A program made the position numbers and the translations under genes. From positions 62,001 to 126,000 of the forward strand of contig NZ_UZWD01000023.1 in assembly GCF_900631955.1 (NCBI RefSeq): DNA of 64,000 nt. Reading direction: 5' to 3'. Numbering within the stretch: the first letter of the stretch is position 1; each line of letters begins with the position of its first letter. The notes under the pieces were generated by a model. It was not told where the DNA came from, did no database searches, and saw only the letters and a program-made list of their open reading frames with translations. This document shows positions 1 through 64,000 of this stretch, one piece after another. The DNA comes from Devosia equisanguinis (GTDB taxonomy: Bacteria; Pseudomonadota; Alphaproteobacteria; Rhizobiales; Devosiaceae).

Positions 1-333
1 GAGCCGGTTCTGCACGTCAACCATGGCCAGTTCCGGATCGGTGCCGGGCGCGAAGGTCAGGTTTATGCTGGCGGAGCCGGTGCTGTCGGCGGAGGAACTG
101 AAATAGAGCAGGTTTTTCACACCCGTCAGCTCGCGCTCGATCGGGATGACCACGCCTTCATTGACGGTTTGCGCTGGCGCGCCGGGATAGCTGGCCGACA
201 CGCTGACGCTGGGTGGGGCAATGGAGGGGAAGCGCGCCACCGGCAGCTGTGGAATGGCGATGACGCCGAACAATACGATGAAAGCGGCCACCACCCACGC
301 AAAGACGGGGCGATCGATAAAGAACTGAGGCAT
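1..333 (-). CDS. RND efflux pump inner-membrane subunit, N-terminal fragment
   Basis: This is the first 111 codons of an AcrB/MexB-type (HAE1) proton-driven multidrug exporter. The window edge cuts off the rest, normally about 1,030 residues. The start MPQFFIDRPVFAWVVAAFIV is the classic opening of this family. It is followed by the first transmembrane helix (about residues 10-28) and the start of the periplasmic porter domain, including SYPGAPAQTVNEGV. It lies 15 bases after the adaptor gene on the same strand, so adaptor and pump are almost certainly cotranscribed. The family is clear; the substrate cannot be told. Confidence 0.93.
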   Translation of the reverse strand, partial: MPQFFIDRPVFAWVVAAFIVLFGVIAIPQLPVARFPSIAPPSVSVSASYPGAPAQTVNEGVVIPIERELTGVKNLLYFSSSADSTGSASINLTFAPGTDPELAMVDVQNRL

Positions 334-348
334 TGTGCTCGCCTGGAA

Positions 349-1524
349 TTAGGGGGAGGTGACCGGCGCCGCAGCAGCGTCGGAGTGTGGTTGACCAAAG
401 GCCATGCTCCGCACCGGGCCGGCAGCAGAGAGCTTGTCCTGCCCCTCCACCACGAGGATCTGGCCCGGTTGAAGCCCGGCGCTGACGATGTATTGACCCT
501 CAACCAATTCGCCCAGGACGACCTCTGCCGGCGTCGCAACACCATCGGTGCCAACGACGAAGACGCTGGGCGCACCAAGCATGTCGCGAACCACCGCCTG
601 TTGCGGCACGCTGACGGCGTCCGGATAGATGCCGCGCGGCACCCGCGCCCGCACATACATGCCGGGGAGCAGCCGACGATCCGGATTATCCGCCCGCGCC
701 CGCAGCCGCACATTGCCGGTGCCTTCATCGACGCTGATATCTGAAAACAACGCCTTGGCGGCAATGACGCCGTCATCGCCTTCACCCAGAAGAATGTCGA
801 TGGGAATAGCGCCGGCCTGCTGCAGGCCACCGCTTTTTGCCAGGCTGCGCAGATGTTCCAGTCTCGAGGCCGGCTGGCGAATGTCAATGTTAACACTGCC
901 TATTTGCTGAATGGTGGCGAGTCCCACCGTACTGGTGCTTTCGGCCAGCATGCCTTCTCCAACGGAAGCCGCGCCGATCTGCCCGTCGATCGGAGCCTTG
1001 ATCGTAGCCAGGTCGAGCAACAGTCGCGCCTTTTTCAAAGCCGCCTCGGCCTGGGCCACATCGGCAAGAGCCTGGGCGTGCTGCGTCCGCGCCAGGTCGA
1101 AAGCCTGATCGCTGATATTGCTGCTCGCCTTGAGCGCTTGCGCCCGATCGAGTTCGGACGCGGCCTGGCCGAGTGCCGCCTGGGTCTTTTGCAGCGTCGC
1201 CTCAGCGCTGGCGACATCGGCCGCATAGGATGCGGCGTCGAGCACAAATAGCGGCTGCCCCATTTTCACCTCGCTGCCTTCCTCAAACAGGCGGCTGACA
1301 ATGAGCCCGCTGACTTGCGCCCGCACCTCGGCGGTCCGCAAAGCCGACACACGGGCAGGCAATTCATCCCAAACGGTGACGGAGCTGGCTTTGAGCTCGA
1401 TGACCGATACGAGCGGGGCTTCGGCTGCAGGTGGCTGAGCAGGCTGGTCCTGTGCGCTGGAGCAGGCGGCAAGGGCCAGTGCCAGCAGCGCAGTCGGCAA
1501 GAAACGAAATGTCGCGGAAATCAT
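349..1524 (-). CDS. RND efflux periplasmic adaptor lipoprotein (MexA/AcrA family)
   Basis: A 391-residue membrane fusion protein that links the inner-membrane pump to the outer-membrane channel. The N-terminus is a lipoprotein signal ending in LALAAC, so Cys20 or so is probably lipidated. After it come a barrel-sandwich segment (about 60-90), a long alpha-helical hairpin rich in Ala, Gln and Glu (about 95-165), the second lipoyl half with ATIKAPIDGQIG, and a beta-barrel (about 200-290). Length is normal for the family. It sits between the channel gene (30-base gap) and the pump gene (15-base gap), giving channel-adaptor-pump order. No local regulator gene is visible. Confidence 0.93.
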   Translation of the reverse strand: MISATFRFLPTALLALALAACSSAQDQPAQPPAAEAPLVSVIELKASSVTVWDELPARVSALRTAEVRAQVSGLIVSRLFEEGSEVKMGQPLFVLDAASYAADVASAEATLQKTQAALGQAASELDRAQALKASSNISDQAFDLARTQHAQALADVAQAEAALKKARLLLDLATIKAPIDGQIGAASVGEGMLAESTSTVGLATIQQIGSVNIDIRQPASRLEHLRSLAKSGGLQQAGAIPIDILLGEGDDGVIAAKALFSDISVDEGTGNVRLRARADNPDRRLLPGMYVRARVPRGIYPDAVSVPQQAVVRDMLGAPSVFVVGTDGVATPAEVVLGELVEGQYIVSAGLQPGQILVVEGQDKLSAAGPVRSMAFGQPHSDAAAAPVTSP

Positions 1525-1554
1525 GATGCTACCCGGAAAGATATGGTCGTGCGG

Positions 1555-2943
1555 TCAGCGGGACGCAGTGGCGGGCATGGACGGCGAACCGCCCAGGACG
1601 CGGAAGATCTGCACCTCGGTGACCAGCTGCTCGAGCCGGTTGGCGGCCACGGCTCGGGCTGCCGTGCGGCTGCGCTCCTGCGCATCAAGCCAGATGCGCA
1701 GGGCCACAGAACCGGCGCGATAGCGTTCCTCGGTCAGCTTGTCGGCAGCCTGAGCCGCTTCGAGCGCGGCACGCAGGCGCCTGGCCTTGTCATTGAGCGC
1801 GGTGCGGGCGCTGAGCGCCGTGCTGGTATCGCTGAAGGCGGTAAGCAGCACCGATCGGAATTCGGCAACGGCGATCTCGTAATCCACCTCCGAGACTTTG
1901 ACCCGCAGCTCGCCGTCGCGAAAATTGAGAAATGGCAGGACAATGCCGGCGCCCAGAGTCGCCACGGGATTGGACAGGATCTGCAGGAGGTCGCTGCTGG
2001 TGGCCCCCAGATTGCCGGTGAGGCTGATCTGCGGATAGAGGCTGGCCCGCATGGTGTCGACCGCGCGGAGAGATGCCCGCAGACGCAGTTCGGCAGCCCG
2101 CAGGTCGGGCCGGCGCGCCAGCAGCTCGGCAGGGAGCCCGGCCGTGATCCGCACCGGCGTCTGGCGCGGCAGATGCTGGGGCTCGACGACCGGATTCGCC
2201 CCCCCATTGAGCAAGACAAAAAGGGCATTGCGCAACACGACGCGGTTCTGCTCGAGATCGGCAAGCGCCGCGGCCTGGCTTTCGAGCGTCTGTCGAACCT
2301 CGGCCAATTCGAGCGCCGTGGCCGCACCTGCAGCAGCCTGGCTTTTCACCAGGTCCTCCACCTGTCGCGCAATCTCCAATGAGGCCCGGGCCGCGGCCAG
2401 ATCCTGGTTGACGAAGGCCAGCCGCCAATAGGTTTCGATGGTCGCGGCAACCACTGTGGTGCGCGCCGCCTCCACATCCTCGATCGATGCCGCAGCCTGC
2501 AGACTGGCCATGTCCTGAGCGCTGGCCAGCCGACCCCAGAGGTCCAGCTCATAGGACGCACCAAGGCCGGCAACAAAGCTGCTGCTCGCCGCATTGCCAT
2601 CGCCCAGCGGAAAGCTGCGCTGCGCCGTTCCGCTGCCAGTAGGGACTGGAAACTTGGTGACGCCGGCCAGCTCCGCCTGCAGCAGCGCCTTGCGTACCCG
2701 GAGCGTCGCAGCAAAAAGATCGTTGTTGTTGCGCAGGACCGCCTCGACCAGCTGGTCGAGCTTGGGGTCGCCAAAGCTCCGCCACCAGCCGATCGCGGCC
2801 GAGGGTTCGGCAACCCCAGCACTTTGCGTCCAAGCCGGTGCAGCCGGGAGAGCCGGCCTCATATAGGGCGTCGTTAAACTCGAACACCCTGCCACAAAGG
2901 CGGCAGGCAGCAGCAGCGCGAAGCGAAGAGACGACATGGCCAA
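1555..2943 (-). CDS. Outer-membrane efflux channel lipoprotein (NodT/OprM family)
   Basis: A 462-residue TolC-like outer-membrane factor, first gene of the efflux operon. The signal peptide ends in a lipobox, FVAGCSSL, and the mature protein opens with TTPYMRP, typical of NodT-type lipoproteins. Two repeats of the OEP domain follow (about 60-240 and 260-450), with long Ala/Leu/Arg-rich helices and LDLWGRL near residue 130. Met3 (MSSLRF) is an equally possible start. The 165 bases upstream must hold the promoter of the operon, but I could not identify convincing -35/-10 boxes. Confidence 0.92.
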   Translation of the reverse strand: MAMSSLRFALLLPAAFVAGCSSLTTPYMRPALPAAPAWTQSAGVAEPSAAIGWWRSFGDPKLDQLVEAVLRNNNDLFAATLRVRKALLQAELAGVTKFPVPTGSGTAQRSFPLGDGNAASSSFVAGLGASYELDLWGRLASAQDMASLQAAASIEDVEAARTTVVAATIETYWRLAFVNQDLAAARASLEIARQVEDLVKSQAAAGAATALELAEVRQTLESQAAALADLEQNRVVLRNALFVLLNGGANPVVEPQHLPRQTPVRITAGLPAELLARRPDLRAAELRLRASLRAVDTMRASLYPQISLTGNLGATSSDLLQILSNPVATLGAGIVLPFLNFRDGELRVKVSEVDYEIAVAEFRSVLLTAFSDTSTALSARTALNDKARRLRAALEAAQAADKLTEERYRAGSVALRIWLDAQERSRTAARAVAANRLEQLVTEVQIFRVLGGSPSMPATASR

Positions 2944-3108
2944 CCAGATGATCCCAAAAGCGACCGACGTCCGGCCGCCCTCTAACCATCAGGCGCATGT
3001 GCAGTAATTATCGAGAAACGGTGCAGATTGCGTGCAGACCGAACCGGCGCGGCGCGCAAGCGCCCTGCAACGGCTCGTGGACTGTATCGGTGGGTATGTG
3101 TCGCCTCG

Positions 3109-4281
3109 TCAGGTTTCCAGGCACATGGCAACGCCCATGCCGCCGCCAATGCAGAGTGTGGCAAGCCCACGGCGAGCATCACGCCGCACCAGCTCGTGCA
3201 GCAGCGTGACCAGCACGCGGGCTCCGGACGCGCCAATAGGATGGCCGATGGCGATGGCGCCGCCATTGACATTGACCCGATCCGGATCCCAGCCCATCTG
3301 CTGGTTCACGGCACAGGCCTGCGCGGCAAAGGCCTCGTTGGCTTCGACCAGGTCGAGGTCAGAGACGGCCCAGCCGGCCTTGTCGAGCGCCTTGCGCGAA
3401 GCGGGGATAGGTCCGGTGCCCATCAGGGCCGGGTCGACGCCGGCGGTGGCCCAGGACGCAATGCGGGCTAGTGGCTTCAGACCACGGCGCGTCGCTTCAT
3501 TGGCATGCATGAGCACGACTGCCGCCGCGCCATCGTTGAGGCCGGAGGCGTTGCCAGCCGTGACGGTCCCGGCCTTGTCGAAGGCAGGCGAGAGCTTGCC
3601 CAGCCCCTCGGATGTGGTTTCGGCGCGAATATATTCGTCGCGATCGACGATCAGATCGCCCTTGCGCGAACTGACCGTTACCGGCGCGATCTCATCAACG
3701 AAGCGGCCCGCGGCCTGCGCGGCTGCAGCCTTGCGCTGCGAGGCCAGAGCAAAGCCATCCTGCTCGTCGCGGCTGATGGAATAGGCCCTGGCGACATTTT
3801 CAGCGGTGATGCCCATATGATATCCGCCCATGGCATCGGTCAGGCCATCCGACAGCATGGTATCGACCAGGGTGACCGGACCCATCTTGGTGGACTGGCG
3901 CAGGTTCTGGCAATGCGGCGACAGGGACATCGATTCCTGCCCTCCGGCCACCACGATCCCGGCATCACCGCACAGGATTTGCTGCATGCCCATGGCAATT
4001 GCGCGCAGGCCGGAGCCGCAAACCTGATTGATCCCCAGTGCCGTCGCATGCTGCCCGATCCCGGCGGCCAGCGCCGCCCGTCTTGCCGGATTCATGCCCT
4101 GTCCCGCCGCCAATACCTGGCCCAGGATAACCTCGTCGACATCAGCCGCCGACACGCCGGCACGCGCCAGCGCGGCGGCGATGGCAGTGGCGCCGAGCTG
4201 ATGCGCCGGCACGCTGCCGAGGGCACCCAGAAAGCTTCCAACCGGCGTCCGCGCCGCGCCTACGATGACGATATCAGTCAC
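3109..4281 (-). CDS. Acetyl-CoA C-acetyltransferase (thiolase II)
   Basis: A 390-residue biosynthetic/degradative thiolase that interconverts two acetyl-CoA and acetoacetyl-CoA. The nucleophile is Cys88 in NQVCGSG. The other catalytic residues are His347 in GHPIGASG and Cys377 in CIGGGMG. The start is GTG, placed directly after the stop codon of scoB with AAGGGG upstream. It is the last gene of the operon that begins with 3-hydroxybutyrate dehydrogenase, so here it most likely cleaves acetoacetyl-CoA made by the CoA-transferase, giving acetyl-CoA for the TCA cycle. The fold and reaction are certain from motifs; the catabolic direction is inferred from context. Confidence 0.95.
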   Translation of the reverse strand: MTDIVIVGAARTPVGSFLGALGSVPAHQLGATAIAAALARAGVSAADVDEVILGQVLAAGQGMNPARRAALAAGIGQHATALGINQVCGSGLRAIAMGMQQILCGDAGIVVAGGQESMSLSPHCQNLRQSTKMGPVTLVDTMLSDGLTDAMGGYHMGITAENVARAYSISRDEQDGFALASQRKAAAAQAAGRFVDEIAPVTVSSRKGDLIVDRDEYIRAETTSEGLGKLSPAFDKAGTVTAGNASGLNDGAAAVVLMHANEATRRGLKPLARIASWATAGVDPALMGTGPIPASRKALDKAGWAVSDLDLVEANEAFAAQACAVNQQMGWDPDRVNVNGGAIAIGHPIGASGARVLVTLLHELVRRDARRGLATLCIGGGMGVAMCLET

Positions 4282-4938
4282 TTAATTGGCCCCTTGGTCC
4301 AGGCCGATCTCGAACCGGGCCTCTGTCTTTGCGGCAATTTCATCGAGCGTCACGCCATCGGCCAGTTCTACCAGCACCAGCTTCGGCGGCCCGCGTCGGG
4401 CGATGGTGAAAACGCCGAGATCGGTGATCACCAGATCGGCGCAGCGCTGTCCGGTCAGCGGCAGAGTACATTGGCGCAAAAGCTTGGATTCGCCCTTGGC
4501 TTCGTGCTCCATCACCACCACGACACGTTTGACGCCGGCCACCAGATCCATGGCGCCGCCCATGCCCTTGACCATCTTGCCGGGGATCATCCAGTTGGCG
4601 AGATCGCCATTTTCGGCCACTTGCATGGCGCCGAGGATGGAGAGGTCGATATGACCGCCGCGGATCATGCCAAAGCTGTCGGCACTGGAAAAGAAACTGG
4701 TCTGGGGCAGTTCGGTAATGGTCTGCTTGCCGGCATTGATGAGGTCCGCATCCTCCTCGCCCTCGAGCGGGAAAGCGCCCATGCCGAGCATGCCGTTCTC
4801 GCTCTGGAGCGTGACGTCGATATTGTCCGGGATGTAATTGGCCACCAATGTCGGGATGCCGATGCCGAGATTGACGTAAAAGCCGTCTTCCAGCTCGCGT
4901 GCGGCGCGGGCCGCCATCTGGTCGCGGGTCCAGGCCAT
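4282..4938 (-). CDS. scoB: 3-oxoacid CoA-transferase, beta subunit
   Basis: A 218-residue subunit B of a succinyl-CoA:3-ketoacid (acetoacetate) CoA-transferase. The N-terminal region has [13 protein letters not shown] and the catalytic glutamate in [10 protein letters not shown] (about residues 41-50), which forms the enzyme-CoA thioester. Its start codon overlaps the scoA stop by one base (TGATG), as expected for two subunits made in equal amounts. Together with scoA it should activate acetoacetate to acetoacetyl-CoA using succinyl-CoA. Related pairs act on 3-oxoadipate (PcaIJ); the neighbouring 3-hydroxybutyrate dehydrogenase and thiolase favour acetoacetate. Confidence 0.92.
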
Positions 4939-5651
4939 CAGGCAATCTCCTCGATGCGGGGACGGGTGGTGCGCTGCTCGATATGCTTGAGCGGATTGGG
5001 CACGTGCACGAGACGTGACACGAAGATGCCCGGCGTATGGATGCTGTCGGCCTCGATCTCGCCGGTGGGCACCAGATGCTCGACCTCGGCAATGGTGAGC
5101 TTGCCGGCAGTGGCCATCATCGGGTTAAAATTGCGGGCCGTCTTGCGGTAGACAAGGTTGCCCTCGTGGTCCCCCTTCCATGCGTGGACGAGGGAAATGT
5201 CGGCGACAAGGCCCCGCTCCATCACGAACATTTCGCCGTCGAATTCCTGCACCGGCTTGCCCTCTGCAATGACAGTGCCCACGCCGGTCTTGGTGAAGAA
5301 TGCCGGTATGCCGGCGCCGCCAGCGCGGATGCGTTCGGCCAGCGTGCCCTGTGGGTTGAATTCGAGCTCGAGTTCGCCGGAGAGATATTGCTGGGCGAAC
5401 AGCTTGTTCTCGCCCACATAGGACGAGATCATCTTGCGGATCTGTCGGCTCTCGAGCAGCGTGCCCAACCCGATGCCGTCGACACCGGCATTGTTGGAGA
5501 TGACGGTGAGGTCGCGCGCGCCTGATAAGCGGACCGCCTCGATCAGCGCCTGAGGAATGCCGCAGAGGCCGAAGCCGCCGGACATGATGGTCATGCCATC
5601 GCGGAGCGCGCCGTCAAGGGCGTCGACGGCGCTCGAATAGACTTTCTGCAT
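4938..5651 (-). CDS. scoA: 3-oxoacid CoA-transferase, alpha subunit
   Basis: A 237-residue subunit A of the CoA-transferase. The start chosen is the ATG giving MQKVYSS, 13 bases after the permease stop; a longer reading would run into the permease gene. Family marks are [14 protein letters not shown] near residue 24, the acidic/glycine segment [11 protein letters not shown], and FFTKTGVGT. It forms an alpha-beta heteromer with the next gene product. Being joined to an ABC importer operon suggests that the acid handled by the enzyme enters by that importer. Confidence 0.92.
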
Positions 5652-5664
5652 CGGATTACTCTGC

Positions 5665-6636
5665 CTAAAGGGGTTTCTTGAGCCAACGGGAAATGACGCC
5701 GACAATGCCTTCGCGGAACAGCAGCACGCTGATGACGAAGATCACGCCCTGCAACACGGTGACCCAGGCGCCGAAACCGGCGAAATAGTTCTGCATGGTG
5801 ACGATGACACCGGCGCCGATCAGCGGCCCGAAAATCGTGCCCATGCCACCCAGCAGCGTCATCAGCACCACCTCGCCGGACATGCTCCAATGCACGTCGG
5901 TCAGCGATGCAAGCTGGAACACCAGCGCCTTGGTCGCCCCGGCGAGGCCGGCAATGCTGGCCGACATGACGAAGGTGGCGAGCTTGTAGCGATTGACCTT
6001 GTAGCCCAGCGACGTCGAGCGCGCCTCGTTGTCGCGAATGGCCTTGAGCACCTGGCCGAAGGGCGAGTGGATGATGCGATAGATCAGCAGCATGCCGCCG
6101 ACGACGATGGCCAGCACCACGAAGTAGAAGGTGAGGTCGCGGCTGAGGTCGATCACCCCGAAAAGATGGCCGCGAGGCACGGCCTGGATACCGTCTTCGC
6201 CGCCGGTAAACGGCGCCTGGATGCAGAAGAAATAGACCATCTGCGCGAAGGCAAGCGTCACCATGGCGAAGTAGATGCCCTGTCGACGAATGGCGAGCAC
6301 ACCGATCAGCAGCCCCAGAACCGCCGCCGCGGCAGTGCCAAGCAGGATGGCCAGCTCGGGTGTCAGCCCCCAGACCTTGGCGGCATGGGCCGACACATAG
6401 GCAGCAATGCCGAAAAAGGCGGCGTGGCCGAAGGACAGCAACCCGCCAAAGCCGAGCAGCAGGTTCAGCGCACTGGCAAACAGGGCAAAGCACAGAACCT
6501 TCATCAGAAAGACCGGATAAAGCACGAACGGCGCCACCAGCAGCAGGGCAACCAGGCCCAGGAAGATCAGCACATGGTGACGCGGCACGCCGACAGAGGC
6601 ATTGGTGACGACTGCAGGCTGAGTATCGACGGCCAT
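5665..6636 (-). CDS. Branched-chain-type ABC transporter permease (LivM-like)
   Basis: A 323-residue inner-membrane permease of the HAAT family. The start MAVDTQPAV is chosen because it overlaps the LivH-like stop by one base (TAATG); longer frames give arginine-rich nonsense. About nine or ten hydrophobic segments are visible, with the LivM hallmark LNLLLGFGGLLSFGHAAFFG near residues 57-75 and the cytoplasmic EAA-like loop around GQVLKAIRDNEARSTSLGY. It pairs with the LivH-like permease. The substrate of the family ranges from amino acids to urea, aromatic acids and short-chain acids, so it cannot be read from this gene. Confidence 0.93.
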   Translation of the reverse strand: MAVDTQPAVVTNASVGVPRHHVLIFLGLVALLLVAPFVLYPVFLMKVLCFALFASALNLLLGFGGLLSFGHAAFFGIAAYVSAHAAKVWGLTPELAILLGTAAAAVLGLLIGVLAIRRQGIYFAMVTLAFAQMVYFFCIQAPFTGGEDGIQAVPRGHLFGVIDLSRDLTFYFVVLAIVVGGMLLIYRIIHSPFGQVLKAIRDNEARSTSLGYKVNRYKLATFVMSASIAGLAGATKALVFQLASLTDVHWSMSGEVVLMTLLGGMGTIFGPLIGAGVIVTMQNYFAGFGAWVTVLQGVIFVISVLLFREGIVGVISRWLKKPL

Positions 6637-7523
6637 TATGCAGCCCTCCCGAACAGGCCGGCGGGCTTGACCAGCAGCACCAGCGCCATGACGACAAAGA
6701 CGGCGACCGAAGAGGCTTCGGGATAGAAGACCTTGGCCAGGCCCTCGATGATGCCGAGGCCGAAGCCGGTGAGGATGGCACCCAGGATCGAGCCCATGCC
6801 GCCGATGACCACAACGGCAAAGACGACGATGATGAGATCGGCACCCATATTGGGGTTGACCGAATAGATCGGGGCGGCGAGCACGCCAGCCAATGCGGCA
6901 AGCGCCACGCCGAAGCCATAGGTCAGCGTGATCATGCGTGGCACATTGATGCCGAAGGCACCCACCAGATCCGGGTTTTCCGTGGCGGCGCGCAGATAGG
7001 CGCCGAGCCGCGTACGTTCGATGGCAAACCAGGTCCCAAGACACACCACCAGCGAGGCCAGTACGACCCACCCGCGATAGGTGGGCAGGAACATGAAGCC
7101 GAGATTAGTGCCGCCTGCCAGTTCCGAAGGGATGGAATAGGGCAGGCCCGACACACCATAACCATTGCGGAACAGGCCCTGGATGATCAGCGCCAGGCCG
7201 AAGGTCAAAAGCAGGCCATAGAGATGATCGAGCTTATACAGCCGCGAGATCATCAATCGCTCGACCACTATGCCCGTCGCGCCGACCACAATGGGCACCA
7301 GCAGCAGCGACCACCAATAATTGATGCCGAGATAGGTCATCAGCATCCAGGCCACGAACGCACCCATCATATACTGGGCGCCATGGGCGAAATTGATGAT
7401 GTTGAGCAGCCCGAAGATCACTGCCAGGCCCAGGCTGAGCAAGGCGTAGAACGATCCGTTGATCAGCCCCAGAAGGAGCTGGCCGAACAGGGCCTGTGGT
7501 GGAATGCCGAGAAGCTCGAACAT
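6636..7523 (-). CDS. Branched-chain-type ABC transporter permease (LivH-like)
   Basis: A 295-residue inner-membrane permease, partner of the LivM-like protein. The start has the typical LLLGLINGSFYALLSLGLAV and GLLNIINFAHGAQYMMGAF segments, with about eight hydrophobic helices. The coupling loop ERTRLGAYLRAATENPDLVG (about 168-187) should contact the ATPases. It lies downstream of the binding-protein gene, separated by a strong hairpin, and overlaps livM by one base. Order and overlaps show one transcript. Confidence 0.94.
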   Translation of the reverse strand: MFELLGIPPQALFGQLLLGLINGSFYALLSLGLAVIFGLLNIINFAHGAQYMMGAFVAWMLMTYLGINYWWSLLLVPIVVGATGIVVERLMISRLYKLDHLYGLLLTFGLALIIQGLFRNGYGVSGLPYSIPSELAGGTNLGFMFLPTYRGWVVLASLVVCLGTWFAIERTRLGAYLRAATENPDLVGAFGINVPRMITLTYGFGVALAALAGVLAAPIYSVNPNMGADLIIVVFAVVVIGGMGSILGAILTGFGLGIIEGLAKVFYPEASSVAVFVVMALVLLVKPAGLFGRAA

Positions 7524-7538
7524 GACGGTTCCTTGCTG

Positions 7539-7568
7539 GCGGGATGCGCGCCGGGGCCCGCATCCCGC
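7539..7568 (-). other. Intercistronic hairpin after the binding-protein gene
   Basis: Perfect 10-base arms, GCGGGATGCG (7539-7548) and CGCATCCCGC (7559-7568), with a 10-base loop. It sits between the binding-protein stop and the LivH-like start and has no T-tract, so it is not a classic terminator. In many ABC operons such a hairpin protects the binding-protein message from 3' decay and so raises its output over the permeases. That role is inferred. Confidence 0.7.
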
Positions 7569-7577
7569 AGAATTGAA

Positions 7578-8774
7578 CTACTGGACCAGGGCGCAGCCGC
7601 CTTCTTCCATCGGTCGGAAGGCCTGATCGGCAGGAATAGTGGCCAGCAGATCGTAATAGTCCCAAGGACCACTCGATTCGCCCGGCGCCTTGACCTGGAA
7701 CAGGTACATGTCGTGGATGGTCCGGCCATCCGCACGGACCGCCCCCTGGCCCATCAGCGGATCGGAAGTGGGCGTGGCCTTCATCGATGCCATCAGGTCA
7801 GCCGTGACCTTGCCGTCTGTGGCCTCGACGGCCTTGAGATAGTGCAGCACGCTCGAATAGACGCCGGCCTGAACCATGGTCGGCTTCTTGCCCCCGCTCT
7901 GGGCTTCGAAGCGTTCGGACCAGGCACGGGTTTCGTCATTGAGGTCCCAGTAGAAAGCTTCGGTCAGCACCAGACCCTGCGCCGCATCAAGGCCGAGCGC
8001 ATGCACGTCGGTGATGAAGATCAAGAGGCCCGCCAGCGACTGGCCGGCCTGGGTGATTCCGAACTCGGCGGCCTGCTTGATGGCGTTGACCGTATCCCCG
8101 CCGGCATTGGCAAGGCCGATGACGTCGGCGCCCGAAGACTGGGCCTGCAGCAGGTAGGACGAGAAATCGGTGCCCGGGAACGGGTGACGGGCGGTGCCCA
8201 GCACCTTGCCGCCGGCGGCTTCGACCACCTTGGTGGTTTCCTCTTCCAGCGAATGACCGAACGCATAGTCAGCGGTGATGAAGAACCAGTTCTTCTTGCC
8301 CTGCTCGACCATGGCGCCGCCCGTGCCCTTGGCCAGGGCATAGGTGTCATAGGTCCAGTGGATGGTGTTGGGCGAGCACTGCGCGCCGGTCAGCGCCGTC
8401 GAACCGGCGCCGGAATTGATAAAAATCTTGTCCTTTTCGCGGGTGACTTCCGACACGGCCAAGGCGGCCGACGAGGTGGGCACGTCCACGATCAGGTCGA
8501 CGCCATCGGTATCGTACCACTGACGGGCAATGTTGGACGCCACGTCGGGCTTGTTCTGGTGATCGGCCGAGATGATCTCGACATTGATACCCTTGTCGGC
8601 CGCGCCGAAATCCTCGACCGCCATGCGTGCGGCGATCACCGAGCCCTCGCCGGACAGATCGGCATAGATGCCGGAGCGGTCGTTGAGCACGCCGATCTTG
8701 ACGTCGACGGCCATCGCCGTGCCGGTCATCAGTGTGGTGGCAAGCGCTGCCACCAGCAGTTTGTTCAAAGTCAT
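7578..8774 (-). CDS. ABC transporter periplasmic substrate-binding protein (LivK-like, type I fold)
   Basis: A 398-residue secreted protein with a Sec signal (cleavage probably after TGTAMA) and a two-lobed Leu/Ile/Val-binding-type domain starting VKIGVLNDRSGIYADLSGEG. DVPTSSAALAVSEV and NSGAGSTALTG mark the ligand cleft. It should capture the solute for the permeases on either side of the hairpin. The sequence belongs to a HAAT branch often called only ABC substrate-binding protein, whose ligands are mostly unknown. Operon context suggests a 3-hydroxy or 3-oxo short acid, perhaps 3-hydroxybutyrate; this is inference only. Confidence 0.93.
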   Translation of the reverse strand: MTLNKLLVAALATTLMTGTAMAVDVKIGVLNDRSGIYADLSGEGSVIAARMAVEDFGAADKGINVEIISADHQNKPDVASNIARQWYDTDGVDLIVDVPTSSAALAVSEVTREKDKIFINSGAGSTALTGAQCSPNTIHWTYDTYALAKGTGGAMVEQGKKNWFFITADYAFGHSLEEETTKVVEAAGGKVLGTARHPFPGTDFSSYLLQAQSSGADVIGLANAGGDTVNAIKQAAEFGITQAGQSLAGLLIFITDVHALGLDAAQGLVLTEAFYWDLNDETRAWSERFEAQSGGKKPTMVQAGVYSSVLHYLKAVEATDGKVTADLMASMKATPTSDPLMGQGAVRADGRTIHDMYLFQVKAPGESSGPWDYYDLLATIPADQAFRPMEEGGCALVQ

Positions 8775-8819
8775 AGTCGGTCTCCTCCCGATTTGCCTTG
8801 GCCCGTTGCGGGCAGCTGA

Positions 8820-9548
8820 TCAGACGCCCAGATAGGCGTGTAGTTTGGCTGTATTGGCCGCCAGCTCGGCATTGGGGATCATGTCGATCACCCTGCCCTG
8901 TTCGACCACGTAATGCCGATCCGCGACCGAGGCCGCGAAGCGGAAGTTTTGTTCCACCAGGACAATGGTGAAGCCCTGACCCTTGAGCATGGCCAGTGTC
9001 CGGCCGATCTGCTGCACGATGACCGGGGCAAGGCCCTCGGTGGGTTCGTCGAGCAGCAGGAACTTGGCGCCGGTGCGCAGGATGCGGCCGATGGCCAACA
9101 TCTGCTGCTCACCGCCCGACAGCTTGGTGCCCTGACTGCCCAGCCGCTCGCGCAGATTGGGAAACATGTCGAGCACCTGTTCGCGGCTGAGCCCGCCCGG
9201 CTTGACCATGGGCGGCAGCATCAGGTTCTCGTCCACCGACAGCGACGAAAAGATGCCACGCTCCTCGGGACAATAGGCAATGCCGGCCTTGGCGATATGG
9301 CGTGGCGGCAACCCCACCAGTTCACGACCGGCAAAGCTCACCGAGCCCTGGCGGCGGGGCAGCAGGCCCATAATGGCGCGCAGGGTACTGGTCTTGCCGG
9401 CACCGTTGCGACCCAATAGCGTCACCACCTCGCCGGCATGGACGTCGAAATTTATGCCATGCAGCACATGGCTTTCGCCGTACCAGCCCTCAAGATTGCG
9501 GACCGCGAGTTCGGGCGCGGCAGATGCTGCAAGGGCCGGGCTATTCAT
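8820..9548 (-). CDS. ABC transporter ATP-binding protein (LivF-like)
   Basis: A 242-residue ATPase. The start MNSPALAAS is chosen because upstream codons belong to the end of the LivG-like gene, which overlaps it by 8 bases. Visible are Walker A GRNGAGKTST (about 47-56), the signature LSGGEQQ, Walker B FLLLDEPTEGL and the switch histidine after VLVEQN. The short C-terminus is typical of LivF. With LivG it powers the importer from the cytoplasmic face. Confidence 0.95.
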   Translation of the reverse strand: MNSPALAASAAPELAVRNLEGWYGESHVLHGINFDVHAGEVVTLLGRNGAGKTSTLRAIMGLLPRRQGSVSFAGRELVGLPPRHIAKAGIAYCPEERGIFSSLSVDENLMLPPMVKPGGLSREQVLDMFPNLRERLGSQGTKLSGGEQQMLAIGRILRTGAKFLLLDEPTEGLAPVIVQQIGRTLAMLKGQGFTIVLVEQNFRFAASVADRHYVVEQGRVIDMIPNAELAANTAKLHAYLGV

Positions 9549-10305
9549 GGCCGCCTCCGATATAGGCTTCGATGACCTTGGGGTGCTGGGAGACCTCGGC
9601 ATAGCTGCCTTCGGCCAGCACTTCGCCGCGGGCGAGCACTGTGATGCGGTCGGAAAGGTCGGCAACCACGGACAGATTGTGCTCGACCATCAGGATGGTG
9701 CGATTGGCCGAGATACGGCGGATCAGGGCAGAGATGCGGGTGACATCTTCCTGCGCCATGCCCGCCATGGGCTCGTCGAGCAGCATCATCTCGGGCTCAA
9801 GGGCCAGCGTGGTGGCAATTTCGAGAGCCCGCTTGCGCCCATAGGACAGATCGCCGGCCTGGGCATGCGCCAGATCGGCCAGGCCCACTTCCTCGACCCG
9901 GCGCATGGCCTCGTCGTCGAACTGGGCCAGCACCTTTTGCGGCCGCCAGAAATCGAAGCTGTCGCCACGGCGGCGCTGCAGGGCGATGCGCACGTTTTCC
10001 AGCACGGTCATCTGCGCAAAGACCGCCGAGATCTGGAATGATCGGACGACCCCGAGCCGGGCAATGGCCGCCGGCTGCAGGGCGGTGATATCGCGGCCGT
10101 TGAAGGTGATACGGCCCGAACTGGGCTGCAGGAATTTTGTCAGCAGGTTGAAACAGGTGGTCTTGCCGGCGCCATTCGGGCCGATCAGCGCGTGGATGCT
10201 ACCGCGCCGCACGTCGAGATCGACGCCGTTGACGGCGGTGAAGCCGGCAAAGCGCTTGGTCAGGCCGCGCGCGGAGAGGATGGTGTCTTGGGCCGATGTG
10301 GTCAT
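9541..10305 (-). CDS. ABC transporter ATP-binding protein (LivG-like)
   Basis: A 254-residue ATPase. MTTSAQD is taken as the start because its ATG overlaps the 3-hydroxybutyrate dehydrogenase stop (ATGA). Motifs are Walker A GPNGAGKTTC, the LivG-type signature LSYGRKR, Walker B MMLLDEPMAGM and the extended C-terminal tail ending IEAYIGGGHE, characteristic of LivG. Overlap with bdhA upstream and LivF downstream ties transport genetically to 3-hydroxybutyrate oxidation. Confidence 0.95.
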   Translation of the reverse strand: MTTSAQDTILSARGLTKRFAGFTAVNGVDLDVRRGSIHALIGPNGAGKTTCFNLLTKFLQPSSGRITFNGRDITALQPAAIARLGVVRSFQISAVFAQMTVLENVRIALQRRRGDSFDFWRPQKVLAQFDDEAMRRVEEVGLADLAHAQAGDLSYGRKRALEIATTLALEPEMMLLDEPMAGMAQEDVTRISALIRRISANRTILMVEHNLSVVADLSDRITVLARGEVLAEGSYAEVSQHPKVIEAYIGGGHE

Positions 10306-11087
10306 TTGGCGGTCCAGCCTCCGTCGATGGAAATGGTGGTGCCGGTGATCGAGCGCGCCCAATCCGAGCAGAGATAGGCTGCCATCTCGGCGATTTCCTC
10401 GGGCTGGACGAACTGGCGGGTGGGCTGGGGCGCCAGGATGACCTGGCGGACCACGTCGTCCTCGCTCAGATTGTGCACGCGCGCCTGATCAGTCACCTGG
10501 CTTGCCACCAGGGGGGTCCAGACATAGCCGGGACAGATCGCATTGACGGTTATGCCCTTCTCGGCCACTTCAAGTGCGACTGACTTGGTGAGGCCGACCA
10601 CGCCATGCTTGGTGGCCACATAGGCCGACTTGTAGGGCGAGGCACGCAGCCCATGGGCCGAGGCGATGTTGATGATCCGGCCCCAGCCGCGTTCGGACAT
10701 GCCCGCAAGGGCGCCGCGAATGGTGTGAAACGCTGAATCAAGACTGACGGCAATGATGCGGTTCCAGTCTGCGGCTGGCAGCTGCTCGACCGCGGCAACC
10801 TTCTGAATGCCGGCATTGTTGACCAGCACATCAAGGCTGCCCAGATCGGCAATCACGTCCTGGCTGAGCCGATAGCTTTCATGCTCATCGGCGAGGTCTG
10901 CCTGATGATAGACGATGCGGCCAGAAGACACGGCCTGAAGATCCCCAAGCACCGGGGCCACAGCCGCCTCCGGCTCGAAGCTGTTGATCGCCACATCATA
11001 GCCCAGACCGGCAAGTCGGCGCGCAATGGCCAGGCCAATGCCGCTCGTCGACCCCGTCACCAATGCAGTTCGCTTAGGCGCGCTCAC
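10302..11087 (-). CDS. bdhA: 3-hydroxybutyrate dehydrogenase (short-chain dehydrogenase)
   Basis: A 261-residue NAD-dependent enzyme expected to oxidise D-3-hydroxybutyrate to acetoacetate in the cytoplasm. It has the SDR cofactor motif TGSTSGIG near the N-terminus, NNAGIQ, and the catalytic Ser-Tyr-Lys set (SAHG, YVATK). SAHGLRASPYKSAYVATKHG and the C-terminal TGTTISIDGGWTAK closely fit the BDH subfamily. The start is GTG at 11087, preceded by GGAGATGGA; the longer frame runs into the sigma-54 control region. First gene of the nine-gene operon. A general SDR cannot be excluded, but scoAB and a thiolase downstream make the BDH role very likely. Confidence 0.9.
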   Translation of the reverse strand: MSAPKRTALVTGSTSGIGLAIARRLAGLGYDVAINSFEPEAAVAPVLGDLQAVSSGRIVYHQADLADEHESYRLSQDVIADLGSLDVLVNNAGIQKVAAVEQLPAADWNRIIAVSLDSAFHTIRGALAGMSERGWGRIINIASAHGLRASPYKSAYVATKHGVVGLTKSVALEVAEKGITVNAICPGYVWTPLVASQVTDQARVHNLSEDDVVRQVILAPQPTRQFVQPEEIAEMAAYLCSDWARSITGTTISIDGGWTAK

Positions 11088-11146
11088 TCCATCTCCATCC
11101 CTGTCGTTGCGGATCTTGATCGACCCGGCATCTTTGCAGGATGTCT

Positions 11147-11162
11147 TGCAGCTTTCGTGCCA
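11147..11162 (-). promoter_or_regulatory. Sigma-54 (-24/-12) promoter of the bdhA operon
   Basis: On the minus strand the sequence reads TGGCACGAAAGCTGCA. The RpoN consensus is TGGCACG-N4-TTGCW; only one position differs (C for T), and the invariant GG and GC are correctly 10 bases apart. The expected transcript start is about 50 bases before the bdhA GTG. It lies between bdhA and a sigma-54 activator gene, with two dyads upstream. Confidence 0.88.
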
Positions 11163-11205
11163 GTCCCGGTTTTGCTGTACTTTTGTCCGGCGGCCGCTGC
11201 CGGGC

Positions 11206-11223
11206 TGTCCGGAAATCAGGACA
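11206..11223. promoter_or_regulatory. Putative activator binding site 1 (inverted repeat)
   Basis: TGTCCG-N6-AGGACA, an inverted repeat with one mismatch between arms. Its start lies exactly 30 bases from that of the second copy at 11236. Position about 44-61 bases upstream of the -24 element fits an upstream activating sequence for the adjacent sigma-54 activator. A further half-site TGTCCG occurs at 11184-11189. Confidence 0.65.
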
Positions 11224-11235
11224 ATATCGAACAGA

Positions 11236-11253
11236 TGTCCGGTCAAACGGACA
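11236..11253. promoter_or_regulatory. Putative activator binding site 2 (perfect inverted repeat)
   Basis: TGTCCG-N6-CGGACA, perfect 6-base arms with the same 6-base spacer as site 1. It ends two bases before the activator stop codon. Two equal dyads three helical turns apart upstream of a -24/-12 promoter is the usual arrangement for an enhancer-binding activator. Confidence 0.7.
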
Positions 11254-11255
11254 GG

Positions 11256-12662
11256 TCAGAGGTTGTGTCGCTTCGCCTTTTCGTAAAACTGGGAGCGCGA
11301 AATACCCAAGTGGCGGGCTGCGGCAGACTTGCTGCCATTGGCGGCGGCGATGGCATCGATCAGCGCCTGTCGCTCCGCCTCGGCGATACGGCCAGAAAGG
11401 CCGGGCGCGGTGCTGGACCCTCGCCCACGGAGCTGCGGCAAGGCCCGGCCAATCAGCGCGCCGTCGATGCTGTCTTCCGGTGCCATGGCTGCCGCGCGTT
11501 CGAGCACGTTGCGAAGTTCGCGCACATTGCCGGGCCAATCGTGTCGGGCGAGGCACTCCACCGCATCCGCTGCCAAAATCCAGCCGGTTTGCCCCTCCTG
11601 GCCGGGGATTTGCTCGAGCAGGGTGGTAGCGATGACCTCGATATCGTCAAGACGCTCCCGCAGGGGCGGAACGTGAATGGTCAGCACGGCGATGCGATAA
11701 TAAAGGTCCGATCGAAAGCTCTTGTCGGCCAGGCGCTCGGACAGATTTTGCGAGGTGGCGGCAATGATGCGCACATCCACCTTTTTGACCGTATTGGAGC
11801 CCAACGCTTCAATTTCCCCTTCCTGCAGCGCCCGCAGCAGCTTGGCCTGAAGGGCTGCGGGCATGTCGCCGATCTCGTCGAGAAACAGCGTGCCGCCATG
11901 GGCCAGTTCGAACTTGCCCTTGCGCGGCTTGCGATCGGCTCCGGTGAATGCCCCGGGCGCCACGCCGAAGAACTCGGCTTCCAGCAGGGCCTCGGGAATA
12001 GCCGCCACATTGACCGCCACGAATGGACCCTCGGCCCGGTCGGACTGCTGATGCATGGCATGCGCCAGCAATTCCTTGCCGGTACCTGTTTCCCCTTCGA
12101 TCAACACGGCACCATCGCGCAGCGCAAAGCGGCGCACCATCGCCTTGAGCTCGCGCACCGTGCCGCTATTACCGACAAAACTCGACAGCGTGTACTTGGT
12201 CTGTCGCTCGCGTGTCAGCGCTGCCTGGGCGCGGCTGAGTTGCCGTTGCAGCGCGGCAAACTTGTCGAGGATCGGCGCCAGATAATCGACATTGTCATAA
12301 AACACGAAGCCGATAGCGCCTTCAACATTGCCCTGCTCATCCTTGAGCGGGATGCGGCATACCACGAACTGGCGATCGTCGAAATCCATGATGTCGAGCA
12401 GGATCGGACGGCCCGTCTGCACCACTCGGCGCAGCAGCGAATGGGGGATGACCTGCTCGACGCTCAGGCCGATCGGGTCAAATTCCGCATCCAGTTTCAA
12501 AAGCTCGCGATAGCGTTTGTCGATCCAGGTGATGCGCGTATCGAGATCGACCGCGATGGCACCGGCGAAATATTCCCGCAACAAGCCGAAGGAACGCACC
12601 GCGTGCTCGATATTGACCTGGCGCGGCATATGCTGATCGTTTTCCTGGGCCTCGCCGGTCAC
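11256..12662 (-). CDS. Sigma-54-dependent transcriptional activator with PAS sensor
   Basis: A 468-residue enhancer-binding protein. The start is GTG at 12662 behind AGGAGG with 8-base spacing; the longer open frame only reads through the tRNA-Ser gene. Layout: PAS-like sensor about 26-130, AAA+ domain about 165-390 with Walker A GETGTGKE (189-196), the sigma-54 contact loop GAFTGA (237-242), Walker [10 protein letters not shown], and a Fis-type helix-turn-helix near the C-terminus ([20 protein letters not shown]). There is no receiver domain, so it probably senses a small molecule through PAS. Its place upstream of a -24/-12 promoter with dyads makes it the likely activator of the bdhA operon. 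Confidence 0.92.
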
Positions 12663-12833
12663 ATTCCGATCCTCCTGCGACAAGCCTAGCGCGTCCAGGC
12701 CTGTCCGGGCAACCGTACACTCCACCGCGCCGCCTTGCGCGACCAATCTCAGGCGCAGCAAAGGCAACAGGCGTGCACCGTAACGCCCCGCTTTTCCGCC
12801 GAGACGCTTGTTGAGCCTTATCGAATTTGGTGA

Positions 12834-12925
<92 letters not shown>

Positions 12926-13034
12926 GCGAGATCGAAAGCGCCTTGGAGAGGCGCGGCTGGTCGATACGGGCGGCTTATGGCATAGCAAAGGCGCGGCTGC
13001 AACACCCCTCGAACGACAGGCGGGATAAATTCGC

Positions 13035-13478
13035 ATGGCCAACGCTACGCTATTCGCCTATGGCACCCTGCAGGATGCGGATATTCTCGCCGCTGTGCTC
13101 GGGCGGCGGCCGTCAGCAGGGGATTTTCAACCGGCCTACGCGCCCGGTTTTAGCGCAGTCTACTATCCGGGGCGGGTTTATCCGGCTTTGGTTTCCCGTG
13201 AAACGGGCATGGCGCAGGGTCTGTTACTGGCCGGTCTTTCCGGCCACCATCTTGCCATTCTGGATGCCTTCGAAGGCGATGAATACCTCCGGGCCAGCAT
13301 AAAAGTCTTGGTCAGGGGCGCGCGTGTGGAGGCGCAGGCCTATTTTCCCACACTGGCAATTGCAGCCAATGCCGCAGACTGGTCTTTGAACACGTGGACC
13401 CAACATCACAAGGCCATGGTCATCGGCGCAGAGCAAGGCCTGGCCGCTGAAATCAGGGCCAGGCTCGCCGACAACTAG
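13035..13478 (+). CDS. Gamma-glutamylcyclotransferase-like protein (AIG2/GGCT fold)
   Basis: A 147-residue small cytoplasmic protein. The N-terminus LFAYGTLQD is the FAYGTL substrate-loop motif of the family, and Glu in DAFEGDEY (about residue 80) is in the place of the catalytic acid. Family members cyclise gamma-glutamyl amines or dipeptides to 5-oxoproline, but most bacterial ones are uncharacterised. It stands alone between tRNA-Ser and parB and converges with parB. Confidence 0.8.
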   Translation: MANATLFAYGTLQDADILAAVLGRRPSAGDFQPAYAPGFSAVYYPGRVYPALVSRETGMAQGLLLAGLSGHHLAILDAFEGDEYLRASIKVLVRGARVEAQAYFPTLAIAANAADWSLNTWTQHHKAMVIGAEQGLAAEIRARLADN

Positions 13479-13546
13479 GGCGCCAATTCGCTGACCGATG
13501 TGAACAGTGCTCACAAGCGGTACATTATGAATTGCAAATAGGCGGC

Positions 13547-14422
13547 CTAAAAATTGGACCGACCGGTGAGGCGCAGACAGAGGTCATCGAGCTGTTCGAG
13601 CGTCTTGTAGCGAATCTCGAGCTTCCCGCCCCGCTCCGAATAGTTGAGAGCAACGGTGAGCCCCAGGGCGTCAGCGAGCCGACGTTCCAGGGCCTGGGTG
13701 TCGGCATCTTTACTGGCTTCGGCGGGCACTGGGCGCTTCTGGGGCAGTTCCCGCTGCTGGCTCAAGGCCTCGGCATCACGAACCGAGAGCCCTTTGTCGA
13801 CGATCTGTCTTGCCAATGCGGCCGGGTCTTCCACCGTGATCAGGGTGCGTGCGTGACCTGCGGTCAGCGTGCCGCTCGCCACCATGCTGCGCACTTCCTC
13901 GGGCAGGCGCAACAGGCGCAAAGTGTTGGCGACATGCGACCGGCTCTTGCCGATCACCTGCGCGAGATCTTGCTGCGTATATTCGAACTGCTCGATCAGC
14001 TGACCATAACCCATTGCTTCTTCAAGCGGATTAAGGTCGGCGCGCTGCACGTTCTCGATAATGGCCAGCTCGAGCGCTTCCTTGTCATCGACCTCACGCA
14101 CGATGACAGGAACATCGTGTAGCCCCGCCTTCTGCGCTGCGCGCCACCGCCGTTCGCCGGCGATAAGCTCGAAGACATTGGGATCATCGGTCGGCCGCAC
14201 CAGCAGGGGCGACATGACGCCCTTTTCACGAATGGAATTGGTCAGCTCCTCGAGCTGATCGGCATCAAAGGTCCGCCGCGGATTGGCACGATTAGCGATG
14301 ATGAAATCGACGGGAAGGCGCTTACCCGACGACGACTCGGTGACCCGCGCCCCTTCCATAGAGGCCATGTCGCCAATCAGCGCCGCGAGCCCACGCCCCA
14401 ATCGTGTCGGTTTGTCGGTCAT
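13547..14422 (-). CDS. parB: Chromosome partitioning protein ParB (CTPase, parS binding)
   Basis: A 291-residue ParB/Spo0J. The ParB/Srx CTP-binding domain spans about 32-125, with GERRWRAAQ and ENVQRADLNPLEEA. The helix-turn-helix that reads parS is about 140-170 (TQQDLAQVIGKSRSHVANTLRLL region), and a C-terminal dimer domain is at about 230-291. Two adjacent ATGs occur; the second (14422) has better spacing from AGGAG. It follows parA by a few bases. Matching parS sites lie in the next 7 kb. Confidence 0.96.
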   Translation of the reverse strand: MTDKPTRLGRGLAALIGDMASMEGARVTESSSGKRLPVDFIIANRANPRRTFDADQLEELTNSIREKGVMSPLLVRPTDDPNVFELIAGERRWRAAQKAGLHDVPVIVREVDDKEALELAIIENVQRADLNPLEEAMGYGQLIEQFEYTQQDLAQVIGKSRSHVANTLRLLRLPEEVRSMVASGTLTAGHARTLITVEDPAALARQIVDKGLSVRDAEALSQQRELPQKRPVPAEASKDADTQALERRLADALGLTVALNYSERGGKLEIRYKTLEQLDDLCLRLTGRSNF

Positions 14423-14431
14423 CATCGTCTC

Positions 14432-15253
14432 CTAGGCTGCATTCAGCCGCCGCTCGCGGCGGATCACTTCGGTGGCCAGGCGCAGATAGGCCTGGCTGCC
14501 GGCGCATTTCAGGTCATAAAGCAATGCCGGCTTGCCGTAAGACGGCGCCTCGCTGAGCCGGACATTGCGGGGAATGACCGTGTCATAGACCAGTTCACCC
14601 ATTTCGCTGCGCACATCCGCCAGCACCTGCTCGCTGAGATTATTCCGCTTGTCGAACATGGTCATCACCACGCCCTGGATCGACAGGCGCGGATTGAGGG
14701 TAGACCTGATCTGCTCGATGGTCTGCAGCAACTGGCTCAGGCCTTCGAGCGCAAAAAATTCGCACTGCAGAGGCACCAATACGGCATCGGCGGCGACGAG
14801 GGAATTGACCGTCAACAGGTTGAGCGAGGGTGGACAGTCGATGAGAATATAGCTGACAGGAAGCTCATTGATCACCAACTCCCCCAATTGCTTGAAGGCG
14901 TTGCGAAGCTTGAACGCGCGGTCGGCCTGACCGGCAATGGTCAACTCAACGCCCAGCAAATCCATGGTCGAAGGCACGATGGCGACATTGGGGACCGTGG
15001 TCATGATGGCAGCCTCAGCCACGCTGGCTTCGCCAACCAGCACGTCATAGGCCGACACGGCGCGGTCGGTGCGCGAGATGCCGAGACCGGTGGAGGCATT
15101 ACCCTGCGGGTCGAGATCGACAATGAGCACACGCTCGCCGATGGCCGCCAGGGCCGTTGCGAGATTGATCGCGGTGGTGGTTTTGCCAACACCGCCTTTT
15201 TGATTGGCCAGGGTGAGAATCCGGGGTGCCAAACTGGCCTCCACTTCTGCCAC
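14432..15253 (-). CDS. parA: Chromosome partitioning ATPase ParA
   Basis: A 273-residue Walker-type ATPase that moves ParB-parS complexes. The deviant Walker A is NQKGGVGKTTT (about 17-27), then DLDPQGNASTGLG and DCPPSLNLLT. No N-terminal DNA-binding extension, as usual for chromosomal ParA. The start is GTG, overlapping the rsmG stop by one base (TAGTG). Part of the rsmG-parA-parB run. Confidence 0.97.
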   Translation of the reverse strand: MAEVEASLAPRILTLANQKGGVGKTTTAINLATALAAIGERVLIVDLDPQGNASTGLGISRTDRAVSAYDVLVGEASVAEAAIMTTVPNVAIVPSTMDLLGVELTIAGQADRAFKLRNAFKQLGELVINELPVSYILIDCPPSLNLLTVNSLVAADAVLVPLQCEFFALEGLSQLLQTIEQIRSTLNPRLSIQGVVMTMFDKRNNLSEQVLADVRSEMGELVYDTVIPRNVRLSEAPSYGKPALLYDLKCAGSQAYLRLATEVIRRERRLNAA

Positions 15254-15900
15254 TAGAGCTGGGATTTCCGGCGTAGCTGGCTGAGAGTGAGTATCACGCC
15301 GCCGGGATCCGTATCACTGCTCGTGGTTACCACGTCATAGGACCATAAAGCATCCGATTCCGCGAGTTCTTCAACATGTTCCCGCCCCTTATGCAGGATT
15401 GCGCGGGTTTCCGTACCAAAAAATGGCTCCATCCAGCTGCAAAGTTGCGGCAGAGCTGCCAAGGCCCGGGAGGTGATCACATCGGGCACGCCTGTTTCAC
15501 GTGAATCAATCTGATCGCTGCGTCGGCCGATCACCGTGACATCCAGCGCGAGTTCCCGGGCCACCGTGCGCAGAAAGCTTACCTTGCGCGCCGTTGGCTC
15601 GACCAGAATGAAGCGCCGTTCACTGCCTTTCGTTGCAATCGCCAGGGGTAGCGCTGGAAATCCACCGCCGCTTCCCAGATCTAGGAAAAATTTGTCGCTG
15701 CCTCTCAGAAGCGGCAGGACCTGCAGGCTGTCGGCGAAGTGACGCTGCCAGACGAGATCGAGTGTTTCACGTGAAACAAGATTCTGTACGGCCTGCCATT
15801 TGCGCAGCAACGCAGCATAGCGTTCCAAATCCGCGCCCACGGCGTCCAAGCCACGCGCAAAATGCGGGGCATAATTTCGGATCGACGAAAAATCCCCCAT
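15253..15900 (-). CDS. rsmG: 16S rRNA (guanine527-N7)-methyltransferase
   Basis: A 215-residue SAM-dependent methyltransferase (GidB). The SAM loop is LDLGSGGGFPALPLAI (about 72-87), followed by the family motifs ILVEPTARKVSFLRTV and ITSRALAALPQL. It overlaps mnmG upstream and parA downstream by single bases. Two parS sites lie inside the coding sequence. Confidence 0.95.
   Translation of the reverse strand: MGDFSSIRNYAPHFARGLDAVGADLERYAALLRKWQAVQNLVSRETLDLVWQRHFADSLQVLPLLRGSDKFFLDLGSGGGFPALPLAIATKGSERRFILVEPTARKVSFLRTVARELALDVTVIGRRSDQIDSRETGVPDVITSRALAALPQLCSWMEPFFGTETRAILHKGREHVEELAESDALWSYDVVTTSSDTDPGGVILTLSQLRRKSQL
15493..15508. promoter_or_regulatory. parS: parS site (15 of 16 match)
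   Basis: TGTTTCACGTGAATCA, one base away from the ParB consensus TGTTTCACGTGAAACA. Located within rsmG, about 1 kb from parB. Confidence 0.8.
15763..15778. promoter_or_regulatory. parS: parS site (perfect)
   Basis: TGTTTCACGTGAAACA, the full 16-base palindromic ParB nucleation site, inside the 5' part of rsmG. It is the only perfect copy noticed in the window. Confidence 0.93.
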
Positions 15901-17762
15901 TATCCCGCCTTGCGCAGAACGCCGCGCCGCAGCACAGCAAGTAACAATGTGACAGCGGCCGGTGTCATGCCATCCATGGCCTGCGCTTGCGCAATCGTCT
16001 GCGGGCGCAGCTGCGTCAGCTTTTGGCGGAGTTCCATGGAGAGGCCGGCAATAGCGTTATAGTCGATGTCGTCGGGGATGGCCTTTTGCTCGTCCCGGCG
16101 CATGCTGGCAATATCTGCCTCTTGCCGATCGAGATAGACGGCATATTGCGCATCGATCGCCAGCTGCTCCATGACATCGGGCGCAATGTTGGCAACCTGC
16201 GGCCAGAGCTTGGTCAGGTCTGTCGGCGTCATATCCGGATAGGATAGGAGTTCAAAAGCCGTGCGCCGCTTTCCGTCTTCATTGACGGCAAGGCCAGCGC
16301 GCCTTGCTTCGCTGGGCGAGGCCGAGGCGCTTTTCAGCATAGTGCGACCGGCCTCGAGCTTTGTCATCTTCGAGCGGAAGAGATCGGCGCGGCGATCGCC
16401 AATCAGAGCCTTTTCAAGTCCGATTGAGGTCAGACGCTGATCGGCATTGTCGGCACGCAGGTGCAGCCGGAACTCGGCCCGCGACGTGAACATGCGATAG
16501 GGTTCTGACACCCCGCGGGTTACCAGATCGTCGACCATGACACCGAGATAGCTTTCCGTCCGCGACAGGATCATCGGCGCGGCACCGGTGCTCGCCAGAG
16601 CGGCGTTGGCCCCGGCAAGAAGTCCCTGCGCCCCGGCCTCCTCATATCCCGTGGTGCCATTGATCTGTCCAGCCAGATACAGACCCGGCTGGCGCTTTAC
16701 CTCCAGGGTCGGGCGTAGCTCACGCGGATCCACATAGTCATATTCGATAGCGTAACCGGGACGAACGATCTCGACATTTTCGAGGCCAGGCATGGAGCGC
16801 AGAAAGTCCATCTGAACATCTGCCGGCAGCGAGGTTGAAAGGCCGTTGGGATAGACCGTTGTGTCATCGAGCCCTTCGGGCTCAAGGAAGATCTGGTGGC
16901 TGTCGCGATCGGCAAAGCGGACAACCTTGTCCTCGATCGACGGGCAATAGCGCGGACCTCGCGATTGAATGCGACCGGAATACATCGCCGAGCGATGCAG
17001 GTTGTCGCTGATGATGCGATGTGTGTCGGCCGTCGTCCGGGTAATATGGCAGGAAATTTGGGGCGTGGTGATAATTTCGGTCAGCGCCGAAAACGCCTCC
17101 GGCGGATCGTCGCCCGGCTGCTCTTCCAATATGTCGTAATTGATGGTGCGGCCATCGAGGCGCGCCGGCGTACCGGTCTTCAAACGCCCAAGGGCAAGGC
17201 CCAGAGCTTCGAGTCGGGTCGATAGCCCCAGAACAGGCTTTTCCCCAACCCGGCCGGCGGGCACTGTTTCTTCACCGCGATGAATCAAGCCGCGCAGAAA
17301 GGTGCCGGTCGTGAGCACGACAGCGCGGGTGCCGAAGACCCTGCCATCCAGCAGCCGCACCCCAGTAATGGCGCCACTCTCGATAATGATATCATCGACT
17401 TCACCCTCGATGACATCGAGATTGGGTTGCGCTGAGATCGCCGCCTGCATGGCCTCGCGATAGAGCTTGCGATCCGCCTGGGCGCGCGGACCGCGTACAG
17501 CCGGACCTTTACGCCGATTGAGCACCCGGAACTGAATGCCAGCCTGGTCCGCCACCCGACCCATCAAGCCATCTAGGGCGTCGATTTCGCGAACAAGGTG
17601 GCCCTTGCCCAAACCGCCGATGGCTGGGTTGCAGCTCATCTCGCCGATCGTCGCAAACCTGTGGGTGATAAGGGCGGTCGGCGCACCAATGCGCGCCGAG
17701 GCCGCGGCCGCTTCACAGCCTGCATGGCCGCCGCCCACCACGATTACAGCATAGTCGCTCAT
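15900..17762 (-). CDS. mnmG: tRNA uridine-5-carboxymethylaminomethyl modification enzyme, FAD subunit
   Basis: A 620-residue GidA/MnmG. With MnmE it installs the cmnm5 group on the wobble uridine of certain tRNAs. The N-terminal FAD dinucleotide motif [12 protein letters not shown] (about 8-19) is followed by the GidA signatures [20 protein letters not shown] and [17 protein letters not shown]. The C-terminal helical MnmE-binding domain covers about 540-620. Its neighbour mnmE is the partner enzyme. Normal length. Confidence 0.97.
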
Positions 17763-17792
17763 CTTCAGTCTCCATGTCCGGAGATAGGGGAA

Positions 17793-17808
17793 TGTTTCAC
17801 GTGAATCA
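17793..17808. promoter_or_regulatory. parS: parS site (15 of 16 match)
   Basis: TGTTTCACGTGAATCA in the 101-base gap between mnmE and mnmG. Confidence 0.8.
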
Positions 17809-17850
17809 ATTCACCTCTGCGTCGGCTAGACCCGCGCACTTAAATGCCGA

Positions 17851-17863
17851 TGTTTCACGTGAA

Positions 17864-17866
<3 letters not shown>
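17851..17866. promoter_or_regulatory. parS: parS site (15 of 16 match)
   Basis: TGTTTCACGTGAATCA, 58 bases from the previous site. It overlaps the last codon and stop of mnmE. Confidence 0.8.
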
Positions 17867-19177
<1,311 letters not shown>

Positions 19178-19213
19178 AGAGGTGATGGGCGCCACCGGGG
19201 CGCCCATCATCGA

Positions 19214-20479
19214 TCAGGTATTCATCGAGTCGAAGAAGTCGGAATTGGTCTTGGTCTGGCGCACCTTGTCCATGAGGAATTCCATTGCATCAATGGTCCC
19301 CATCGGATTGAGGATGCGGCGCAGCACATACATCTTCTTGAGGATGTCGGGCTCGACCAGCAGCTCTTCCTTGCGGGTGCCGGACTTGGTGATGTCGAGC
19401 GCCGGGAAGATGCGCTTGTCGGCGACCTTGCGATCGAGAATGATTTCAGAGTTACCAGTGCCCTTGAACTCTTCAAAGATCACTTCGTCCATGCGCGAGC
19501 CGGTGTCGATCAGCGCCGTCGAGATGATGGTGAGCGAACCGCCATCCTCGATATTGCGCGCGGCACCAAAGAAGCGCTTTGGACGCTGCAGGGCATTGGC
19601 ATCAACACCGCCGGTCAGCACCTTGCCGGAGCTTGGCACCACCGTGTTGTAAGCGCGACCAAGGCGAGTGATCGAATCGAGAAGAATGACCACGTCGCGC
19701 TTGTGCTCAACCAGACGCTTGGCCTTTTCGATCACCATTTCGGCAACCTGCACGTGGCGCGAGGCTGGCTCATCGAAGGTAGAGGAGATGACTTCGCCGC
19801 GCACCGAGCGCTGCATGTCGGTCACTTCTTCCGGACGCTCATCGATCAGCAGAACGATCAGATAGCATTCGGGGTGATTGGTCGCGATGGATTGTGCAAT
19901 ATTCTGCAACAATACCGTCTTACCGGTACGGGGAGGCGCAACAATCAGGGCGCGCTGACCCTTGCCGAGCGGCGCCACCAGGTCGAGAAGACGCGCAGAG
20001 CGATCCCGCAGGGTGGGATCGGGCAGTTCCATGCGCAACCGCTCTTCGGGATAGAGCGGCGTCAGGTTGTCGAAGTTGACCTTGTGGCGGACCGCCTCGG
20101 GATCTTCGAAATTGATGGTGTTGACCTTTAGAAGCGCGAAATAGCGTTCGCCTTCCTTGGGGGAGCGGATTTCGCCCTCGACCGTGTCACCGGTGCGCAG
20201 ACCGAAACGGCGAATCTGGCTGGGGCTGACATAGATATCGTCCGGGCCGGGCAGGTAATTGGCATCGGGAGAGCGCAGGAAGCCGAAGCCGTCGGGCAGC
20301 ACCTCGACCACGCCTTCACCGACGATGTTGATATCCTGAGCCGCCAGTTCCTTGAGAATGGCAAACATCAATTCCTGTTTGCGCATGGTCGAAGCGTTTT
20401 CGACCTCGAGTTCTTCAGCGAATGCCAACAATTCTGCCGGCGATTTGGCCTTAAGCTCGCTGAGCTTGATATTCTGCAT
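19214..20479 (-). CDS. rho: Transcription termination factor Rho
   Basis: A 421-residue hexameric RNA helicase. The start [20 protein letters not shown] matches alphaproteobacterial Rho; the longer open frame adds an unrelated leader. The cold-shock-like RNA-binding domain is at about 50-125 ([26 protein letters not shown]). Walker A is [12 protein letters not shown] and Walker [17 protein letters not shown]; the Q/R loops are conserved. No N-terminal insertion is visible. It lies in a head-to-tail run with mnmE. Confidence 0.97.
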
Positions 20480-20637
20480 GGATGCGATGGACCCTAGAGG
20501 GAAATCGAAAATGTCGAAAAGGAAGGGGAGTGCTCGCACCACGAAGCGACCGGGCGGCCGCAGGGACTGAAAAGGATGCGATGGCTCCCTCTAGCTGGTT
20601 CGCGCCAAGAATTCAAGATTGAACCGCTCAATTCAGA

Positions 20638-20653
20638 CGATTCACGTGAAACG
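20638..20653. promoter_or_regulatory. Degenerate parS-like site
   Basis: CGATTCACGTGAAACG keeps the central TTCACGTGAAA but differs from the parS consensus at three positions. It lies at the hemJ stop, between hemJ and rho. Weaker relatives occur at about 33722 (inside hisA), 39458 and 50738. Confidence 0.4.
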
Positions 20654-20654
20654 G

Positions 20655-21080
20655 TCAGAACGGTTTGACGATGACCATGATGACGATGACGATCATCAAC
20701 ACAGTCGGCACCTCGTTGAGCATGCGGAAGTATTTCTGCGGCTTGTCATTGGCATCGCGGGCGAAAGCCTTGAGATGCCGGGCGTAAAGTCCGTGAATAC
20801 CCGACATGGCCAGAACCATCGCCGCCTTGACCCAGGGCCAGACCGAGCCCCAGTCGACCAGACCCAGATGCACCATCCACAGCCCGAAAACCCAGGTGGC
20901 GATCATGGCCGGCGTGGTGATGGCGCGAAACAGACGTCGCTCCATGATCTTGAAGGTCTCGGACTGCACCGAGCCCTTCTCCGCCGCCGTGTGGTAGACG
21001 AAAAGGCGCGGCAGATAGAGCATGCCGGCCATCCAGGCGATGACCGAAATCACATGCAGAGCCTTGACCCACTCGATCAT
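20655..21080 (-). CDS. hemJ: Protoporphyrinogen oxidase HemJ
   Basis: A 141-residue membrane protein with four predicted helices (about 3-22, 50-72, 80-100, 118-138). Conserved residues include His9 in WVKALHVISVIAWMAGMLYLPRLFVYH, and Arg/Lys near LFRAITTPAM and HLKAFARD. HemJ oxidises protoporphyrinogen IX to protoporphyrin IX in most alphaproteobacteria that lack HemG/HemY. It lies 12 bases after hemE on the same strand, so both heme enzymes are probably cotranscribed. Confidence 0.9.
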   Translation of the reverse strand: MIEWVKALHVISVIAWMAGMLYLPRLFVYHTAAEKGSVQSETFKIMERRLFRAITTPAMIATWVFGLWMVHLGLVDWGSVWPWVKAAMVLAMSGIHGLYARHLKAFARDANDKPQKYFRMLNEVPTVLMIVIVIMVIVKPF

Positions 21081-21092
21081 CGCGAAATCTCC

Positions 21093-22130
21093 CTAGCCTT
21101 TGATCATGCCAATCAGCGCCTCGACATGGGCGATCGGCGTTTCCGGCACGATACCGTGGCCGAGATTGAAGATATGCGGCCGATTTGAAAAGGCCTCCAG
21201 GATCGCCCTGACCTGGCTCTCCATCGCCTCGCCACCAACCACGAGACGCAGGGGATCGAGATTGCCCTGCAGCGGCAGGTCGGCTGGCAAGGCATTGCGC
21301 ACGAAATCGAGCGGGGTCGAATAATCGATACCCATGGCATTGATCCCGACCTCGCGCGCATATCGCGGCAGATTGCCGGCAGCGCCACGGGGAAAGCCGA
21401 TAATAGGCGCATTGGGGACGCGGGCCCGTACGCCCTCGACGATGCGGCGGTTGGGCGCGATGACCTGGCGGGCAAAAGCGGCGTCATCGAGATTGAGGGC
21501 CCAGCTTTCAAACAGTTGCACCACATCGGCGCCGGCTTGCAACTGGGCCACCAGATAATCGACGCTGGTGGCCACAAGGATATCCATCAGCCGATCGAAA
21601 GCCTCGGGATGCTGCAGCGCAAATTTGCGCGCGGTCCATTGGTCCGAGGAGCCACGACCACCCAGCATATAGGTCGCCACCGTCCAGGGAGAGCCGCAGA
21701 AGCCGATCAGGGTCTTGTCCGCTGGCAGGCTCGCTCGCAGGCGCCGCACCGTCTCCAGGACCGGCGCCAGATGGCTCATGGCCCGGTCGCGATCGAGCCG
21801 AGCCACATCATCGGGGCCGAGAGGCTCGAGGATTGGGCCCTCCCCCGTTTCGAAGCGAACCGATTGGCCCAGCGCGTCGGGAATGACCAAAATGTCGGAA
21901 AACAGGATTGCCGCATCGAGGTCGAAGCGACGCAGTGGCTGCAGGGTCACTTCGACGGCGAGTTCGGGCGTGTAGCAGAGCTCGAGGAAATTGCGGGCCT
22001 TGGTGCGGGTCTCGCGATATTCGGGGAGATAGCGGCCAGCCTGGCGCATGATCCACACCGGGGGGCGTTCCTGGCGTTGTCCCAGAACCGTCGCCAACAA
22101 TCTCTTCTCTGCCACTGGGCTCATGGCCAT
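21093..22130 (-). CDS. hemE: Uroporphyrinogen decarboxylase
   Basis: A 345-residue enzyme making coproporphyrinogen III. The hallmark PPVWIMRQAGRYLPEYRETR sits near the N-terminus, and the catalytic Asp is in AAILFSDILVIPDALG (about 80). GFCGSPWTVATYML and the C-terminal FNLGHGIVPETP are typical. Start at MAMSPV (22130), with MSPV (22124) better spaced from AAGGGG. It forms the left border of the putative replication origin, as in Caulobacter. Confidence 0.96.
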   Translation of the reverse strand: MAMSPVAEKRLLATVLGQRQERPPVWIMRQAGRYLPEYRETRTKARNFLELCYTPELAVEVTLQPLRRFDLDAAILFSDILVIPDALGQSVRFETGEGPILEPLGPDDVARLDRDRAMSHLAPVLETVRRLRASLPADKTLIGFCGSPWTVATYMLGGRGSSDQWTARKFALQHPEAFDRLMDILVATSVDYLVAQLQAGADVVQLFESWALNLDDAAFARQVIAPNRRIVEGVRARVPNAPIIGFPRGAAGNLPRYAREVGINAMGIDYSTPLDFVRNALPADLPLQGNLDPLRLVVGGEAMESQVRAILEAFSNRPHIFNLGHGIVPETPIAHVEALIGMIKG

Positions 22131-22255
22131 AACCCCTTCAAAACCGAAAAAGAGACTCTTTTTCTTATCTTCTTTATCTTTATGACGGTGTTTAGCTGCA
22201 ATTCCGCTCCATCCACAATTGGCCTGCGTGGTGACACTTGCGCGCAGCACCGTCG

Positions 22256-22270
22256 TTAACGCGCTGTTAA
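22256..22270. promoter_or_regulatory. CtrA box (TTAA-N7-TTAA, perfect)
   Basis: TTAACGCGCTGTTAA, full match to the alphaproteobacterial CtrA recognition sequence, in the hemE-maf gap. CtrA represses origin firing in Caulobacter by binding such boxes. Confidence 0.75.
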
Positions 22271-22311
22271 TCTTTGGCGGGCTAGGTGGGAAAGAGGCGT
22301 CGCCACAATGA

Positions 22312-22326
22312 TTAATGAAACGTTAA
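22312..22326. promoter_or_regulatory. CtrA box (TTAA-N7-TTAA, perfect)
   Basis: TTAATGAAACGTTAA, second perfect match, 56 bases from the first. TTAA is rare in this GC-rich sequence, which makes two spaced pairs notable. Confidence 0.75.
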
Positions 22327-22455
22327 TCAGGCCTTTCCCGAGTCAATGATTCGATTCACCCTGTGCATGACCTCTGGAATACCACATCGGCGCCGGGCGG
22401 GGATTTCCCCAGACCTTTCCCATGCTGGTTTTGGCGGGCAGGCAGAGTCCAACTG

Positions 22456-22470
22456 TTAATTTTTAGTTAG
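22456..22470. promoter_or_regulatory. CtrA box-like site (one mismatch)
   Basis: TTAATTTTTAGTTAG, correct 7-base spacing with the last A replaced by G. It lies about 90 bases before maf and could act at the origin or on the maf promoter. Confidence 0.5.
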
Positions 22471-22556
22471 CCAGGTCTAACAAGTCGGCGCCCCTGCCAA
22501 AGTTACGAGTCTTTCCCCCAGTTCCGGCTTGAGCTGGGGATGACAGTGTGGAAAAC

Positions 22557-23174
22557 ATGGGCGCCATGCTCATCCTTGCTTCAAGCAGTGCCACCCGTAA
22601 AGCCTTGCTGGACAAGGCCGGATTGCCATTCACCGCCGTGCCCGCTGCGTTGGACGAGCGCGCTATCGAAGCTGAGGCAGTTGCCGCCGGTGCCGATGGT
22701 CGCGACGTCGCCCTGCTCTTGGCGCGGCACAAGGCCGAGGCCGTTTCCAACAGCTATGCCGGGCGCCTGGTCATCGGTGCGGACCAGACGCTGAGCCTGG
22801 GGCTGGAACTGCTGCACAAGCCCGGCAGCCGCGAGGAGGCCGTTGAACAGCTCGAGCGCCTGCGCGCCAAGACCCATCGCCTGCATGCAGCGGTGACGCT
22901 GGTGCGTGATGGCATCCTGCTCTGGTCCGATGTCCAGACTGCCGAGCTCACCATGCGCGATTTTTCTCCCGAGGAACGTGACGCCGTGCTGGCGCTCGAA
23001 GGCGATAGTATCCTGTCTTCGGTCGGTGGCTACCGGCTCGAAGGACCCTCGATCCGCCTGTTCGAAACCGTTTCGGGTGACTATTTCACCATTTTGGGCC
23101 TGCCATTGCTCCCCCTCCTGGCGGCTTTGCGCGACCTGGCGCCAGACATACTGCAACAGGGCAATGCGCTGTGA
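22557..23174 (+). CDS. maf: Maf-like nucleotide pyrophosphatase
   Basis: A 205-residue Maf/YceF family protein, which hydrolyses non-canonical or modified nucleoside triphosphates. The N-terminus LILASSSATRKALLDKAGLPF is the family signature. The acidic active-site region VIGADQTLSL (about 70-80) and GGYRLEGPSIRLFETVSGDYFTI in the C-terminal half fit well. The canonical second Arg of SSSPRR is replaced (SSSATRK). Starts at GTG 22548, ATG 22557 or ATG 22566 are possible. First gene of the rightward maf-aroE-coaE-dnaQ run. Confidence 0.92.
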   Translation: MGAMLILASSSATRKALLDKAGLPFTAVPAALDERAIEAEAVAAGADGRDVALLLARHKAEAVSNSYAGRLVIGADQTLSLGLELLHKPGSREEAVEQLERLRAKTHRLHAAVTLVRDGILLWSDVQTAELTMRDFSPEERDAVLALEGDSILSSVGGYRLEGPSIRLFETVSGDYFTILGLPLLPLLAALRDLAPDILQQGNAL

Positions 23175-24001
23175 CCAAAAAGGCATTCGTCATCGGGCAT
23201 CCCATCGCCCATTCGCGCTCGCCCTTGATCCATGGCACCTGGCTCGACCAGCACGGCATTGACGGCTCCTATGAGGCCATCGATGTGCGACCAGAGGCCC
23301 TACCCGCTTTTTTCGGTCGGTTGCGGAACGGCGAATTTGCCGGCGGCAATGTCACCATCCCGCACAAGGAAGCGGTTTTCGCGCTGTGCGATGAGGTCGA
23401 TCCGCTGGCCAGAACCATTGGCGCCGTCAATACGCTGGTGGCTTCCGAGGGCCGCATCTGGGGCACCAATACCGACTATCTCGGCTTTCTCGGCAATCTC
23501 GATGCCGGCGCACCCGGCTGGGACAAGGACCTTGGTTCGGTGATCCTGCTCGGCGCCGGAGGGGCCACGCGCGCCCTGCTGGTGGCGCTGAAGAGCCGCA
23601 ATGTCGGCCATGTTCACATTGTCAATCGCAGCCGCGACAAGGCCGAGGCGCTGGTGCGGGAGATCGAGGGACCGTTTTCGGCGCATGGTCTCGATGCCTT
23701 TGCTGAGCTCGCCCCCAGCGCCGGCCTTGTCGTCAACGCCACCTCCATCGGCATGCATGGCAGCCGGTTCGAGGGTTTTGATCTGGGGCTATTGCCGGAA
23801 ACGGCCTTGGTGACCGACATCGTCTATGTGCCCCTCGTCACCCCGCTGCTGGCCGATGCCGCGGCGCGCGGATTGCGGACCGTGGACGGGCTGGGCATGC
23901 TGCTGCATCAAGCGGTGCCGGGTTTTGCGGCCTGGTTCGGGGTGACGCCCGAGGTGACGCCGCAATTGCGCGCCCGTATCGAAGCCACGCTCGGTCACTA
24001 G
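23171..24001 (+). CDS. aroE: Shikimate dehydrogenase
   Basis: A 276-residue NADPH enzyme reducing 3-dehydroshikimate in aromatic amino-acid synthesis. Substrate-binding motifs are GHPIAHSRSPLIH and NVTIPHKE, whose Lys is catalytic; the partner Asp is in GTNTDYLGF. The nucleotide loop is LGAGGATRALL (about 130-140). GTG start overlaps the maf stop by four bases. Confidence 0.96.
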   Translation: MTKKAFVIGHPIAHSRSPLIHGTWLDQHGIDGSYEAIDVRPEALPAFFGRLRNGEFAGGNVTIPHKEAVFALCDEVDPLARTIGAVNTLVASEGRIWGTNTDYLGFLGNLDAGAPGWDKDLGSVILLGAGGATRALLVALKSRNVGHVHIVNRSRDKAEALVREIEGPFSAHGLDAFAELAPSAGLVVNATSIGMHGSRFEGFDLGLLPETALVTDIVYVPLVTPLLADAAARGLRTVDGLGMLLHQAVPGFAAWFGVTPEVTPQLRARIEATLGH

Positions 24002-24003
24002 CC

Positions 24004-24600
24004 ATGCGGCGGATCGTCATAACCGGCTCGATCGCCACGGGAAAGTCCACCCTGCTGGCGGCCTTTGCCAAAGCCGGTATTCCGACCTTTTCGGCTGACC
24101 AGGCCGTTGCCGAACTCTATGCCGGTGCGGCGGTGACCCCGGTCGAGGCACTGTTTCCTGGCGTCGCCAAAGCGGGCGTCATCGACCGGCAGGATCTGGC
24201 GCGCCGCCTTGCCGCCGACCCCTCCGGTTTCAAGCGGCTCGAAGCGGTGGTGCATCCCCTGGTGCGCGAGGCGATCGCTGCCTTTCTCGATCACGCCGAG
24301 CGTGACGGGGCCGTCGCGGCGGCAGTGGAAGTGCCGCTGCTGTTCGAAAGCGGCTACGATTACGGCTTTGACGGCGTCGCCGTGACCTATGTCGATGACG
24401 CCACGCAAATTGCTCGCATCATGGCCCGCCCCGGCATGAGTGTGGAAAAGCGCGATGCTTTGCTTGCCCGGCAAATGCCGCAGGCCGAAAAGAAGGCGAG
24501 AGCCAGCTGGGCTTTTGACACCTCTCGCCCGCCGGCCGATATCGAAGCCGAGGTGGCGCGACTGGTGGAGAGTTTCAGGGTCGAAGGGGAGCGCCGATGA
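24004..24600 (+). CDS. coaE: Dephospho-CoA kinase
   Basis: A 198-residue P-loop kinase catalysing the last step of CoA synthesis. The P-loop is GSIATGKST (about 7-15), followed by FSADQAVAELY and the lid region RMPQAEKKARA-like segment near 155-165. Two bases separate it from aroE, and it overlaps dnaQ by four bases (ATGA). Confidence 0.95.
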   Translation: MRRIVITGSIATGKSTLLAAFAKAGIPTFSADQAVAELYAGAAVTPVEALFPGVAKAGVIDRQDLARRLAADPSGFKRLEAVVHPLVREAIAAFLDHAERDGAVAAAVEVPLLFESGYDYGFDGVAVTYVDDATQIARIMARPGMSVEKRDALLARQMPQAEKKARASWAFDTSRPPADIEAEVARLVESFRVEGERR

Positions 24601-25307
24601 TCCGCGAAATCGTCTTGGATACCGAAACCACGGGCCTGTCGCCGCATGACGGCGATCGGCTGGTGGAAATCGGCTGCGTCGAGCTGATCAACCACATTCC
24701 CACCGGCAAGAACTTTCACGTCTATATCAATCCCCAGCGCTCCATGCCCGAGGAGGCGTTCCGCGTGCATGGGCTGAGCGAGGAATTCCTCTCCGACAAG
24801 CCGCTCTTTGCCGATGTCGCGGAGGATTTTCGCGGCTTTATCGGCGATGCGACGCTGGTGATCCACAATGCGCCCTTCGATATGGGCTTTCTCAATGCCG
24901 AGCTGGAGCGGGCCGGCAAACCGCGCCTCGGCAATGAGGTCATCGATACGGTCATGGTGGCCCGCAAGAAGCACCCGGGCGCCCGCGTCAGCCTCGATGC
25001 GCTCTGCAAGCATTACGGCATCGACAATTCCCGCCGCACGCTGCACGGGGCTCTGCTCGACAGCGAGATCCTGGCCGAGGTCTATCTCGAACTGATCGGC
25101 GGCAAACAGGTGAGCCTGGCCCTGGTGGCCGAGATCGAAACCGGCCCGGCTTCGGCCGGCATGCAGCGTGTCGCTGCGCCGCAGCGGCCGCAACGCCTTC
25201 CCTCCCGGCTCAGCGCCGCCGAAGCGGCAGCCCATAGCGCCTTTCTCGGCAAGATGGGTTCTGACGCCATCTGGGTTCAGTATCTCGAGACTGAAACCCC
25301 GGCTTAA
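24597..25307 (+). CDS. dnaQ: DNA polymerase III epsilon subunit (proofreading exonuclease)
   Basis: A 236-residue DEDDh 3'-5' exonuclease. Exo I is LDTETTGLSP, Exo II includes HNAPFDMGFL, and Exo III is the HGALLDSEILAEVYLEL segment. The C-terminal quarter is a linker with the tail that binds the polymerase subunit. Last gene of the maf-aroE-coaE-dnaQ run; a strong terminator follows 16 bases later. This order is conserved near the origin in alphaproteobacteria. Confidence 0.96.
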   Translation: MIREIVLDTETTGLSPHDGDRLVEIGCVELINHIPTGKNFHVYINPQRSMPEEAFRVHGLSEEFLSDKPLFADVAEDFRGFIGDATLVIHNAPFDMGFLNAELERAGKPRLGNEVIDTVMVARKKHPGARVSLDALCKHYGIDNSRRTLHGALLDSEILAEVYLELIGGKQVSLALVAEIETGPASAGMQRVAAPQRPQRLPSRLSAAEAAAHSAFLGKMGSDAIWVQYLETETPA

Positions 25308-25323
25308 GGGTTTGGACAATGAA

Positions 25324-25350
25324 AAAAGCCCCGGAAATTCCGGGGCTTTT
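25324..25350. terminator. Bidirectional intrinsic terminator between dnaQ and secB
   Basis: Perfect 11-base arms AAAAGCCCCGG and CCGGGGCTTTT around the loop AAATT, with A-tract and T-tract at the ends. It serves converging dnaQ (plus) and secB (minus). Confidence 0.95.
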
Positions 25351-25371
25351 GTTTGATCGATGTGCCGAAAA

Positions 25372-25887
25372 TCAGTTGGGCTTGTCGGTCGCGGCGGCTT
25401 CGGCGCCATTGCCCTGCTGGGCGGCAAGCTTGGCCAGATTCTGGCGGTAGATGGCGGCAAAATCGACCGGTTCCATCATCAGCGGCGGGAAGCCGCCCTG
25501 CTGGGTGACGCTGGCCAGCACCTGACGTGCGAACGGGAAGATCAGACGCGGGCATTCCACCATCAGCAGGCCCGACATCTGGGCTTCCGGGATGTTCTTC
25601 ATGCGGAAAATGCCGCCATAGACCAGCTCGACATTGAACAGCACGGTGTCGTCGCGATTGGCCTTGGCGTTGAGCGTCAGCTCAACGGCATAGATTTCCT
25701 CGCTCTGCTTCTTGACGCCCACCGAGATTGAGACGTTGAACGCCGGATTGGCGCCGCCGGCCAGGAGGGAATTGGGCGCGTTCGGATTCTCGAAGGAGAG
25801 ATCGCGGATATACTGGCCCACCAGATTCATGCTGGGCTGGGTTCCGGGCTGCGGCGCTGCGGCTGCGCCCTGGGTGTCGTCGGCCAT
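25372..25887 (-). CDS. secB: Protein-export chaperone SecB
   Basis: A 171-residue tetrameric chaperone that keeps preproteins unfolded for SecA. The family core YIRDLSFENPNAP, the VYGGIFRMKNIPE segment and LIFPFARQVLASVTQQGGFPPLMMEPVDF are intact. The N- and C-terminal tails are longer and rich in Ala/Gln, as usual in alphaproteobacteria. Single gene, converging with dnaQ over a shared terminator. Confidence 0.96.
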   Translation of the reverse strand: MADDTQGAAAAPQPGTQPSMNLVGQYIRDLSFENPNAPNSLLAGGANPAFNVSISVGVKKQSEEIYAVELTLNAKANRDDTVLFNVELVYGGIFRMKNIPEAQMSGLLMVECPRLIFPFARQVLASVTQQGGFPPLMMEPVDFAAIYRQNLAKLAAQQGNGAEAAATDKPN

Positions 25888-25976
25888 GGTTCGTCCTTTG
25901 TCGGTTCCGTTAGGTCTTGAGCCTTGGGCGGCTGGCTAGCATCTTTGCCCCTTTGGGACAAGGCGGTGCGGCTGTT

Positions 25977-26438
25977 TCAGGGGTCGCGACGCCAATTGTC
26001 GTCGCCGAGATCGATGGTCTCCGGCCGCCCGATTCGCGGGTCGCTGCCATCGCCCTGCTGGCGCCAGGTGGTGGTGGTCTCGACCACGGTGATCCGGCTC
26101 GACAGCGATTTGTAGAGCCAGTGTCGCACGGCCGGCACCAAGAGCAGCAGAGCCACGATATCGCTGATAAAGCCAGGCAAAATCAGAAGGATGCCGGCAA
26201 AGCCGATGGTCATGGCATCGAAAATCGCCTGGCCGGGCAAGGTTCCGGCGCTGACATTGGAGCGCATGCGATTGATAATGCCCAGGCCCTGCTGGCGCAG
26301 GACCAGGCTGCCCACCAGCACGCCCAGGATCACCAGTGCCAGGGTCGGCAAGACGCCGATGGCCTGGCCAACCAGGATGAACATGGCGATCTCCAAAAGC
26401 GGCAGGAGAATAAAGCCGAGGGCGAAAAAGCGGCCCAT
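25977..26438 (-). CDS. fxsA: FxsA family membrane protein
   Basis: A 153-residue inner-membrane protein. The start MGRFFALGF is preferred over an upstream one that adds a charged leader. Three hydrophobic segments are visible (about 3-22, 27-47, 70-95). Family signatures are LLPLLEIAMFILVGQAIG, LVLRQQG and ILLILPGFISDIVALLLLVP. E. coli FxsA affects phage F exclusion when overproduced; the cellular function is unknown. Divergent from the Tim44-like gene. Confidence 0.92.
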   Translation of the reverse strand: MGRFFALGFILLPLLEIAMFILVGQAIGVLPTLALVILGVLVGSLVLRQQGLGIINRMRSNVSAGTLPGQAIFDAMTIGFAGILLILPGFISDIVALLLLVPAVRHWLYKSLSSRITVVETTTTWRQQGDGSDPRIGRPETIDLGDDNWRRDP

Positions 26439-26609
26439 TGCAACGGTCCCTTCGGGTCTGGCGTTGAGGCATGCGCGGCAAATCGCAACTCGCCCCAACG
26501 TGAACTGGTTTTGAGTTCAAGCTTTGCCTATATATAGGTCAAGTTTGGCGCAGGACGAGCGCCGTAAAGCGACTTTTTGTCGACGCATCCCACGCAAGGT
26601 GCCTGTTTC

Positions 26610-27329
26610 ATGGACGATTTTCTCGATCTGCCGACCCTGATTGCCATTGTCGTGGCCGTGTTCGTGTTGTTCCGGCTGCGCTCGGTTCTGGGCACGCGGA
26701 CCGGCAACGAACGCCCCCCCGTAGACCGCAGCCGCTCCACCCCGGCCGCCAAGGATAGCGCCACCGAGGATACCGTGGTGCCGCTGCGTCCGCGCCCGGC
26801 CCAGCCTGACCTCGACGACGAGCGCCGGGCCCGCAAGCTCGAAGCCGAGATCGAACAGGCCGCCTCCGGCAATGAACAACTGGCCCAGGGCCTGCGCGCC
26901 GTGGCGGAAGCCGATCCGAGCTTTACGCCCAAATCCTTCCTCGACGGCGCCAAGCAGGCCTATGAGATGATCGTTACCGCCTTTGCCGAAGGCGATCGGC
27001 AGACGCTCAAGAACCTCCTCGAAAAGGACGTGTTCGAAGGCTTCCAGCGCGCCATTGCCGATCGCGAAGCTGCCGGCCAGAAGGTGGAGTTCACCTTTGT
27101 CGGCCTGCCCAAGATCGCCATCGTCGATGCCGAATATGACAAGAAGAACGTGCTTGTGACGGTCGATTTCCATGCCGAAGTGGTTTCGGCCACCCGTGAC
27201 AAGGACGGCAATCTGGTCGAGGGCAATGCCGACCAGGTGCAGACCATTGCCGACGAATGGACCTTTGCGCGCAATCCCAAGTCGCGCGATCCGAACTGGA
27301 AGGTTGTGACCACCAGCCAGCTCGACTGA
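26610..27329 (+). CDS. Tim44/TimA domain-containing inner-membrane protein
   Basis: A 239-residue protein. The start MDDFLDLPTLIAIVVAVFVLFRL gives a single N-terminal membrane anchor (about 8-25). A variable Pro/Arg-rich linker follows, then a Tim44-like domain (about 85-235) with FLDGAKQAYEMIVTAFAEGDRQTLKNLL and the ending EWTFARNPKSRDPNWKVVTT. In alphaproteobacteria these proteins are assigned to membrane protein handling, related to the mitochondrial import component, but the role is poorly defined. From memory, several rhizobia carry mltA between this gene and the Smr gene. Here only 25 bases separate them. Confidence 0.9.
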   Translation: MDDFLDLPTLIAIVVAVFVLFRLRSVLGTRTGNERPPVDRSRSTPAAKDSATEDTVVPLRPRPAQPDLDDERRARKLEAEIEQAASGNEQLAQGLRAVAEADPSFTPKSFLDGAKQAYEMIVTAFAEGDRQTLKNLLEKDVFEGFQRAIADREAAGQKVEFTFVGLPKIAIVDAEYDKKNVLVTVDFHAEVVSATRDKDGNLVEGNADQVQTIADEWTFARNPKSRDPNWKVVTTSQLD

Positions 27330-27354
27330 CCGGTTTGCGGCAGGCCCCTCGCCC

Positions 27355-27936
27355 ATGTCCAAGCGCGACCCCAAGCGCCTGCCGCATGATTTCCACCTGT
27401 GGACGGCTGTGTCCTCCACGGTCGAGCCCCTGCGCCGCAAGGCCCTGATGAAACTGGGCACGGGCACCCTGCCGGTGCCCGCCGCCGATCCCGAGCCGAA
27501 CGTGAAAGCGCCGCCCAAGCCGGTGGGGCCCGGAAAACCCTTCCTTCCCCCCTATCAGCCGCCGAAATCGCTGGCTCCGGTGCCCGACAAGGCGGTGGAT
27601 CCGGCCATTCACAAAAAGGTCCGGCGCGGGCGGATCGAGATCGAGGGGCGGATCGATCTGCATGGCATGACCCAGGCCGAGGCCCGCGAGGCGCTGCGCC
27701 GCTATGTCGGCATCTGCGCCGCCCGCGGCGATCGGACCATACTTGTGATTACCGGCAAGGGCGCCAAGACCGACAATGACTATATCGCCGCCATGACCGA
27801 ACGTGGCATTTTGCGCACCATGCTGCCCATCTGGCTTTCTGAGCCGGGCCTGGCACATCTGATCTCGGGTTGGAGCCTGGCCGCACGTGGCCATGGTGGC
27901 GAGGGGGCGTGGTATGTACGCCTGCGCCGCTCGTGA
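27355..27936 (+). CDS. Smr domain protein
   Basis: A 193-residue protein with a proline-rich N-terminal half and a C-terminal Smr (MutS2-like) domain (about 98-190). The signature is IDLHGMTQAEAREAL, followed by TILVITGKG and the GGEGAWYVRLRR ending. Smr domains have nuclease activity on nucleic acids in some families, e.g. at stalled ribosomes, but this subgroup is uncharacterised. Its stop overlaps the start of the XRE gene by four bases (GTGA). Confidence 0.9.
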   Translation: MSKRDPKRLPHDFHLWTAVSSTVEPLRRKALMKLGTGTLPVPAADPEPNVKAPPKPVGPGKPFLPPYQPPKSLAPVPDKAVDPAIHKKVRRGRIEIEGRIDLHGMTQAEAREALRRYVGICAARGDRTILVITGKGAKTDNDYIAAMTERGILRTMLPIWLSEPGLAHLISGWSLAARGHGGEGAWYVRLRRS

Positions 27937-28301
27937 CCCCGCTGGGTGCAAAATTACGCGCCATGCGCGAAGCGCGGGGGATTTCGCTGAAAGAGATGGC
28001 CGCGGCGCTCAATGTTTCGAGCGCCTATCTCTCCGCCCTCGAACATGGCAAGCGCGGCACGCCGACGAGCTTTTTGCTTCACCGCATGATCGCCTATTTC
28101 AACGTCATCTGGGACGAGGCGGAGGAATTGCAGCGCCTGGCCGAGATTTCCGACCCCAAGGTGACGATTGATACCGGGGGTCTCAGCCCCGAAGCGACCG
28201 AGTTGACCAATCGTCTGCGTGACGATATCGACCGGCTCGAGCCCGAAGATTTGAAGTTCTTGCGCGACGAGCTGGTAAAGCGGGCGGGGCGGAAGCGCTA
28301 G
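27933..28301 (+). CDS. XRE-family helix-turn-helix transcriptional regulator
   Basis: A 122-residue protein. The start is GTG at 27933, overlapping the Smr stop; upstream codons belong to the Smr frame. The HTH spans about 5-60: LRAMREARGISLKEMAAALNVSSAYLSALEHGKRG. The C-terminal half is acidic with possible coiled coil (EEAEELQRLAEI). The target is unknown. The same Smr-XRE pairing is frequent in Hyphomicrobiales, so the link is old, not a recent gain. Confidence 0.88.
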   Translation: MTPLGAKLRAMREARGISLKEMAAALNVSSAYLSALEHGKRGTPTSFLLHRMIAYFNVIWDEAEELQRLAEISDPKVTIDTGGLSPEATELTNRLRDDIDRLEPEDLKFLRDELVKRAGRKR

Positions 28302-28342
28302 CGCGCGGCGGCCAGCAAAACCCTTCACCCGTTGTTCTCGTC

Positions 28343-28472
28343 ATCACCCGGCTTGACCGGGTGATCCATCTTGAGCTCAGCGCCAGCCTTGGATTGCCCG
28401 GTCAAGCCGGGCAATGACGGTGGTGTAGGGCTTGGACCGGAAACAAAACACCCTCGGGTCGAGCCCGAGGGT
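28343..28472. repeat. Cluster of three palindromic hairpins (REP/RIME-like)
   Basis: Three near-perfect palindromes of 23 bases: 28343-28365 (arms ATCACCCGG/CCGGGTGAT), 28393-28415 (ATTGCCCGG/CCGGGCAAT) and 28450-28472 (ACCCTCGGG/CCCGAGGGT), each with a five-base centre such as CTTGA or TCAAG. They fill the gap between the converging XRE and hslU genes and may also end transcription. Related copies lie at 36318-36399 and 50798-50820. Confidence 0.8.
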
Positions 28473-28502
28473 GACGATCGAGTTTGTTGGCGATGTGGTG
28501 TT

Positions 28503-29813
28503 TTAAAGCACGAACTTGCTCAAGTCGGTATCGCCAGCCAGCACCCCGACCTTGTCGTGCACGAAGGCCGCGTCGATGGTGAGCGTTTCGCCGGATTTGT
28601 CAGGTGCGTCGAAGGAGATTTCCTCGACCAGCCGTTCCATCACCGTCTGCAGCCGGCGCGCGCCGATATTCTCGACCGTTGCATTGACCTTCACCGCCGC
28701 GTCGGCAATGGCCTCGATGGCGTCCTGGGTGAAATTGAGCGTCACCCCCTCGGTGCCCATCAGCGCCACATATTGCTTGATGAGGCTCGCCTCGGTATCG
28801 CCAAGAATGCCGATGAAATCCTCGCGCGTCAGTGCCTTGAGTTCCACCCGGATCGGCAGACGGCCCTGCAGTTCGGGCAAGAGGTCGCTCGGCTTGCTCA
28901 CGTGGAACGCACCGGAGGCAATGAACAGAATATGGTCGGTCTTGACCGGCCCATATTTGGTCGCGACGGTCGTGCCTTCGATCAGTGGCAGGAGATCACG
29001 CTGCACGCCTTCGCGCGACGGACCGCCCTGCACGCCGCCCTCGCGGGCCGCGACCTTGTCGATCTCGTCGATGAAGACGATGCCGTGGTTTTCCACCAGC
29101 TCGATGGCCTCGGTCTTGAGCTGATCCTGATCGAGCAGCTTGTCGGCTTCCTCCGCGATCAGCGGCTCATAGGCATCCTTGACCTTGATCTTGCGCTTGA
29201 CCCCGCGCCCGCCCATGGCCTGCTTGAACATGTCGGACAGGTTGATCATGCCGATGCCGCCATTGGGCATGCCGGGCATTTCAAAGCCGCCGGTATTGGT
29301 CGCCGGCTGCATCTCGATCTCGATTTCCTTGTCGTCGAGCTCGTTGTCCCGCAGCTTCCTGCGGAAACTGTCGCGGGTCGAGGGTGTCGCCGAGGTGCCG
29401 ACGAGGGCGTCGAGAACACGTTCTTCGGCATTGTGATGGGCCTGCGCCTGCACATCGCGGCGGCGCTTGTCGCGCAGCACGGTAATGCCCGCCTCGACGA
29501 GGTCGCGAACGATCTGCTCGACGTCGCGGCCGACATAGCCGACCTCGGTGAATTTGGTGGCTTCGACCTTGACGAAGGGGGCCTGGGCCAGCCGGGCGAG
29601 ACGCCGAGAAATCTCGGTCTTGCCGACACCGGTCGGCCCGATCATCAAAATATTCTTCGGAGATACCTCGCGGCGCAATTCGGGCGGCAGCTGCTGGCGG
29701 CGCCAGCGATTGCGCAAAGCCACGGCGACGGCGCGCTTTGCATCGGCCTGGCCCACAATATTGCGGTCGAGCTCGGAAACGATCTCGCGCGGGGAAAAAT
29801 TGGTTTCACTCAT
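28503..29813 (-). CDS. hslU: HslU ATPase subunit of the HslUV protease
   Basis: A 436-residue AAA+ unfoldase. The start [21 protein letters not shown] is typical and overlaps the acetyltransferase stop by 8 bases. Walker A is [15 protein letters not shown] (about 62-76), the I domain is about 110-245, Walker B VFIDEIDK, and the C-terminus DLSKFVL inserts into HslV. Expressed with hslV, with an acetyltransferase gene between the two. Confidence 0.97.
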
Positions 29814-30333
29814 GTTTTTCACTTTCGATGGGTGCCTTATCGAGGAAGCGCACCATCAGGTGTTCGTCGAGATATCGACCGTTCACGAAGAGATAGCGGG
29901 GCTCGGTGCCATAGGTCTCAAAGCCGAGCTTTTTATAGAGGCGGATCGCCGGCTCGTTTTCCGACCAGACGCCGAGATGGACCTGGATCACCCTGTCTTT
30001 TGCATAGTCGAGCAGGTGCTCGACCAAGGCCTTCGACATGCCCGTGCCGCGATGTTCCGGCTTCACATAGACCTGGATCATCCAGCCGCGATGGCGATCC
30101 TTGCTGCCGTCATTGCCGAGAAAGGCATTGATGCCGCCAAGTGATCCGTTCGGCAGCACGGCGCCGAAAATCGTCAGCGCCTTGAGCGTTTCCCTGATGT
30201 CCGCGTCCGATTTCTGCGAGAAACTTTCGGCAGAGGACAAAAAGGCCTCGGGATGGTTGACCAGCGCTTCGAGCCTGATGGCCCGATAGGCGTCGGCATC
30301 GTCCTCGCTCAACTGCCGGATGGAAAAGCTCAC
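29806..30333 (-). CDS. GNAT-family N-acetyltransferase
   Basis: A 175-residue acetyltransferase. The acetyl-CoA loop is in [22 protein letters not shown] (about 92-113), followed by [23 protein letters not shown], the usual GNAT ending. The substrate is unknown. It lies between hslV and hslU and overlaps both (GTGA at its start, 8 bases at its end), so it is translated from the HslUV message. Confidence 0.9.
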
Positions 30334-30890
30334 GCGTCCAACTCGATGGTTTCGACCGTCACATTGCCATTGGTATAGACGCAGATTTCCTCGGCGATCT
30401 TCATGGCGCGGCGGGCAATGTCCTCGGCATCGAGCTCGGTGGCCTGATGCAGGGCGAGCGCTGCCGAATGGGCGTAATTGCCGCCCGAGCCGATGGCGAT
30501 GACGCCATGGTCAGGGGTCAGCACATCGCCATTGCCGGTCAGCACCAGGGTGTCTTTTTTGTCGGCCACGATCATCATGGCTTCGAGTTTTCTGAGATAG
30601 CGGTCAGTGCGCCAGTCCTTGGCCAGCTCGACCGCGGCGCGCATCAACTGGTCGGGATATTGCACCAGCTTGGCTTCGAGCCGCTCGAACAGGGTGAAGG
30701 CATCGGCGGTGGAGCCGGCAAAACCGCCGATCACCTTGCCGTCCGCCAGCCGCCGCACCTTCTTGGCGCCATGCTTCATGACCGTTGGGCCCATGGAGAC
30801 CTGGCCATCGCCGGCGACCACGACCTTATTGCCCTTGCGCACGGAAACGATCGTCGTCCCGTGCCAGCCGGGATTTGTGTGTTCACTCAT
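30330..30890 (-). CDS. hslV: HslV peptidase subunit of the HslUV protease
   Basis: A 186-residue proteasome-like N-terminal-threonine peptidase. The start [11 protein letters not shown] gives a short propeptide; processing before TTIVSVRKG would expose the catalytic Thr12. Gly-rich AGDGQVSMG, the catalytic Lys region [21 protein letters not shown] and GSGGNYA are conserved. First gene of the hslV-GNAT-hslU operon; a candidate heat-shock promoter lies upstream. Confidence 0.96.
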
Positions 30891-30918
30891 TGGGGGAATT
30901 ACTCCGAACTGTTGAGTG

Positions 30919-30948
30919 ATATTTAGGGGGCGAATGCGCGATTGCAAC
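30919..30948 (-). promoter_or_regulatory. Candidate RpoH (heat-shock) promoter of hslV
   Basis: On the minus strand GTTG, 17 bases, then CCTAAATA resembles the alphaproteobacterial sigma-32 pattern CTTG-N17/18-CYTATNT with two mismatches. It is about 30 bases before the hslV ATG. HslUV is a known heat-shock protease, which supports the reading. Confidence 0.45.
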
Positions 30949-31472
30949 AGAACCGTTGCAACAGACGTGCCAGATCGACGCCCGGCCTTTCGGCTGGCGC
31001 TGACACGGTAACGAACGGCCAATGGCCCAAAAATCGAACGTTCAAAGACAGGAGCCACTGGCCGTTCGTCACGGCATCGGCTTGCTTAGGGGGCCCGGTC
31101 TCAGGCGGAACCAATGTTGCAGGTCCGGCTGCCGGCTGGCGGAAGGCCCCGCTTGGCGCCGTGCTGCACACCTGTCAGTGCCAACAGGCTTCGGTGCACC
31201 ACGGCAAGGGTGATCCCGCCGTCTTCTGCCCACGCAGGGGAACGCCTTCCCCATCCGATCCTCCCCGCCCGGCCCTGCGTCGGGGCCGCGTGTGTGGCGG
31301 GGACAGAGCAAGAATAGGGGCGGGGATAAGTTCTGTGCGCTTTCCGCGGAGGGCAATGCTTGACTGGCCAGAGTGGGCGGCGGCTCCCGGGTGGGAAGCC
31401 CCTCGCGCTTACTCAATCTTCACGCGGCCATGCCTATCTGCTAGTGACCCGCAGACTGCCGGAGACCTCCCC
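30949..31472. other. Long structured intergenic region between hslV and hisB
   Basis: No credible gene was found in this part of the 582-base gap between divergent hslV and hisB. It is dense in hairpins: GGGGAA/TTCCCC at about 31236-31253, ACGGC/GCCGT with inner GGG/CCC near 31201-31221, CCTGT/ACAGG near 31171-31188 enclosed by TGCAC/GTGCA, and a 19-base imperfect inverted repeat (31008-31072). It could encode a structured RNA or the hisB leader. I could not match it to RNase P, tmRNA, SRP, 6S, TPP or cobalamin consensus elements by eye. Confidence 0.4.
31008..31072. repeat. Imperfect 19-base inverted repeat
   Basis: Left arm 31008-31026 (GTAACGAACGGCCAATGGC) and right arm 31054-31072 (GCCACTGGCCGTTCGTCAC) pair with two G-T type mismatches around a 27-base loop that includes the palindrome GAACGTTC. 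The mismatches are those tolerated in RNA, which suggests function at the RNA level. Confidence 0.7.
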
Positions 31473-32060
31473 ATGCGCACAGCAACCATCGCCCGCAAGA
31501 CCAATGAGACCGAGATTTCCGTCTCCATCAATCTCGACGGCACCGGCAGGCATGCGATGAAATCGGGGGTCGGCTTTTTCGACCACATGCTGGATCAGCT
31601 CAGCCGTCACTCCCTGATCGACATGGACGTCACCTGCAAGGGCGACCTCCACATCGATTTTCACCACACGGTGGAAGATGTCGGCATCGCGCTGGGCCAG
31701 GCGATCAAGCAGGCGCTCGGCGACAAGAAGGGCATCAACCGCTATGCCAGCGCCGACCTGCCGATGGATGGCACCCTGACCCGCGCCGCCGTGGATGTGT
31801 CGGGCCGCGCCTTTCTGGTGTTCAAGGCCGAATTCAGCCAGGCCAAGATCGGCGAGATCGACACCGAACTGTTCCGCGAGTTCTTCCAGGCGCTGGCCAT
31901 CAATGCCGGCATCACGCTCCATATCGAGAACTTCTATTTCGACAACAACCATCACCTGGCCGAGTCCATGTTCAAGGCGGTGGCGCGGGCCTTGCGCCAG
32001 GCGGTGGAGATCGATCCGCGCATGGCTGACGCCGTGCCCAGCACCAAGGGCACGCTCTGA
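31473..32060 (+). CDS. hisB: Imidazoleglycerol-phosphate dehydratase
   Basis: A 195-residue monofunctional IGPD of histidine synthesis (step 6). [20 protein letters not shown] is the start. The manganese-binding motifs are [10 protein letters not shown] and [14 protein letters not shown]. Length is usual for enzymes without the phosphatase half. First gene of the hisB-hisH-hisA-orf-hisF-hisE-coaA series. Confidence 0.96.
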
Positions 32061-32110
32061 GGCTTTTGTTTCCTGTGCTTTTGCACTAAGTGAGCCTCAA
32101 CCACGGAATG

Positions 32111-32180
32111 TGTCACCCCGGCAGAGGCCGGGGCCCATCCTGAGATCTGGAGATGGATCCTGGCCTGCGCCGGGATGACA
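32111..32180. repeat. 70-base mosaic palindromic element, copy 1
   Basis: Bounded by TGTCACCCCGG and CCGGGATGACA. It has two hairpins, CCCCGGC/GCCGGGG and TCCTGGC/GCCGGGA, flanking CCATCCTGAGATCT. An equal-length copy at 34946-35015 keeps both hairpins with compensating base changes. It lies between hisB and hisH. Similar to rhizobial intergenic mosaic elements. Confidence 0.8.
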
Positions 32181-32233
32181 TCGAGGGTGTGGGGCCTTCG
32201 CGCCATGCTCTTAAACTTCGTAGGAGCCCGCCA

Positions 32234-32887
32234 ATGAGCACCATTGCCATCATCGATTACGGCGCCGGCAATCTGCGCTCGGCCGCCAAGGCCTTTGAGC
32301 GGGTGGCGCATGAGCAGGCCAAGGGCGACACGATCATCGTCACCGCCGATCCCGAAACCGTCCGCTCTGCCGATCGCATCATGCTGCCCGGCGTCGGCGC
32401 CTTTGCCGATTGCATGGCGGGGCTCGAGGCGGTCGCCGGCATGATCGAGGTTTTGGACGACAAGGTCATCAAGGGCGGCACGCCTTTTCTCGGCGTCTGC
32501 GTCGGCATGCAGCTGCTCGCCAGCGAAGGCCGCGAGAAGGTCGTGACCAAGGGTCTGGGCTGGATTCCCGGCGCGGTCGAAAAGATCGCCCCTTCCGATC
32601 CGACGCTCAAGATTCCGCATATGGGTTGGAACACCATTTCCGTTCCCCGTCCGCATGCCTTGCTTTCCGGCATCGAAACTGGGCCGAACGGGTTGCACGC
32701 CTATTTCGTGCACTCATACCACCTGCGCAGCGACGAGCCCGCCCACACCATCGCCACCACCGATTATGGTGGGGCGCTGACGGCCTGTGTCGGCCGCGAC
32801 AATATTTTCGGCACCCAGTTCCATCCGGAAAAAAGCCAGGCGCTGGGGCTGAAGCTGATCGAGAACTTTCTGGCATGGGCGCCGTGA
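32234..32887 (+). CDS. hisH: Imidazole glycerol phosphate synthase, glutamine amidotransferase subunit
   Basis: A 217-residue class I amidotransferase that supplies ammonia to HisF. The start MSTIAIIDYGAGNLRS is standard. The catalytic Cys is in FLGVCVGMQLL (about 90) and the His-Glu pair in GTQFHPEKSQ (about 200). A 70-base mosaic repeat lies just upstream. Confidence 0.96.
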   Translation: MSTIAIIDYGAGNLRSAAKAFERVAHEQAKGDTIIVTADPETVRSADRIMLPGVGAFADCMAGLEAVAGMIEVLDDKVIKGGTPFLGVCVGMQLLASEGREKVVTKGLGWIPGAVEKIAPSDPTLKIPHMGWNTISVPRPHALLSGIETGPNGLHAYFVHSYHLRSDEPAHTIATTDYGGALTACVGRDNIFGTQFHPEKSQALGLKLIENFLAWAP

Positions 32888-32892
32888 TTGGC

Positions 32893-33009
32893 CCCTACCC
32901 AACCTCCCCCGGAAATCGGGGGAGGAGCCGCGTCGTTGATGTGGCTCTGTCTATGATTGAACGCCGGCCCGCTCCTCCCCCTCCTCCAGGGGGAGGCTGG
33001 GTGGGGGTC
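32893..33009. repeat. C-rich/G-rich palindromic intergenic element
   Basis: Hairpin CCTCCCCCG/CGGGGGAGG (32903-32925) and a second arm pair (about 32973-33008), the whole flanked by complementary CCCAACCTCCCCC and GGGGGAGGCTGGG. Fills the hisH-hisA gap. Similar elements lie at 44028-44117 and 60302-60410. Confidence 0.7.
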
Positions 33010-33029
33010 TTTTTCGTGAGTGCAAAACC

Positions 33030-33761
33030 ATGATCCTCTTCCCCGCCATCGACCTCAAGGACGGCCAGTGCGTGCGCCTGAAACTGGGCGACATGGATCA
33101 GGCGACGGTCTTCAACGACGATCCCGCCGCGCAGGCGAAGTCGTTTGAGGACCAGGGGTTCGACTATCTGCACGTGGTGGATCTCAACGGTGCCTTTGCC
33201 GGCGAGAGCGTCAATGGCGCGGCGGTGGAAGCCATCCTCAAGAATGTAAAATTCCCGGTCCAGCTCGGCGGCGGTATCAGAAATCTCGGCCATATCGAGA
33301 GCTGGCTCGACAAGGGCCTGGCCCGCGTCATTCTCGGCACCGTGGCGGTGCGCGATCCGGCGCTGGTGAAAGAGGCCGCCGCAAAATGGCCCGGCCAGGT
33401 CGCCGTGGGGATCGATGCGCGCAAGGGCATGGTGGCGGTGGAAGGCTGGGCCGAAACCTCCGAGCTCTCCGTCATCGAACTGGCCAAGCGTTTTGAAGGC
33501 GCTGGCGTCGCGGCCATCATCTATACCGATATCGATCGCGATGGCGTGCTGGCCGGCATCAATTGGGACTCGACGCTGGAGCTGGCCCGCGCCACTACCA
33601 TTCCGGTGATCGCCTCGGGCGGGCTGGCCTCCATGGCCGATATCGAACGCATGACCCAACCCGAATACCAGGTGCTCGAAGGCGCCATTTCCGGCCGGGC
33701 GCTGTACGATGGGCGCATTGATTCACGTGAAGCACTGGCGCTTCTGAGGGCGGCGGCATGA
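33030..33761 (+). CDS. hisA: Phosphoribosylformimino-5-aminoimidazole carboxamide ribotide isomerase
   Basis: A 243-residue TIM-barrel isomerase, step 4 of histidine synthesis. The catalytic Asp residues are in [14 protein letters not shown] (about residue 8) and YTDIDRDG (about 169). The phosphate-binding GGGIR and ASGG repeats are present. It overlaps the following membrane-protein gene by four bases. A parS-like core TTCACGTGAA falls inside the 3' end. Confidence 0.96.
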
Positions 33762-34087
33762 ACGCGGCGCGGCCCTCCCGCTTTCCGTGGTGGGCCTATG
33801 GCGTCGCGATTGTCGTCATTGTGCTGTTCGCAGCCGCCCCGCTGATTGGCGTTCTCATCGCCTCCGGCCTGGCCGAGGCCAATGGCTGCATGCTCAATGA
33901 AGGCTCGGTCAATCCCTGCGTCATCCTTGGTGCAGATTGGGGCGGGGCGCTTTATACGCTCTTCGTCCTCGGCTGGTTCATGCTGGCCACCATGCCTTTG
34001 GGCGGCGGCGCGCTGATCGTGCTGGTCGTCGTCTTCATCATCCACTATCTCGCTTGGCGCAACGCACAGGATGCACAGGTAAAATGA
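33758..34087 (+). CDS. Small membrane protein of unknown function within the his operon
   Basis: A 109-residue protein with two clear hydrophobic helices (about 13-38 and 64-100) separated by a short polar loop containing two cysteines ([17 protein letters not shown]). No family recognised. Its ATG overlaps the hisA stop and its stop overlaps the hisF start, each by four bases, so it is translated as part of the his message. It may simply be carried along, or be a membrane protein linked to this pathway. Confidence 0.8.
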
Positions 34088-34893
34088 CCCTCAAGACCCG
34101 CATCATTCCCTGTCTCGACGTCGCCGGCGGCCGTGTGGTCAAGGGTGTGCAATTCGTCGATCTGGTCGATGCCGGCGATCCCGTCGAAGCGGCAATGGCC
34201 TATGACGCTGCCGGCGCCGACGAATTGACCTTCCTCGATATCACTGCCAGCCATGAAGGCCGCGACACCATTTTCGACGTGGTGGCGCGCACGGCCGAGC
34301 ATTGCTTCATGCCGGTCACGGTGGGTGGCGGGGTGCGCAGCATCGAGGACATCCGCAAGCTTCTATTGGCCGGCGCCGACAAGGTGGCGATCAATTCCGC
34401 GGCGGTGAGCGATCCCGATTTCATCGCCCGCGCCGCAGACAAGTTCGGCAATCAATGCATCGTCGTTTCGGTGGATGCCAAGCAGCGGCTCGACGCCAAG
34501 CTGGGTGGCGACAATCGCAGCGCCTGGGAAATCTACACCCATGGCGGTCGCAAGCCGACCGGCATCGATGCGGTGGAATTCGCGGCGCGCATGGTCGAGC
34601 GCGGCGCCGGCGAATTGCTGGTGACCTCGATGGACCGTGACGGCACCAAATCCGGCTTCGACCTCAAGCTGACCCGCGCCATTGCCGACGCCGTCGAAGT
34701 CCCGGTCATCGCCTCGGGCGGCGTGGGGACGCTGCAGGATCTGGTCGATGGCGTGACCGAGGGCCATGCCAGCGCCGTGCTCGCTGCCTCCATCTTCCAC
34801 TTTGGGACGTTCACCATTCCCGAGGCCAAGGCCTATATGGCCGAGCATGGCATCGCCATGCGGCTCGATGCGAGCGGCGCGCAGGCGGCTTAA
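34084..34893 (+). CDS. hisF: Imidazole glycerol phosphate synthase, cyclase subunit
   Basis: A 269-residue TIM barrel that joins ammonia from HisH with PRFAR to form IGP and AICAR. The start [21 protein letters not shown] is canonical; Asp11 and the Asp in [14 protein letters not shown] are the catalytic pair. ATGA overlap with the preceding membrane-protein gene. Confidence 0.97.
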
Positions 34894-34945
34894 GTCTGAG
34901 ATGACGGCAGGCCGAAATTTTGCTCTAAGCCGTAACCACGCACGA

Positions 34946-35015
34946 TGTCATCCCGGCGCAGGCCGGGATCCATCCTGAGATCTCAAGTTGGGCCCCGGCC
35001 TTCGCCGGGGTGACA
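34946..35015. repeat. 70-base mosaic palindromic element, copy 2
   Basis: Bounded by TGTCATCCCGG and CCGGGGTGACA, with hairpins TCCCGGC/GCCGGGA and CCCCGGC/GCCGGGG around CCATCCTGAGATCT. Same length and orientation as copy 1 at 32111. It lies between hisF and hisE. Confidence 0.8.
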
Positions 35016-35034
35016 CCCAAAGAGTGGGACCATA

Positions 35035-35352
35035 ATGACGCTCGAAGAACTCGAAGCCCGTATCGCCCTGCGGGCGGCCGCCTCCCCCGAGGAAAGCTAT
35101 ACGGCGAAGCTGATTGCCCGCGGCATCAACAAGGCCGCGCAAAAGGTGGGCGAGGAAGCCACCGAGGCCGTCATTGCCGCTGTTACCGGCGACCGGGCCG
35201 AGCTGGTCAAGGAATCCGCAGACCTGCTCTACCATCTCCTGGTGGTGCTGAAGGCGGCCGACATTCCCCTCGGCGAAGTCATGGCTGAGCTCGATGCGCG
35301 CACGGCCCAATCGGGTCTCGCCGAAAAGGCAGCGCGGAAGGACCGGAACTGA
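35035..35352 (+). CDS. hisE: Phosphoribosyl-ATP pyrophosphatase
   Basis: A 105-residue all-alpha MazG-like enzyme, step 2 of histidine synthesis. The metal site is in [13 protein letters not shown] and [13 protein letters not shown]. It is separate from HisI, as is usual in alphaproteobacteria. coaA starts one base after its stop codon. Confidence 0.95.
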
Positions 35353-35353
35353 T

Positions 35354-36304
35354 ATGGCCAAGCGCCCCCCTGCCCTCGATCCCTATCGTCACTTCACCAA
35401 GCAGCAGTGGAGTGATCTGCGCAACGGCCAGCCCATGACGCTGGGCGAGGCCGATATCGAACGGCTGCGCTCGCTGACCGATCCCATTTCCCTGGCCGAG
35501 GCCGAGGAAATCTACCTGCCGCTGTCCCGCCTACTGTCCTATTACGTCGAGGCCATCCAGGGCCTGCACCACGTTTCGACGCGCTTCCTCAACGCCCCCA
35601 ATGACAAGGTTCCCTTCATCATCGGCGTGGCCGGTTCGGTGGCGGTAGGCAAGTCCACCACCTCGCGTATCCTGCAGGCTTTGCTCAGCCGCTGGCCGTC
35701 CAGTCCCAAGGTCGATCTGGTGACAACCGACGGGTTCCTGCATCCCAATCGGGTGCTCGAAGAGCGCGGCCTGATGCAGCGCAAGGGCTTTCCGGAAAGC
35801 TATGATCGCGCCCGCTTCGTCAACTTCCTCGCCGACATAAAGTCCGGCAAGGGCAAGGTAGCGGTCCCGGTCTATTCGCACCTGGTCTATGACGTGGTCC
35901 CCGGCGAGGAAGTCATCATCGACCGGCCGGATATCCTGATCGTCGAAGGGCTCAATATTCTCCAACCCGGCGACCTGCCCCGCGACGGCGCACCGATCCT
36001 GTTTGCCTCCGACTTCATCGACTTCTCGATCTATATCGACGCCGATGTCGAGGATCTGCGCGACTGGTACATCACCCGCTTCTTCCGCCTGCGCGACACC
36101 GCCTTCCGCGATCCGACCTCCTTCTTCCGCAAATTCTCGGAAATGAGCGAGGAAGAGGCCGGCGCTTTCGGCCGCAATGTCTGGGAAACCATCAACCTGC
36201 CCAACCTGCTCGAAAACGTGCTGCCCACCCGCAGCCGCGCCGATCTGGTGCTCAAGAAGGGCAGGGATCATCGGGTGGAAGAGGTAAAGCTGCGGCGGCT
36301 GTAA
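35354..36304 (+). CDS. coaA: Pantothenate kinase, type I
   Basis: A 316-residue kinase for the first step of CoA synthesis. The start [15 protein letters not shown] is one base after the hisE stop. P-loop [17 protein letters not shown] (about 94-110), [13 protein letters not shown], and [16 protein letters not shown] are typical. Gene order hisF-hisE-coaA is conserved in rhizobia. Confidence 0.96.
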
Positions 36305-36317
36305 CAACCCAAGATGG

Positions 36318-36399
36318 ACCACCCGGTCAAACCGGGTGGTGACGATTGTCAAAAGACCCGATGCAGCCACACCGTCATTGCCCGGCTTGACCGGGCAAT
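36318..36399. repeat. Pair of 23-base palindromes (REP/RIME-like)
   Basis: 36318-36340 (arms ACCACCCGG/CCGGGTGGT) and 36377-36399 (ATTGCCCGG/CCGGGCAAT), same family as 28343-28472. Located between converging coaA and the VOC gene. Confidence 0.8.
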
Positions 36400-36423
36400 C
36401 CAGCTTCGGCGATCAACAACCCC

Positions 36424-36774
36424 CTAATATGTCCCCTGCTGCGGCTGGCTGAGGATGATGAGATTCCCGTCCGGGTCGCGCAGTTTTGCCGTCTTGAAGA
36501 AATCGCCGATGGCCTTGGCGACGGGCTTGATGCCGTGCATTTCGAGCCGCGCCAGCTCGTCGGCAATATCGTCGACGATCAACATGGTGACGCTGGCGCC
36601 GGCACGGTCCTGGTCGGTCATCACATGCACCCAGCCGCCGCCGGGCAGTTTCCATTCCGCCACATCGGACATGGTGCGGGCATCGGCCGGGCGGCCGAAC
36701 AGATATTCGTACCAGACAAGGGAGTTGCCGAGATCTTCCACGGCGATTCCGGCCAGCACATTGGTGAGGGTCAT
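36424..36774 (-). CDS. VOC/glyoxalase-fold protein
   Basis: A 116-residue protein of the vicinal oxygen chelate superfamily. The N-terminal beta-alpha module VLAGIAVEDLGNSLVWYEYLFGRPAD and the C-terminal FKTAKLRDPDGNLIILSQ are typical; the metal position Glu in AEWKLPGGG seems present. Substrate unknown. Single gene divergent from dapB. Confidence 0.85.
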   Translation of the reverse strand: MTLTNVLAGIAVEDLGNSLVWYEYLFGRPADARTMSDVAEWKLPGGGWVHVMTDQDRAGASVTMLIVDDIADELARLEMHGIKPVAKAIGDFFKTAKLRDPDGNLIILSQPQQGTY

Positions 36775-36895
36775 GAAGCGTTCCGTCTCCTGGCTCTTGG
36801 CGCGAATCGTAACACAGACCCGGTCCGCGCGGCACCATGGTTGGCGTCATCCTTTGGCGCTGCTATAGGCGGGTGGAATGTGTGGAGTTTGCGGC

Positions 36896-37708
36896 ATGAC
36901 CAGATTGCGCATTGTCGTCGCCGGTGCGGGTGGACGCATGGGTGCGGCCAATATCAGGGCGGTGGCCGCCCATCCCGGCGTCGAACTGGTGGGGGCGCTG
37001 GATCGGCCGGGCGCGGCGGCGCTGGGCAAGGATGCCGGCATGCTGATCGGCCTCGAGACGCTTGGCGTTACCCTTACCGACGATACCGAAGCGGCGCTGA
37101 GCGGCGCCGACGCCATTATCGATTTTACCGCGCCGGCCGCCAGCGTGGCCCTGGCGCAAGCGGCGGCCCGCCATGGTCTGGTCCATATTATCGGCACGAC
37201 CGGCTGTTCGGAGGCCGATGATGCAGCGATTGCCGCCGCAGGGGCGGCGGGCGCGCGCATCGTCAAGTCGGGCAATTTTTCTCCCGGCGTCGTGACCCTG
37301 GCGGCGCTGGTCGAAAAGGCCGCGCGGGCGCTGGCGGACTACGATGTCGAAGTGCTCGAAATGCACCACAACCAGAAGGTCGATGCGCCCTCGGGTACGG
37401 CACTGATGCTGGGCGAGGCCGCGGCCAAGGGGCGGCACATTGCACTCAAGGACCATTCCGTTCGGGTGCGCGATGGCCATACCGGCCCCCGCGAAGTTGG
37501 CAGCATCGGCTTTGCCACCCTGCGCGGCGGCAATGTCATCGGCGACCACACGGTGATCCTCGCCGGTGCTTCCGAGCGTATCGAGCTCAGCCATCGCGCC
37601 CAGGACCGCAGCATTTTCGCCAATGGCGCGGTGCGCGCGGCGCTCTGGGCCAAGGCGCAGCCGCCGGGCTTTTATTCCATGGCCGATGTTCTCGGCCTCA
37701 ACGACTGA
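36896..37708 (+). CDS. dapB: 4-hydroxy-tetrahydrodipicolinate reductase
   Basis: A 270-residue enzyme of lysine/diaminopimelate synthesis. The start [16 protein letters not shown] gives the NAD(P)H loop GAGGRMG at 9-15. The catalytic His-His and Lys are in [16 protein letters not shown] (about 152-166). [28 protein letters not shown] is the usual ending. gpmA follows after 20 bases. Confidence 0.96.
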
Positions 37709-37728
37709 TCCCAGCAAGGATTGATGCA

Positions 37729-38343
37729 ATGACAGGCACTCTCATCCTGGTCCGCCATGGCCAGAGCGACTGGAACCTCAAGAACCTCTTCACCGGTTGG
37801 CGCAATCCCGACCTGACCGAACAGGGCCAGGGCGAAGCCCGTGCCACCGGCAGGGCGCTCAAGGGTGCCGGCATCGTGCCGGACCTGTTTTACACTTCGG
37901 CTTTGCGCCGCGCCCAGCATACGCTCGACCTGATCCTCGAGGAGATGGGCATTCTCAATGTCACCATCACCCGTAATGTCGCGCTCAACGAACGCGACTA
38001 TGGCGATCTCTCGGGGCTCAACAAGGACGATGCCCGCGCCAAGTGGGGCGAGGAGCAGGTGCTCGTCTGGCGCCGCTCCTTTGACGTGCCCCCGCCGGGC
38101 GGCGAATCGCTCAAGGACACTGCGGCCCGTACCCTGCCCTACTACGAGGCCGAGATCCTGCCGGCGCTCAAGGCCGGCAAGACCGTTCTGGTTGCCGCCC
38201 ATGGCAATTCGCTGCGCGCTTTGGTCATGGCCATCGAAGGGCTGACCCCCGACGAAATCCTGGCGCGCGAAATCGGCACCGGCGAGCCGACCGTCTACAA
38301 GATCGGCGCTGACGGCACGCTGGCAGAGCGCGTCACGCTCTGA
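37729..38343 (+). CDS. gpmA: 2,3-bisphosphoglycerate-dependent phosphoglycerate mutase
   Basis: A 204-residue glycolytic mutase. [18 protein letters not shown] contains the phosphorylated His (about residue 10). [23 protein letters not shown] and [16 protein letters not shown] carry the second His. Shorter than the E. coli enzyme (about 250), as is common in alphaproteobacteria. Adjacent to dapB, as in rhizobia. Confidence 0.94.
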
Positions 38344-38358
38344 ACCAGTTCAGTTTTT
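38340..38358 (+). terminator. Small intrinsic terminator after gpmA
   Basis: CTGAAC-CA-GTTCAG followed by TTTTT, overlapping the gpmA stop and the end of the converging permease gene. Short stem and two-base loop, so efficiency is doubtful. Confidence 0.5.
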
Positions 38359-39396
38359 GATGATCAGGGGGTCGCCAGTGGCGGCCCCTTTTTCGTCGCG
38401 CGGCTCGACATAGAGTTTGAGCGTCAGCATGCGACCCACCGCATAAATCGGCGTCGCCAAGGCAATGCCCATCAGCCCGAACAGCGTGCCCAGCACGGTC
38501 ATGATGCTCAGCGACCAGGCCGGTGAGAGCTTGATGATGCGCTGCTGCAGCATGGGCGTGAGGATGTAGCCCTCCAGGTTCTGGATGAGGAACAGCCCGA
38601 TAGCGCCCACGATCAGCACATTGGTATCCTGCGCTGCCAGTGTCAAAAGCACGGGGACCGCCGAAAAGATCGGACCGAGGAAGGGGATGAAGTTGAGGGC
38701 ACCCGAAAGCAGGCCCAGCACCGCCGCGTTCGGCACGCCCAACGCCCAGAGCAGCGCAAAAACCAGCGAGCCGATCAGCACCATCATCGCCAATTGGGTG
38801 ACCATCCAGCCGCGCAACGCTTCGCCGGTATCGCCCAGCGCAGCCGAGATGCGGGGCCGGTGGCGGCTGGGCACCAGCAGCAGCACGCTGTCGCGATAGC
38901 CCTTGGGGTCGATGGCGAAGAACAGCCCCAGGAAAATGATGATCACCACATTGCTGATAATGCCGATGGTGGAGCCGAACAGCGAGCTGGCCTGGTTGAA
39001 GAGCCCGCCGGGATCGGGGAAGAAGCGGGCGGCGAGGTTTTCGATGTCGCTGCGGCTGATGTCGCCGACTAGACCCAGCTCCTGCAATTCGCCATAGAGC
39101 CGCCCGATCTCACCGACGATCAGCCGGATAAGGTCCTGCAGATTGCGCCACAGGCCCAGCCCGCCCAGCGAAAAGGCGGCGATGGCCGCGAGCAGGATGA
39201 GGACACTGACCATGGTGAGCAGCAGTGGCCGGGGCCAAGGCGCGATGCGCCCGAGGGTGCGCACGGCCGCGTCGAGCACGCAGGCAATCAGAATGCCGGC
39301 GAAAATCAACAGGATCGGCAGCGACAGCGTCCAGGCCAGAATAAGCGCGGCGGTGAGAAAGACGCCGACAACGACGGCACGGGTGTGTTCGGCCAT
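38350..39396 (-). CDS. AI-2E family transporter (PerM/TqsA-like)
   Basis: A 348-residue inner-membrane protein with about seven to eight hydrophobic segments. The start MAEHTRAVVV follows GGAGGGG closely. The family core VIIIFLGLFFAIDPKGYRDSVLLLVP and LNFIPFLGPIFSAVPVLL with the conserved proline-rich turn are present. Named for E. coli TqsA; most members, including probably this one, have unknown substrates. Confidence 0.9.
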   Translation of the reverse strand: MAEHTRAVVVGVFLTAALILAWTLSLPILLIFAGILIACVLDAAVRTLGRIAPWPRPLLLTMVSVLILLAAIAAFSLGGLGLWRNLQDLIRLIVGEIGRLYGELQELGLVGDISRSDIENLAARFFPDPGGLFNQASSLFGSTIGIISNVVIIIFLGLFFAIDPKGYRDSVLLLVPSRHRPRISAALGDTGEALRGWMVTQLAMMVLIGSLVFALLWALGVPNAAVLGLLSGALNFIPFLGPIFSAVPVLLTLAAQDTNVLIVGAIGLFLIQNLEGYILTPMLQQRIIKLSPAWSLSIMTVLGTLFGLMGIALATPIYAVGRMLTLKLYVEPRDEKGAATGDPLIIKN

Positions 39397-39488
39397 GAGC
39401 CCCTCCAATTGCCAAGGACCTTAGCCACGCCCGAGCCGGTTTTTCCACCCCCAATGGCGATTCACGTGAAACCTGGCCCGCGCAGGGC

Positions 39489-40358
39489 CTAGCGGCTGGC
39501 CGAGACGACGCCGGCTTCCCAGCCGAGAATGGCGCGCTTTCGCGGCACGCCCCAGTGATAGCCGGTCAGGGCGCCCGAGGTGCCGACGACGCGGTGGCAG
39601 GGCACCACGAAGCTGATCGGGTTCTTGCCGACCGCAGCCCCGACGGCGCGTGAGGCTTTCGGGCGGCCGATATGCTGGGCGACGCTGGAATAGGTGGTCG
39701 CCTGCCCCACCGGAATCTTCAGCAGCGTCTCCCAGACTTTGACCTCGAAATCGGTGCCGATCAGCACCAGCCGCACCGGCTGGTCCGGCGACCAGCGGGT
39801 GGGATCGAAAACCTGGTTTACCATGGGCGCAATGCGGGCATCGTCGCGGCTGAAGCGGGCATTGGGCCAGCGATTGGCCAGATCGGCAAAGGCCTCCTCG
39901 ATACTGGTGTCTTCGTCGGCAAAGCCCAGGCCCGACATGCCGTATTCGGTCGCTGTCACCACCGCAGTGCCGAAGGGCGACGGGGCGACACCCCAGATCA
40001 TGTCGATGCCGGCACCTCCGGCACGAAAAATGCCCGGCGGCATGGCTTCATAGGTGACGAAGAGATCGTGCAGCCGGGAGGTGGAACTCAGCCCCACCTC
40101 ATAGGTGGTATCGAGCACGCTGGCCTGGTCACGCAACAGACCCTTGGCGTGGTTGAGCGCCACGGCCTGGGCAAAGCTTTTTGGCGACAGGCCGCACCAG
40201 CGACGAAAGAGATCGGTCAATTGCCTCTCGGTCAGGCCGAGGGCCGAGGCGAAGCGGCCGAGATCGGTATTGTCGGGACCATTCTCGCTGAGATAGCGAA
40301 TGGCCGCCTGAATGGTCTGATAGTCGCTGGCGGGGGCCAGGGCACGCAGCTGGTTCAT
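39489..40358 (-). CDS. AraC-type HTH / O6-methylguanine-DNA methyltransferase fusion
   Basis: A 289-residue Ada-like protein. The N-terminal AraC helix-turn-helix covers about 10-105 (FASALGLTERQLTDLFRRWCGLSPKSFAQAV), and the methyltransferase domain about 120-285 ends with the suicide Cys in NPISFVVPCHRVVG. The Ada zinc domain that senses methylphosphotriesters is missing, so methylation-switched activation in the E. coli manner is not expected. A short parS-like element lies upstream of the window-left neighbour. Confidence 0.9.
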   Translation of the reverse strand: MNQLRALAPASDYQTIQAAIRYLSENGPDNTDLGRFASALGLTERQLTDLFRRWCGLSPKSFAQAVALNHAKGLLRDQASVLDTTYEVGLSSTSRLHDLFVTYEAMPPGIFRAGGAGIDMIWGVAPSPFGTAVVTATEYGMSGLGFADEDTSIEEAFADLANRWPNARFSRDDARIAPMVNQVFDPTRWSPDQPVRLVLIGTDFEVKVWETLLKIPVGQATTYSSVAQHIGRPKASRAVGAAVGKNPISFVVPCHRVVGTSGALTGYHWGVPRKRAILGWEAGVVSASR

Positions 40359-40450
40359 GCCGATATCCTCGGGACGATGTTGCCCACACCTAGACTGCTC
40401 TCGCGCTCGGTGCGACCCGGATTTGACGGCGTTTTTTTGCCGGCAGGAGC

Positions 40451-40933
40451 TTAGCTGCGCTGGCGCGCCTGGCGCAGGGCGCGGCCAAAGGCGCGGGCGA
40501 AGCTGGATTTGTCATCATTGGCGAGAAAGCGGCCAAGCTCGATTTCTTCGCTGGGGAGCACCAGAAAAATGCCGGTGGTGCGTTCGTTGTCGTCGCGCTC
40601 CAGGCGCAGGCGAACGAGCTTGGGGTCGAGGCGCTTCAGCGCCTTGCCGGCCTTGTCCTCGGACAGGATTTCGAGCTGATCCGGCCAAAGGGTGATCTGC
40701 TGGCTTTTGCGGGCCCGACGCGACTGGGACACGCTGAGCGCAGAGAGGCCGGCAATGGCCAGGCCATAGGCAACCAGACCCGGAACCAGAAAGTCCGGTA
40801 TGGCGAACAGAAAGGGCGTGCCCACAATTCCGGCAATCACCAAAGCCACCCAACCGCCGGCGGCGCGCAGGGTCCGGTCCGGCCGCAACGTCGCGGCGAA
40901 CAGGGGCATTGTGGTTGTGGCTTGCATCGGCAT
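40451..40933 (-). CDS. DUF2244 family membrane protein
   Basis: A 160-residue protein; the start MPMQATTT is chosen because the longer frame overlaps nth. Two adjacent hydrophobic segments (about 27-65) are followed by a soluble C-terminal half containing LRLERDDNERTTGIFLVLPSEEIELGRFLANDDK, the DUF2244 core. Function unknown. It is commonly found beside nth in alphaproteobacteria. Divergent from nth with a 43-base gap. Confidence 0.85.
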   Translation of the reverse strand: MPMQATTTMPLFAATLRPDRTLRAAGGWVALVIAGIVGTPFLFAIPDFLVPGLVAYGLAIAGLSALSVSQSRRARKSQQITLWPDQLEILSEDKAGKALKRLDPKLVRLRLERDDNERTTGIFLVLPSEEIELGRFLANDDKSSFARAFGRALRQARQRS

Positions 40934-40976
40934 GGTTCTCTCGGGGAAATACTGGCAGAGATTCGCGGGCGAGAGA

Positions 40977-41666
40977 ATGGTTCTGGTTAAAAAAGTGAAG
41001 AGAATGACCCGCGCCGAGGCGGAGGCAATCTTTGCCCGCTTTGCCGAGATCGAACCCGAACCCAAGGGCGAGCTCGATTATGTCGATGCCTTCACCCTTC
41101 TGGTGGCCGTTGTGCTGTCGGCACAGGCGACCGATGCCGGTGTCAACAAGGCCACCAGGCGCCTGTTCGAATTGGCGCCCAGCCCCGCCGCGATGGTGGC
41201 GCTGGGGGTCGAGGGGATCGAAGAACACATCAAGACCATCGGCCTCTTCCGCGGCAAGGCCAAGAATGTCTATGCCCTCAGCCAGATGCTGATCGATCTG
41301 CATGGCGGCGAGGTCCCCGGCGATCGCGAGGCACTCGAGGCCCTGCCCGGCGTCGGCCGCAAGACCGCCAATGTGGTGCTCAATATCTGGTTCAAGCAGC
41401 CCACCATCGCGGTGGATACCCATCTCTTCCGTGTCGGCAACCGCACCGGCCTGGCGCCCGGCAAGACCCCGCTCGAGGTGGAAAAGGCGCTGACCAAGAT
41501 GGTGCCCGCGCGCTTCATGCTGCATGCCCATCACTGGCTGATCCTGCACGGGCGCTATATCTGCAAGGCGCGCAAGCCCGAATGCTGGCGCTGTCCGATC
41601 GTGCAATGGTGCCGCTTCGAACCGAAATCACCGCCGCCGAACAAGCCGCTGCCCAAGCATGTTTAG
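40977..41666 (+). CDS. nth: Endonuclease III
   Basis: A 229-residue base-excision-repair glycosylase/AP lyase. LLVAVVLSAQATDAGVNKATR is the family signature. The helix-hairpin-helix is LPGVGRKTANVVL with the catalytic Lys, and the Asp is in AVDTHLFRV. The iron-sulfur loop is formed by four Cys in CKARKPECWRCPIVQWC. Start at 40977 is used; MTRAEAE at 41004 is also possible. Its stop overlaps the converging DUF2214 gene by four bases. Confidence 0.96.
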   Translation: MVLVKKVKRMTRAEAEAIFARFAEIEPEPKGELDYVDAFTLLVAVVLSAQATDAGVNKATRRLFELAPSPAAMVALGVEGIEEHIKTIGLFRGKAKNVYALSQMLIDLHGGEVPGDREALEALPGVGRKTANVVLNIWFKQPTIAVDTHLFRVGNRTGLAPGKTPLEVEKALTKMVPARFMLHAHHWLILHGRYICKARKPECWRCPIVQWCRFEPKSPPPNKPLPKHV

Positions 41667-42109
41667 CTCCCATAACCCCGCGCCATCGCGGCGGCGAAGA
41701 TCGGAATCAGCAGCAGCACGCCAGCCTGAAGGTGCACGAAGCGGCGATTGGCCTTTATCTCCTCTGCTGGCGGCGCGTAATCGGGCGCGGTCTCGGCTGC
41801 CTTGATCCAGCGGCGGATGGCCAGCGTCGGCGGAATGGTGAGCAGGGCCATGAGGAGAAAGGCTGCCATCTTGCCCCAGAAGGCGTGGTTGCCCCAGTAA
41901 TAGCCGGGATCGGCAGCGCCGAAAAAGATGCGGAGCAGGCCCACGACAATGACGATGCCCGCGACCAGACCATAGGCGGCGTCGATCCGCGCCAACTGCC
42001 TGAGGCGGTCGCCGCCAAGACCGGGCCGGATCAGGGTGAATTCGGCAGCGAAGAGCCCAACCAGGGCAAGGACCGCCAGGTGGTGGGCAGAGGCCAGAAG
42101 CAGATCCAT
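41663..42109 (-). CDS. DUF2214 family membrane protein
   Basis: A 148-residue protein with four hydrophobic helices (about 5-22, 45-65, 78-97, 125-145). The start MDLLLASAHHLAVLALVG is characteristic; the longer frame crosses the divergent promoter region. Conserved HHLAVL, GLLRIFFGAADPGYYWGNHAFWGKM fit DUF2214, function unknown. It is transcribed away from a TetR gene and is the likely target of that regulator. Confidence 0.85.
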   Translation of the reverse strand: MDLLLASAHHLAVLALVGLFAAEFTLIRPGLGGDRLRQLARIDAAYGLVAGIVIVVGLLRIFFGAADPGYYWGNHAFWGKMAAFLLMALLTIPPTLAIRRWIKAAETAPDYAPPAEEIKANRRFVHLQAGVLLLIPIFAAAMARGYGS

Positions 42110-42124
42110 TTCAGCGCTCTCGAT

Positions 42125-42169
42125 GTTGACAAGGCTTACATCATTTCGGCATATGTGAACAATGTCAAC
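42125..42169. promoter_or_regulatory. Interlocked divergent promoters and TetR operator candidate
   Basis: An inverted repeat, GTTGACA (42125-42131) and TGTCAAC (42163-42169). Each arm supplies a TTGACA -35 box, one per strand. Plus-strand -10 candidates (CATATG at 42150) lie about 12 bases before the tetR ATG, which has no ribosome site, so tetR mRNA may be leaderless. The minus-strand -10 (AATGAT-like, near 42141-42145) serves the DUF2214 gene. Confidence 0.55.
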
Positions 42170-42722
42170 TTTATCCAATAGCCGCTACCATCACGGCAAT
42201 CTGCGCCAGGCGCTGCTCGAGGCAGCGCTGGTGATTCTGGCCAAGGAGGGCGAGGCCGGACTGGGCTTGCGCGATCTGGCGCGGGCCGTAGGCGTGTCGC
42301 CGGCAGCGCCCTATCGCCATTTCGACAGCCGCGCGGCGCTGCTCGAAGCCCTGGCAGTGACGGGGTTCCAGCGTTTTACTGCGCGCATGGAGGCGGTCGC
42401 TGCGAGCGAGCCGGACAATCCCCTGGCGGCGATGGGCAAGACCTATGTGGTCTTTGCCCTGCAAAACCCCAATCTCTTCCGCCTGATGTTCTCGCCCCAG
42501 CTCAAAAAGGCAGCCCGGCCAGGCCTTGCCATGGCGGCCGACGCTGCCTTCGATACGCTGCGGCGCGTGGTGAGCGACAGCTCCGCCGAAGGCCGGATCA
42601 AGGCGCTTTCGGCCTGGGCCAAGGTGCATGGTCTGGCCGTGCTGCTGCTCGATGGCCAGATCGCCATTGGCGCCGGCGAGGACACCGAAGCCCTGATCGC
42701 CGAGATTATTTCAAGCCTTTAG
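42162..42722 (+). CDS. TetR/AcrR-family transcriptional regulator
   Basis: A 186-residue repressor. The N-terminal HTH is about 15-60 (ALVILAKEGEAGLGLRDLARAVGVSPAAPYRHF), followed by a WHG-type ligand domain with PNLFRLMFSP and SAWAKVHGLAVLLLDGQI. The start ATG lacks a Shine-Dalgarno sequence. Divergent from the DUF2214 gene, so autoregulation plus control of that neighbour is likely. Confidence 0.92.
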   Translation: MSTLSNSRYHHGNLRQALLEAALVILAKEGEAGLGLRDLARAVGVSPAAPYRHFDSRAALLEALAVTGFQRFTARMEAVAASEPDNPLAAMGKTYVVFALQNPNLFRLMFSPQLKKAARPGLAMAADAAFDTLRRVVSDSSAEGRIKALSAWAKVHGLAVLLLDGQIAIGAGEDTEALIAEIISSL

Positions 42723-42943
42723 GTTGTGCTTGGCATGGCGTGATGGCGCGCCGATTCCCACCCACCACTCCGCCCTCTTGCTCGACCAGAGGGTCACTTT
42801 CCACGCATGCCCGCCCATCGTGCTCCTTGCCCCCGTCGCGACAAGCACCCTCCCCTCCTCCGACGGGCGCTCCGGCGTTGCCCTCATCGCCATCATGCTC
42901 TAAACCGGCCCACGGCCATTTTCACAACGCCGGAATGCTGCGC

Positions 42944-43948
42944 ATGACCCAGACCCGCTTCGACGTGCTGACCATCGGCAATGCCATCGTCGACATCATT
43001 GCCCCGGTGGAGGCCGGTTTCATCGAGCGGGAGGGGATGCAGGAAGGGATCATGCACCTGATCGATACCGATCGGGCCGAAGATCTCTATGGCAAGATGC
43101 CGGCAAGCCGGAAGCAGATTTCGGGTGGCTCGGCCGCCAATACCGCCGCCGGCGTCGCCTCGCTTGGGGGCCGTGCCGCCTTTGTCGGCAAGGTCGCCGA
43201 CGACCCGCTGGGTGATGTGTTCGAGGCCGATCTCACCGATATCGGGGTGTTTTACGGCACGTCGCGCCTCAAGAATGGCGCCCTCACCGCCCGCTCGATG
43301 ATCTTCCTCAGCGAGGATGGCGAGCGCACCATGAACACCTATCTCGGCGCCTGCCACCAGCTGACCGAGGCCGATATCCATGCCGACGAGATCGGCGGCG
43401 CTGCCGTCACCTATATGGAAGGCTTTCTCTGGGACCCGGTGGAAGCCAAGAAGGCCTTCGTGCTCGCCGCCCATTACGCCCACAAGCATGAGCGCGCCGC
43501 CGCCTTTACCCTGTCCGATCCGTTCTGCGTTGATCGCTACCGGGCCGAATTCCTCGACCTCATCCGCTCCAAGACCATCGACTATGTCTTTGCCAATGTG
43601 CATGAGCTGAAGTCGCTCTACCAGACCGACGATCTCGGCGTCGCGGTGCGCGAAATCGCCAAGGATGCCGAAGTGGCCGCCATCACCATGGGCGCCGAAG
43701 GCGCAATGGCGGTGTTCAATGGCGAGATCATCTCCGTACCAGCCTTCCCGGTCGAGAAGGTAGTCGATGCCACCGGCGCCGGCGATCTCTTCGCTGCCGG
43801 GTTCCTTTTGGGCCTCGCCCGCGGCCAGACCATGGACTCAGCCCTCAAGACCGGTTGCCTCGCCGCTTCCGAGGTGATCAGCCATATCGGCGCCCGCCCG
43901 CAGCTCGACCTGGCTGAACTCAGCCAGAAGCACGGGCTGGTCGGGTAA
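42944..43948 (+). CDS. PfkB-family sugar/nucleoside kinase (adenosine kinase-like)
   Basis: A 334-residue ribokinase-fold kinase. The start MTQTRFDVLTIGNAIVDIIA is standard; ATG 42935 is an alternative. GGSAANTAAGVASLGG is PfkB signature 1 (about 60-75), and DATGAGDLFAAGFLLGL carries the catalytic Asp and anion hole (signature 2). Rhizobial orthologues are usually named adenosine kinase, but the substrate cannot be confirmed. The preceding 221 bases hold no supported gene. Confidence 0.9.
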   Translation: MTQTRFDVLTIGNAIVDIIAPVEAGFIEREGMQEGIMHLIDTDRAEDLYGKMPASRKQISGGSAANTAAGVASLGGRAAFVGKVADDPLGDVFEADLTDIGVFYGTSRLKNGALTARSMIFLSEDGERTMNTYLGACHQLTEADIHADEIGGAAVTYMEGFLWDPVEAKKAFVLAAHYAHKHERAAAFTLSDPFCVDRYRAEFLDLIRSKTIDYVFANVHELKSLYQTDDLGVAVREIAKDAEVAAITMGAEGAMAVFNGEIISVPAFPVEKVVDATGAGDLFAAGFLLGLARGQTMDSALKTGCLAASEVISHIGARPQLDLAELSQKHGLVG

Positions 43949-44027
43949 CAGGCTGTTTTCCGTACCGGGCATCCCGCTTGCGCGCAGGGCTTTCGCTTAT
44001 GGGTTTGAGCGTGCTGCACACCCCCGC

Positions 44028-44117
44028 CCAACCTCCCCCGTCAAGGGGGAGGAGCCGCATCGCGTTCTGGGCAACCTGCAGCACCCCCATTTAACCTCCC
44101 CCTGTAGAAGGGGGAGG
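44028..44117. repeat. C-rich/G-rich palindromic intergenic element
   Basis: Hairpins CCTCCCCC/GGGGGAGG at 44032-44052 and 44095-44117, like those at 32893 and 60302. Lies in the 279-base gap between the converging kinase and pyrF genes. Confidence 0.7.
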
Positions 44118-44227
44118 AAGAGTAGGAGCCGAAGCTTTAGCGCCTCCAACGTGCTCAAAGTGAACACTTCCTCTCGAGGGGAGAGAACGAGCGGAGGCAT
44201 CCATGTCTCTCAACGGGCCTCCGGCCC

Positions 44228-44929
44228 TCAGGCCAGCCGCGTGCCCTTGCTGGCCATCTCCGCCAATATCGCCCGTGCCGCTGCGGCGGGGTCGGGGGCT
44301 TCGATGATCGGCCGCGCCACCACCAGATGCGAGGCGCCGGCGGCGAGCGCCTGGGCCGGGGTCATGATCCGCTTCTGATCGCCGGCGGCACTGCCCGAGG
44401 GGCGGATGCCGGGGGTGACGATGGCCATTTTCGGCCCGACAATGGTGCGCACCATCTCGGCTTCGTGCGGGGAGGCCACGATGCCCCCAATGCCGCTGTC
44501 GCGCGCCTGCTGCGCCCGCAGCGCCACCAGCCCGGCGGCGTCGCGGGCATAACCGGCATCCCTGACGTCCTGATCGTCCATTGAGGTGAGCACGGTCACG
44601 CCCAGCACGGTCAGGGTCGAGCCCTCGGCGCCCCTGCGGGCCGCCTGCATCGCCTTGGGATAGGCATGGACGGTGAGCATGGCGGCGCCGGTCTCGGCGA
44701 TGGCGGCCACGCCCTTTTCGACCGTATTGTCGATATCGAGCAGTTTGAGGTCGAAGAACACCTTCTTGCCGGCGGCGATCAGCGCCTTGCCCAAGGCAAA
44801 GCCATCGGCGCCGTAAAAGCATTGATAGCCGATCTTGTAATATTCGACCGTGTCGCCCAGTGCGGCAACGATCTCCTCGGCGCGTGCGCGTGACGAAACG
44901 TCGAGGCCCACGATCAACTGGCCTGCCAT
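44228..44929 (-). CDS. pyrF: Orotidine 5'-phosphate decarboxylase
   Basis: A 233-residue TIM-barrel enzyme making [17 protein letters not shown] opens the protein. The catalytic Lys-Asp array is [16 protein letters not shown] (about 59-74), and VTPGIRPSG carries the phosphate-binding loop. Single gene. Confidence 0.96.
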
Positions 44930-44997
44930 GATAATTCTCCCCGCAATGTCGATTATGGCTTGGGCCTAGACCATTCTGCCCATTGCGGCAAGCGCCG

Positions 44998-45603
44998 TCA
45001 GGCGAACCAGTTCAGGACGATCTCCTCCATGGGCGTCCAGTCGCTGAGCAGCTGTCCGGTTCTCCGATCGAAGACAAAGCCATTGCCGCCACCGGCAACC
45101 CCGATGCGGCTCTGGTCCTCCTCGCGCGAAATCCGCCTATGCCCATAATGGCATTTGAGCAGCGTCCCGACGGCGCCGTGACCGCAAAAGATCGCCGGAA
45201 TATCGGGCGGGACGCTGGCCAGGGCGGTCGCGACAGTCCCCACGATCCGGGCCTGCGCATCCATGGCCCGTTCCCAGCCCTCGGCACTCTCCTCCGGCTG
45301 GGCGAAGAAGCGGTCGGCCATTTCCTCGAACAGGACGGGGGGCAGAAAGCCGGTGGCGCTGCGATCGTTCTCGCCCATCAGGTGATCGGCCAGAACCGGC
45401 GTGCCCGCAGCCGCGGCCACCAGTTCCGCCAGCTCCAGTGCCTTGGTCTCCCGGCTCGAGAAAATAAAAGCGCCCTTGGGGACGATATTGCGGGCGACAA
45501 AAACCTCGGCGCGGGCCCTGCCCTCGGCGGAGAGGCCCCAGAGCGGTACCGGCACAGCGGCATCCATGCGAACCTGCGGATGCGTCAAATAGAGCGCCCG
45601 CAT
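44998..45603 (-). CDS. Histidine phosphatase superfamily protein
   Basis: A 201-residue phosphoglycerate-mutase-like protein. The N-terminal motif is LTHPQV where most members have RHG, so the nucleophile His is present (THP) but the preceding Arg is not. The second His is in IFCGHGAVGTLL (about 139), and acid Glu near FEEMADRFF. Substrate unknown. It is five bases downstream of the flavoprotein gene on the same strand, so the two are probably cotranscribed. Confidence 0.82.
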   Translation of the reverse strand: MRALYLTHPQVRMDAAVPVPLWGLSAEGRARAEVFVARNIVPKGAFIFSSRETKALELAELVAAAAGTPVLADHLMGENDRSATGFLPPVLFEEMADRFFAQPEESAEGWERAMDAQARIVGTVATALASVPPDIPAIFCGHGAVGTLLKCHYGHRRISREEDQSRIGVAGGGNGFVFDRRTGQLLSDWTPMEEIVLNWFA

Positions 45604-45607
45604 GGCT

Positions 45608-46159
45608 TCATCCCCGGCTGAAATGGGTGAGTTCGTGCACGATCTGCTCGACCTTGCGGATAATGGCCGGCTCGCTGGGATTGCCGTCCTGGTCGAGCGC
45701 TTCTTCTGCCGGGCCGATGCCCAGCAGCGTCGGCACCACCAGGGCTCCCAGCTTGGTGAGAGATTCGCGCAAATGGCTCAGCCCCCAGATGGTGCCATAT
45801 TTGCCCGAACTCACCCCGCCAATGCCGAAAACGGCGTGGCGGAAGGGGCTGGGTTTCTGCCGCGACAGCCAGGCCACGGTATTGACCATGAGCGGGGTGA
45901 CCCCGCCATTATATTCGGGCGAGGCGATGAAGACGATGTCGTGGCTGCGCCAGAGGTCGGCCAGCTGCGCCGCAGCTTCCGGGACATTGTCGGGCTCGAG
46001 GTCCTCGTTGAAAATCGGCATCGGGTAATCGCCGAGATTGATGGCGGTCACCTTGACGCCGGCCGCCTCCAGCTTGTCGCCGACATGGTGCTGCAATTTC
46101 TGGTTGTAGGAGCCCTTGCGGATCGATCCGGACAGGGTAAGCGCCGTCTTCAATTGCAT
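45608..46159 (-). CDS. NADPH-dependent FMN reductase family protein
   Basis: A 183-residue flavodoxin-like reductase. LSGSIRKGSYNQKL binds the FMN phosphate (about 9-22), SPEYNGGVTPLMVNTVAWLSR is the flavin-loop signature, and FGIGGVSSGKYG follows. Likely an NAD(P)H:quinone or azo-type reductase; the true acceptor is unknown. Pairs with the phosphatase gene downstream. Confidence 0.88.
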   Translation of the reverse strand: MQLKTALTLSGSIRKGSYNQKLQHHVGDKLEAAGVKVTAINLGDYPMPIFNEDLEPDNVPEAAAQLADLWRSHDIVFIASPEYNGGVTPLMVNTVAWLSRQKPSPFRHAVFGIGGVSSGKYGTIWGLSHLRESLTKLGALVVPTLLGIGPAEEALDQDGNPSEPAIIRKVEQIVHELTHFSRG

Positions 46160-46274
46160 CTCCTTGTACGAGGCCTGTCGAAAGTGGCGTGTCGCATTCG
46201 TCTAGGCAAGAGCATTGACCGAATGGGCGCAATGTCCAAACAGTTGCAATGACCCCAAGCGAAAGGAAGGCATC

Positions 46275-46682
46275 ATGGCCTCCATGATCTTCATTAACCT
46301 GCCGATCCGCGATCTCGCTGCCTCAATGGCTTATTACAAGGCACTAGGCTTCGATCATAATCCGCAGTTTACCGACGAGACCGCAGCCTGCATCGTCATC
46401 AGCGACACCATTTTCGTGATGGTGCTGACCCATGACAAGTTCAAGCAGTTCTCCTCCACGCCCATCCCTGATCCGTTGACACACACCCAGGCGCTCTACG
46501 CCCTCTCCTGCGACAGCCGCGCGGCAGTGGACGCCATTGCCGAGGCCGGGATCAAGGCCGGTGGACGCGAAACGCGCGAGAAGCAGGACTATGGCTTCAT
46601 GTATTCCCGCGCCATCGCCGATATCGATGGCCATGTGTGGGAATATGTCTGGATGGACATGAGCCAGATGCCGTCCGAGTAA
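46275..46682 (+). CDS. VOC/glyoxalase-fold protein
   Basis: A 135-residue protein starting MASMIFINLPIRDLAASMAYY behind GAAAGGAAGG. It has two VOC modules and ends in YSRAIADIDGHVWEYVWMDMSQ, characteristic of the lactoylglutathione-lyase-like group seen widely in proteobacteria. Residues for metal binding are partly kept (His and Glu in GHVWEY). Substrate unknown. Confidence 0.88.
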   Translation: MASMIFINLPIRDLAASMAYYKALGFDHNPQFTDETAACIVISDTIFVMVLTHDKFKQFSSTPIPDPLTHTQALYALSCDSRAAVDAIAEAGIKAGGRETREKQDYGFMYSRAIADIDGHVWEYVWMDMSQMPSE

Positions 46683-46697
46683 TTCCATAGGCTTGTC

Positions 46698-46737
46698 GCC
46701 TCCCGTCCGGGCAGCCTAAGCGCTGCGGACAGGAGGC
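46698..46737. other. Hairpin between converging genes
   Basis: GCCTCCCGTCCG (46698-46709) and CGGACAGGAGGC (46726-46737) pair over 11 of 12 positions between the VOC gene (plus) and the glycosyltransferase gene (minus). No T-tract on either side, so it may act as an mRNA 3' end barrier and not as a terminator. Confidence 0.6.
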
Positions 46738-46739
46738 GG

Positions 46740-47669
46740 CTATTTGAGCCGCAGCCAGCGGCGGACCATGCGCTTCAGCCGCTCGCGGCGATACTGGTAG
46801 TAATATTGGTTGGTCATCAGGTGACGATAGGTGCGCTTGAAGGCGACCCGCGACCAGGCCAGCCACGGCTTGGCGTCGGCCGAATAATGCAGGATCAGCG
46901 GATTGAACGCTTCATGCGCCGGTTCGGGGTTCTGCAGGTTCCAGCGCGGCGCCAGCTCGAGAATGCGGCCGCGGAAGCAGTAATTGATGATATCCTGATC
47001 GTAATAGAACATCGCCAACTCGTCTGGCGTCAGCGTTGAGGTCAGCGTATCGGCAAAGTCCATGGCCCGGTATTGGGTGAGATCGATCAGCATCACCCCG
47101 GCATTGAAATAGGGCTCGGCCATAGAAAAGGTGCTGCGGCTGCGCAGATCCGTGCCGGTGATGCAGTGCAGCCGGTCCGGCTGCAGCACGGCGGCGATGG
47201 CGTGCCCTTCCATGTCCATGGTGAACAGCGGATCGAGCGCGCCGCGCACGAAGATGTCGCAATCAAGGAACAGCACGCGTTCGATCTCGGGGGCGAGCAG
47301 CTCGCCCAGGAACAGCCGTGCATAGACGATGGGGTTGAGCCGTCGGGCGCGGATGCGCGGGAAATGCGCAATGCGGTCGCGCAACACCCCCGAATGCTCG
47401 AGATCGATAAAGACCAGGCGCGCGCCATAATCGCTGGCAATGGTTTCGAGCGCCGCCCGGTGCTCTGGCGTCAGCGCCATGTGCAGCAGGTGAAAGCGCA
47501 GCCGTTCGGGATGCTTGGTCGAGATGCAGACCGAGCGCATGGTGGCATAGGCGGGCGCCCAGAAATTATCATCGAAGGTCAGCGCGATCTCGATGGTGCC
47601 GCCAAATGGCGCCCACGCTTGTTGCCCCGCCGGATCGACGGGCAGCGGTCCCGGCTCGCGCGGGCTCAC
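46740..47669 (-). CDS. Family 8 glycosyltransferase
   Basis: A 309-residue GT8 enzyme of the LPS sugar transferase type. [22 protein letters not shown] opens the nucleotide-binding fold; the metal-binding DXD is in [15 protein letters not shown] (about 133-147); [10 protein letters not shown] and the late [12 protein letters not shown] are family landmarks. The C-terminal tail is very basic. GTG start overlaps the dnaJ stop by four bases, so it is translated from the dnaJ message. Acceptor sugar unknown. Confidence 0.92.
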
Positions 47670-48802
47670 GCTTCGAACATCTTTTTCAGCTTGTCGAAGA
47701 AGCCGCCCGAGGTGGGGCTGGTCTCTTCGGTCTCGAGCCGGGCAAATTCTTCGAGCAGCTCACGCTGCCGGCGGCTGAGATTTTGCGGGGTCTCGATATC
47801 GAGCTGCACATAGAGGTCGCCGACATCCTTGCTGCGCAGCACCGGCATGCCCTTGCCCTTGAGGCGGACGCGCTGGCCGGGCTGGGTGCCGGTGGGCACC
47901 TTCACCTTGGCGCGGGCATTGTCGAGCGTGGGCACTTCGAATTCACCACCCAGCGCCGCCGTGGTCATGGAAATGGGCACGCGCGCATAAAGGTCGGCGC
48001 CGTCGCGCTGGAACAATTGGTGCGGCTTGATGGAAATGAAGATGTAGAGATCGCCCGGTGGTCCGCCGCGCACGCCGGCCTCGCCCTCATTGGCGAGGCG
48101 TATGCGGGTGCCGTCCTCGATTCCCTTAGGGATATCGACGCTGAGCTTGCGGTTTTGCTGGCGCCGGCCCTGGCCACCGCAATCGGTGCAAGGCTGGTCC
48201 ATCATCACGCCGCGGCCCTGGCAGACCGGGCAGGTCCGCTCGATGGTGAAAAAGCCCTGGGCGGCGCGAACCTTGCCATGGCCATTGCACTGCCGGCAGG
48301 TATGGGTGCCGGTGCCGGGCTTGGCGCCCGTACCCTCGCAGGTGTCGCAACCGACCAGGGTCGGCACGTCGATCTCGACGGTGCGGCCGTCAAAGCTCTC
48401 TTCGAGGCTGATTTCGAGATTATAACGCAGGTCTGAGCCGCGCAGCTTGGCGGCGCCGCCGCCACCGCCACGGCGGCCACCACCGCCCATGAAGTCGCCA
48501 AAGATGTCCTCGAAAATGTCGGACATGGAGGAGGCAAATTCGGGACCGAAGCCGGCCGGACCGCGACCACCGCCATTTTCGAAGGCCGCATGGCCGAACC
48601 GGTCATAGGCGGCGCGCTTCTGCGGGTCCTTGAGCGTGTCATAGGCCTCGCTGATTTCCTTGAACTTGGCTTCGGCCTCGTCATTGCCCGGATTGCGATC
48701 CGGATGGAATTGCATGGCGAGCTTGCGATAAGCGCTCTTGAGGGCACCGTCATCGGCGCCCTTCTGGCAGCCGAGAACCTCGTAGAAGTCGCGTTTGGCC
48801 AA
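47666..48802 (-). CDS. dnaJ: Chaperone protein DnaJ
   Basis: A 378-residue type I J-protein. J domain (about 1-70) with the HPD tripeptide in FHPDRNPG, a Gly-rich linker, four CxxCxGxG zinc repeats (from CDTCEGTG to CTDCGGQG, about 143-205) and the C-terminal substrate domains. The start codon is TTG at 48802, behind AGGAG with six-base spacing; no nearby ATG fits. Unlike the usual layout it is not next to dnaK: a plus-strand gene lies between. A sigma-70-like TTGAAA/ATAAGA pair lies upstream (about 48965-48990). Confidence 0.96.
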
Positions 48803-49065
48803 GAGTTTCTCCTTGCTCCGCCCATGAGGGGTCGGAGCGCAACCGGCAAATATGATAAGCGCTCGAAATGGGGGAGCGCAGGAACCTGACGCCTAGATGG
48901 CGATGCTGCCCCGCCAGTGCAAGGGCGGAAACGCGGGGTTCCCGGCGGAGCGGTCCGCTCTTATCAAGCTTATGCTGGCCTTTCAACCAAGGCCCACCCG
49001 CATATCGGGGATGATTCGGGGGCGTCTGGCGCCCTAAAGTGCCGGTCGGTCCGCGGGAGGCGCGC

Positions 49066-50736
49066 ATGGAAGAGCTCAAGTTCGGTTTTTGGCTGTCGCT
49101 GCTGATGCTGCCCTTTGGCGGGGCCGGCACGTCCCCCCAAACATCGATCAACACTGCTCCGCCGGTCAGCACGTCCTATCTGCATTTTGCCCTCGAAAAT
49201 GCCGACACCGAGCAGGTGACCCATGCCGTCGAAGAGGGTTACGCCGCAGCCGGCGTCTCCCGCAACGACACGCTGACCTGGCAGTTCCAACCCTATGACG
49301 GCATCGTCAACTGGTACAATCAGCATAGCCAGGTCATCAATCTCTCCGAATTGCCCAGCGATGACGAGGTCGCGCCCTATTGGGACAATTGGTCAAAAAC
49401 CCTGACGGCGGGCAATTGGGACTGGCGGGCTTTTTTCGCCGATGAGGCCGAAGCCCGCACCATGGCGCGCTTCAACCAATTCGTGCTGGCGGCGCATGAA
49501 TATGGCCACGCTCTCACTTATCGCTACGATCCCGAGCACGAAGCGCGCGAGGGCAATGAGGTCAATTGCCGGGAACTGCCCGCCGATCGGCTGGCTGCGG
49601 GGTTGCTGGAAGAAATGGCCGGCGTCGATCCGCTCATCGCCGGATATCGCCAGCGCTATGCCGAACTGGTCGCCGCCATCAATGCCGCCATTGCCCAGGA
49701 TATCCGCTACGCTGTCATCGACTATGCCCGCCTTGATGCCGATTGCCATCTCATGCATGTCGCCCAGCCCGACGAGACCACGATGGCGCCCTATGCCTCG
49801 GCCTATTTCGCCCGCTGGCAGGCGCTGCTCGAGACCGATCTTCCGCCATTGGCCCAGCTCTACGAGACCTATCTTTATGCCCCTTTGCGGGCCCGGCTGT
49901 CGCAGAGTTCGGATGAGGCGAGCTGGGTCACGACCGTGGACTGGATCGACGACGATATCGCCGGCAATTTCGAGCACGGCGCGATCACCGGCTGGCGCCT
50001 GCCGGCCTTCGCGCCCGATGGCCGGCTCTATGTGATGAGCTATGCCGTGACGCCCGGGGATGGCGATGTCGGACTTTTCGTTTCCTATGGTCCGGCCGGG
50101 AGCAAGAAAAAGACCGTGATCGATAGCGCAGCTCTTGGCGCGCGCGTCGCCGATCCGCAATTCTTCGACCTCACTGCCTTCCTGCCGCTGGGGCCCGACC
50201 GGTTTCTGGCGGCCTCATCCGATCTCTGGGGCGACGAGGCCTCGGTGGTGGTTCTTGACGTTGAGCGCGGCCCTGAGGGCTGGACCCACCGCATGGCCCA
50301 ACCCCTGCCTGGGGTGGTGCCTTCAGAAACCCGTTTGAGAATGGGTGCCGATGGCGTCGTGCGGCTCGACATCTACCAGTTCGGCGACGATGATGCGCCC
50401 GCGCGCTGGCTGAGCTATCGGCTCGATGCCGATCGGCTGGAGACCGGCGCGATGACCGAACTGCCCGATAGCCCCTATGTCAGGTTCAGCGACCTGCCCG
50501 ATGGTGCGGGCCTACTGATCGACCAGCAGAACCCCTCTGTGCTGCTCGAGCGCGACGGCCCTGCCCTGCGCATCGCCGGCAATGGCTTGCAGGGCTACAA
50601 GGAACTCGGCGATCCGCTTGAGATCGAATTTATCTCACCCAGCGCCGCCATCGGCATGGACGGTCGGATTCGCGTCCTCGATTATGAACCCTATCTCGAG
50701 CAATATGTCGTGCGCGAGATCGAGCTCGAGCGCTAG
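49066..50736 (+). CDS. Putative zinc metallopeptidase with HEYGH motif, unknown family
   Basis: A 556-residue protein starting MEELKFGFWLSLLMLPFGG behind GGGAGG, so probably exported or membrane-anchored. FVLAAHEYGHALTYRYDPEH (140-159) carries HEYGH (His144, Glu145, His148), a zincin HExxH site. NCRELPADRLAAGLLEE follows 22 residues later; Glu170 or Asp174 could be the third ligand. The C-terminal 260 residues hold repeated beta-rich segments (FAPDGRLYVMSY, MDGRIRVLDYEP) that look like a propeller or beta-sandwich. I do not recognise the family. It lies between dnaK and dnaJ on the opposite strand. Confidence 0.8.
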   Translation: MEELKFGFWLSLLMLPFGGAGTSPQTSINTAPPVSTSYLHFALENADTEQVTHAVEEGYAAAGVSRNDTLTWQFQPYDGIVNWYNQHSQVINLSELPSDDEVAPYWDNWSKTLTAGNWDWRAFFADEAEARTMARFNQFVLAAHEYGHALTYRYDPEHEAREGNEVNCRELPADRLAAGLLEEMAGVDPLIAGYRQRYAELVAAINAAIAQDIRYAVIDYARLDADCHLMHVAQPDETTMAPYASAYFARWQALLETDLPPLAQLYETYLYAPLRARLSQSSDEASWVTTVDWIDDDIAGNFEHGAITGWRLPAFAPDGRLYVMSYAVTPGDGDVGLFVSYGPAGSKKKTVIDSAALGARVADPQFFDLTAFLPLGPDRFLAASSDLWGDEASVVVLDVERGPEGWTHRMAQPLPGVVPSETRLRMGADGVVRLDIYQFGDDDAPARWLSYRLDADRLETGAMTELPDSPYVRFSDLPDGAGLLIDQQNPSVLLERDGPALRIAGNGLQGYKELGDPLEIEFISPSAAIGMDGRIRVLDYEPYLEQYVVREIELER

Positions 50737-50797
50737 CGATTCACGTGGAACATTGTAGGGTAGTCAGAGCAAGCCCGGGCACTTTCCCACCACCGTC

Positions 50798-50910
50798 ACC
50801 ACCCGGCTTGACCGGGTGGTCCATCTCCCCTCATCCTCATGCCATGAAGGTCGCGCAGCGACACCTCTCCCTCTGGGGGAGAGGTCGACCCGAAGGGGCG
50901 GGTGAGGGGG
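50798..50910. repeat. Composite palindromic repeat cluster
   Basis: A 23-base palindrome (50798-50820, arms ACCACCCGG/CCGGGTGGT) followed by a second element (about 50828-50910) with CTCTCCC/GGGAGAG arms and the trailing GGTGAGGGGG. The second part resembles 59443-59558. A degenerate parS-like TTCACGTGGAA lies at 50740-50750. This fills the gap between the metallopeptidase gene and the dnaK terminator. Confidence 0.7.
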
Positions 50911-50933
50911 CCTTCAATAAGCCCCGAAAACAA

Positions 50934-50961
50934 AAAGCCCCGGTGTCTCCACCGGGGCTTT
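50934..50961 (-). terminator. Intrinsic terminator of dnaK
   Basis: Perfect 12-base arms AAAGCCCCGGTG and CACCGGGGCTTT with loop TCTC. Read on the minus strand the stem is followed by TTTTTGTTTT, as expected for dnaK. It may also stop plus-strand transcripts from the metallopeptidase gene. Confidence 0.93.
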
Positions 50962-50980
50962 GTCGTTCATCGCAGGGCGT

Positions 50981-52894
<1,914 letters not shown>

Positions 52895-53008
52895 TACTCT
52901 AGCCTCTCTTTCAGCGAACCCGATGCAAGGCCCCTTGCAGCAGCCTTGTAACCCTCGCGGGTCGGGTCCCTCGTAGGTGAACTTGCGCCCATTGCTGGGC
53001 CTCGGGGG

Positions 53009-53039
53009 GTATATAGGGGGGTGGCCTCAGGGCTTCAAG
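53009..53039 (-). promoter_or_regulatory. RpoH (sigma-32) heat-shock promoter of dnaK
   Basis: On the minus strand CTTGAAG, then CCCTATATA at CTTG-N17/18 spacing, an excellent match to the alphaproteobacterial heat-shock pattern CTTG-N17/18-CYTATNT. It is roughly 115 bases upstream of the dnaK ATG. Confidence 0.85.
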
Positions 53040-53110
53040 CGCGCAACCGAGGAGATTTTCCGTCGCATAAGGGGATGGCCACCCGGCAAGGGCCGGGCAG
53101 CCGGGGCTAA

Positions 53111-53443
53111 TCAGTCGGTGATGGTGTAGCTGTTGAGGCTGCAGATATCGATGGCGGGCTCGATCAGCTCTGCGCCATTGTCCATGACGAACTTGAAGTC
53201 GTAGAGGCACTGGTCCGAACCATCGCCGATTGTAGCGGTGGCCTGGTAGCCGGATTCGAGAATCCCGGTATCGCCGAGCAGGTCCCCGCCCCAGCTGTTT
53301 TCATTGCTGGGCGTGGTGAAGAAGTAATGCAGGTCGTAGGAGCTGTCATTGATGATGGTGAACTCGACAGTCTGCGCCATCGCAGGCAGGCTGGCTGCAG
53401 CGAGCGCCAGGGCGGCAAGGCCACCCAGCAGATAGGTTTTCAT
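53111..53443 (-). CDS. Small secreted protein of unknown function
   Basis: A 110-residue protein with a clear Sec signal, MKTYLLGGLAALALAAASLPAMAQ, cleaved after AMA. The 87-residue mature part is acidic, begins VEFTIINDSSYDLHYFF and has two Cys (in DQCLYDF and DICSLNSY) that could form a periplasmic disulfide. This resembles short periplasmic proteins common in Hyphomicrobiales, with no assigned role. It lies directly upstream of the dnaK promoter on the same strand. Confidence 0.82.
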   Translation of the reverse strand: MKTYLLGGLAALALAAASLPAMAQTVEFTIINDSSYDLHYFFTTPSNENSWGGDLLGDTGILESGYQATATIGDGSDQCLYDFKFVMDNGAELIEPAIDICSLNSYTITD

Positions 53444-53610
53444 GAAAGGTCATCCCCAAGCCGGACGCAAAGGCGTCCGAACGCCGATTATCTGCCAGTT
53501 CGGACGATTTTCGCCAAGGGGTGCCGAGCGGACTTTAGACGAAATAGCTGGAGCTGCTGGCGCCAATTGGCCATTTCACCACGGCGCCGATTTGCTCTAG
53601 AAGCGTGACC

Positions 53611-55398
53611 ATGATCACCCAAGGCACGGTGCTGCTGCACGACAATCGCGATCCGGCGGGCCAGAGCATGCTGTTCACCGCGCCGCGCGAGGTGCTGGTG
53701 GCCCATGACGCCGCCTCGGCCCAGGCAGCGCTGGCCCGTTTGCGCGCGGCCGCTGAAGAGGGTCTGTGGGCCGCCGGCTACATGGCCTATGAGCTCGGCT
53801 TCCTGTTCGAGGAGCGTTTGCTTCACCTGCTGCCCGAGCGCAGCGAGACACCGCTACTGTGGTTCGGGCTCTACGACGCCCCAACTACGCCCGATATCGA
53901 GGCCCTGCTCGCCGCCGCGCCCGATGGCATGGCGCGGGGGTTGAAACTGCGGCGCGATTTCGTGGACTATGAGCGGGCCTTTGCGCAGGTGCATCGCTAT
54001 ATCGCCGCCGGGGATTGCTACCAGGTCAACCTAACGCTCAAGGCCGATTTTACCCTTGGGGGCGATGCTCTCGGCCTCTATCGGCGCTTGGTCGAGAGCC
54101 AGCCGGTGGCCTATGGCGCCTATATAAATGCCGGCGACCACGTGGTGCTGTCGCGGTCGCCGGAGCTCTTCGTCGCCGACGCGGGTCGCCAACTCACCAC
54201 CCGCCCGATGAAAGGCACGCTCAAACGCAGTCCGCGCGCGGCCGAGGATGAGAAGGGTCGCGCCGAGCTGGCGGCCGACCCCAAGAACCGGGCCGAAAAC
54301 CTGATGATCGTCGATCTCCTGCGCAATGATCTGGGCCGCATTGCCGAGATCGGCACTGTGCGGGTCACCGACCTATTTACGGTCGAGACCTATCGGAGCC
54401 TGCACACCATGACCTCGGGCATTACCGCCCGGCGGCGGGCCGATATCGATATGGTGGCGGTGATCGAAAATCTCTTCCCCTGCGGCTCCATTACCGGCGC
54501 GCCCAAACTGCGCGCCATGGAGATCATCCACGAGGCCGAGTCCGGCCCGCGCGGGCTCTATACCGGCTCCATCGGCTATATGGCGCCCAATGGTGATTTC
54601 GCCTTCAATGTCGCCATCCGTACCGCCCTCATCGGTACTGATGGTCGGGGGGAAATCGGCATTGGTGGCGGCATCGTCGCCGATTCGGTCGCCGAGGACG
54701 AATATCGCGAGGCGGTGTTGAAGATGCAGTTCCTCTCCGATCCGGCGCCGCCGGTGACCCTGATCGAAACCCTCAAATGGACCCCAGAAGGCGGCTATGA
54801 CCTGCTCGAGCGCCATCTCGACCGGCTGATGCAGTCGGCGCAATATTTCGCGCTGCCTGCTGACCGGGAGGCAGCGGCCCAATACCTCATCGTGGCCATG
54901 AAGGGCTGGGAAAAACCGATGCGGGTGCGGCTGACTTTGTCGGCCACAGGGCTTGGCCTCACCGCCGTGCCACTGCCGCCGAGCCCGGCGCTTTTCCGCT
55001 TCGCCATTGCTAGCGAAAGCATGGATTCGGCCTCGGTCTGGCTGGCCCACAAGACCACCAATCGCGCCTTCTATGATGCGCCGCGCCAGGCCGCTTACGA
55101 CGTCCACGGGCTCGATGAACTGGTGTTCCAGAACGAGCGCGGCGAGCTGACCGAGGGCTCGTTCACCACGCTGTTTGTCGCGCGCGGCGGCATGCTGCTG
55201 ACCCCGCCGCTGACGGCGGGCGTCTTGCCGGGAACGCTGCGCGCCGAGCTCATCGCCCGGGGCAAGGCAGAAGAGCGCGTGCTCACCCTTGCCGACCTCG
55301 CAGCAGCCGAGGCAATCTATCTCGGCAATTCCGTACGAGGCCTGATCCCGGCACGATGGATCGACCTGCCCCATCCAGCCAAGGAGCCCAGCGCATGA
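53611..55398 (+). CDS. pabB: Aminodeoxychorismate synthase component I fused to aminodeoxychorismate lyase
   Basis: A 595-residue PabB-PabC fusion that makes 4-aminobenzoate for folate. The chorismate-binding domain covers about 110-375 (RSPELFV, TRPMKGT, FPCGSITGAPKLRAMEIIHE, GIGGGIVADS). The PLP lyase domain covers about 380-590, with a likely Lys near HKTTNRAFYD and the late ELTEGSFTTLFV and LTAGVLPGTLR motifs. It would need a separate glutaminase (PabA), not seen in the window. The GTG at 53605 is an alternative start. The pncA start overlaps its stop (ATGA). Confidence 0.93.
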   Translation: MITQGTVLLHDNRDPAGQSMLFTAPREVLVAHDAASAQAALARLRAAAEEGLWAAGYMAYELGFLFEERLLHLLPERSETPLLWFGLYDAPTTPDIEALLAAAPDGMARGLKLRRDFVDYERAFAQVHRYIAAGDCYQVNLTLKADFTLGGDALGLYRRLVESQPVAYGAYINAGDHVVLSRSPELFVADAGRQLTTRPMKGTLKRSPRAAEDEKGRAELAADPKNRAENLMIVDLLRNDLGRIAEIGTVRVTDLFTVETYRSLHTMTSGITARRRADIDMVAVIENLFPCGSITGAPKLRAMEIIHEAESGPRGLYTGSIGYMAPNGDFAFNVAIRTALIGTDGRGEIGIGGGIVADSVAEDEYREAVLKMQFLSDPAPPVTLIETLKWTPEGGYDLLERHLDRLMQSAQYFALPADREAAAQYLIVAMKGWEKPMRVRLTLSATGLGLTAVPLPPSPALFRFAIASESMDSASVWLAHKTTNRAFYDAPRQAAYDVHGLDELVFQNERGELTEGSFTTLFVARGGMLLTPPLTAGVLPGTLRAELIARGKAEERVLTLADLAAAEAIYLGNSVRGLIPARWIDLPHPAKEPSA

Positions 55399-56030
55399 GC
55401 ATCACCATTGATCCCGAAGACGTGCTGGTGATCGTCGATGTGCAATATGATTTCCTGCCCGGTGGCAGCCTGGCCGTCGCCGATGGCGATGCCATCGTGC
55501 CGCTGATCAACACACTGGCCGCAAAATTCCGCAATGTGGTGCTGACCCAGGACTGGCACCCCGCCGACCATATCTCCTTCGCCAGCCAACATCCCGGCAA
55601 GGCGCCATTCGAGACGGTCGAGCTCGACTATGGCACCCAGGTGCTGTGGCCCGACCATTGCGTCTGGAACAGCCATGGCGCCGAGATCAGCGGTGATCTC
55701 GACATTCCCCATGCCCAGCTGATCCTTCGCAAGGGCTATAACCGGGCCATCGATAGCTATTCCGGTTTTCAGGAAGCCGACCGCGAAACCCTGACCGGCC
55801 TTGCCGGCTATCTCAATGAGCGCGATGTCGGCCGGCTGTTCATTGTCGGCCTCGCCACCGATTTCTGCGTCGCCTGGACCGCCCTCGACGGCGTGGCGGG
55901 CGGCTTTGATGTGCTTGTCATCGAAGACGCGACGAGAGCCATTGATTCCAACGGTTCACTGGCACAGGCCTGGGCGGACATGGAAGAGGCGGGTGTCTTA
56001 AGGCTGCAAAGCCGGGAGATATTGGGGTAG
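55395..56030 (+). CDS. pncA: Nicotinamidase
   Basis: A 211-residue cysteine hydrolase that deamidates nicotinamide to nicotinate in NAD salvage. Catalytic triad: Asp in VIVDVQYDFLPGG (about 14), Lys in LILRKGYN (about 113) and Cys in GLATDFCVAWTALD (about 157). The metal-binding Asp-His-His lie in DWHPADHISF. It overlaps the PabB-PabC gene by four bases. Confidence 0.94.
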   Translation: MSITIDPEDVLVIVDVQYDFLPGGSLAVADGDAIVPLINTLAAKFRNVVLTQDWHPADHISFASQHPGKAPFETVELDYGTQVLWPDHCVWNSHGAEISGDLDIPHAQLILRKGYNRAIDSYSGFQEADRETLTGLAGYLNERDVGRLFIVGLATDFCVAWTALDGVAGGFDVLVIEDATRAIDSNGSLAQAWADMEEAGVLRLQSREILG

Positions 56031-56076
56031 ATGGCTCACCGTCCCAAGCCTATATTTGGGTCAGCAGGAGAATGTG

Positions 56077-56358
56077 ATGCCACATATTTCGGTGAAGGAA
56101 GCCATTCGTCGCGCCAAGGATTTCGTTCACGAGACCTTTGACGAAGAGGACATTGTAAATGTTGGCTTGGAAGAGGTGAAGTTCGACGACCAAGTCGGCA
56201 ATTGGGAAATCACTATTGGATTTTCCCGGCCTTGGGATAACGAAACCAGCATAGTCCCGAGTCTGTCACGCCAACATCGGCGAGCCTTCAAGATCGTTAC
56301 AATTGACGGAACGACCGGCGAACCAAAGGCAATAATGCAAAGAGAGATAGCGGCCTGA
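56077..56358 (+). CDS. Small partner protein of a PIN-domain module (putative antitoxin)
   Basis: A 93-residue protein starting MPHISVKEAIRRAKDF behind GCAGGAG. An amphipathic N-terminal helix is followed by WEITIGFSRPW and FKIVTIDGTTGEPKAIM, an alpha-beta pattern vaguely like PepSY domains. No DNA-binding motif of classical antitoxins is seen. Its stop overlaps the PIN gene start by one base (TGATG). The base composition is clearly less GC-rich than its surroundings, suggesting transfer. Family not recognised; the antitoxin role is inferred from pairing and size. Confidence 0.75.
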   Translation: MPHISVKEAIRRAKDFVHETFDEEDIVNVGLEEVKFDDQVGNWEITIGFSRPWDNETSIVPSLSRQHRRAFKIVTIDGTTGEPKAIMQREIAA

Positions 56359-56819
56359 TGGCCCGAAAGCCGGTTATCCTCGACACCAATCTCTTGCTTT
56401 TGCTGGTGGTTGGCGAGACCGACAAGGCAATGGTCGATCGGCACAGGCGCTTGCAGATTTACACTCTGGAGGACTTTGTCTGGGTGAGGCAGCAAGTAAA
56501 CGCGTCAGCCGGACTGATCCTCTGCCCAAATATCATAACCGAGACCTCTAACCTGATCAGATACAGTTCCAATCGGGACGCTATTGCCATCGCAGAGCTC
56601 TTCAAAATTGTCGTTGGACAATTTGACGAGACCTATGTCCCCTCGACATCGGCGGTTCAACGTCAAGAGCACGGTCGGCTTGGCGTCACAGACTCGGTCC
56701 TGCTTATCCTCGCGAACAGCATGGCCCAGTTGATAACGGACGATCTTGATCTGGCCCTCGCTGCAGACCGTGCAGGTGCGGATGTGATCAACTACAACCA
56801 CATCCGCGACAATCGCTAG
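56358..56819 (+). CDS. PIN-domain ribonuclease-like protein (putative toxin)
   Basis: A 153-residue PIN-fold protein. The acidic active site can be traced: Asp9 in [11 protein letters not shown], Glu62 in IITETSNLI, Asp112 in LGVTDSVLL and Asp128/129 or 131 in LITDDLDLA. It is longer than typical VapC (about 130) because of an insertion near 35-50 ([12 protein letters not shown]). Coupled to the preceding 93-residue gene and lower in GC than its neighbours. Likely an RNase; whether it is a toxin, a defence effector or something else is open. It converges on grpE with a four-base overlap. Confidence 0.82.
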
Positions 56820-57409
56820 GCGCTCTTGTCGACGCCGTCGCCTTCGGGGGCCGGGGCCGGCTGGGCGGCGCCGCCCTTGGCAACGCCGACCATGGCGGGA
56901 CGCAGCACGCGGTCGCCGATGGCAAAGCCTTCCTGCACCACCTGCACCACCGTGCCTTCGGGCACATTGGGATTGGGCACTTCGAACATGGCCTGGTGCT
57001 TGTGCGGATCGAACTTCTGGCCGGCGGCCTCGATCTGCTTGACGCCATGCTTGGCTAGGAGGCGCTGGGTCTCGCGCTCGGCCAGCTCGATGCCTTCGAT
57101 CAGGCTCTTGAGCGTGCCTTCGGCGGTTTCGCGCACCTCGTTGGGAATGACCAGCAGCGCCCGGCTCAAGGCGTCGGTGGCGCTCAGCATGTCGCGGGCA
57201 AAGCCGGCAATGGCATAGGAGCGGGTATCGGCCACGTCGCGCTCGGTACGTTTGCGCAGGTTTTCCATCTCGGCGATGGTGCGCAGCACGCGATCCCTAA
57301 GCTCGCTATTTTCGGCCCGCAGTGCCTCGACAGGATCCACTTCGGGTGTGTCGGCCACCGGGATTTCGTTTTCCGGCGTTTCGCCTTGGGCGGCGTTCTC
57401 GTCGCTCAT
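56816..57409 (-). CDS. grpE: Nucleotide exchange factor GrpE
   Basis: A 197-residue DnaK cochaperone. An acidic N-terminal tail is followed by the long dimer coiled coil (about 28-85) with [14 protein letters not shown]. The beta domain has [30 protein letters not shown] and [14 protein letters not shown], the GrpE signature. A Pro/Ala/Glu tail ends the protein. It follows hrcA by 84 bases. Confidence 0.96.
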
Positions 57410-57493
57410 GTCGTCTCCATCCGCAGGGATTAAGGGTGTTGACCAGCCATATCGGCCAATGGCGACACTATTTCAAGCCTTGGGGCTGCACGC

Positions 57494-58570
57494 TCAGCGC
57501 TTGCGCGACATCATCGCTGAAATCACATGGGCGGTATAATCGACCACCGGGACGATGCGGGCATAGTTGAGCCGCGTCGGACCGATCACGCCGAGGACGC
57601 CCACCACCTTGTCATTGGCGTCCTTATAGGGGCTGAGAATCACCGAGGAGCCGGAAAGCGAGAACAGCTTGTTTTCCGATCCGATGAAGATGCGCACGCC
57701 CTGAGCGCGCTCGGCATCGCCCAGAAGCTCGAGCAGCCCGTCCTTGCTTTCCAGCTCATCGAACAATTGCCGCATCCGCGCGAGCTCGTCGCTGGCCATG
57801 GTGTCGTTGATGAGATTGGCGCGTCCCCGCACGATCACCGTGGGCGCCACATTGCCCTTCTGCTCGACCAGGGTGGCGATCCCCGCATCCACCAGCTTCT
57901 GCGTCAATTCATCGAGCTCGGCGCGCTGCTCGGCGCGGCGTTCTCCCAAAACCTTGCGGGCTTCGGTGAGGGTCCGTCCGACGACATAATTGGCGAGATA
58001 ATTGCTCGCCTGCTGCAGGGCGCTGGCGGTGAAGCCCGGCGGCAGCTCCATGATGCGGTTTTCCACCTGGCCGTCTTCGCCGACCAGTACCGCCATAGCC
58101 CTGGTGGCATCGAGCCGCACGAAATCGATGTGGCGCAGCACCATGTCGGCCTTGCTGGCGATCACCACCCCGGCGCCATGGCTGAGACCGGACAAGAGCG
58201 CGCTGGCCTCGGTCAGCAGGTCCTCGACCTGCCCGCGGCTGGCCGGGCCCTCCATCTGCCGGGCGATCTGGCTGCGCTCGCTTTCGTCCACCGCGCCCAC
58301 TTCGAGCATCGAATCAACGAAAAAGCGCAGGCCCTGCTGGGTCGGAGCGCGGCCGGCCGAGGTGTGCGGCGCCGCGATCAGCCCCAGATCCTCGAGATCG
58401 GCCATCACATTGCGCACCGAGGCCGGCGACAATTCCACCTGCAGCATGCGCGAGAGATCGCGGGAGCCCACCGGCATGCCGGTGTCGAGATAGCGCTCCA
58501 CCAGCCGCCGGAAAATGTCCTGGCTGCGGCTGTTGAGGGCGGAAAGGAAATCTTCGGCCGGCCTGTTCAT
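57494..58570 (-). CDS. hrcA: Heat-inducible transcription repressor HrcA
   Basis: A 358-residue winged-helix repressor that binds CIRCE elements. The DNA-binding domain is about 10-85 (MPVGSRDLSRMLQVELSPASVRNVMADLEDLGLI). A GAF-like middle domain and the C-terminal VLGVIGPTRLNYARIVPVVDYTA follow. No CIRCE element (TTAGCACTC-N9-GAGTGCTAA) is visible near hrcA, grpE or dnaK here, so its target is probably groESL elsewhere. Confidence 0.96.
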   Translation of the reverse strand: MNRPAEDFLSALNSRSQDIFRRLVERYLDTGMPVGSRDLSRMLQVELSPASVRNVMADLEDLGLIAAPHTSAGRAPTQQGLRFFVDSMLEVGAVDESERSQIARQMEGPASRGQVEDLLTEASALLSGLSHGAGVVIASKADMVLRHIDFVRLDATRAMAVLVGEDGQVENRIMELPPGFTASALQQASNYLANYVVGRTLTEARKVLGERRAEQRAELDELTQKLVDAGIATLVEQKGNVAPTVIVRGRANLINDTMASDELARMRQLFDELESKDGLLELLGDAERAQGVRIFIGSENKLFSLSGSSVILSPYKDANDKVVGVLGVIGPTRLNYARIVPVVDYTAHVISAMMSRKR

Positions 58571-58709
58571 GGTGTTTGGATAAAATCGTCCACTTTAACC
58601 CTGCCCTCTCATTTAGGGCCTTCCTCCCCAGCCGCCAAGCGCCCGGTGCTTGTGAGCGGGGACGAGGAGGGTTAAGAGGCGGTTAATAGCAATTTTGCAT
58701 GGAATGATG

Positions 58710-59426
58710 ATGCGGCCTTCCGGACGTGACCCGAGCCAGATGCGGGCAGTGACCCTCGAACGCAATGTGGCCATGAAGGCCGAAGGCTCCTGCCTTGTCG
58801 CCTTCGGCAATACCAAGGTCCTGTGCACGGCATCGGTCGAAACCAGCGTACCGGGCTGGCTGCGCGGCAAGGGCAAGGGCTGGGTCACCGCCGAATATGG
58901 CATGCTGCCCCGCGCCACCGGCAGCCGCACCCGCCGCGAGGCTACGGCCGGCAAGCAGTCCGGCCGCACCCAGGAAATCCAGCGCCTGATCGGCCGCTCG
59001 CTGCGTGCCGTGGTCGATCTCGAAGCCCTTGGCGAAGTCCAGATTACCCTGGACTGCGACGTGCTCGAAGCCGATGGCGGCACGCGCACCGCCTCGATCA
59101 CCGGCGCCTATGTGGCTTTGGCCGACGCGATTCGGTGGATGGAAGAGCGCAAGCTGACCAAGGGCCCGGCCCTGACGGATTCGGTCGCCGCCATTTCCTG
59201 CGGCATCTATCGCGGTACCCCGGTGCTCGATCTCGACTATCTCGAAGACGTCGAAGCGGAGACCGACGCCAATTTCGTCATGACCGGTTCGGGCAAATTC
59301 GTCGAAATCCAGGGCACCGCCGAAGGCGCGCCCTTCGATCGCGATGAATTGAACGCCCTGATGGCGCTGGCCGAACAGGGCATCGGCGAGCTCTCGGAAA
59401 TGCAGAAGGCGGCTCTGGGCGGATGA
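58710..59426 (+). CDS. rph: Ribonuclease PH
   Basis: A 238-residue phosphorolytic 3' exoribonuclease that trims t[21 protein letters not shown] is the usual start; two in-frame ATGs just before it also exist. [50 protein letters not shown] (phosphate site) and [23 protein letters not shown] are conserved. Divergent from hrcA and upstream of rdgB, the usual rhizobial order. Confidence 0.96.
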
Positions 59427-59442
59427 TGTTCTGGAACAAAAC

Positions 59443-59558
59443 TCCCTCATCCGGCGCTGTGGGCCACCTTCTCCCCAAGCGGGAGAAGAATGGTTCAGCG
59501 CGCGCCTCTTATTCCTCTCCCTCTCGGGGAGAGGGTGCCCGAAGGGCGGGTGAGGGGG
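59443..59558. repeat. Composite palindromic intergenic repeat
   Basis: Starts CTCCCTCATCCGGCGCT and ends GGCGGGTGAGGGGG, with inner hairpins CTTCTCCC/GGGAGAAG and CCTCTCCC/GGGGAGAGG. Same family as the second half of 50798-50910. Lies between rph and rdgB. Confidence 0.75.
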
Positions 59559-59622
59559 ATTTCACCGAACACGATTGCCCGATCTGGAACGATATCCAGC
59601 GCGCCCTCGATGGAGCCAGCAA

Positions 59623-60267
59623 ATGAGCCTACCCCGTCTGCGCGCCGGTAATCGCCTCGTCATCGCCACCCACAATGCCGGCAAGCTCACCGAATTCCGC
59701 GAGCTGTTCGCCCCGTTCGGGCTCGATCTGGTTTCCGCCGGCGAACTGGGCCTGCCCGAGCCGGACGAAACCGGCACCACCTTTGCCGAAAATGCCCGCA
59801 CCAAGGCCCATGCCGCCGCCAAGGGCGCCAATATGCTGGCGCTCAGCGACGATAGCGGCCTCTGCGTCGATGCGCTCAATGGCGAGCCGGGCGTCTATAC
59901 CGCCGACTGGGCCGGCGTGCCGCGCGATTTTGGCCATGCCATGAAGCGCGTCGAGGATGCGCTGCAGGCGGCAGGGGCCAATTCACCTGGCCAGCGCCGC
60001 GCCTCATTCAATGCCACGCTCTGCCTCGCCCATCCCGATGGACGCGACGTGCTCTATGTCGGCAAATGCGACGGCACCTTGGTCTGGCCGCCGCGCGGCG
60101 CGATGGGCCATGGCTATGATCCCATGTTCATGCCCGATGGCTATGACATCACCTTCGGCGAAATGGCCGCCGAAACCAAGCATTCCTGGTCGCCGGGACA
60201 GAGCGGGCTCTCCCACCGCGCCCGGGCTTTTGCCCAGTTCGTCGAAAACCAGATCGATCATGGGTGA
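59623..60267 (+). CDS. rdgB: XTP/dITP pyrophosphatase (RdgB/HAM1)
   Basis: A 214-residue house-cleaning enzyme that removes dITP and XTP. The start [25 protein letters not shown] contains the ATHNAGK nucleotide motif. [26 protein letters not shown] carries the catalytic acids, and [25 protein letters not shown] is the C-terminal signature. Downstream of rph, as in related genomes. Confidence 0.95.
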
Positions 60268-60301
60268 TTTGGGGATGATTGCAGCGCTGGAGGCTCTTGC
60301 G

Positions 60302-60410
60302 CCTCCTTCCCCCTTGAGGGGAGGGACCGAGGGAGGGGGTCCATCAGTGAACCACTGCACCACCCCCCACCCCAACCCTCCCCCTCAAGGGGGGAGGGAG
60401 CGCAAGAGCC
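60302..60410. repeat. C-rich/G-rich palindromic intergenic element
   Basis: Two hairpins, CCTTCCCCCTTGAGGGGAGG (about 60304-60323) and CCCTCCCCC/GGGGGGAGGG (about 60376-60399), in the 213-base gap between rdgB and the convergent dehydrogenase gene. Related to 32893 and 44028. Confidence 0.7.
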
Positions 60411-60480
60411 GAAGCCGGTTGCTTCCAGATACGCCCGACGTAAACACTTCTCGTCTCTGGAACAGGATGGGTGACGCGCG

Positions 60481-61608
60481 TTAGTATACCACCACCGAGC
60501 GGATGCTTTCGCCTGAATGCATCATGTCGAAACCCTTGTTGATGTCCTCGAGGCGCAGGGTGTGGGTGATCATGGGGTCGATTTCGATCTTGCCGTCGAG
60601 ATACCAGTCCACGATCTTCGGCACGTCGGTGCGGCCCTTGGCGCCGCCGAAGGCGGTGCCCATCCAGGTGCGGCCAGTGACCAGCTGGAACGGGCGCGTA
60701 GAGATCTCCTGCCCTGCCCCGGCCACGCCGATGACAACCGATTTGCCCCAGCCACGATGGGCGCTTTCGAGCGCCTGACGCATAACCTTGGTGTTACCGG
60801 TGCAGTCGAATGTGTAATCGGCGCCGCCGATGAGATCGCCACGACGCTTGGTGAGGTTGACGAGGTACGGGACGACATCGCCGTCGATTTCGCTGGGATT
60901 GACGAAATGGGTCATGCCGAAGCGCTCGCCCCATTCCTTCTTGGCATTGTTGAGATCGACGCCGATGATCATGTCGGCGCCGGCCAGGCGCAGGCCCTGG
61001 ATGACATTGAGGCCGATGCCGCCGAGACCGAAGACCACGGCGGTAGAGCCGATCTCGACCTTGGCCGTATTGATCACCGCGCCAATGCCGGTGGTGACGC
61101 CGCAGCCCACATAGCAGACCTTGTCGAAGGCAGCGGCCGCGTCGATCTTGGCCACGGCGATTTCGGGCATGACAGTGTGGTTGGCGAAGGTCGAGCAGCC
61201 CATATAGTGGAAGATCGGCTTGCCCTCGAAGGAGAAACGAGACGTGCCATCGGGCATCAGCCCCTGCCCCTGCGTCGCGCGGATGGCGGTGCAGAGATTG
61301 GTCTTGCCGGAGCGGCAGGAATAGCACTCGCGGCATTCGGGCGTGTAGAGCGGAATAACGTGGTCGCCCTTCTTGAGGCTGGTCACCCCGGGGCCGACAT
61401 CGACCACGACACCAGCGCCCTCATGGCCCAGGATCGAGGGAAACAGGCCCTCGGGATCAGCGCCCGAAAGCGTAAAATCGTCGGTGTGGCAAATGCCGGT
61501 GGCCTTGATCTCGATGAGAACTTCGCCAGCCTTAGGGCCCTCCAGATCCACTTCGACGATTTCGAGCGGCTTACCGGCAGCAAAGGCGACGGCGGCGCGG
61601 GTCTTCAT
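60481..61608 (-). CDS. frmA: S-(hydroxymethyl)glutathione dehydrogenase / class III alcohol dehydrogenase
   Basis: A 375-residue zinc enzyme oxidising the glutathione-formaldehyde adduct; it can also reduce S-nitrosoglutathione. [25 protein letters not shown] is the start. Catalytic zinc ligands are Cys in ATGICHTD and His in LGHEGAG; structural zinc has four Cys in [15 protein letters not shown]. The NAD loop is [12 protein letters not shown]. No formylglutathione hydrolase gene is next to it. Confidence 0.96.
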
Positions 61609-61668
61609 GGGATTCGGCTCCTTGTTCGTTTTGCCCAAGGTTTGCCATGGTGCGCGCCGAGCGGCAAC

Positions 61669-62286
61669 TCACATGCCGCCCACCGATACCGCCACATTGA
61701 CCGTCGCGGCCACGATCACCGTGTTGAAGAAGAAGGCGAAGATGGAGTGGATCAGCACCACCTTGCGCATTTCATTCTTGGTGATCGCTACGTCGGCTAC
61801 CTGCGCGGTCATGCCGATCACATAGGCGAAATAGAGAAAGGCCAGCCCATCCGGCTCAGCCTTGCCCGGAAAATCCAGCCCGCCGCCCTCAGCTTCGTAG
61901 AATTCATAGGCATAGTGATAGGTGGCCAGCATGTGGACGACGAACCAGCCCAGAACCACCGCGACAATGCTGAGCGAAAGCTGCAAAGCCCCTGCCTTGC
62001 CGCCGGAATTGACCACCTGGAACAGCGAGACCACGCAGACCCCGACGATCAGTGCGGTGATGAGGAAGATCGCGACGACAGGCGCATCTTCCTGATCGGC
62101 ATGCTGCCGCAGGAAGCTCGCCGACATCTTGGGGAGGCGCCGAAAGGCCTGGACAAGGTAGGAGGCAAAGAAGGCGATCGCCGAAATCGTCACCGCCCAG
62201 CCAGGCACCAGCACCAGGCTGGCCACGGCGACCACGAGGCCTATGGCGATCGAGACATAGAAGGCGTGAAAGCGGCGGCGGACCAT
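61669..62286 (-). CDS. DUF1345 family membrane protein
   Basis: A 205-residue protein with five or six hydrophobic segments. MVRRRFHAFYVSI is the start used; ATGs at 62328 or a GTG at 62370 would add up to 28 residues. The DUF1345 core VVHMLATYHYAYEFYEAEGGGLDFPG, FLYFAYVIGMTAQVADVAI and NTVIVAATVNV is clear. Function unknown. Confidence 0.85.
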   Translation of the reverse strand: MVRRRFHAFYVSIAIGLVVAVASLVLVPGWAVTISAIAFFASYLVQAFRRLPKMSASFLRQHADQEDAPVVAIFLITALIVGVCVVSLFQVVNSGGKAGALQLSLSIVAVVLGWFVVHMLATYHYAYEFYEAEGGGLDFPGKAEPDGLAFLYFAYVIGMTAQVADVAITKNEMRKVVLIHSIFAFFFNTVIVAATVNVAVSVGGM

Positions 62287-62377
62287 ATCGGCATCCCGGA
62301 AGCACTGGGCGCAAGAGAGCAGGACCATAGGCCGCCTGTCCAGCCCCGGCGGCATCGGGGTGTGCAGCACCCCAAGC

Positions 62378-63160
62378 CTAGATGGCGATGGCGCCGGGGC
62401 CGGGTTTGGCGCCGGGCGGCACTTTGCCCATGATGATCATGCCCAAAACCTCGTCCTTGGTGACATCGGAGGTTTTCGCTTCGCCCACGACCTTGCCGTT
62501 CTTCATCACCACGACGCGATCGGCCAGATCGAAGACGTCGTGGATGTCGTGGCTGATGAGGAAGATGCCGATCCCCTCGGATTTGAGCTGCTTGATCAGC
62601 TCGCCCACCTGCGCGGTTTCCTGCGGCCCCAGGGACGCGGTGGGTTCGTCCATGATCAGAATACGGGCATCGAACAGGATGGCGCGGGCGATGGCGACGG
62701 ACTGACGCTGGCCGCCGGAAAGCGCCTTTACCGGTTCCTTGAAGCGGCGGAAATTGGGATTGAGCCGCCCCATGACCTCCCGGGCCCGCGATTCCATCGC
62801 CGCATCGTCGAGCGTGCCGAGCGGGGTGATCATCTCGCGCCCGAGGAACAGATTGGCGGCGGCATCGACATTGTCGGCCACGGCCAGCTGCTGATAGACG
62901 GTCTCGATCCCATAGGCCTTGGCGTCGCGGGGATTGTTGATCGCGGCGGCCTCGCCATTGATGCGGATATCGCCGCTGTCGCGCTTATAGGCGCCCGAGA
63001 GAATCTTGATCAGCGTCGACTTGCCGGCGCCATTGTGGCCGAGCAGGCCGACGACCTCGCCGCGATGCAGCGAGATGGAGGCGTGATCGACCGCCCGAAT
63101 GCCCCCGAAGGAGATCGAGATGTCGGTCATTTCGACGAGGGGCGTAGTGGTGTCCAGCAT
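62378..63160 (-). CDS. frcA: Sugar ABC transporter ATP-binding protein (FrcA-like)
   Basis: A 260-residue single-domain ATPase of a carbohydrate (CUT2) importer. Walker [10 protein letters not shown] (about 41-49), Q-loop YQQLAVADN, signature LSGGQRQ, Walker [12 protein letters not shown], switch His in LISHD. CUT2 systems usually have a double ATPase; this one-domain form is typical of the FrcBCA fructose/ribose system of rhizobia. The sugar is not certain. Preceded by the permease gene with an 11-base gap. Confidence 0.92.
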
Positions 63161-63171
63161 GGTTCGGACTC

Positions 63172-64000
63172 CTAATGCTTATTCCGGCGGTAGAGCGTGT
63201 CGAGCCACACCGCGAAGACCAGAACGATACCGACGACAATCGACTGCAGCGGGCTGTCCATGCCCATCAGCACCATGCCCGATTGCAGCGATTGCATGAC
63301 CAACGCGCCAAGAAGCGCCCCGGCAATCGTGCCGACACCGCCGGCCAGCGAGGTGCCGCCGATGACGGCCGCGGCGATGACATAGAGTTCGTCGAGCGTG
63401 CCCAGGGCATTGGTCGCGGCGTTGAGACGGGCGGTGGAAATGGCAGCGGCAATGGCGCACAGACCGCCCATCAGCATGAAAATCTTGACCGTGACCCAGC
63501 GGGTATTGATGCCGGCCAGCTCCGCCGCTTCGGGATTGCCGCCCATGGCATAGACATAGCGGCCGAAGCGGGTGCGGGTGGCGAGGAAGGTCATGGCGAC
63601 GCCGACGCCCAGCGCGATCAGCACCGGCACGGCAATGCCGTGGGCGATGAACAATCCGGAATCGGGAATGGCGAGATTGTTCGCCCGGGCATAAGTTTCG
63701 GCGATGCGCACCGGCCAGGGATAGGCATTGGCCACCCAGACCGCGGCGATGGTGATGCCGCAGCCGATGACGGCCAGCACGGCCTCGGCCCAGACCGGAC
63801 GCTGCGGGAAGTTAAAGCGTTCGCGCTGGCGGCGGCCGAAATAGAGGCCGGCGACAATGGCGGCGCAGGCGATGACCGCGACGACCCAGCTCCAGAAGGC
63901 CCCGATCGAGCCGGCCGGGCCACCACCCATCAGCTGGAAGGTCGAATCCATCGGCGCCACGGTGCGGCCAGCGGTGAACCACCAAGCGACACCGCGCCAG
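63172..64000 (-). CDS. Sugar ABC transporter permease (FrcC-like), C-terminal part
   Basis: The frame is open to the window edge; 276 codons are visible and the start lies outside. At least six hydrophobic segments follow a short cytoplasmic region with [42 protein letters not shown] is the CUT2 permease loop that contacts the ATPase, and [24 protein letters not shown] is the family signature. Partner of the FrcA-like ATPase. Confidence 0.92.

Follow-up and report, generated by a model that had tools for sequence, protein, structure and literature searches.

A conserved gap between hemE and maf carrying CtrA boxes as the probable replication origin of Devosia

The gene-free gap between hemE and a maf-like gene in Devosia equisanguinis is probably the replication origin (oriC) of this bacterium, corresponding to the origin beside hemE in Caulobacter, and probably has CtrA as a direct regulator. 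This reading is the likeliest one because conserved DnaA-box-like elements, CtrA boxes, and GANTC sites occur together only there in the stretches scanned. An earlier note on this DNA had proposed a CtrA-controlled origin at the same place. Its position, its conservation, the neighboring parS sites, the constraint on the boxes, and the presence of a CtrA gene speak for the proposal, and the polarity of the motif GGGCAGGG, which does not switch at the site, speaks against it.

The draft genome of D. equisanguinis comprises 4.13 Mb in 79 contigs, and the window, i.e., the whole stretch of DNA that was analyzed, spans 64,000 bases. The HemE protein encoded there is closest to those of named Devosia species, with 82% to D. 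elaeis. The arrangement described in the earlier note, a gap of 426 bases without genes from which hemE (minus strand) and maf (plus strand) diverge, was recovered as described (Table 1). The hemE start was read from the sequence, and an in-frame ATG at 22131 would add two residues; a GTG at 22548 is a possible alternative start of the maf-like gene, which is followed by aroE, coaE, and dnaQ. On the hemE side, the gap is neighbored by hemJ, rho, mnmE, mnmG, rsmG, a ParA-like gene, parB, and four parS sites. The G+C content of the gap is 51%, versus 62.7% for the window, and the AT-rich block that had been claimed beside hemE was measured at 68% A+T. As in hemE-type origins, the region preceding hemE is conserved and faces the maf side, and parABS is close by.

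Table 1. Features in and around the hemE-maf gap (window positions; strand given where it applies).
Feature	Position	Strand	Basis
parB	13547..14425	-	TIGR00180 190 bits, above cut-off
ParA-like partition ATPase	14432..15253	-	MinD/ParA family matches below cut-offs; adjoins parB
parS, one mismatch	15493..15508		pattern match
parS, perfect TGTTTCACGTGAAACA	15763..15778		pattern match
two parS, one mismatch each	17793..17808, 17851..17866		pattern match
hemE, uroporphyrinogen decarboxylase	21093..22124	-	TIGR01464 397 bits, above cut-off
gene-free gap, putative oriC	22131..22556		length and blocks conserved across compared Devosia loci
AT-rich block adjoining hemE, candidate unwinding element	22139..22195		68% A+T; parts conserved in 58 unique Devosia gaps
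GANTC (CcrM-type) site 1 of 6	22154..22158		pattern match
DnaA-box-like 9-mer CCATCCACA, two mismatches; core TCCACAAT conserved	22209..22217	+	match, alignment
CtrA box 1, TTAA-N7-TTAA, perfect, TTAACGCGCTGTTAA	22256..22270		pattern match
CtrA box 2, TTAA-N7-TTAA, perfect, TTAATGAAACGTTAA	22312..22326		pattern match
GANTC sites 2-4 (22340, 22348, 22353), conserved stretch	22340..22357		pattern match, alignment
DnaA-box-like / W-box-like ATTTCCCCA	22403..22411	+	at most one mismatch to TTATCCACA at this place in 21 of 58 Devosia gaps
GANTC site 5	22445..22449		pattern match
CtrA box 3, one mismatch, TTAATTTTTAGTTAG	22456..22470		pattern match
GANTC site 6	22507..22511		pattern match
DnaA-box-like TCATCCCCA, first of pair 12 bp apart	22535..22543	-	two mismatches
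DnaA-box-like TTTTCCACA, second of pair, one mismatch	22547..22555	-	pattern match
maf-like gene	22557..23174	+	PRK02478 226 bits, TIGR00172 109 bits, both below cut-offs

Two perfect CtrA boxes and one with a single mismatch had been announced, and all three were located. The starts of the perfect boxes are 56 bases apart. Dinucleotide shuffles of the gap yielded at least one perfect box in 29 of 5000 cases and at least two in 0 of 5000. The whole window holds four matches at 0-1 mismatch, three of which fall inside the gap, i.e., in 426 of 64,000 bases. Across the genome, 23 perfect TTAA-N7-TTAA sites were counted versus 18 for a reversed control pattern; single CtrA sites therefore mean little, and the cluster in the gap stands out. 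Nowhere else in the genome are two perfect boxes closer than 1 kb. The six GANTC sites claimed earlier were likewise counted as six, compared with a shuffle mean of 1.37, and at least six were reached in 9 of 5000 shuffles.

The DnaA-box-like 9-mers of the earlier note are there as weak boxes, one at one mismatch (22547) and three at two, but no perfect DnaA box TTATCCACA was found in the gap. Taken by themselves, DnaA boxes proved too weak a guide to the origin. Across the 58 unique Devosia gaps, the place of TTTTCCACA holds one mismatch in 57 and a perfect box in the remaining one. The other DnaA-like places are weak or variable across the genus; that of TCATCCCCA shows one mismatch in 11 gaps, two in 44, and more in 3. 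Both 9-mers lie on the minus strand, 12 bases apart, within the near-invariant end of the gap beside maf, CTTGAGCTGGGGATGACAGTGTGGAAAA. These 30 bases (22526-22556) could be a DnaA-box pair, a maf leader, or both.

Conservation was assessed on 61 hemE-maf gaps, 54 from the genome set, including the studied genome, and seven from named records. The genome set counted 61 Devosia genomes, and 55 of them were fetched. Of the other six, G017, G038, G050, G054, and G056 had a HemE match and were left out, and G051 gave no match. The HemE search of named genomes returned mostly unrelated phyla, and seven Devosia loci were used together with three others, labelled Robiginitomaculum, Hyphomonadaceae, and Cytophagaceae. 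L037, whose fragment has no maf, three non-Devosia loci, and L109, with a broken maf match, a gap of 726, and three perfect boxes, were dropped before the counts. After removal of three duplicates, 58 unique sequences were aligned.

The gap measures 426-459 bases between the protein matches in all 61 loci, and 60 of them carry at least one perfect CtrA box; the remaining one, L089, has three boxes with one mismatch. In the alignment, box 2 is perfect in 55 gaps, with one mismatch in two and five in one. Box 1 is perfect in 27, with one mismatch in 30 and five in one, and the place of box 3 holds one mismatch in 42 and two to four in 16, with no perfect case. When the spacing of TTAA pairs was varied from N0 to N20, N7 occurred 85 times, and the next commonest, N17, 18 times. 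Other conserved blocks include parts of the AT-rich stretch, TCCACAAT, GCGCGCAG, and the GANTC-rich block. The divergent genome G019 (L106) has just one GANTC site in its gap. On the strength of this alignment, the CtrA boxes in the Devosia gap are under clear constraint.

Outside Devosiaceae, 62 gaps were examined from a set of 152 genomes, covering 34 of the 43 other families. The best-scoring loci and one or few per family were taken, the boxes being disregarded; L228 was dropped as a duplicate of L160, and for L156, L169, and L171 the first 450 bases were used, since neither neighbor gene was found. These gaps hold 33 perfect CtrA boxes versus 1.16 expected from shuffles. At least one perfect box occurs in 27 of the 62 gaps and in 16 of the 34 families, and 35 gaps have none. 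Here too N7 prevails, with 33 TTAA pairs and at most 7 at any other spacing from N0 to N20. The positions of the boxes in the gap vary between families, and the N7 enrichment persists. By this pattern evidence, CtrA boxes mark the gap in many Hyphomicrobiales. Of the other Devosiaceae, three genera were sampled; perfect boxes number two in one of them and are missing from the remaining two. The gaps L166 and L168 (family f38, Hyphomicrobiales) each contain two perfect boxes and 10-11 GANTC sites. The gap is followed by a PF03618-type gene, presumably RP001/ppsR, in 53 of the 62 loci. This gene was absent in the seven Devosiaceae genomes searched and in G112, and because it is missing the gap meets maf directly in Devosia.

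The partition genes also agree with the earlier description, which had placed parS and parAB within 9 kb: parB, a ParA-like ATPase, and four parS sites at 4.3-8.6 kb were found on the hemE side. The gap sits beside the only parS cluster of the genome at 0-1 mismatch, and in 16 of 16 genomes all parS sites at this threshold lie about 4-9 kb from hemE. In each of seven Devosia stretches of 100-520 kb, the gap also ranked first among 450-base windows when CtrA, DnaA, and GANTC content were scored together. Within the stretches scanned, no rival origin-like cluster was found, and in those of three genomes no other 450-base window matched the CtrA score of the gap.

A CtrA orthologue is encoded at G000:C26:96299-96901. 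It is 95% identical to the CtrA sequence used as query, and the next match in the genome reaches 38%. By gene predictions that used a simple score of ORFs and codons, none of the 20 perfect CtrA sites outside the window falls inside a gene. Some of these sites precede fliX, flgB, rcdA, a GGDEF protein, peptidoglycan hydrolases (transglycosylases and a cell-wall hydrolase), or a sigma-54-dependent response regulator of the NtrC/AtoC/FlbD class, below the FlbD cut-off. Such genes resemble known CtrA targets. Further neighbors are unlike CtrA targets, such as a P450 and several proteins without family, and the site L283 has no predicted gene close by. The position before target-type genes suggests that the motif is used elsewhere in the genome. 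As in Cori-type origins, then, boxes beyond chance and conserved are accompanied by a CtrA orthologue and by the motif at other, putatively functional places. The locus L293 has perfect boxes at G000:C76:176740 and 179516, about 93 and 95 kb from hemE, preceding a PAS_5 protein and a protein without Pfam match.

A working model can be drawn from these elements. DnaA would assemble on weak boxes, namely the 22535-22555 pair beside maf, the 22403 box, and the TCCACAAT element, and the assembled DnaA would open the AT-rich block beside hemE. Phosphorylated CtrA would bind at 22256 and 22312, and more weakly at 22456, in between these elements. Bound CtrA might keep DnaA off until CtrA is removed, a step carried over from what is described for Caulobacter (PMC4468827), and the GANTC sites may report the replication state through CcrM. 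We infer binding, repression, unwinding, and origin activity at the gap from sequence, and the same control logic as in Caulobacter, suggested in the earlier note, would hold by analogy.

It is possible, though doubtful, that the gap is the origin and that its CtrA boxes serve in transcription, at the promoters of hemE and maf or for an origin transcript, instead of controlling DnaA access; this would be compatible with the origin half of the preferred reading. Two divergent genes start at the gap, and hemE begins about 125 bases from box 1 and about 181 from box 2. CtrA acts chiefly as a transcription factor, and the remaining perfect sites that were fetched precede genes or lie between them. 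In 5 of the 6 gaps of family f23, a CtrA box precedes the hemE match by 2-6 bases, and for these boxes control of a promoter is as likely. However, pairs of perfect boxes less than 1 kb apart occur nowhere else in the genome; the most similar place, L286, combines one perfect box with two that carry a single mismatch. The CtrA score of the gap, unequalled by the 450-base windows of the scanned stretches in three genomes, also points away from ordinary promoters, as do the differing positions of the boxes among families in which N7 boxes stay enriched.

An observation at odds with an origin exactly at the gap comes from GGGCAGGG, which we take to be a KOPS-like, FtsK-type polarity motif. In the one-contig relative G025, its polarity marks the terminus cleanly, at 1.63-1.75 Mb. 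In none of ten Devosia genomes was a polarity switch seen at the hemE-maf gap. Over 0.5-85 kb on the maf side, these genomes together show 122 '-' to 11 '+' sites, non-independent among the ten, which is left-replichore polarity; the ratio of '-' to '+' is 22:1 in the studied genome, 6:2 in G019, and 6:3 in G059. By gene strand, the maf-side counts are 75:6 in plus genes and 32:4 in minus genes. The corresponding counts in G025 are 22:1 and 19:5 for left-replichore samples and 6:15 and 0:26 for right-replichore samples. The split counts match the left replichore of G025, unlike the right one, and the maf-side 85 kb is therefore left-type. Codon usage makes up part of the effect, since the expected frequency of sense CCCTGCCC is about four times that of sense GGGCAGGG. 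It was rejected as the whole cause, since minus-strand genes also show 32 '-' to 4 '+'.

Left-type polarity ends near +80-95 kb in G025, G027, G010, and G029, and earlier, at about +50-67 kb, in G019; in the studied genome no switch was seen up to +92 kb from hemE. Further out the polarity is mixed, and the region 85-222 kb of G025 shows the codon pattern only. On a coarse map of G027, the change would fall at +249 to +313 kb. Coarse maps of GGGCAGGGNCG in G112 and G153, which belong to other families, are sparse, that of G153 being noisy, and are compatible with a switch near hemE; a finer count over 0-85 kb in G112 gave 3 '+' to 1 '-'. For this one marker, unchanged for about 80-90 kb past the gap in most of the ten Devosia genomes, the test for a strand-polarity switch, a correlate but not a defining trait of hemE-type origins, speaks against the exact site. 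It is unlikely, yet conceivable, that the polarity axis and the CtrA/DnaA/parS element are held apart by about 80 kb or more across Devosia, with an origin-proximal segment running the wrong way in ten genomes. Either replication would then start far from the CtrA-bound control locus, or near-origin polarity would be set by something besides fork direction.

An explanation to which we give little probability is that replication starts at least 80 kb away on the maf side and that the hemE-maf element is an ancestral or auxiliary locus for DnaA and CtrA binding. The left-replichore polarity over the 85 kb past the gap in ten genomes, with its end at +80-95 kb in four, would agree with such a displaced start, as would the gene order of G025 and G027, which breaks and inverts from about +75 kb. 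These two genomes are collinear from +1 to about +75 kb. Past this collinear block, several inversions and transpositions are found from about +75 to +170 kb from hemE. The studied genome shares its order with both from -8 to +38 kb, beyond which genes are rearranged or unmatched. Against a displaced start, no window near +80-100 kb comes near the CtrA, DnaA, and GANTC content of the gap in any of seven stretches, and parS stays beside hemE. A hemE-side origin has also been measured in Hyphomonas, according to the mapping work on that genus (PMC6650430).

Measured from hemE, the terminus antipode falls at -252, -2, +146, +309, -8, and +40 kb across six genomes, with a mean of about +39 kb, and is compatible with a hemE origin as well as with a displaced site. 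GC skew, put forward earlier as a check, was uninformative, as neither the window nor 35 sampled 20-kb stretches of G025 gave a usable minimum. Fourfold-site GC skew by gene strand was dropped as a marker, being patchy and negative in 12 of 15 G025 groups, on both replichores; taken literally, it would also fail to put the origin at hemE.

An origin near dnaA, as in many other bacteria, is very improbable. In 16 Devosia genomes that have hemE and dnaA on the same contig, the dnaA gene does lie toward maf, about +155 to +507 kb away (three of the distances derive from rounded lengths), and polarity in G025 is mixed from about +90 to +220 kb. However, no DnaA-box cluster was found near dnaA in G027, parS is absent there, and the terminus antipode, averaged over six genomes, lies 158 kb from dnaA toward hemE (single values range from 461 kb in that direction to 49 kb past dnaA). 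That the CtrA boxes merely reflect chance or the composition of an AT-rich intergenic region in a G+C-rich genome can be dismissed almost entirely, since, although the genome-wide number of perfect sites is barely above the reversed control, shuffles, the spacing control, and conservation refute it at the sequence level.

CtrA control of the origin is the textbook switch of Caulobacter. If the boxes described here are bound, direct CtrA control of initiation would be widespread in Hyphomicrobiales, the model species may have lost or replaced it, and a tree could show where it was gained and lost. Devosia would offer a convenient soil bacterium for testing such control.

The origin of Caulobacter crescentus, Cori, adjoins hemE (PMC6650430) and contains five high-affinity CtrA sites (PMC4468827). 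The Devosia gap, preferred here as a CtrA-regulated origin, is like Cori in being hemE-adjacent and parABS-linked, with weak DnaA boxes and multiple CtrA boxes. It differs in its fewer CtrA boxes, in the direct adjacency of maf with the PF03618 gene missing, and in being known here from its sequence. In Hyphomonas neptunium, where neither GC skew nor DnaA boxes had given a clear answer, marker frequency located the origin near hemE, with parAB about 7 kb away (PMC6650430); a CtrA ChIP signal adjoins this origin (PMC7200025). The hemE-side location, the nearby parAB, and the uninformative GC skew reported there (PMC6650430) recall Devosia. In contrast, Hyphomonas belongs to the Caulobacterales (PMC8116508), not to the Hyphomicrobiales, and CtrA binding was measured there, whereas Devosia is represented by sequence.

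Sinorhizobium meliloti and Brucella have origins that presumably lie on the hemE side, as in Devosia. They belong to the same order, yet their origins are reported without CtrA binding: in S. meliloti neither a CtrA motif nor binding is described at the origin (PMC4433202), and CtrA of B. abortus is stated not to bind it (PMC2877005). These accounts bear out the remark in the earlier note that a link between CtrA and the origin is less often shown in Hyphomicrobiales, and the candidate origin of Devosia would carry conserved CtrA docking sites of a kind described as lacking at the origins of the relatives studied best. Among titles and the opening parts of abstracts, no paper on the Devosia origin was recognized; in the one paper that combines Devosia, CtrA, and a replication origin, the genus comes up once, for c-di-GMP genes. 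Beyond these groups, the origin of Rickettsia prowazekii is cited as possibly another alphaproteobacterial origin with CtrA sites (PMC4468827).
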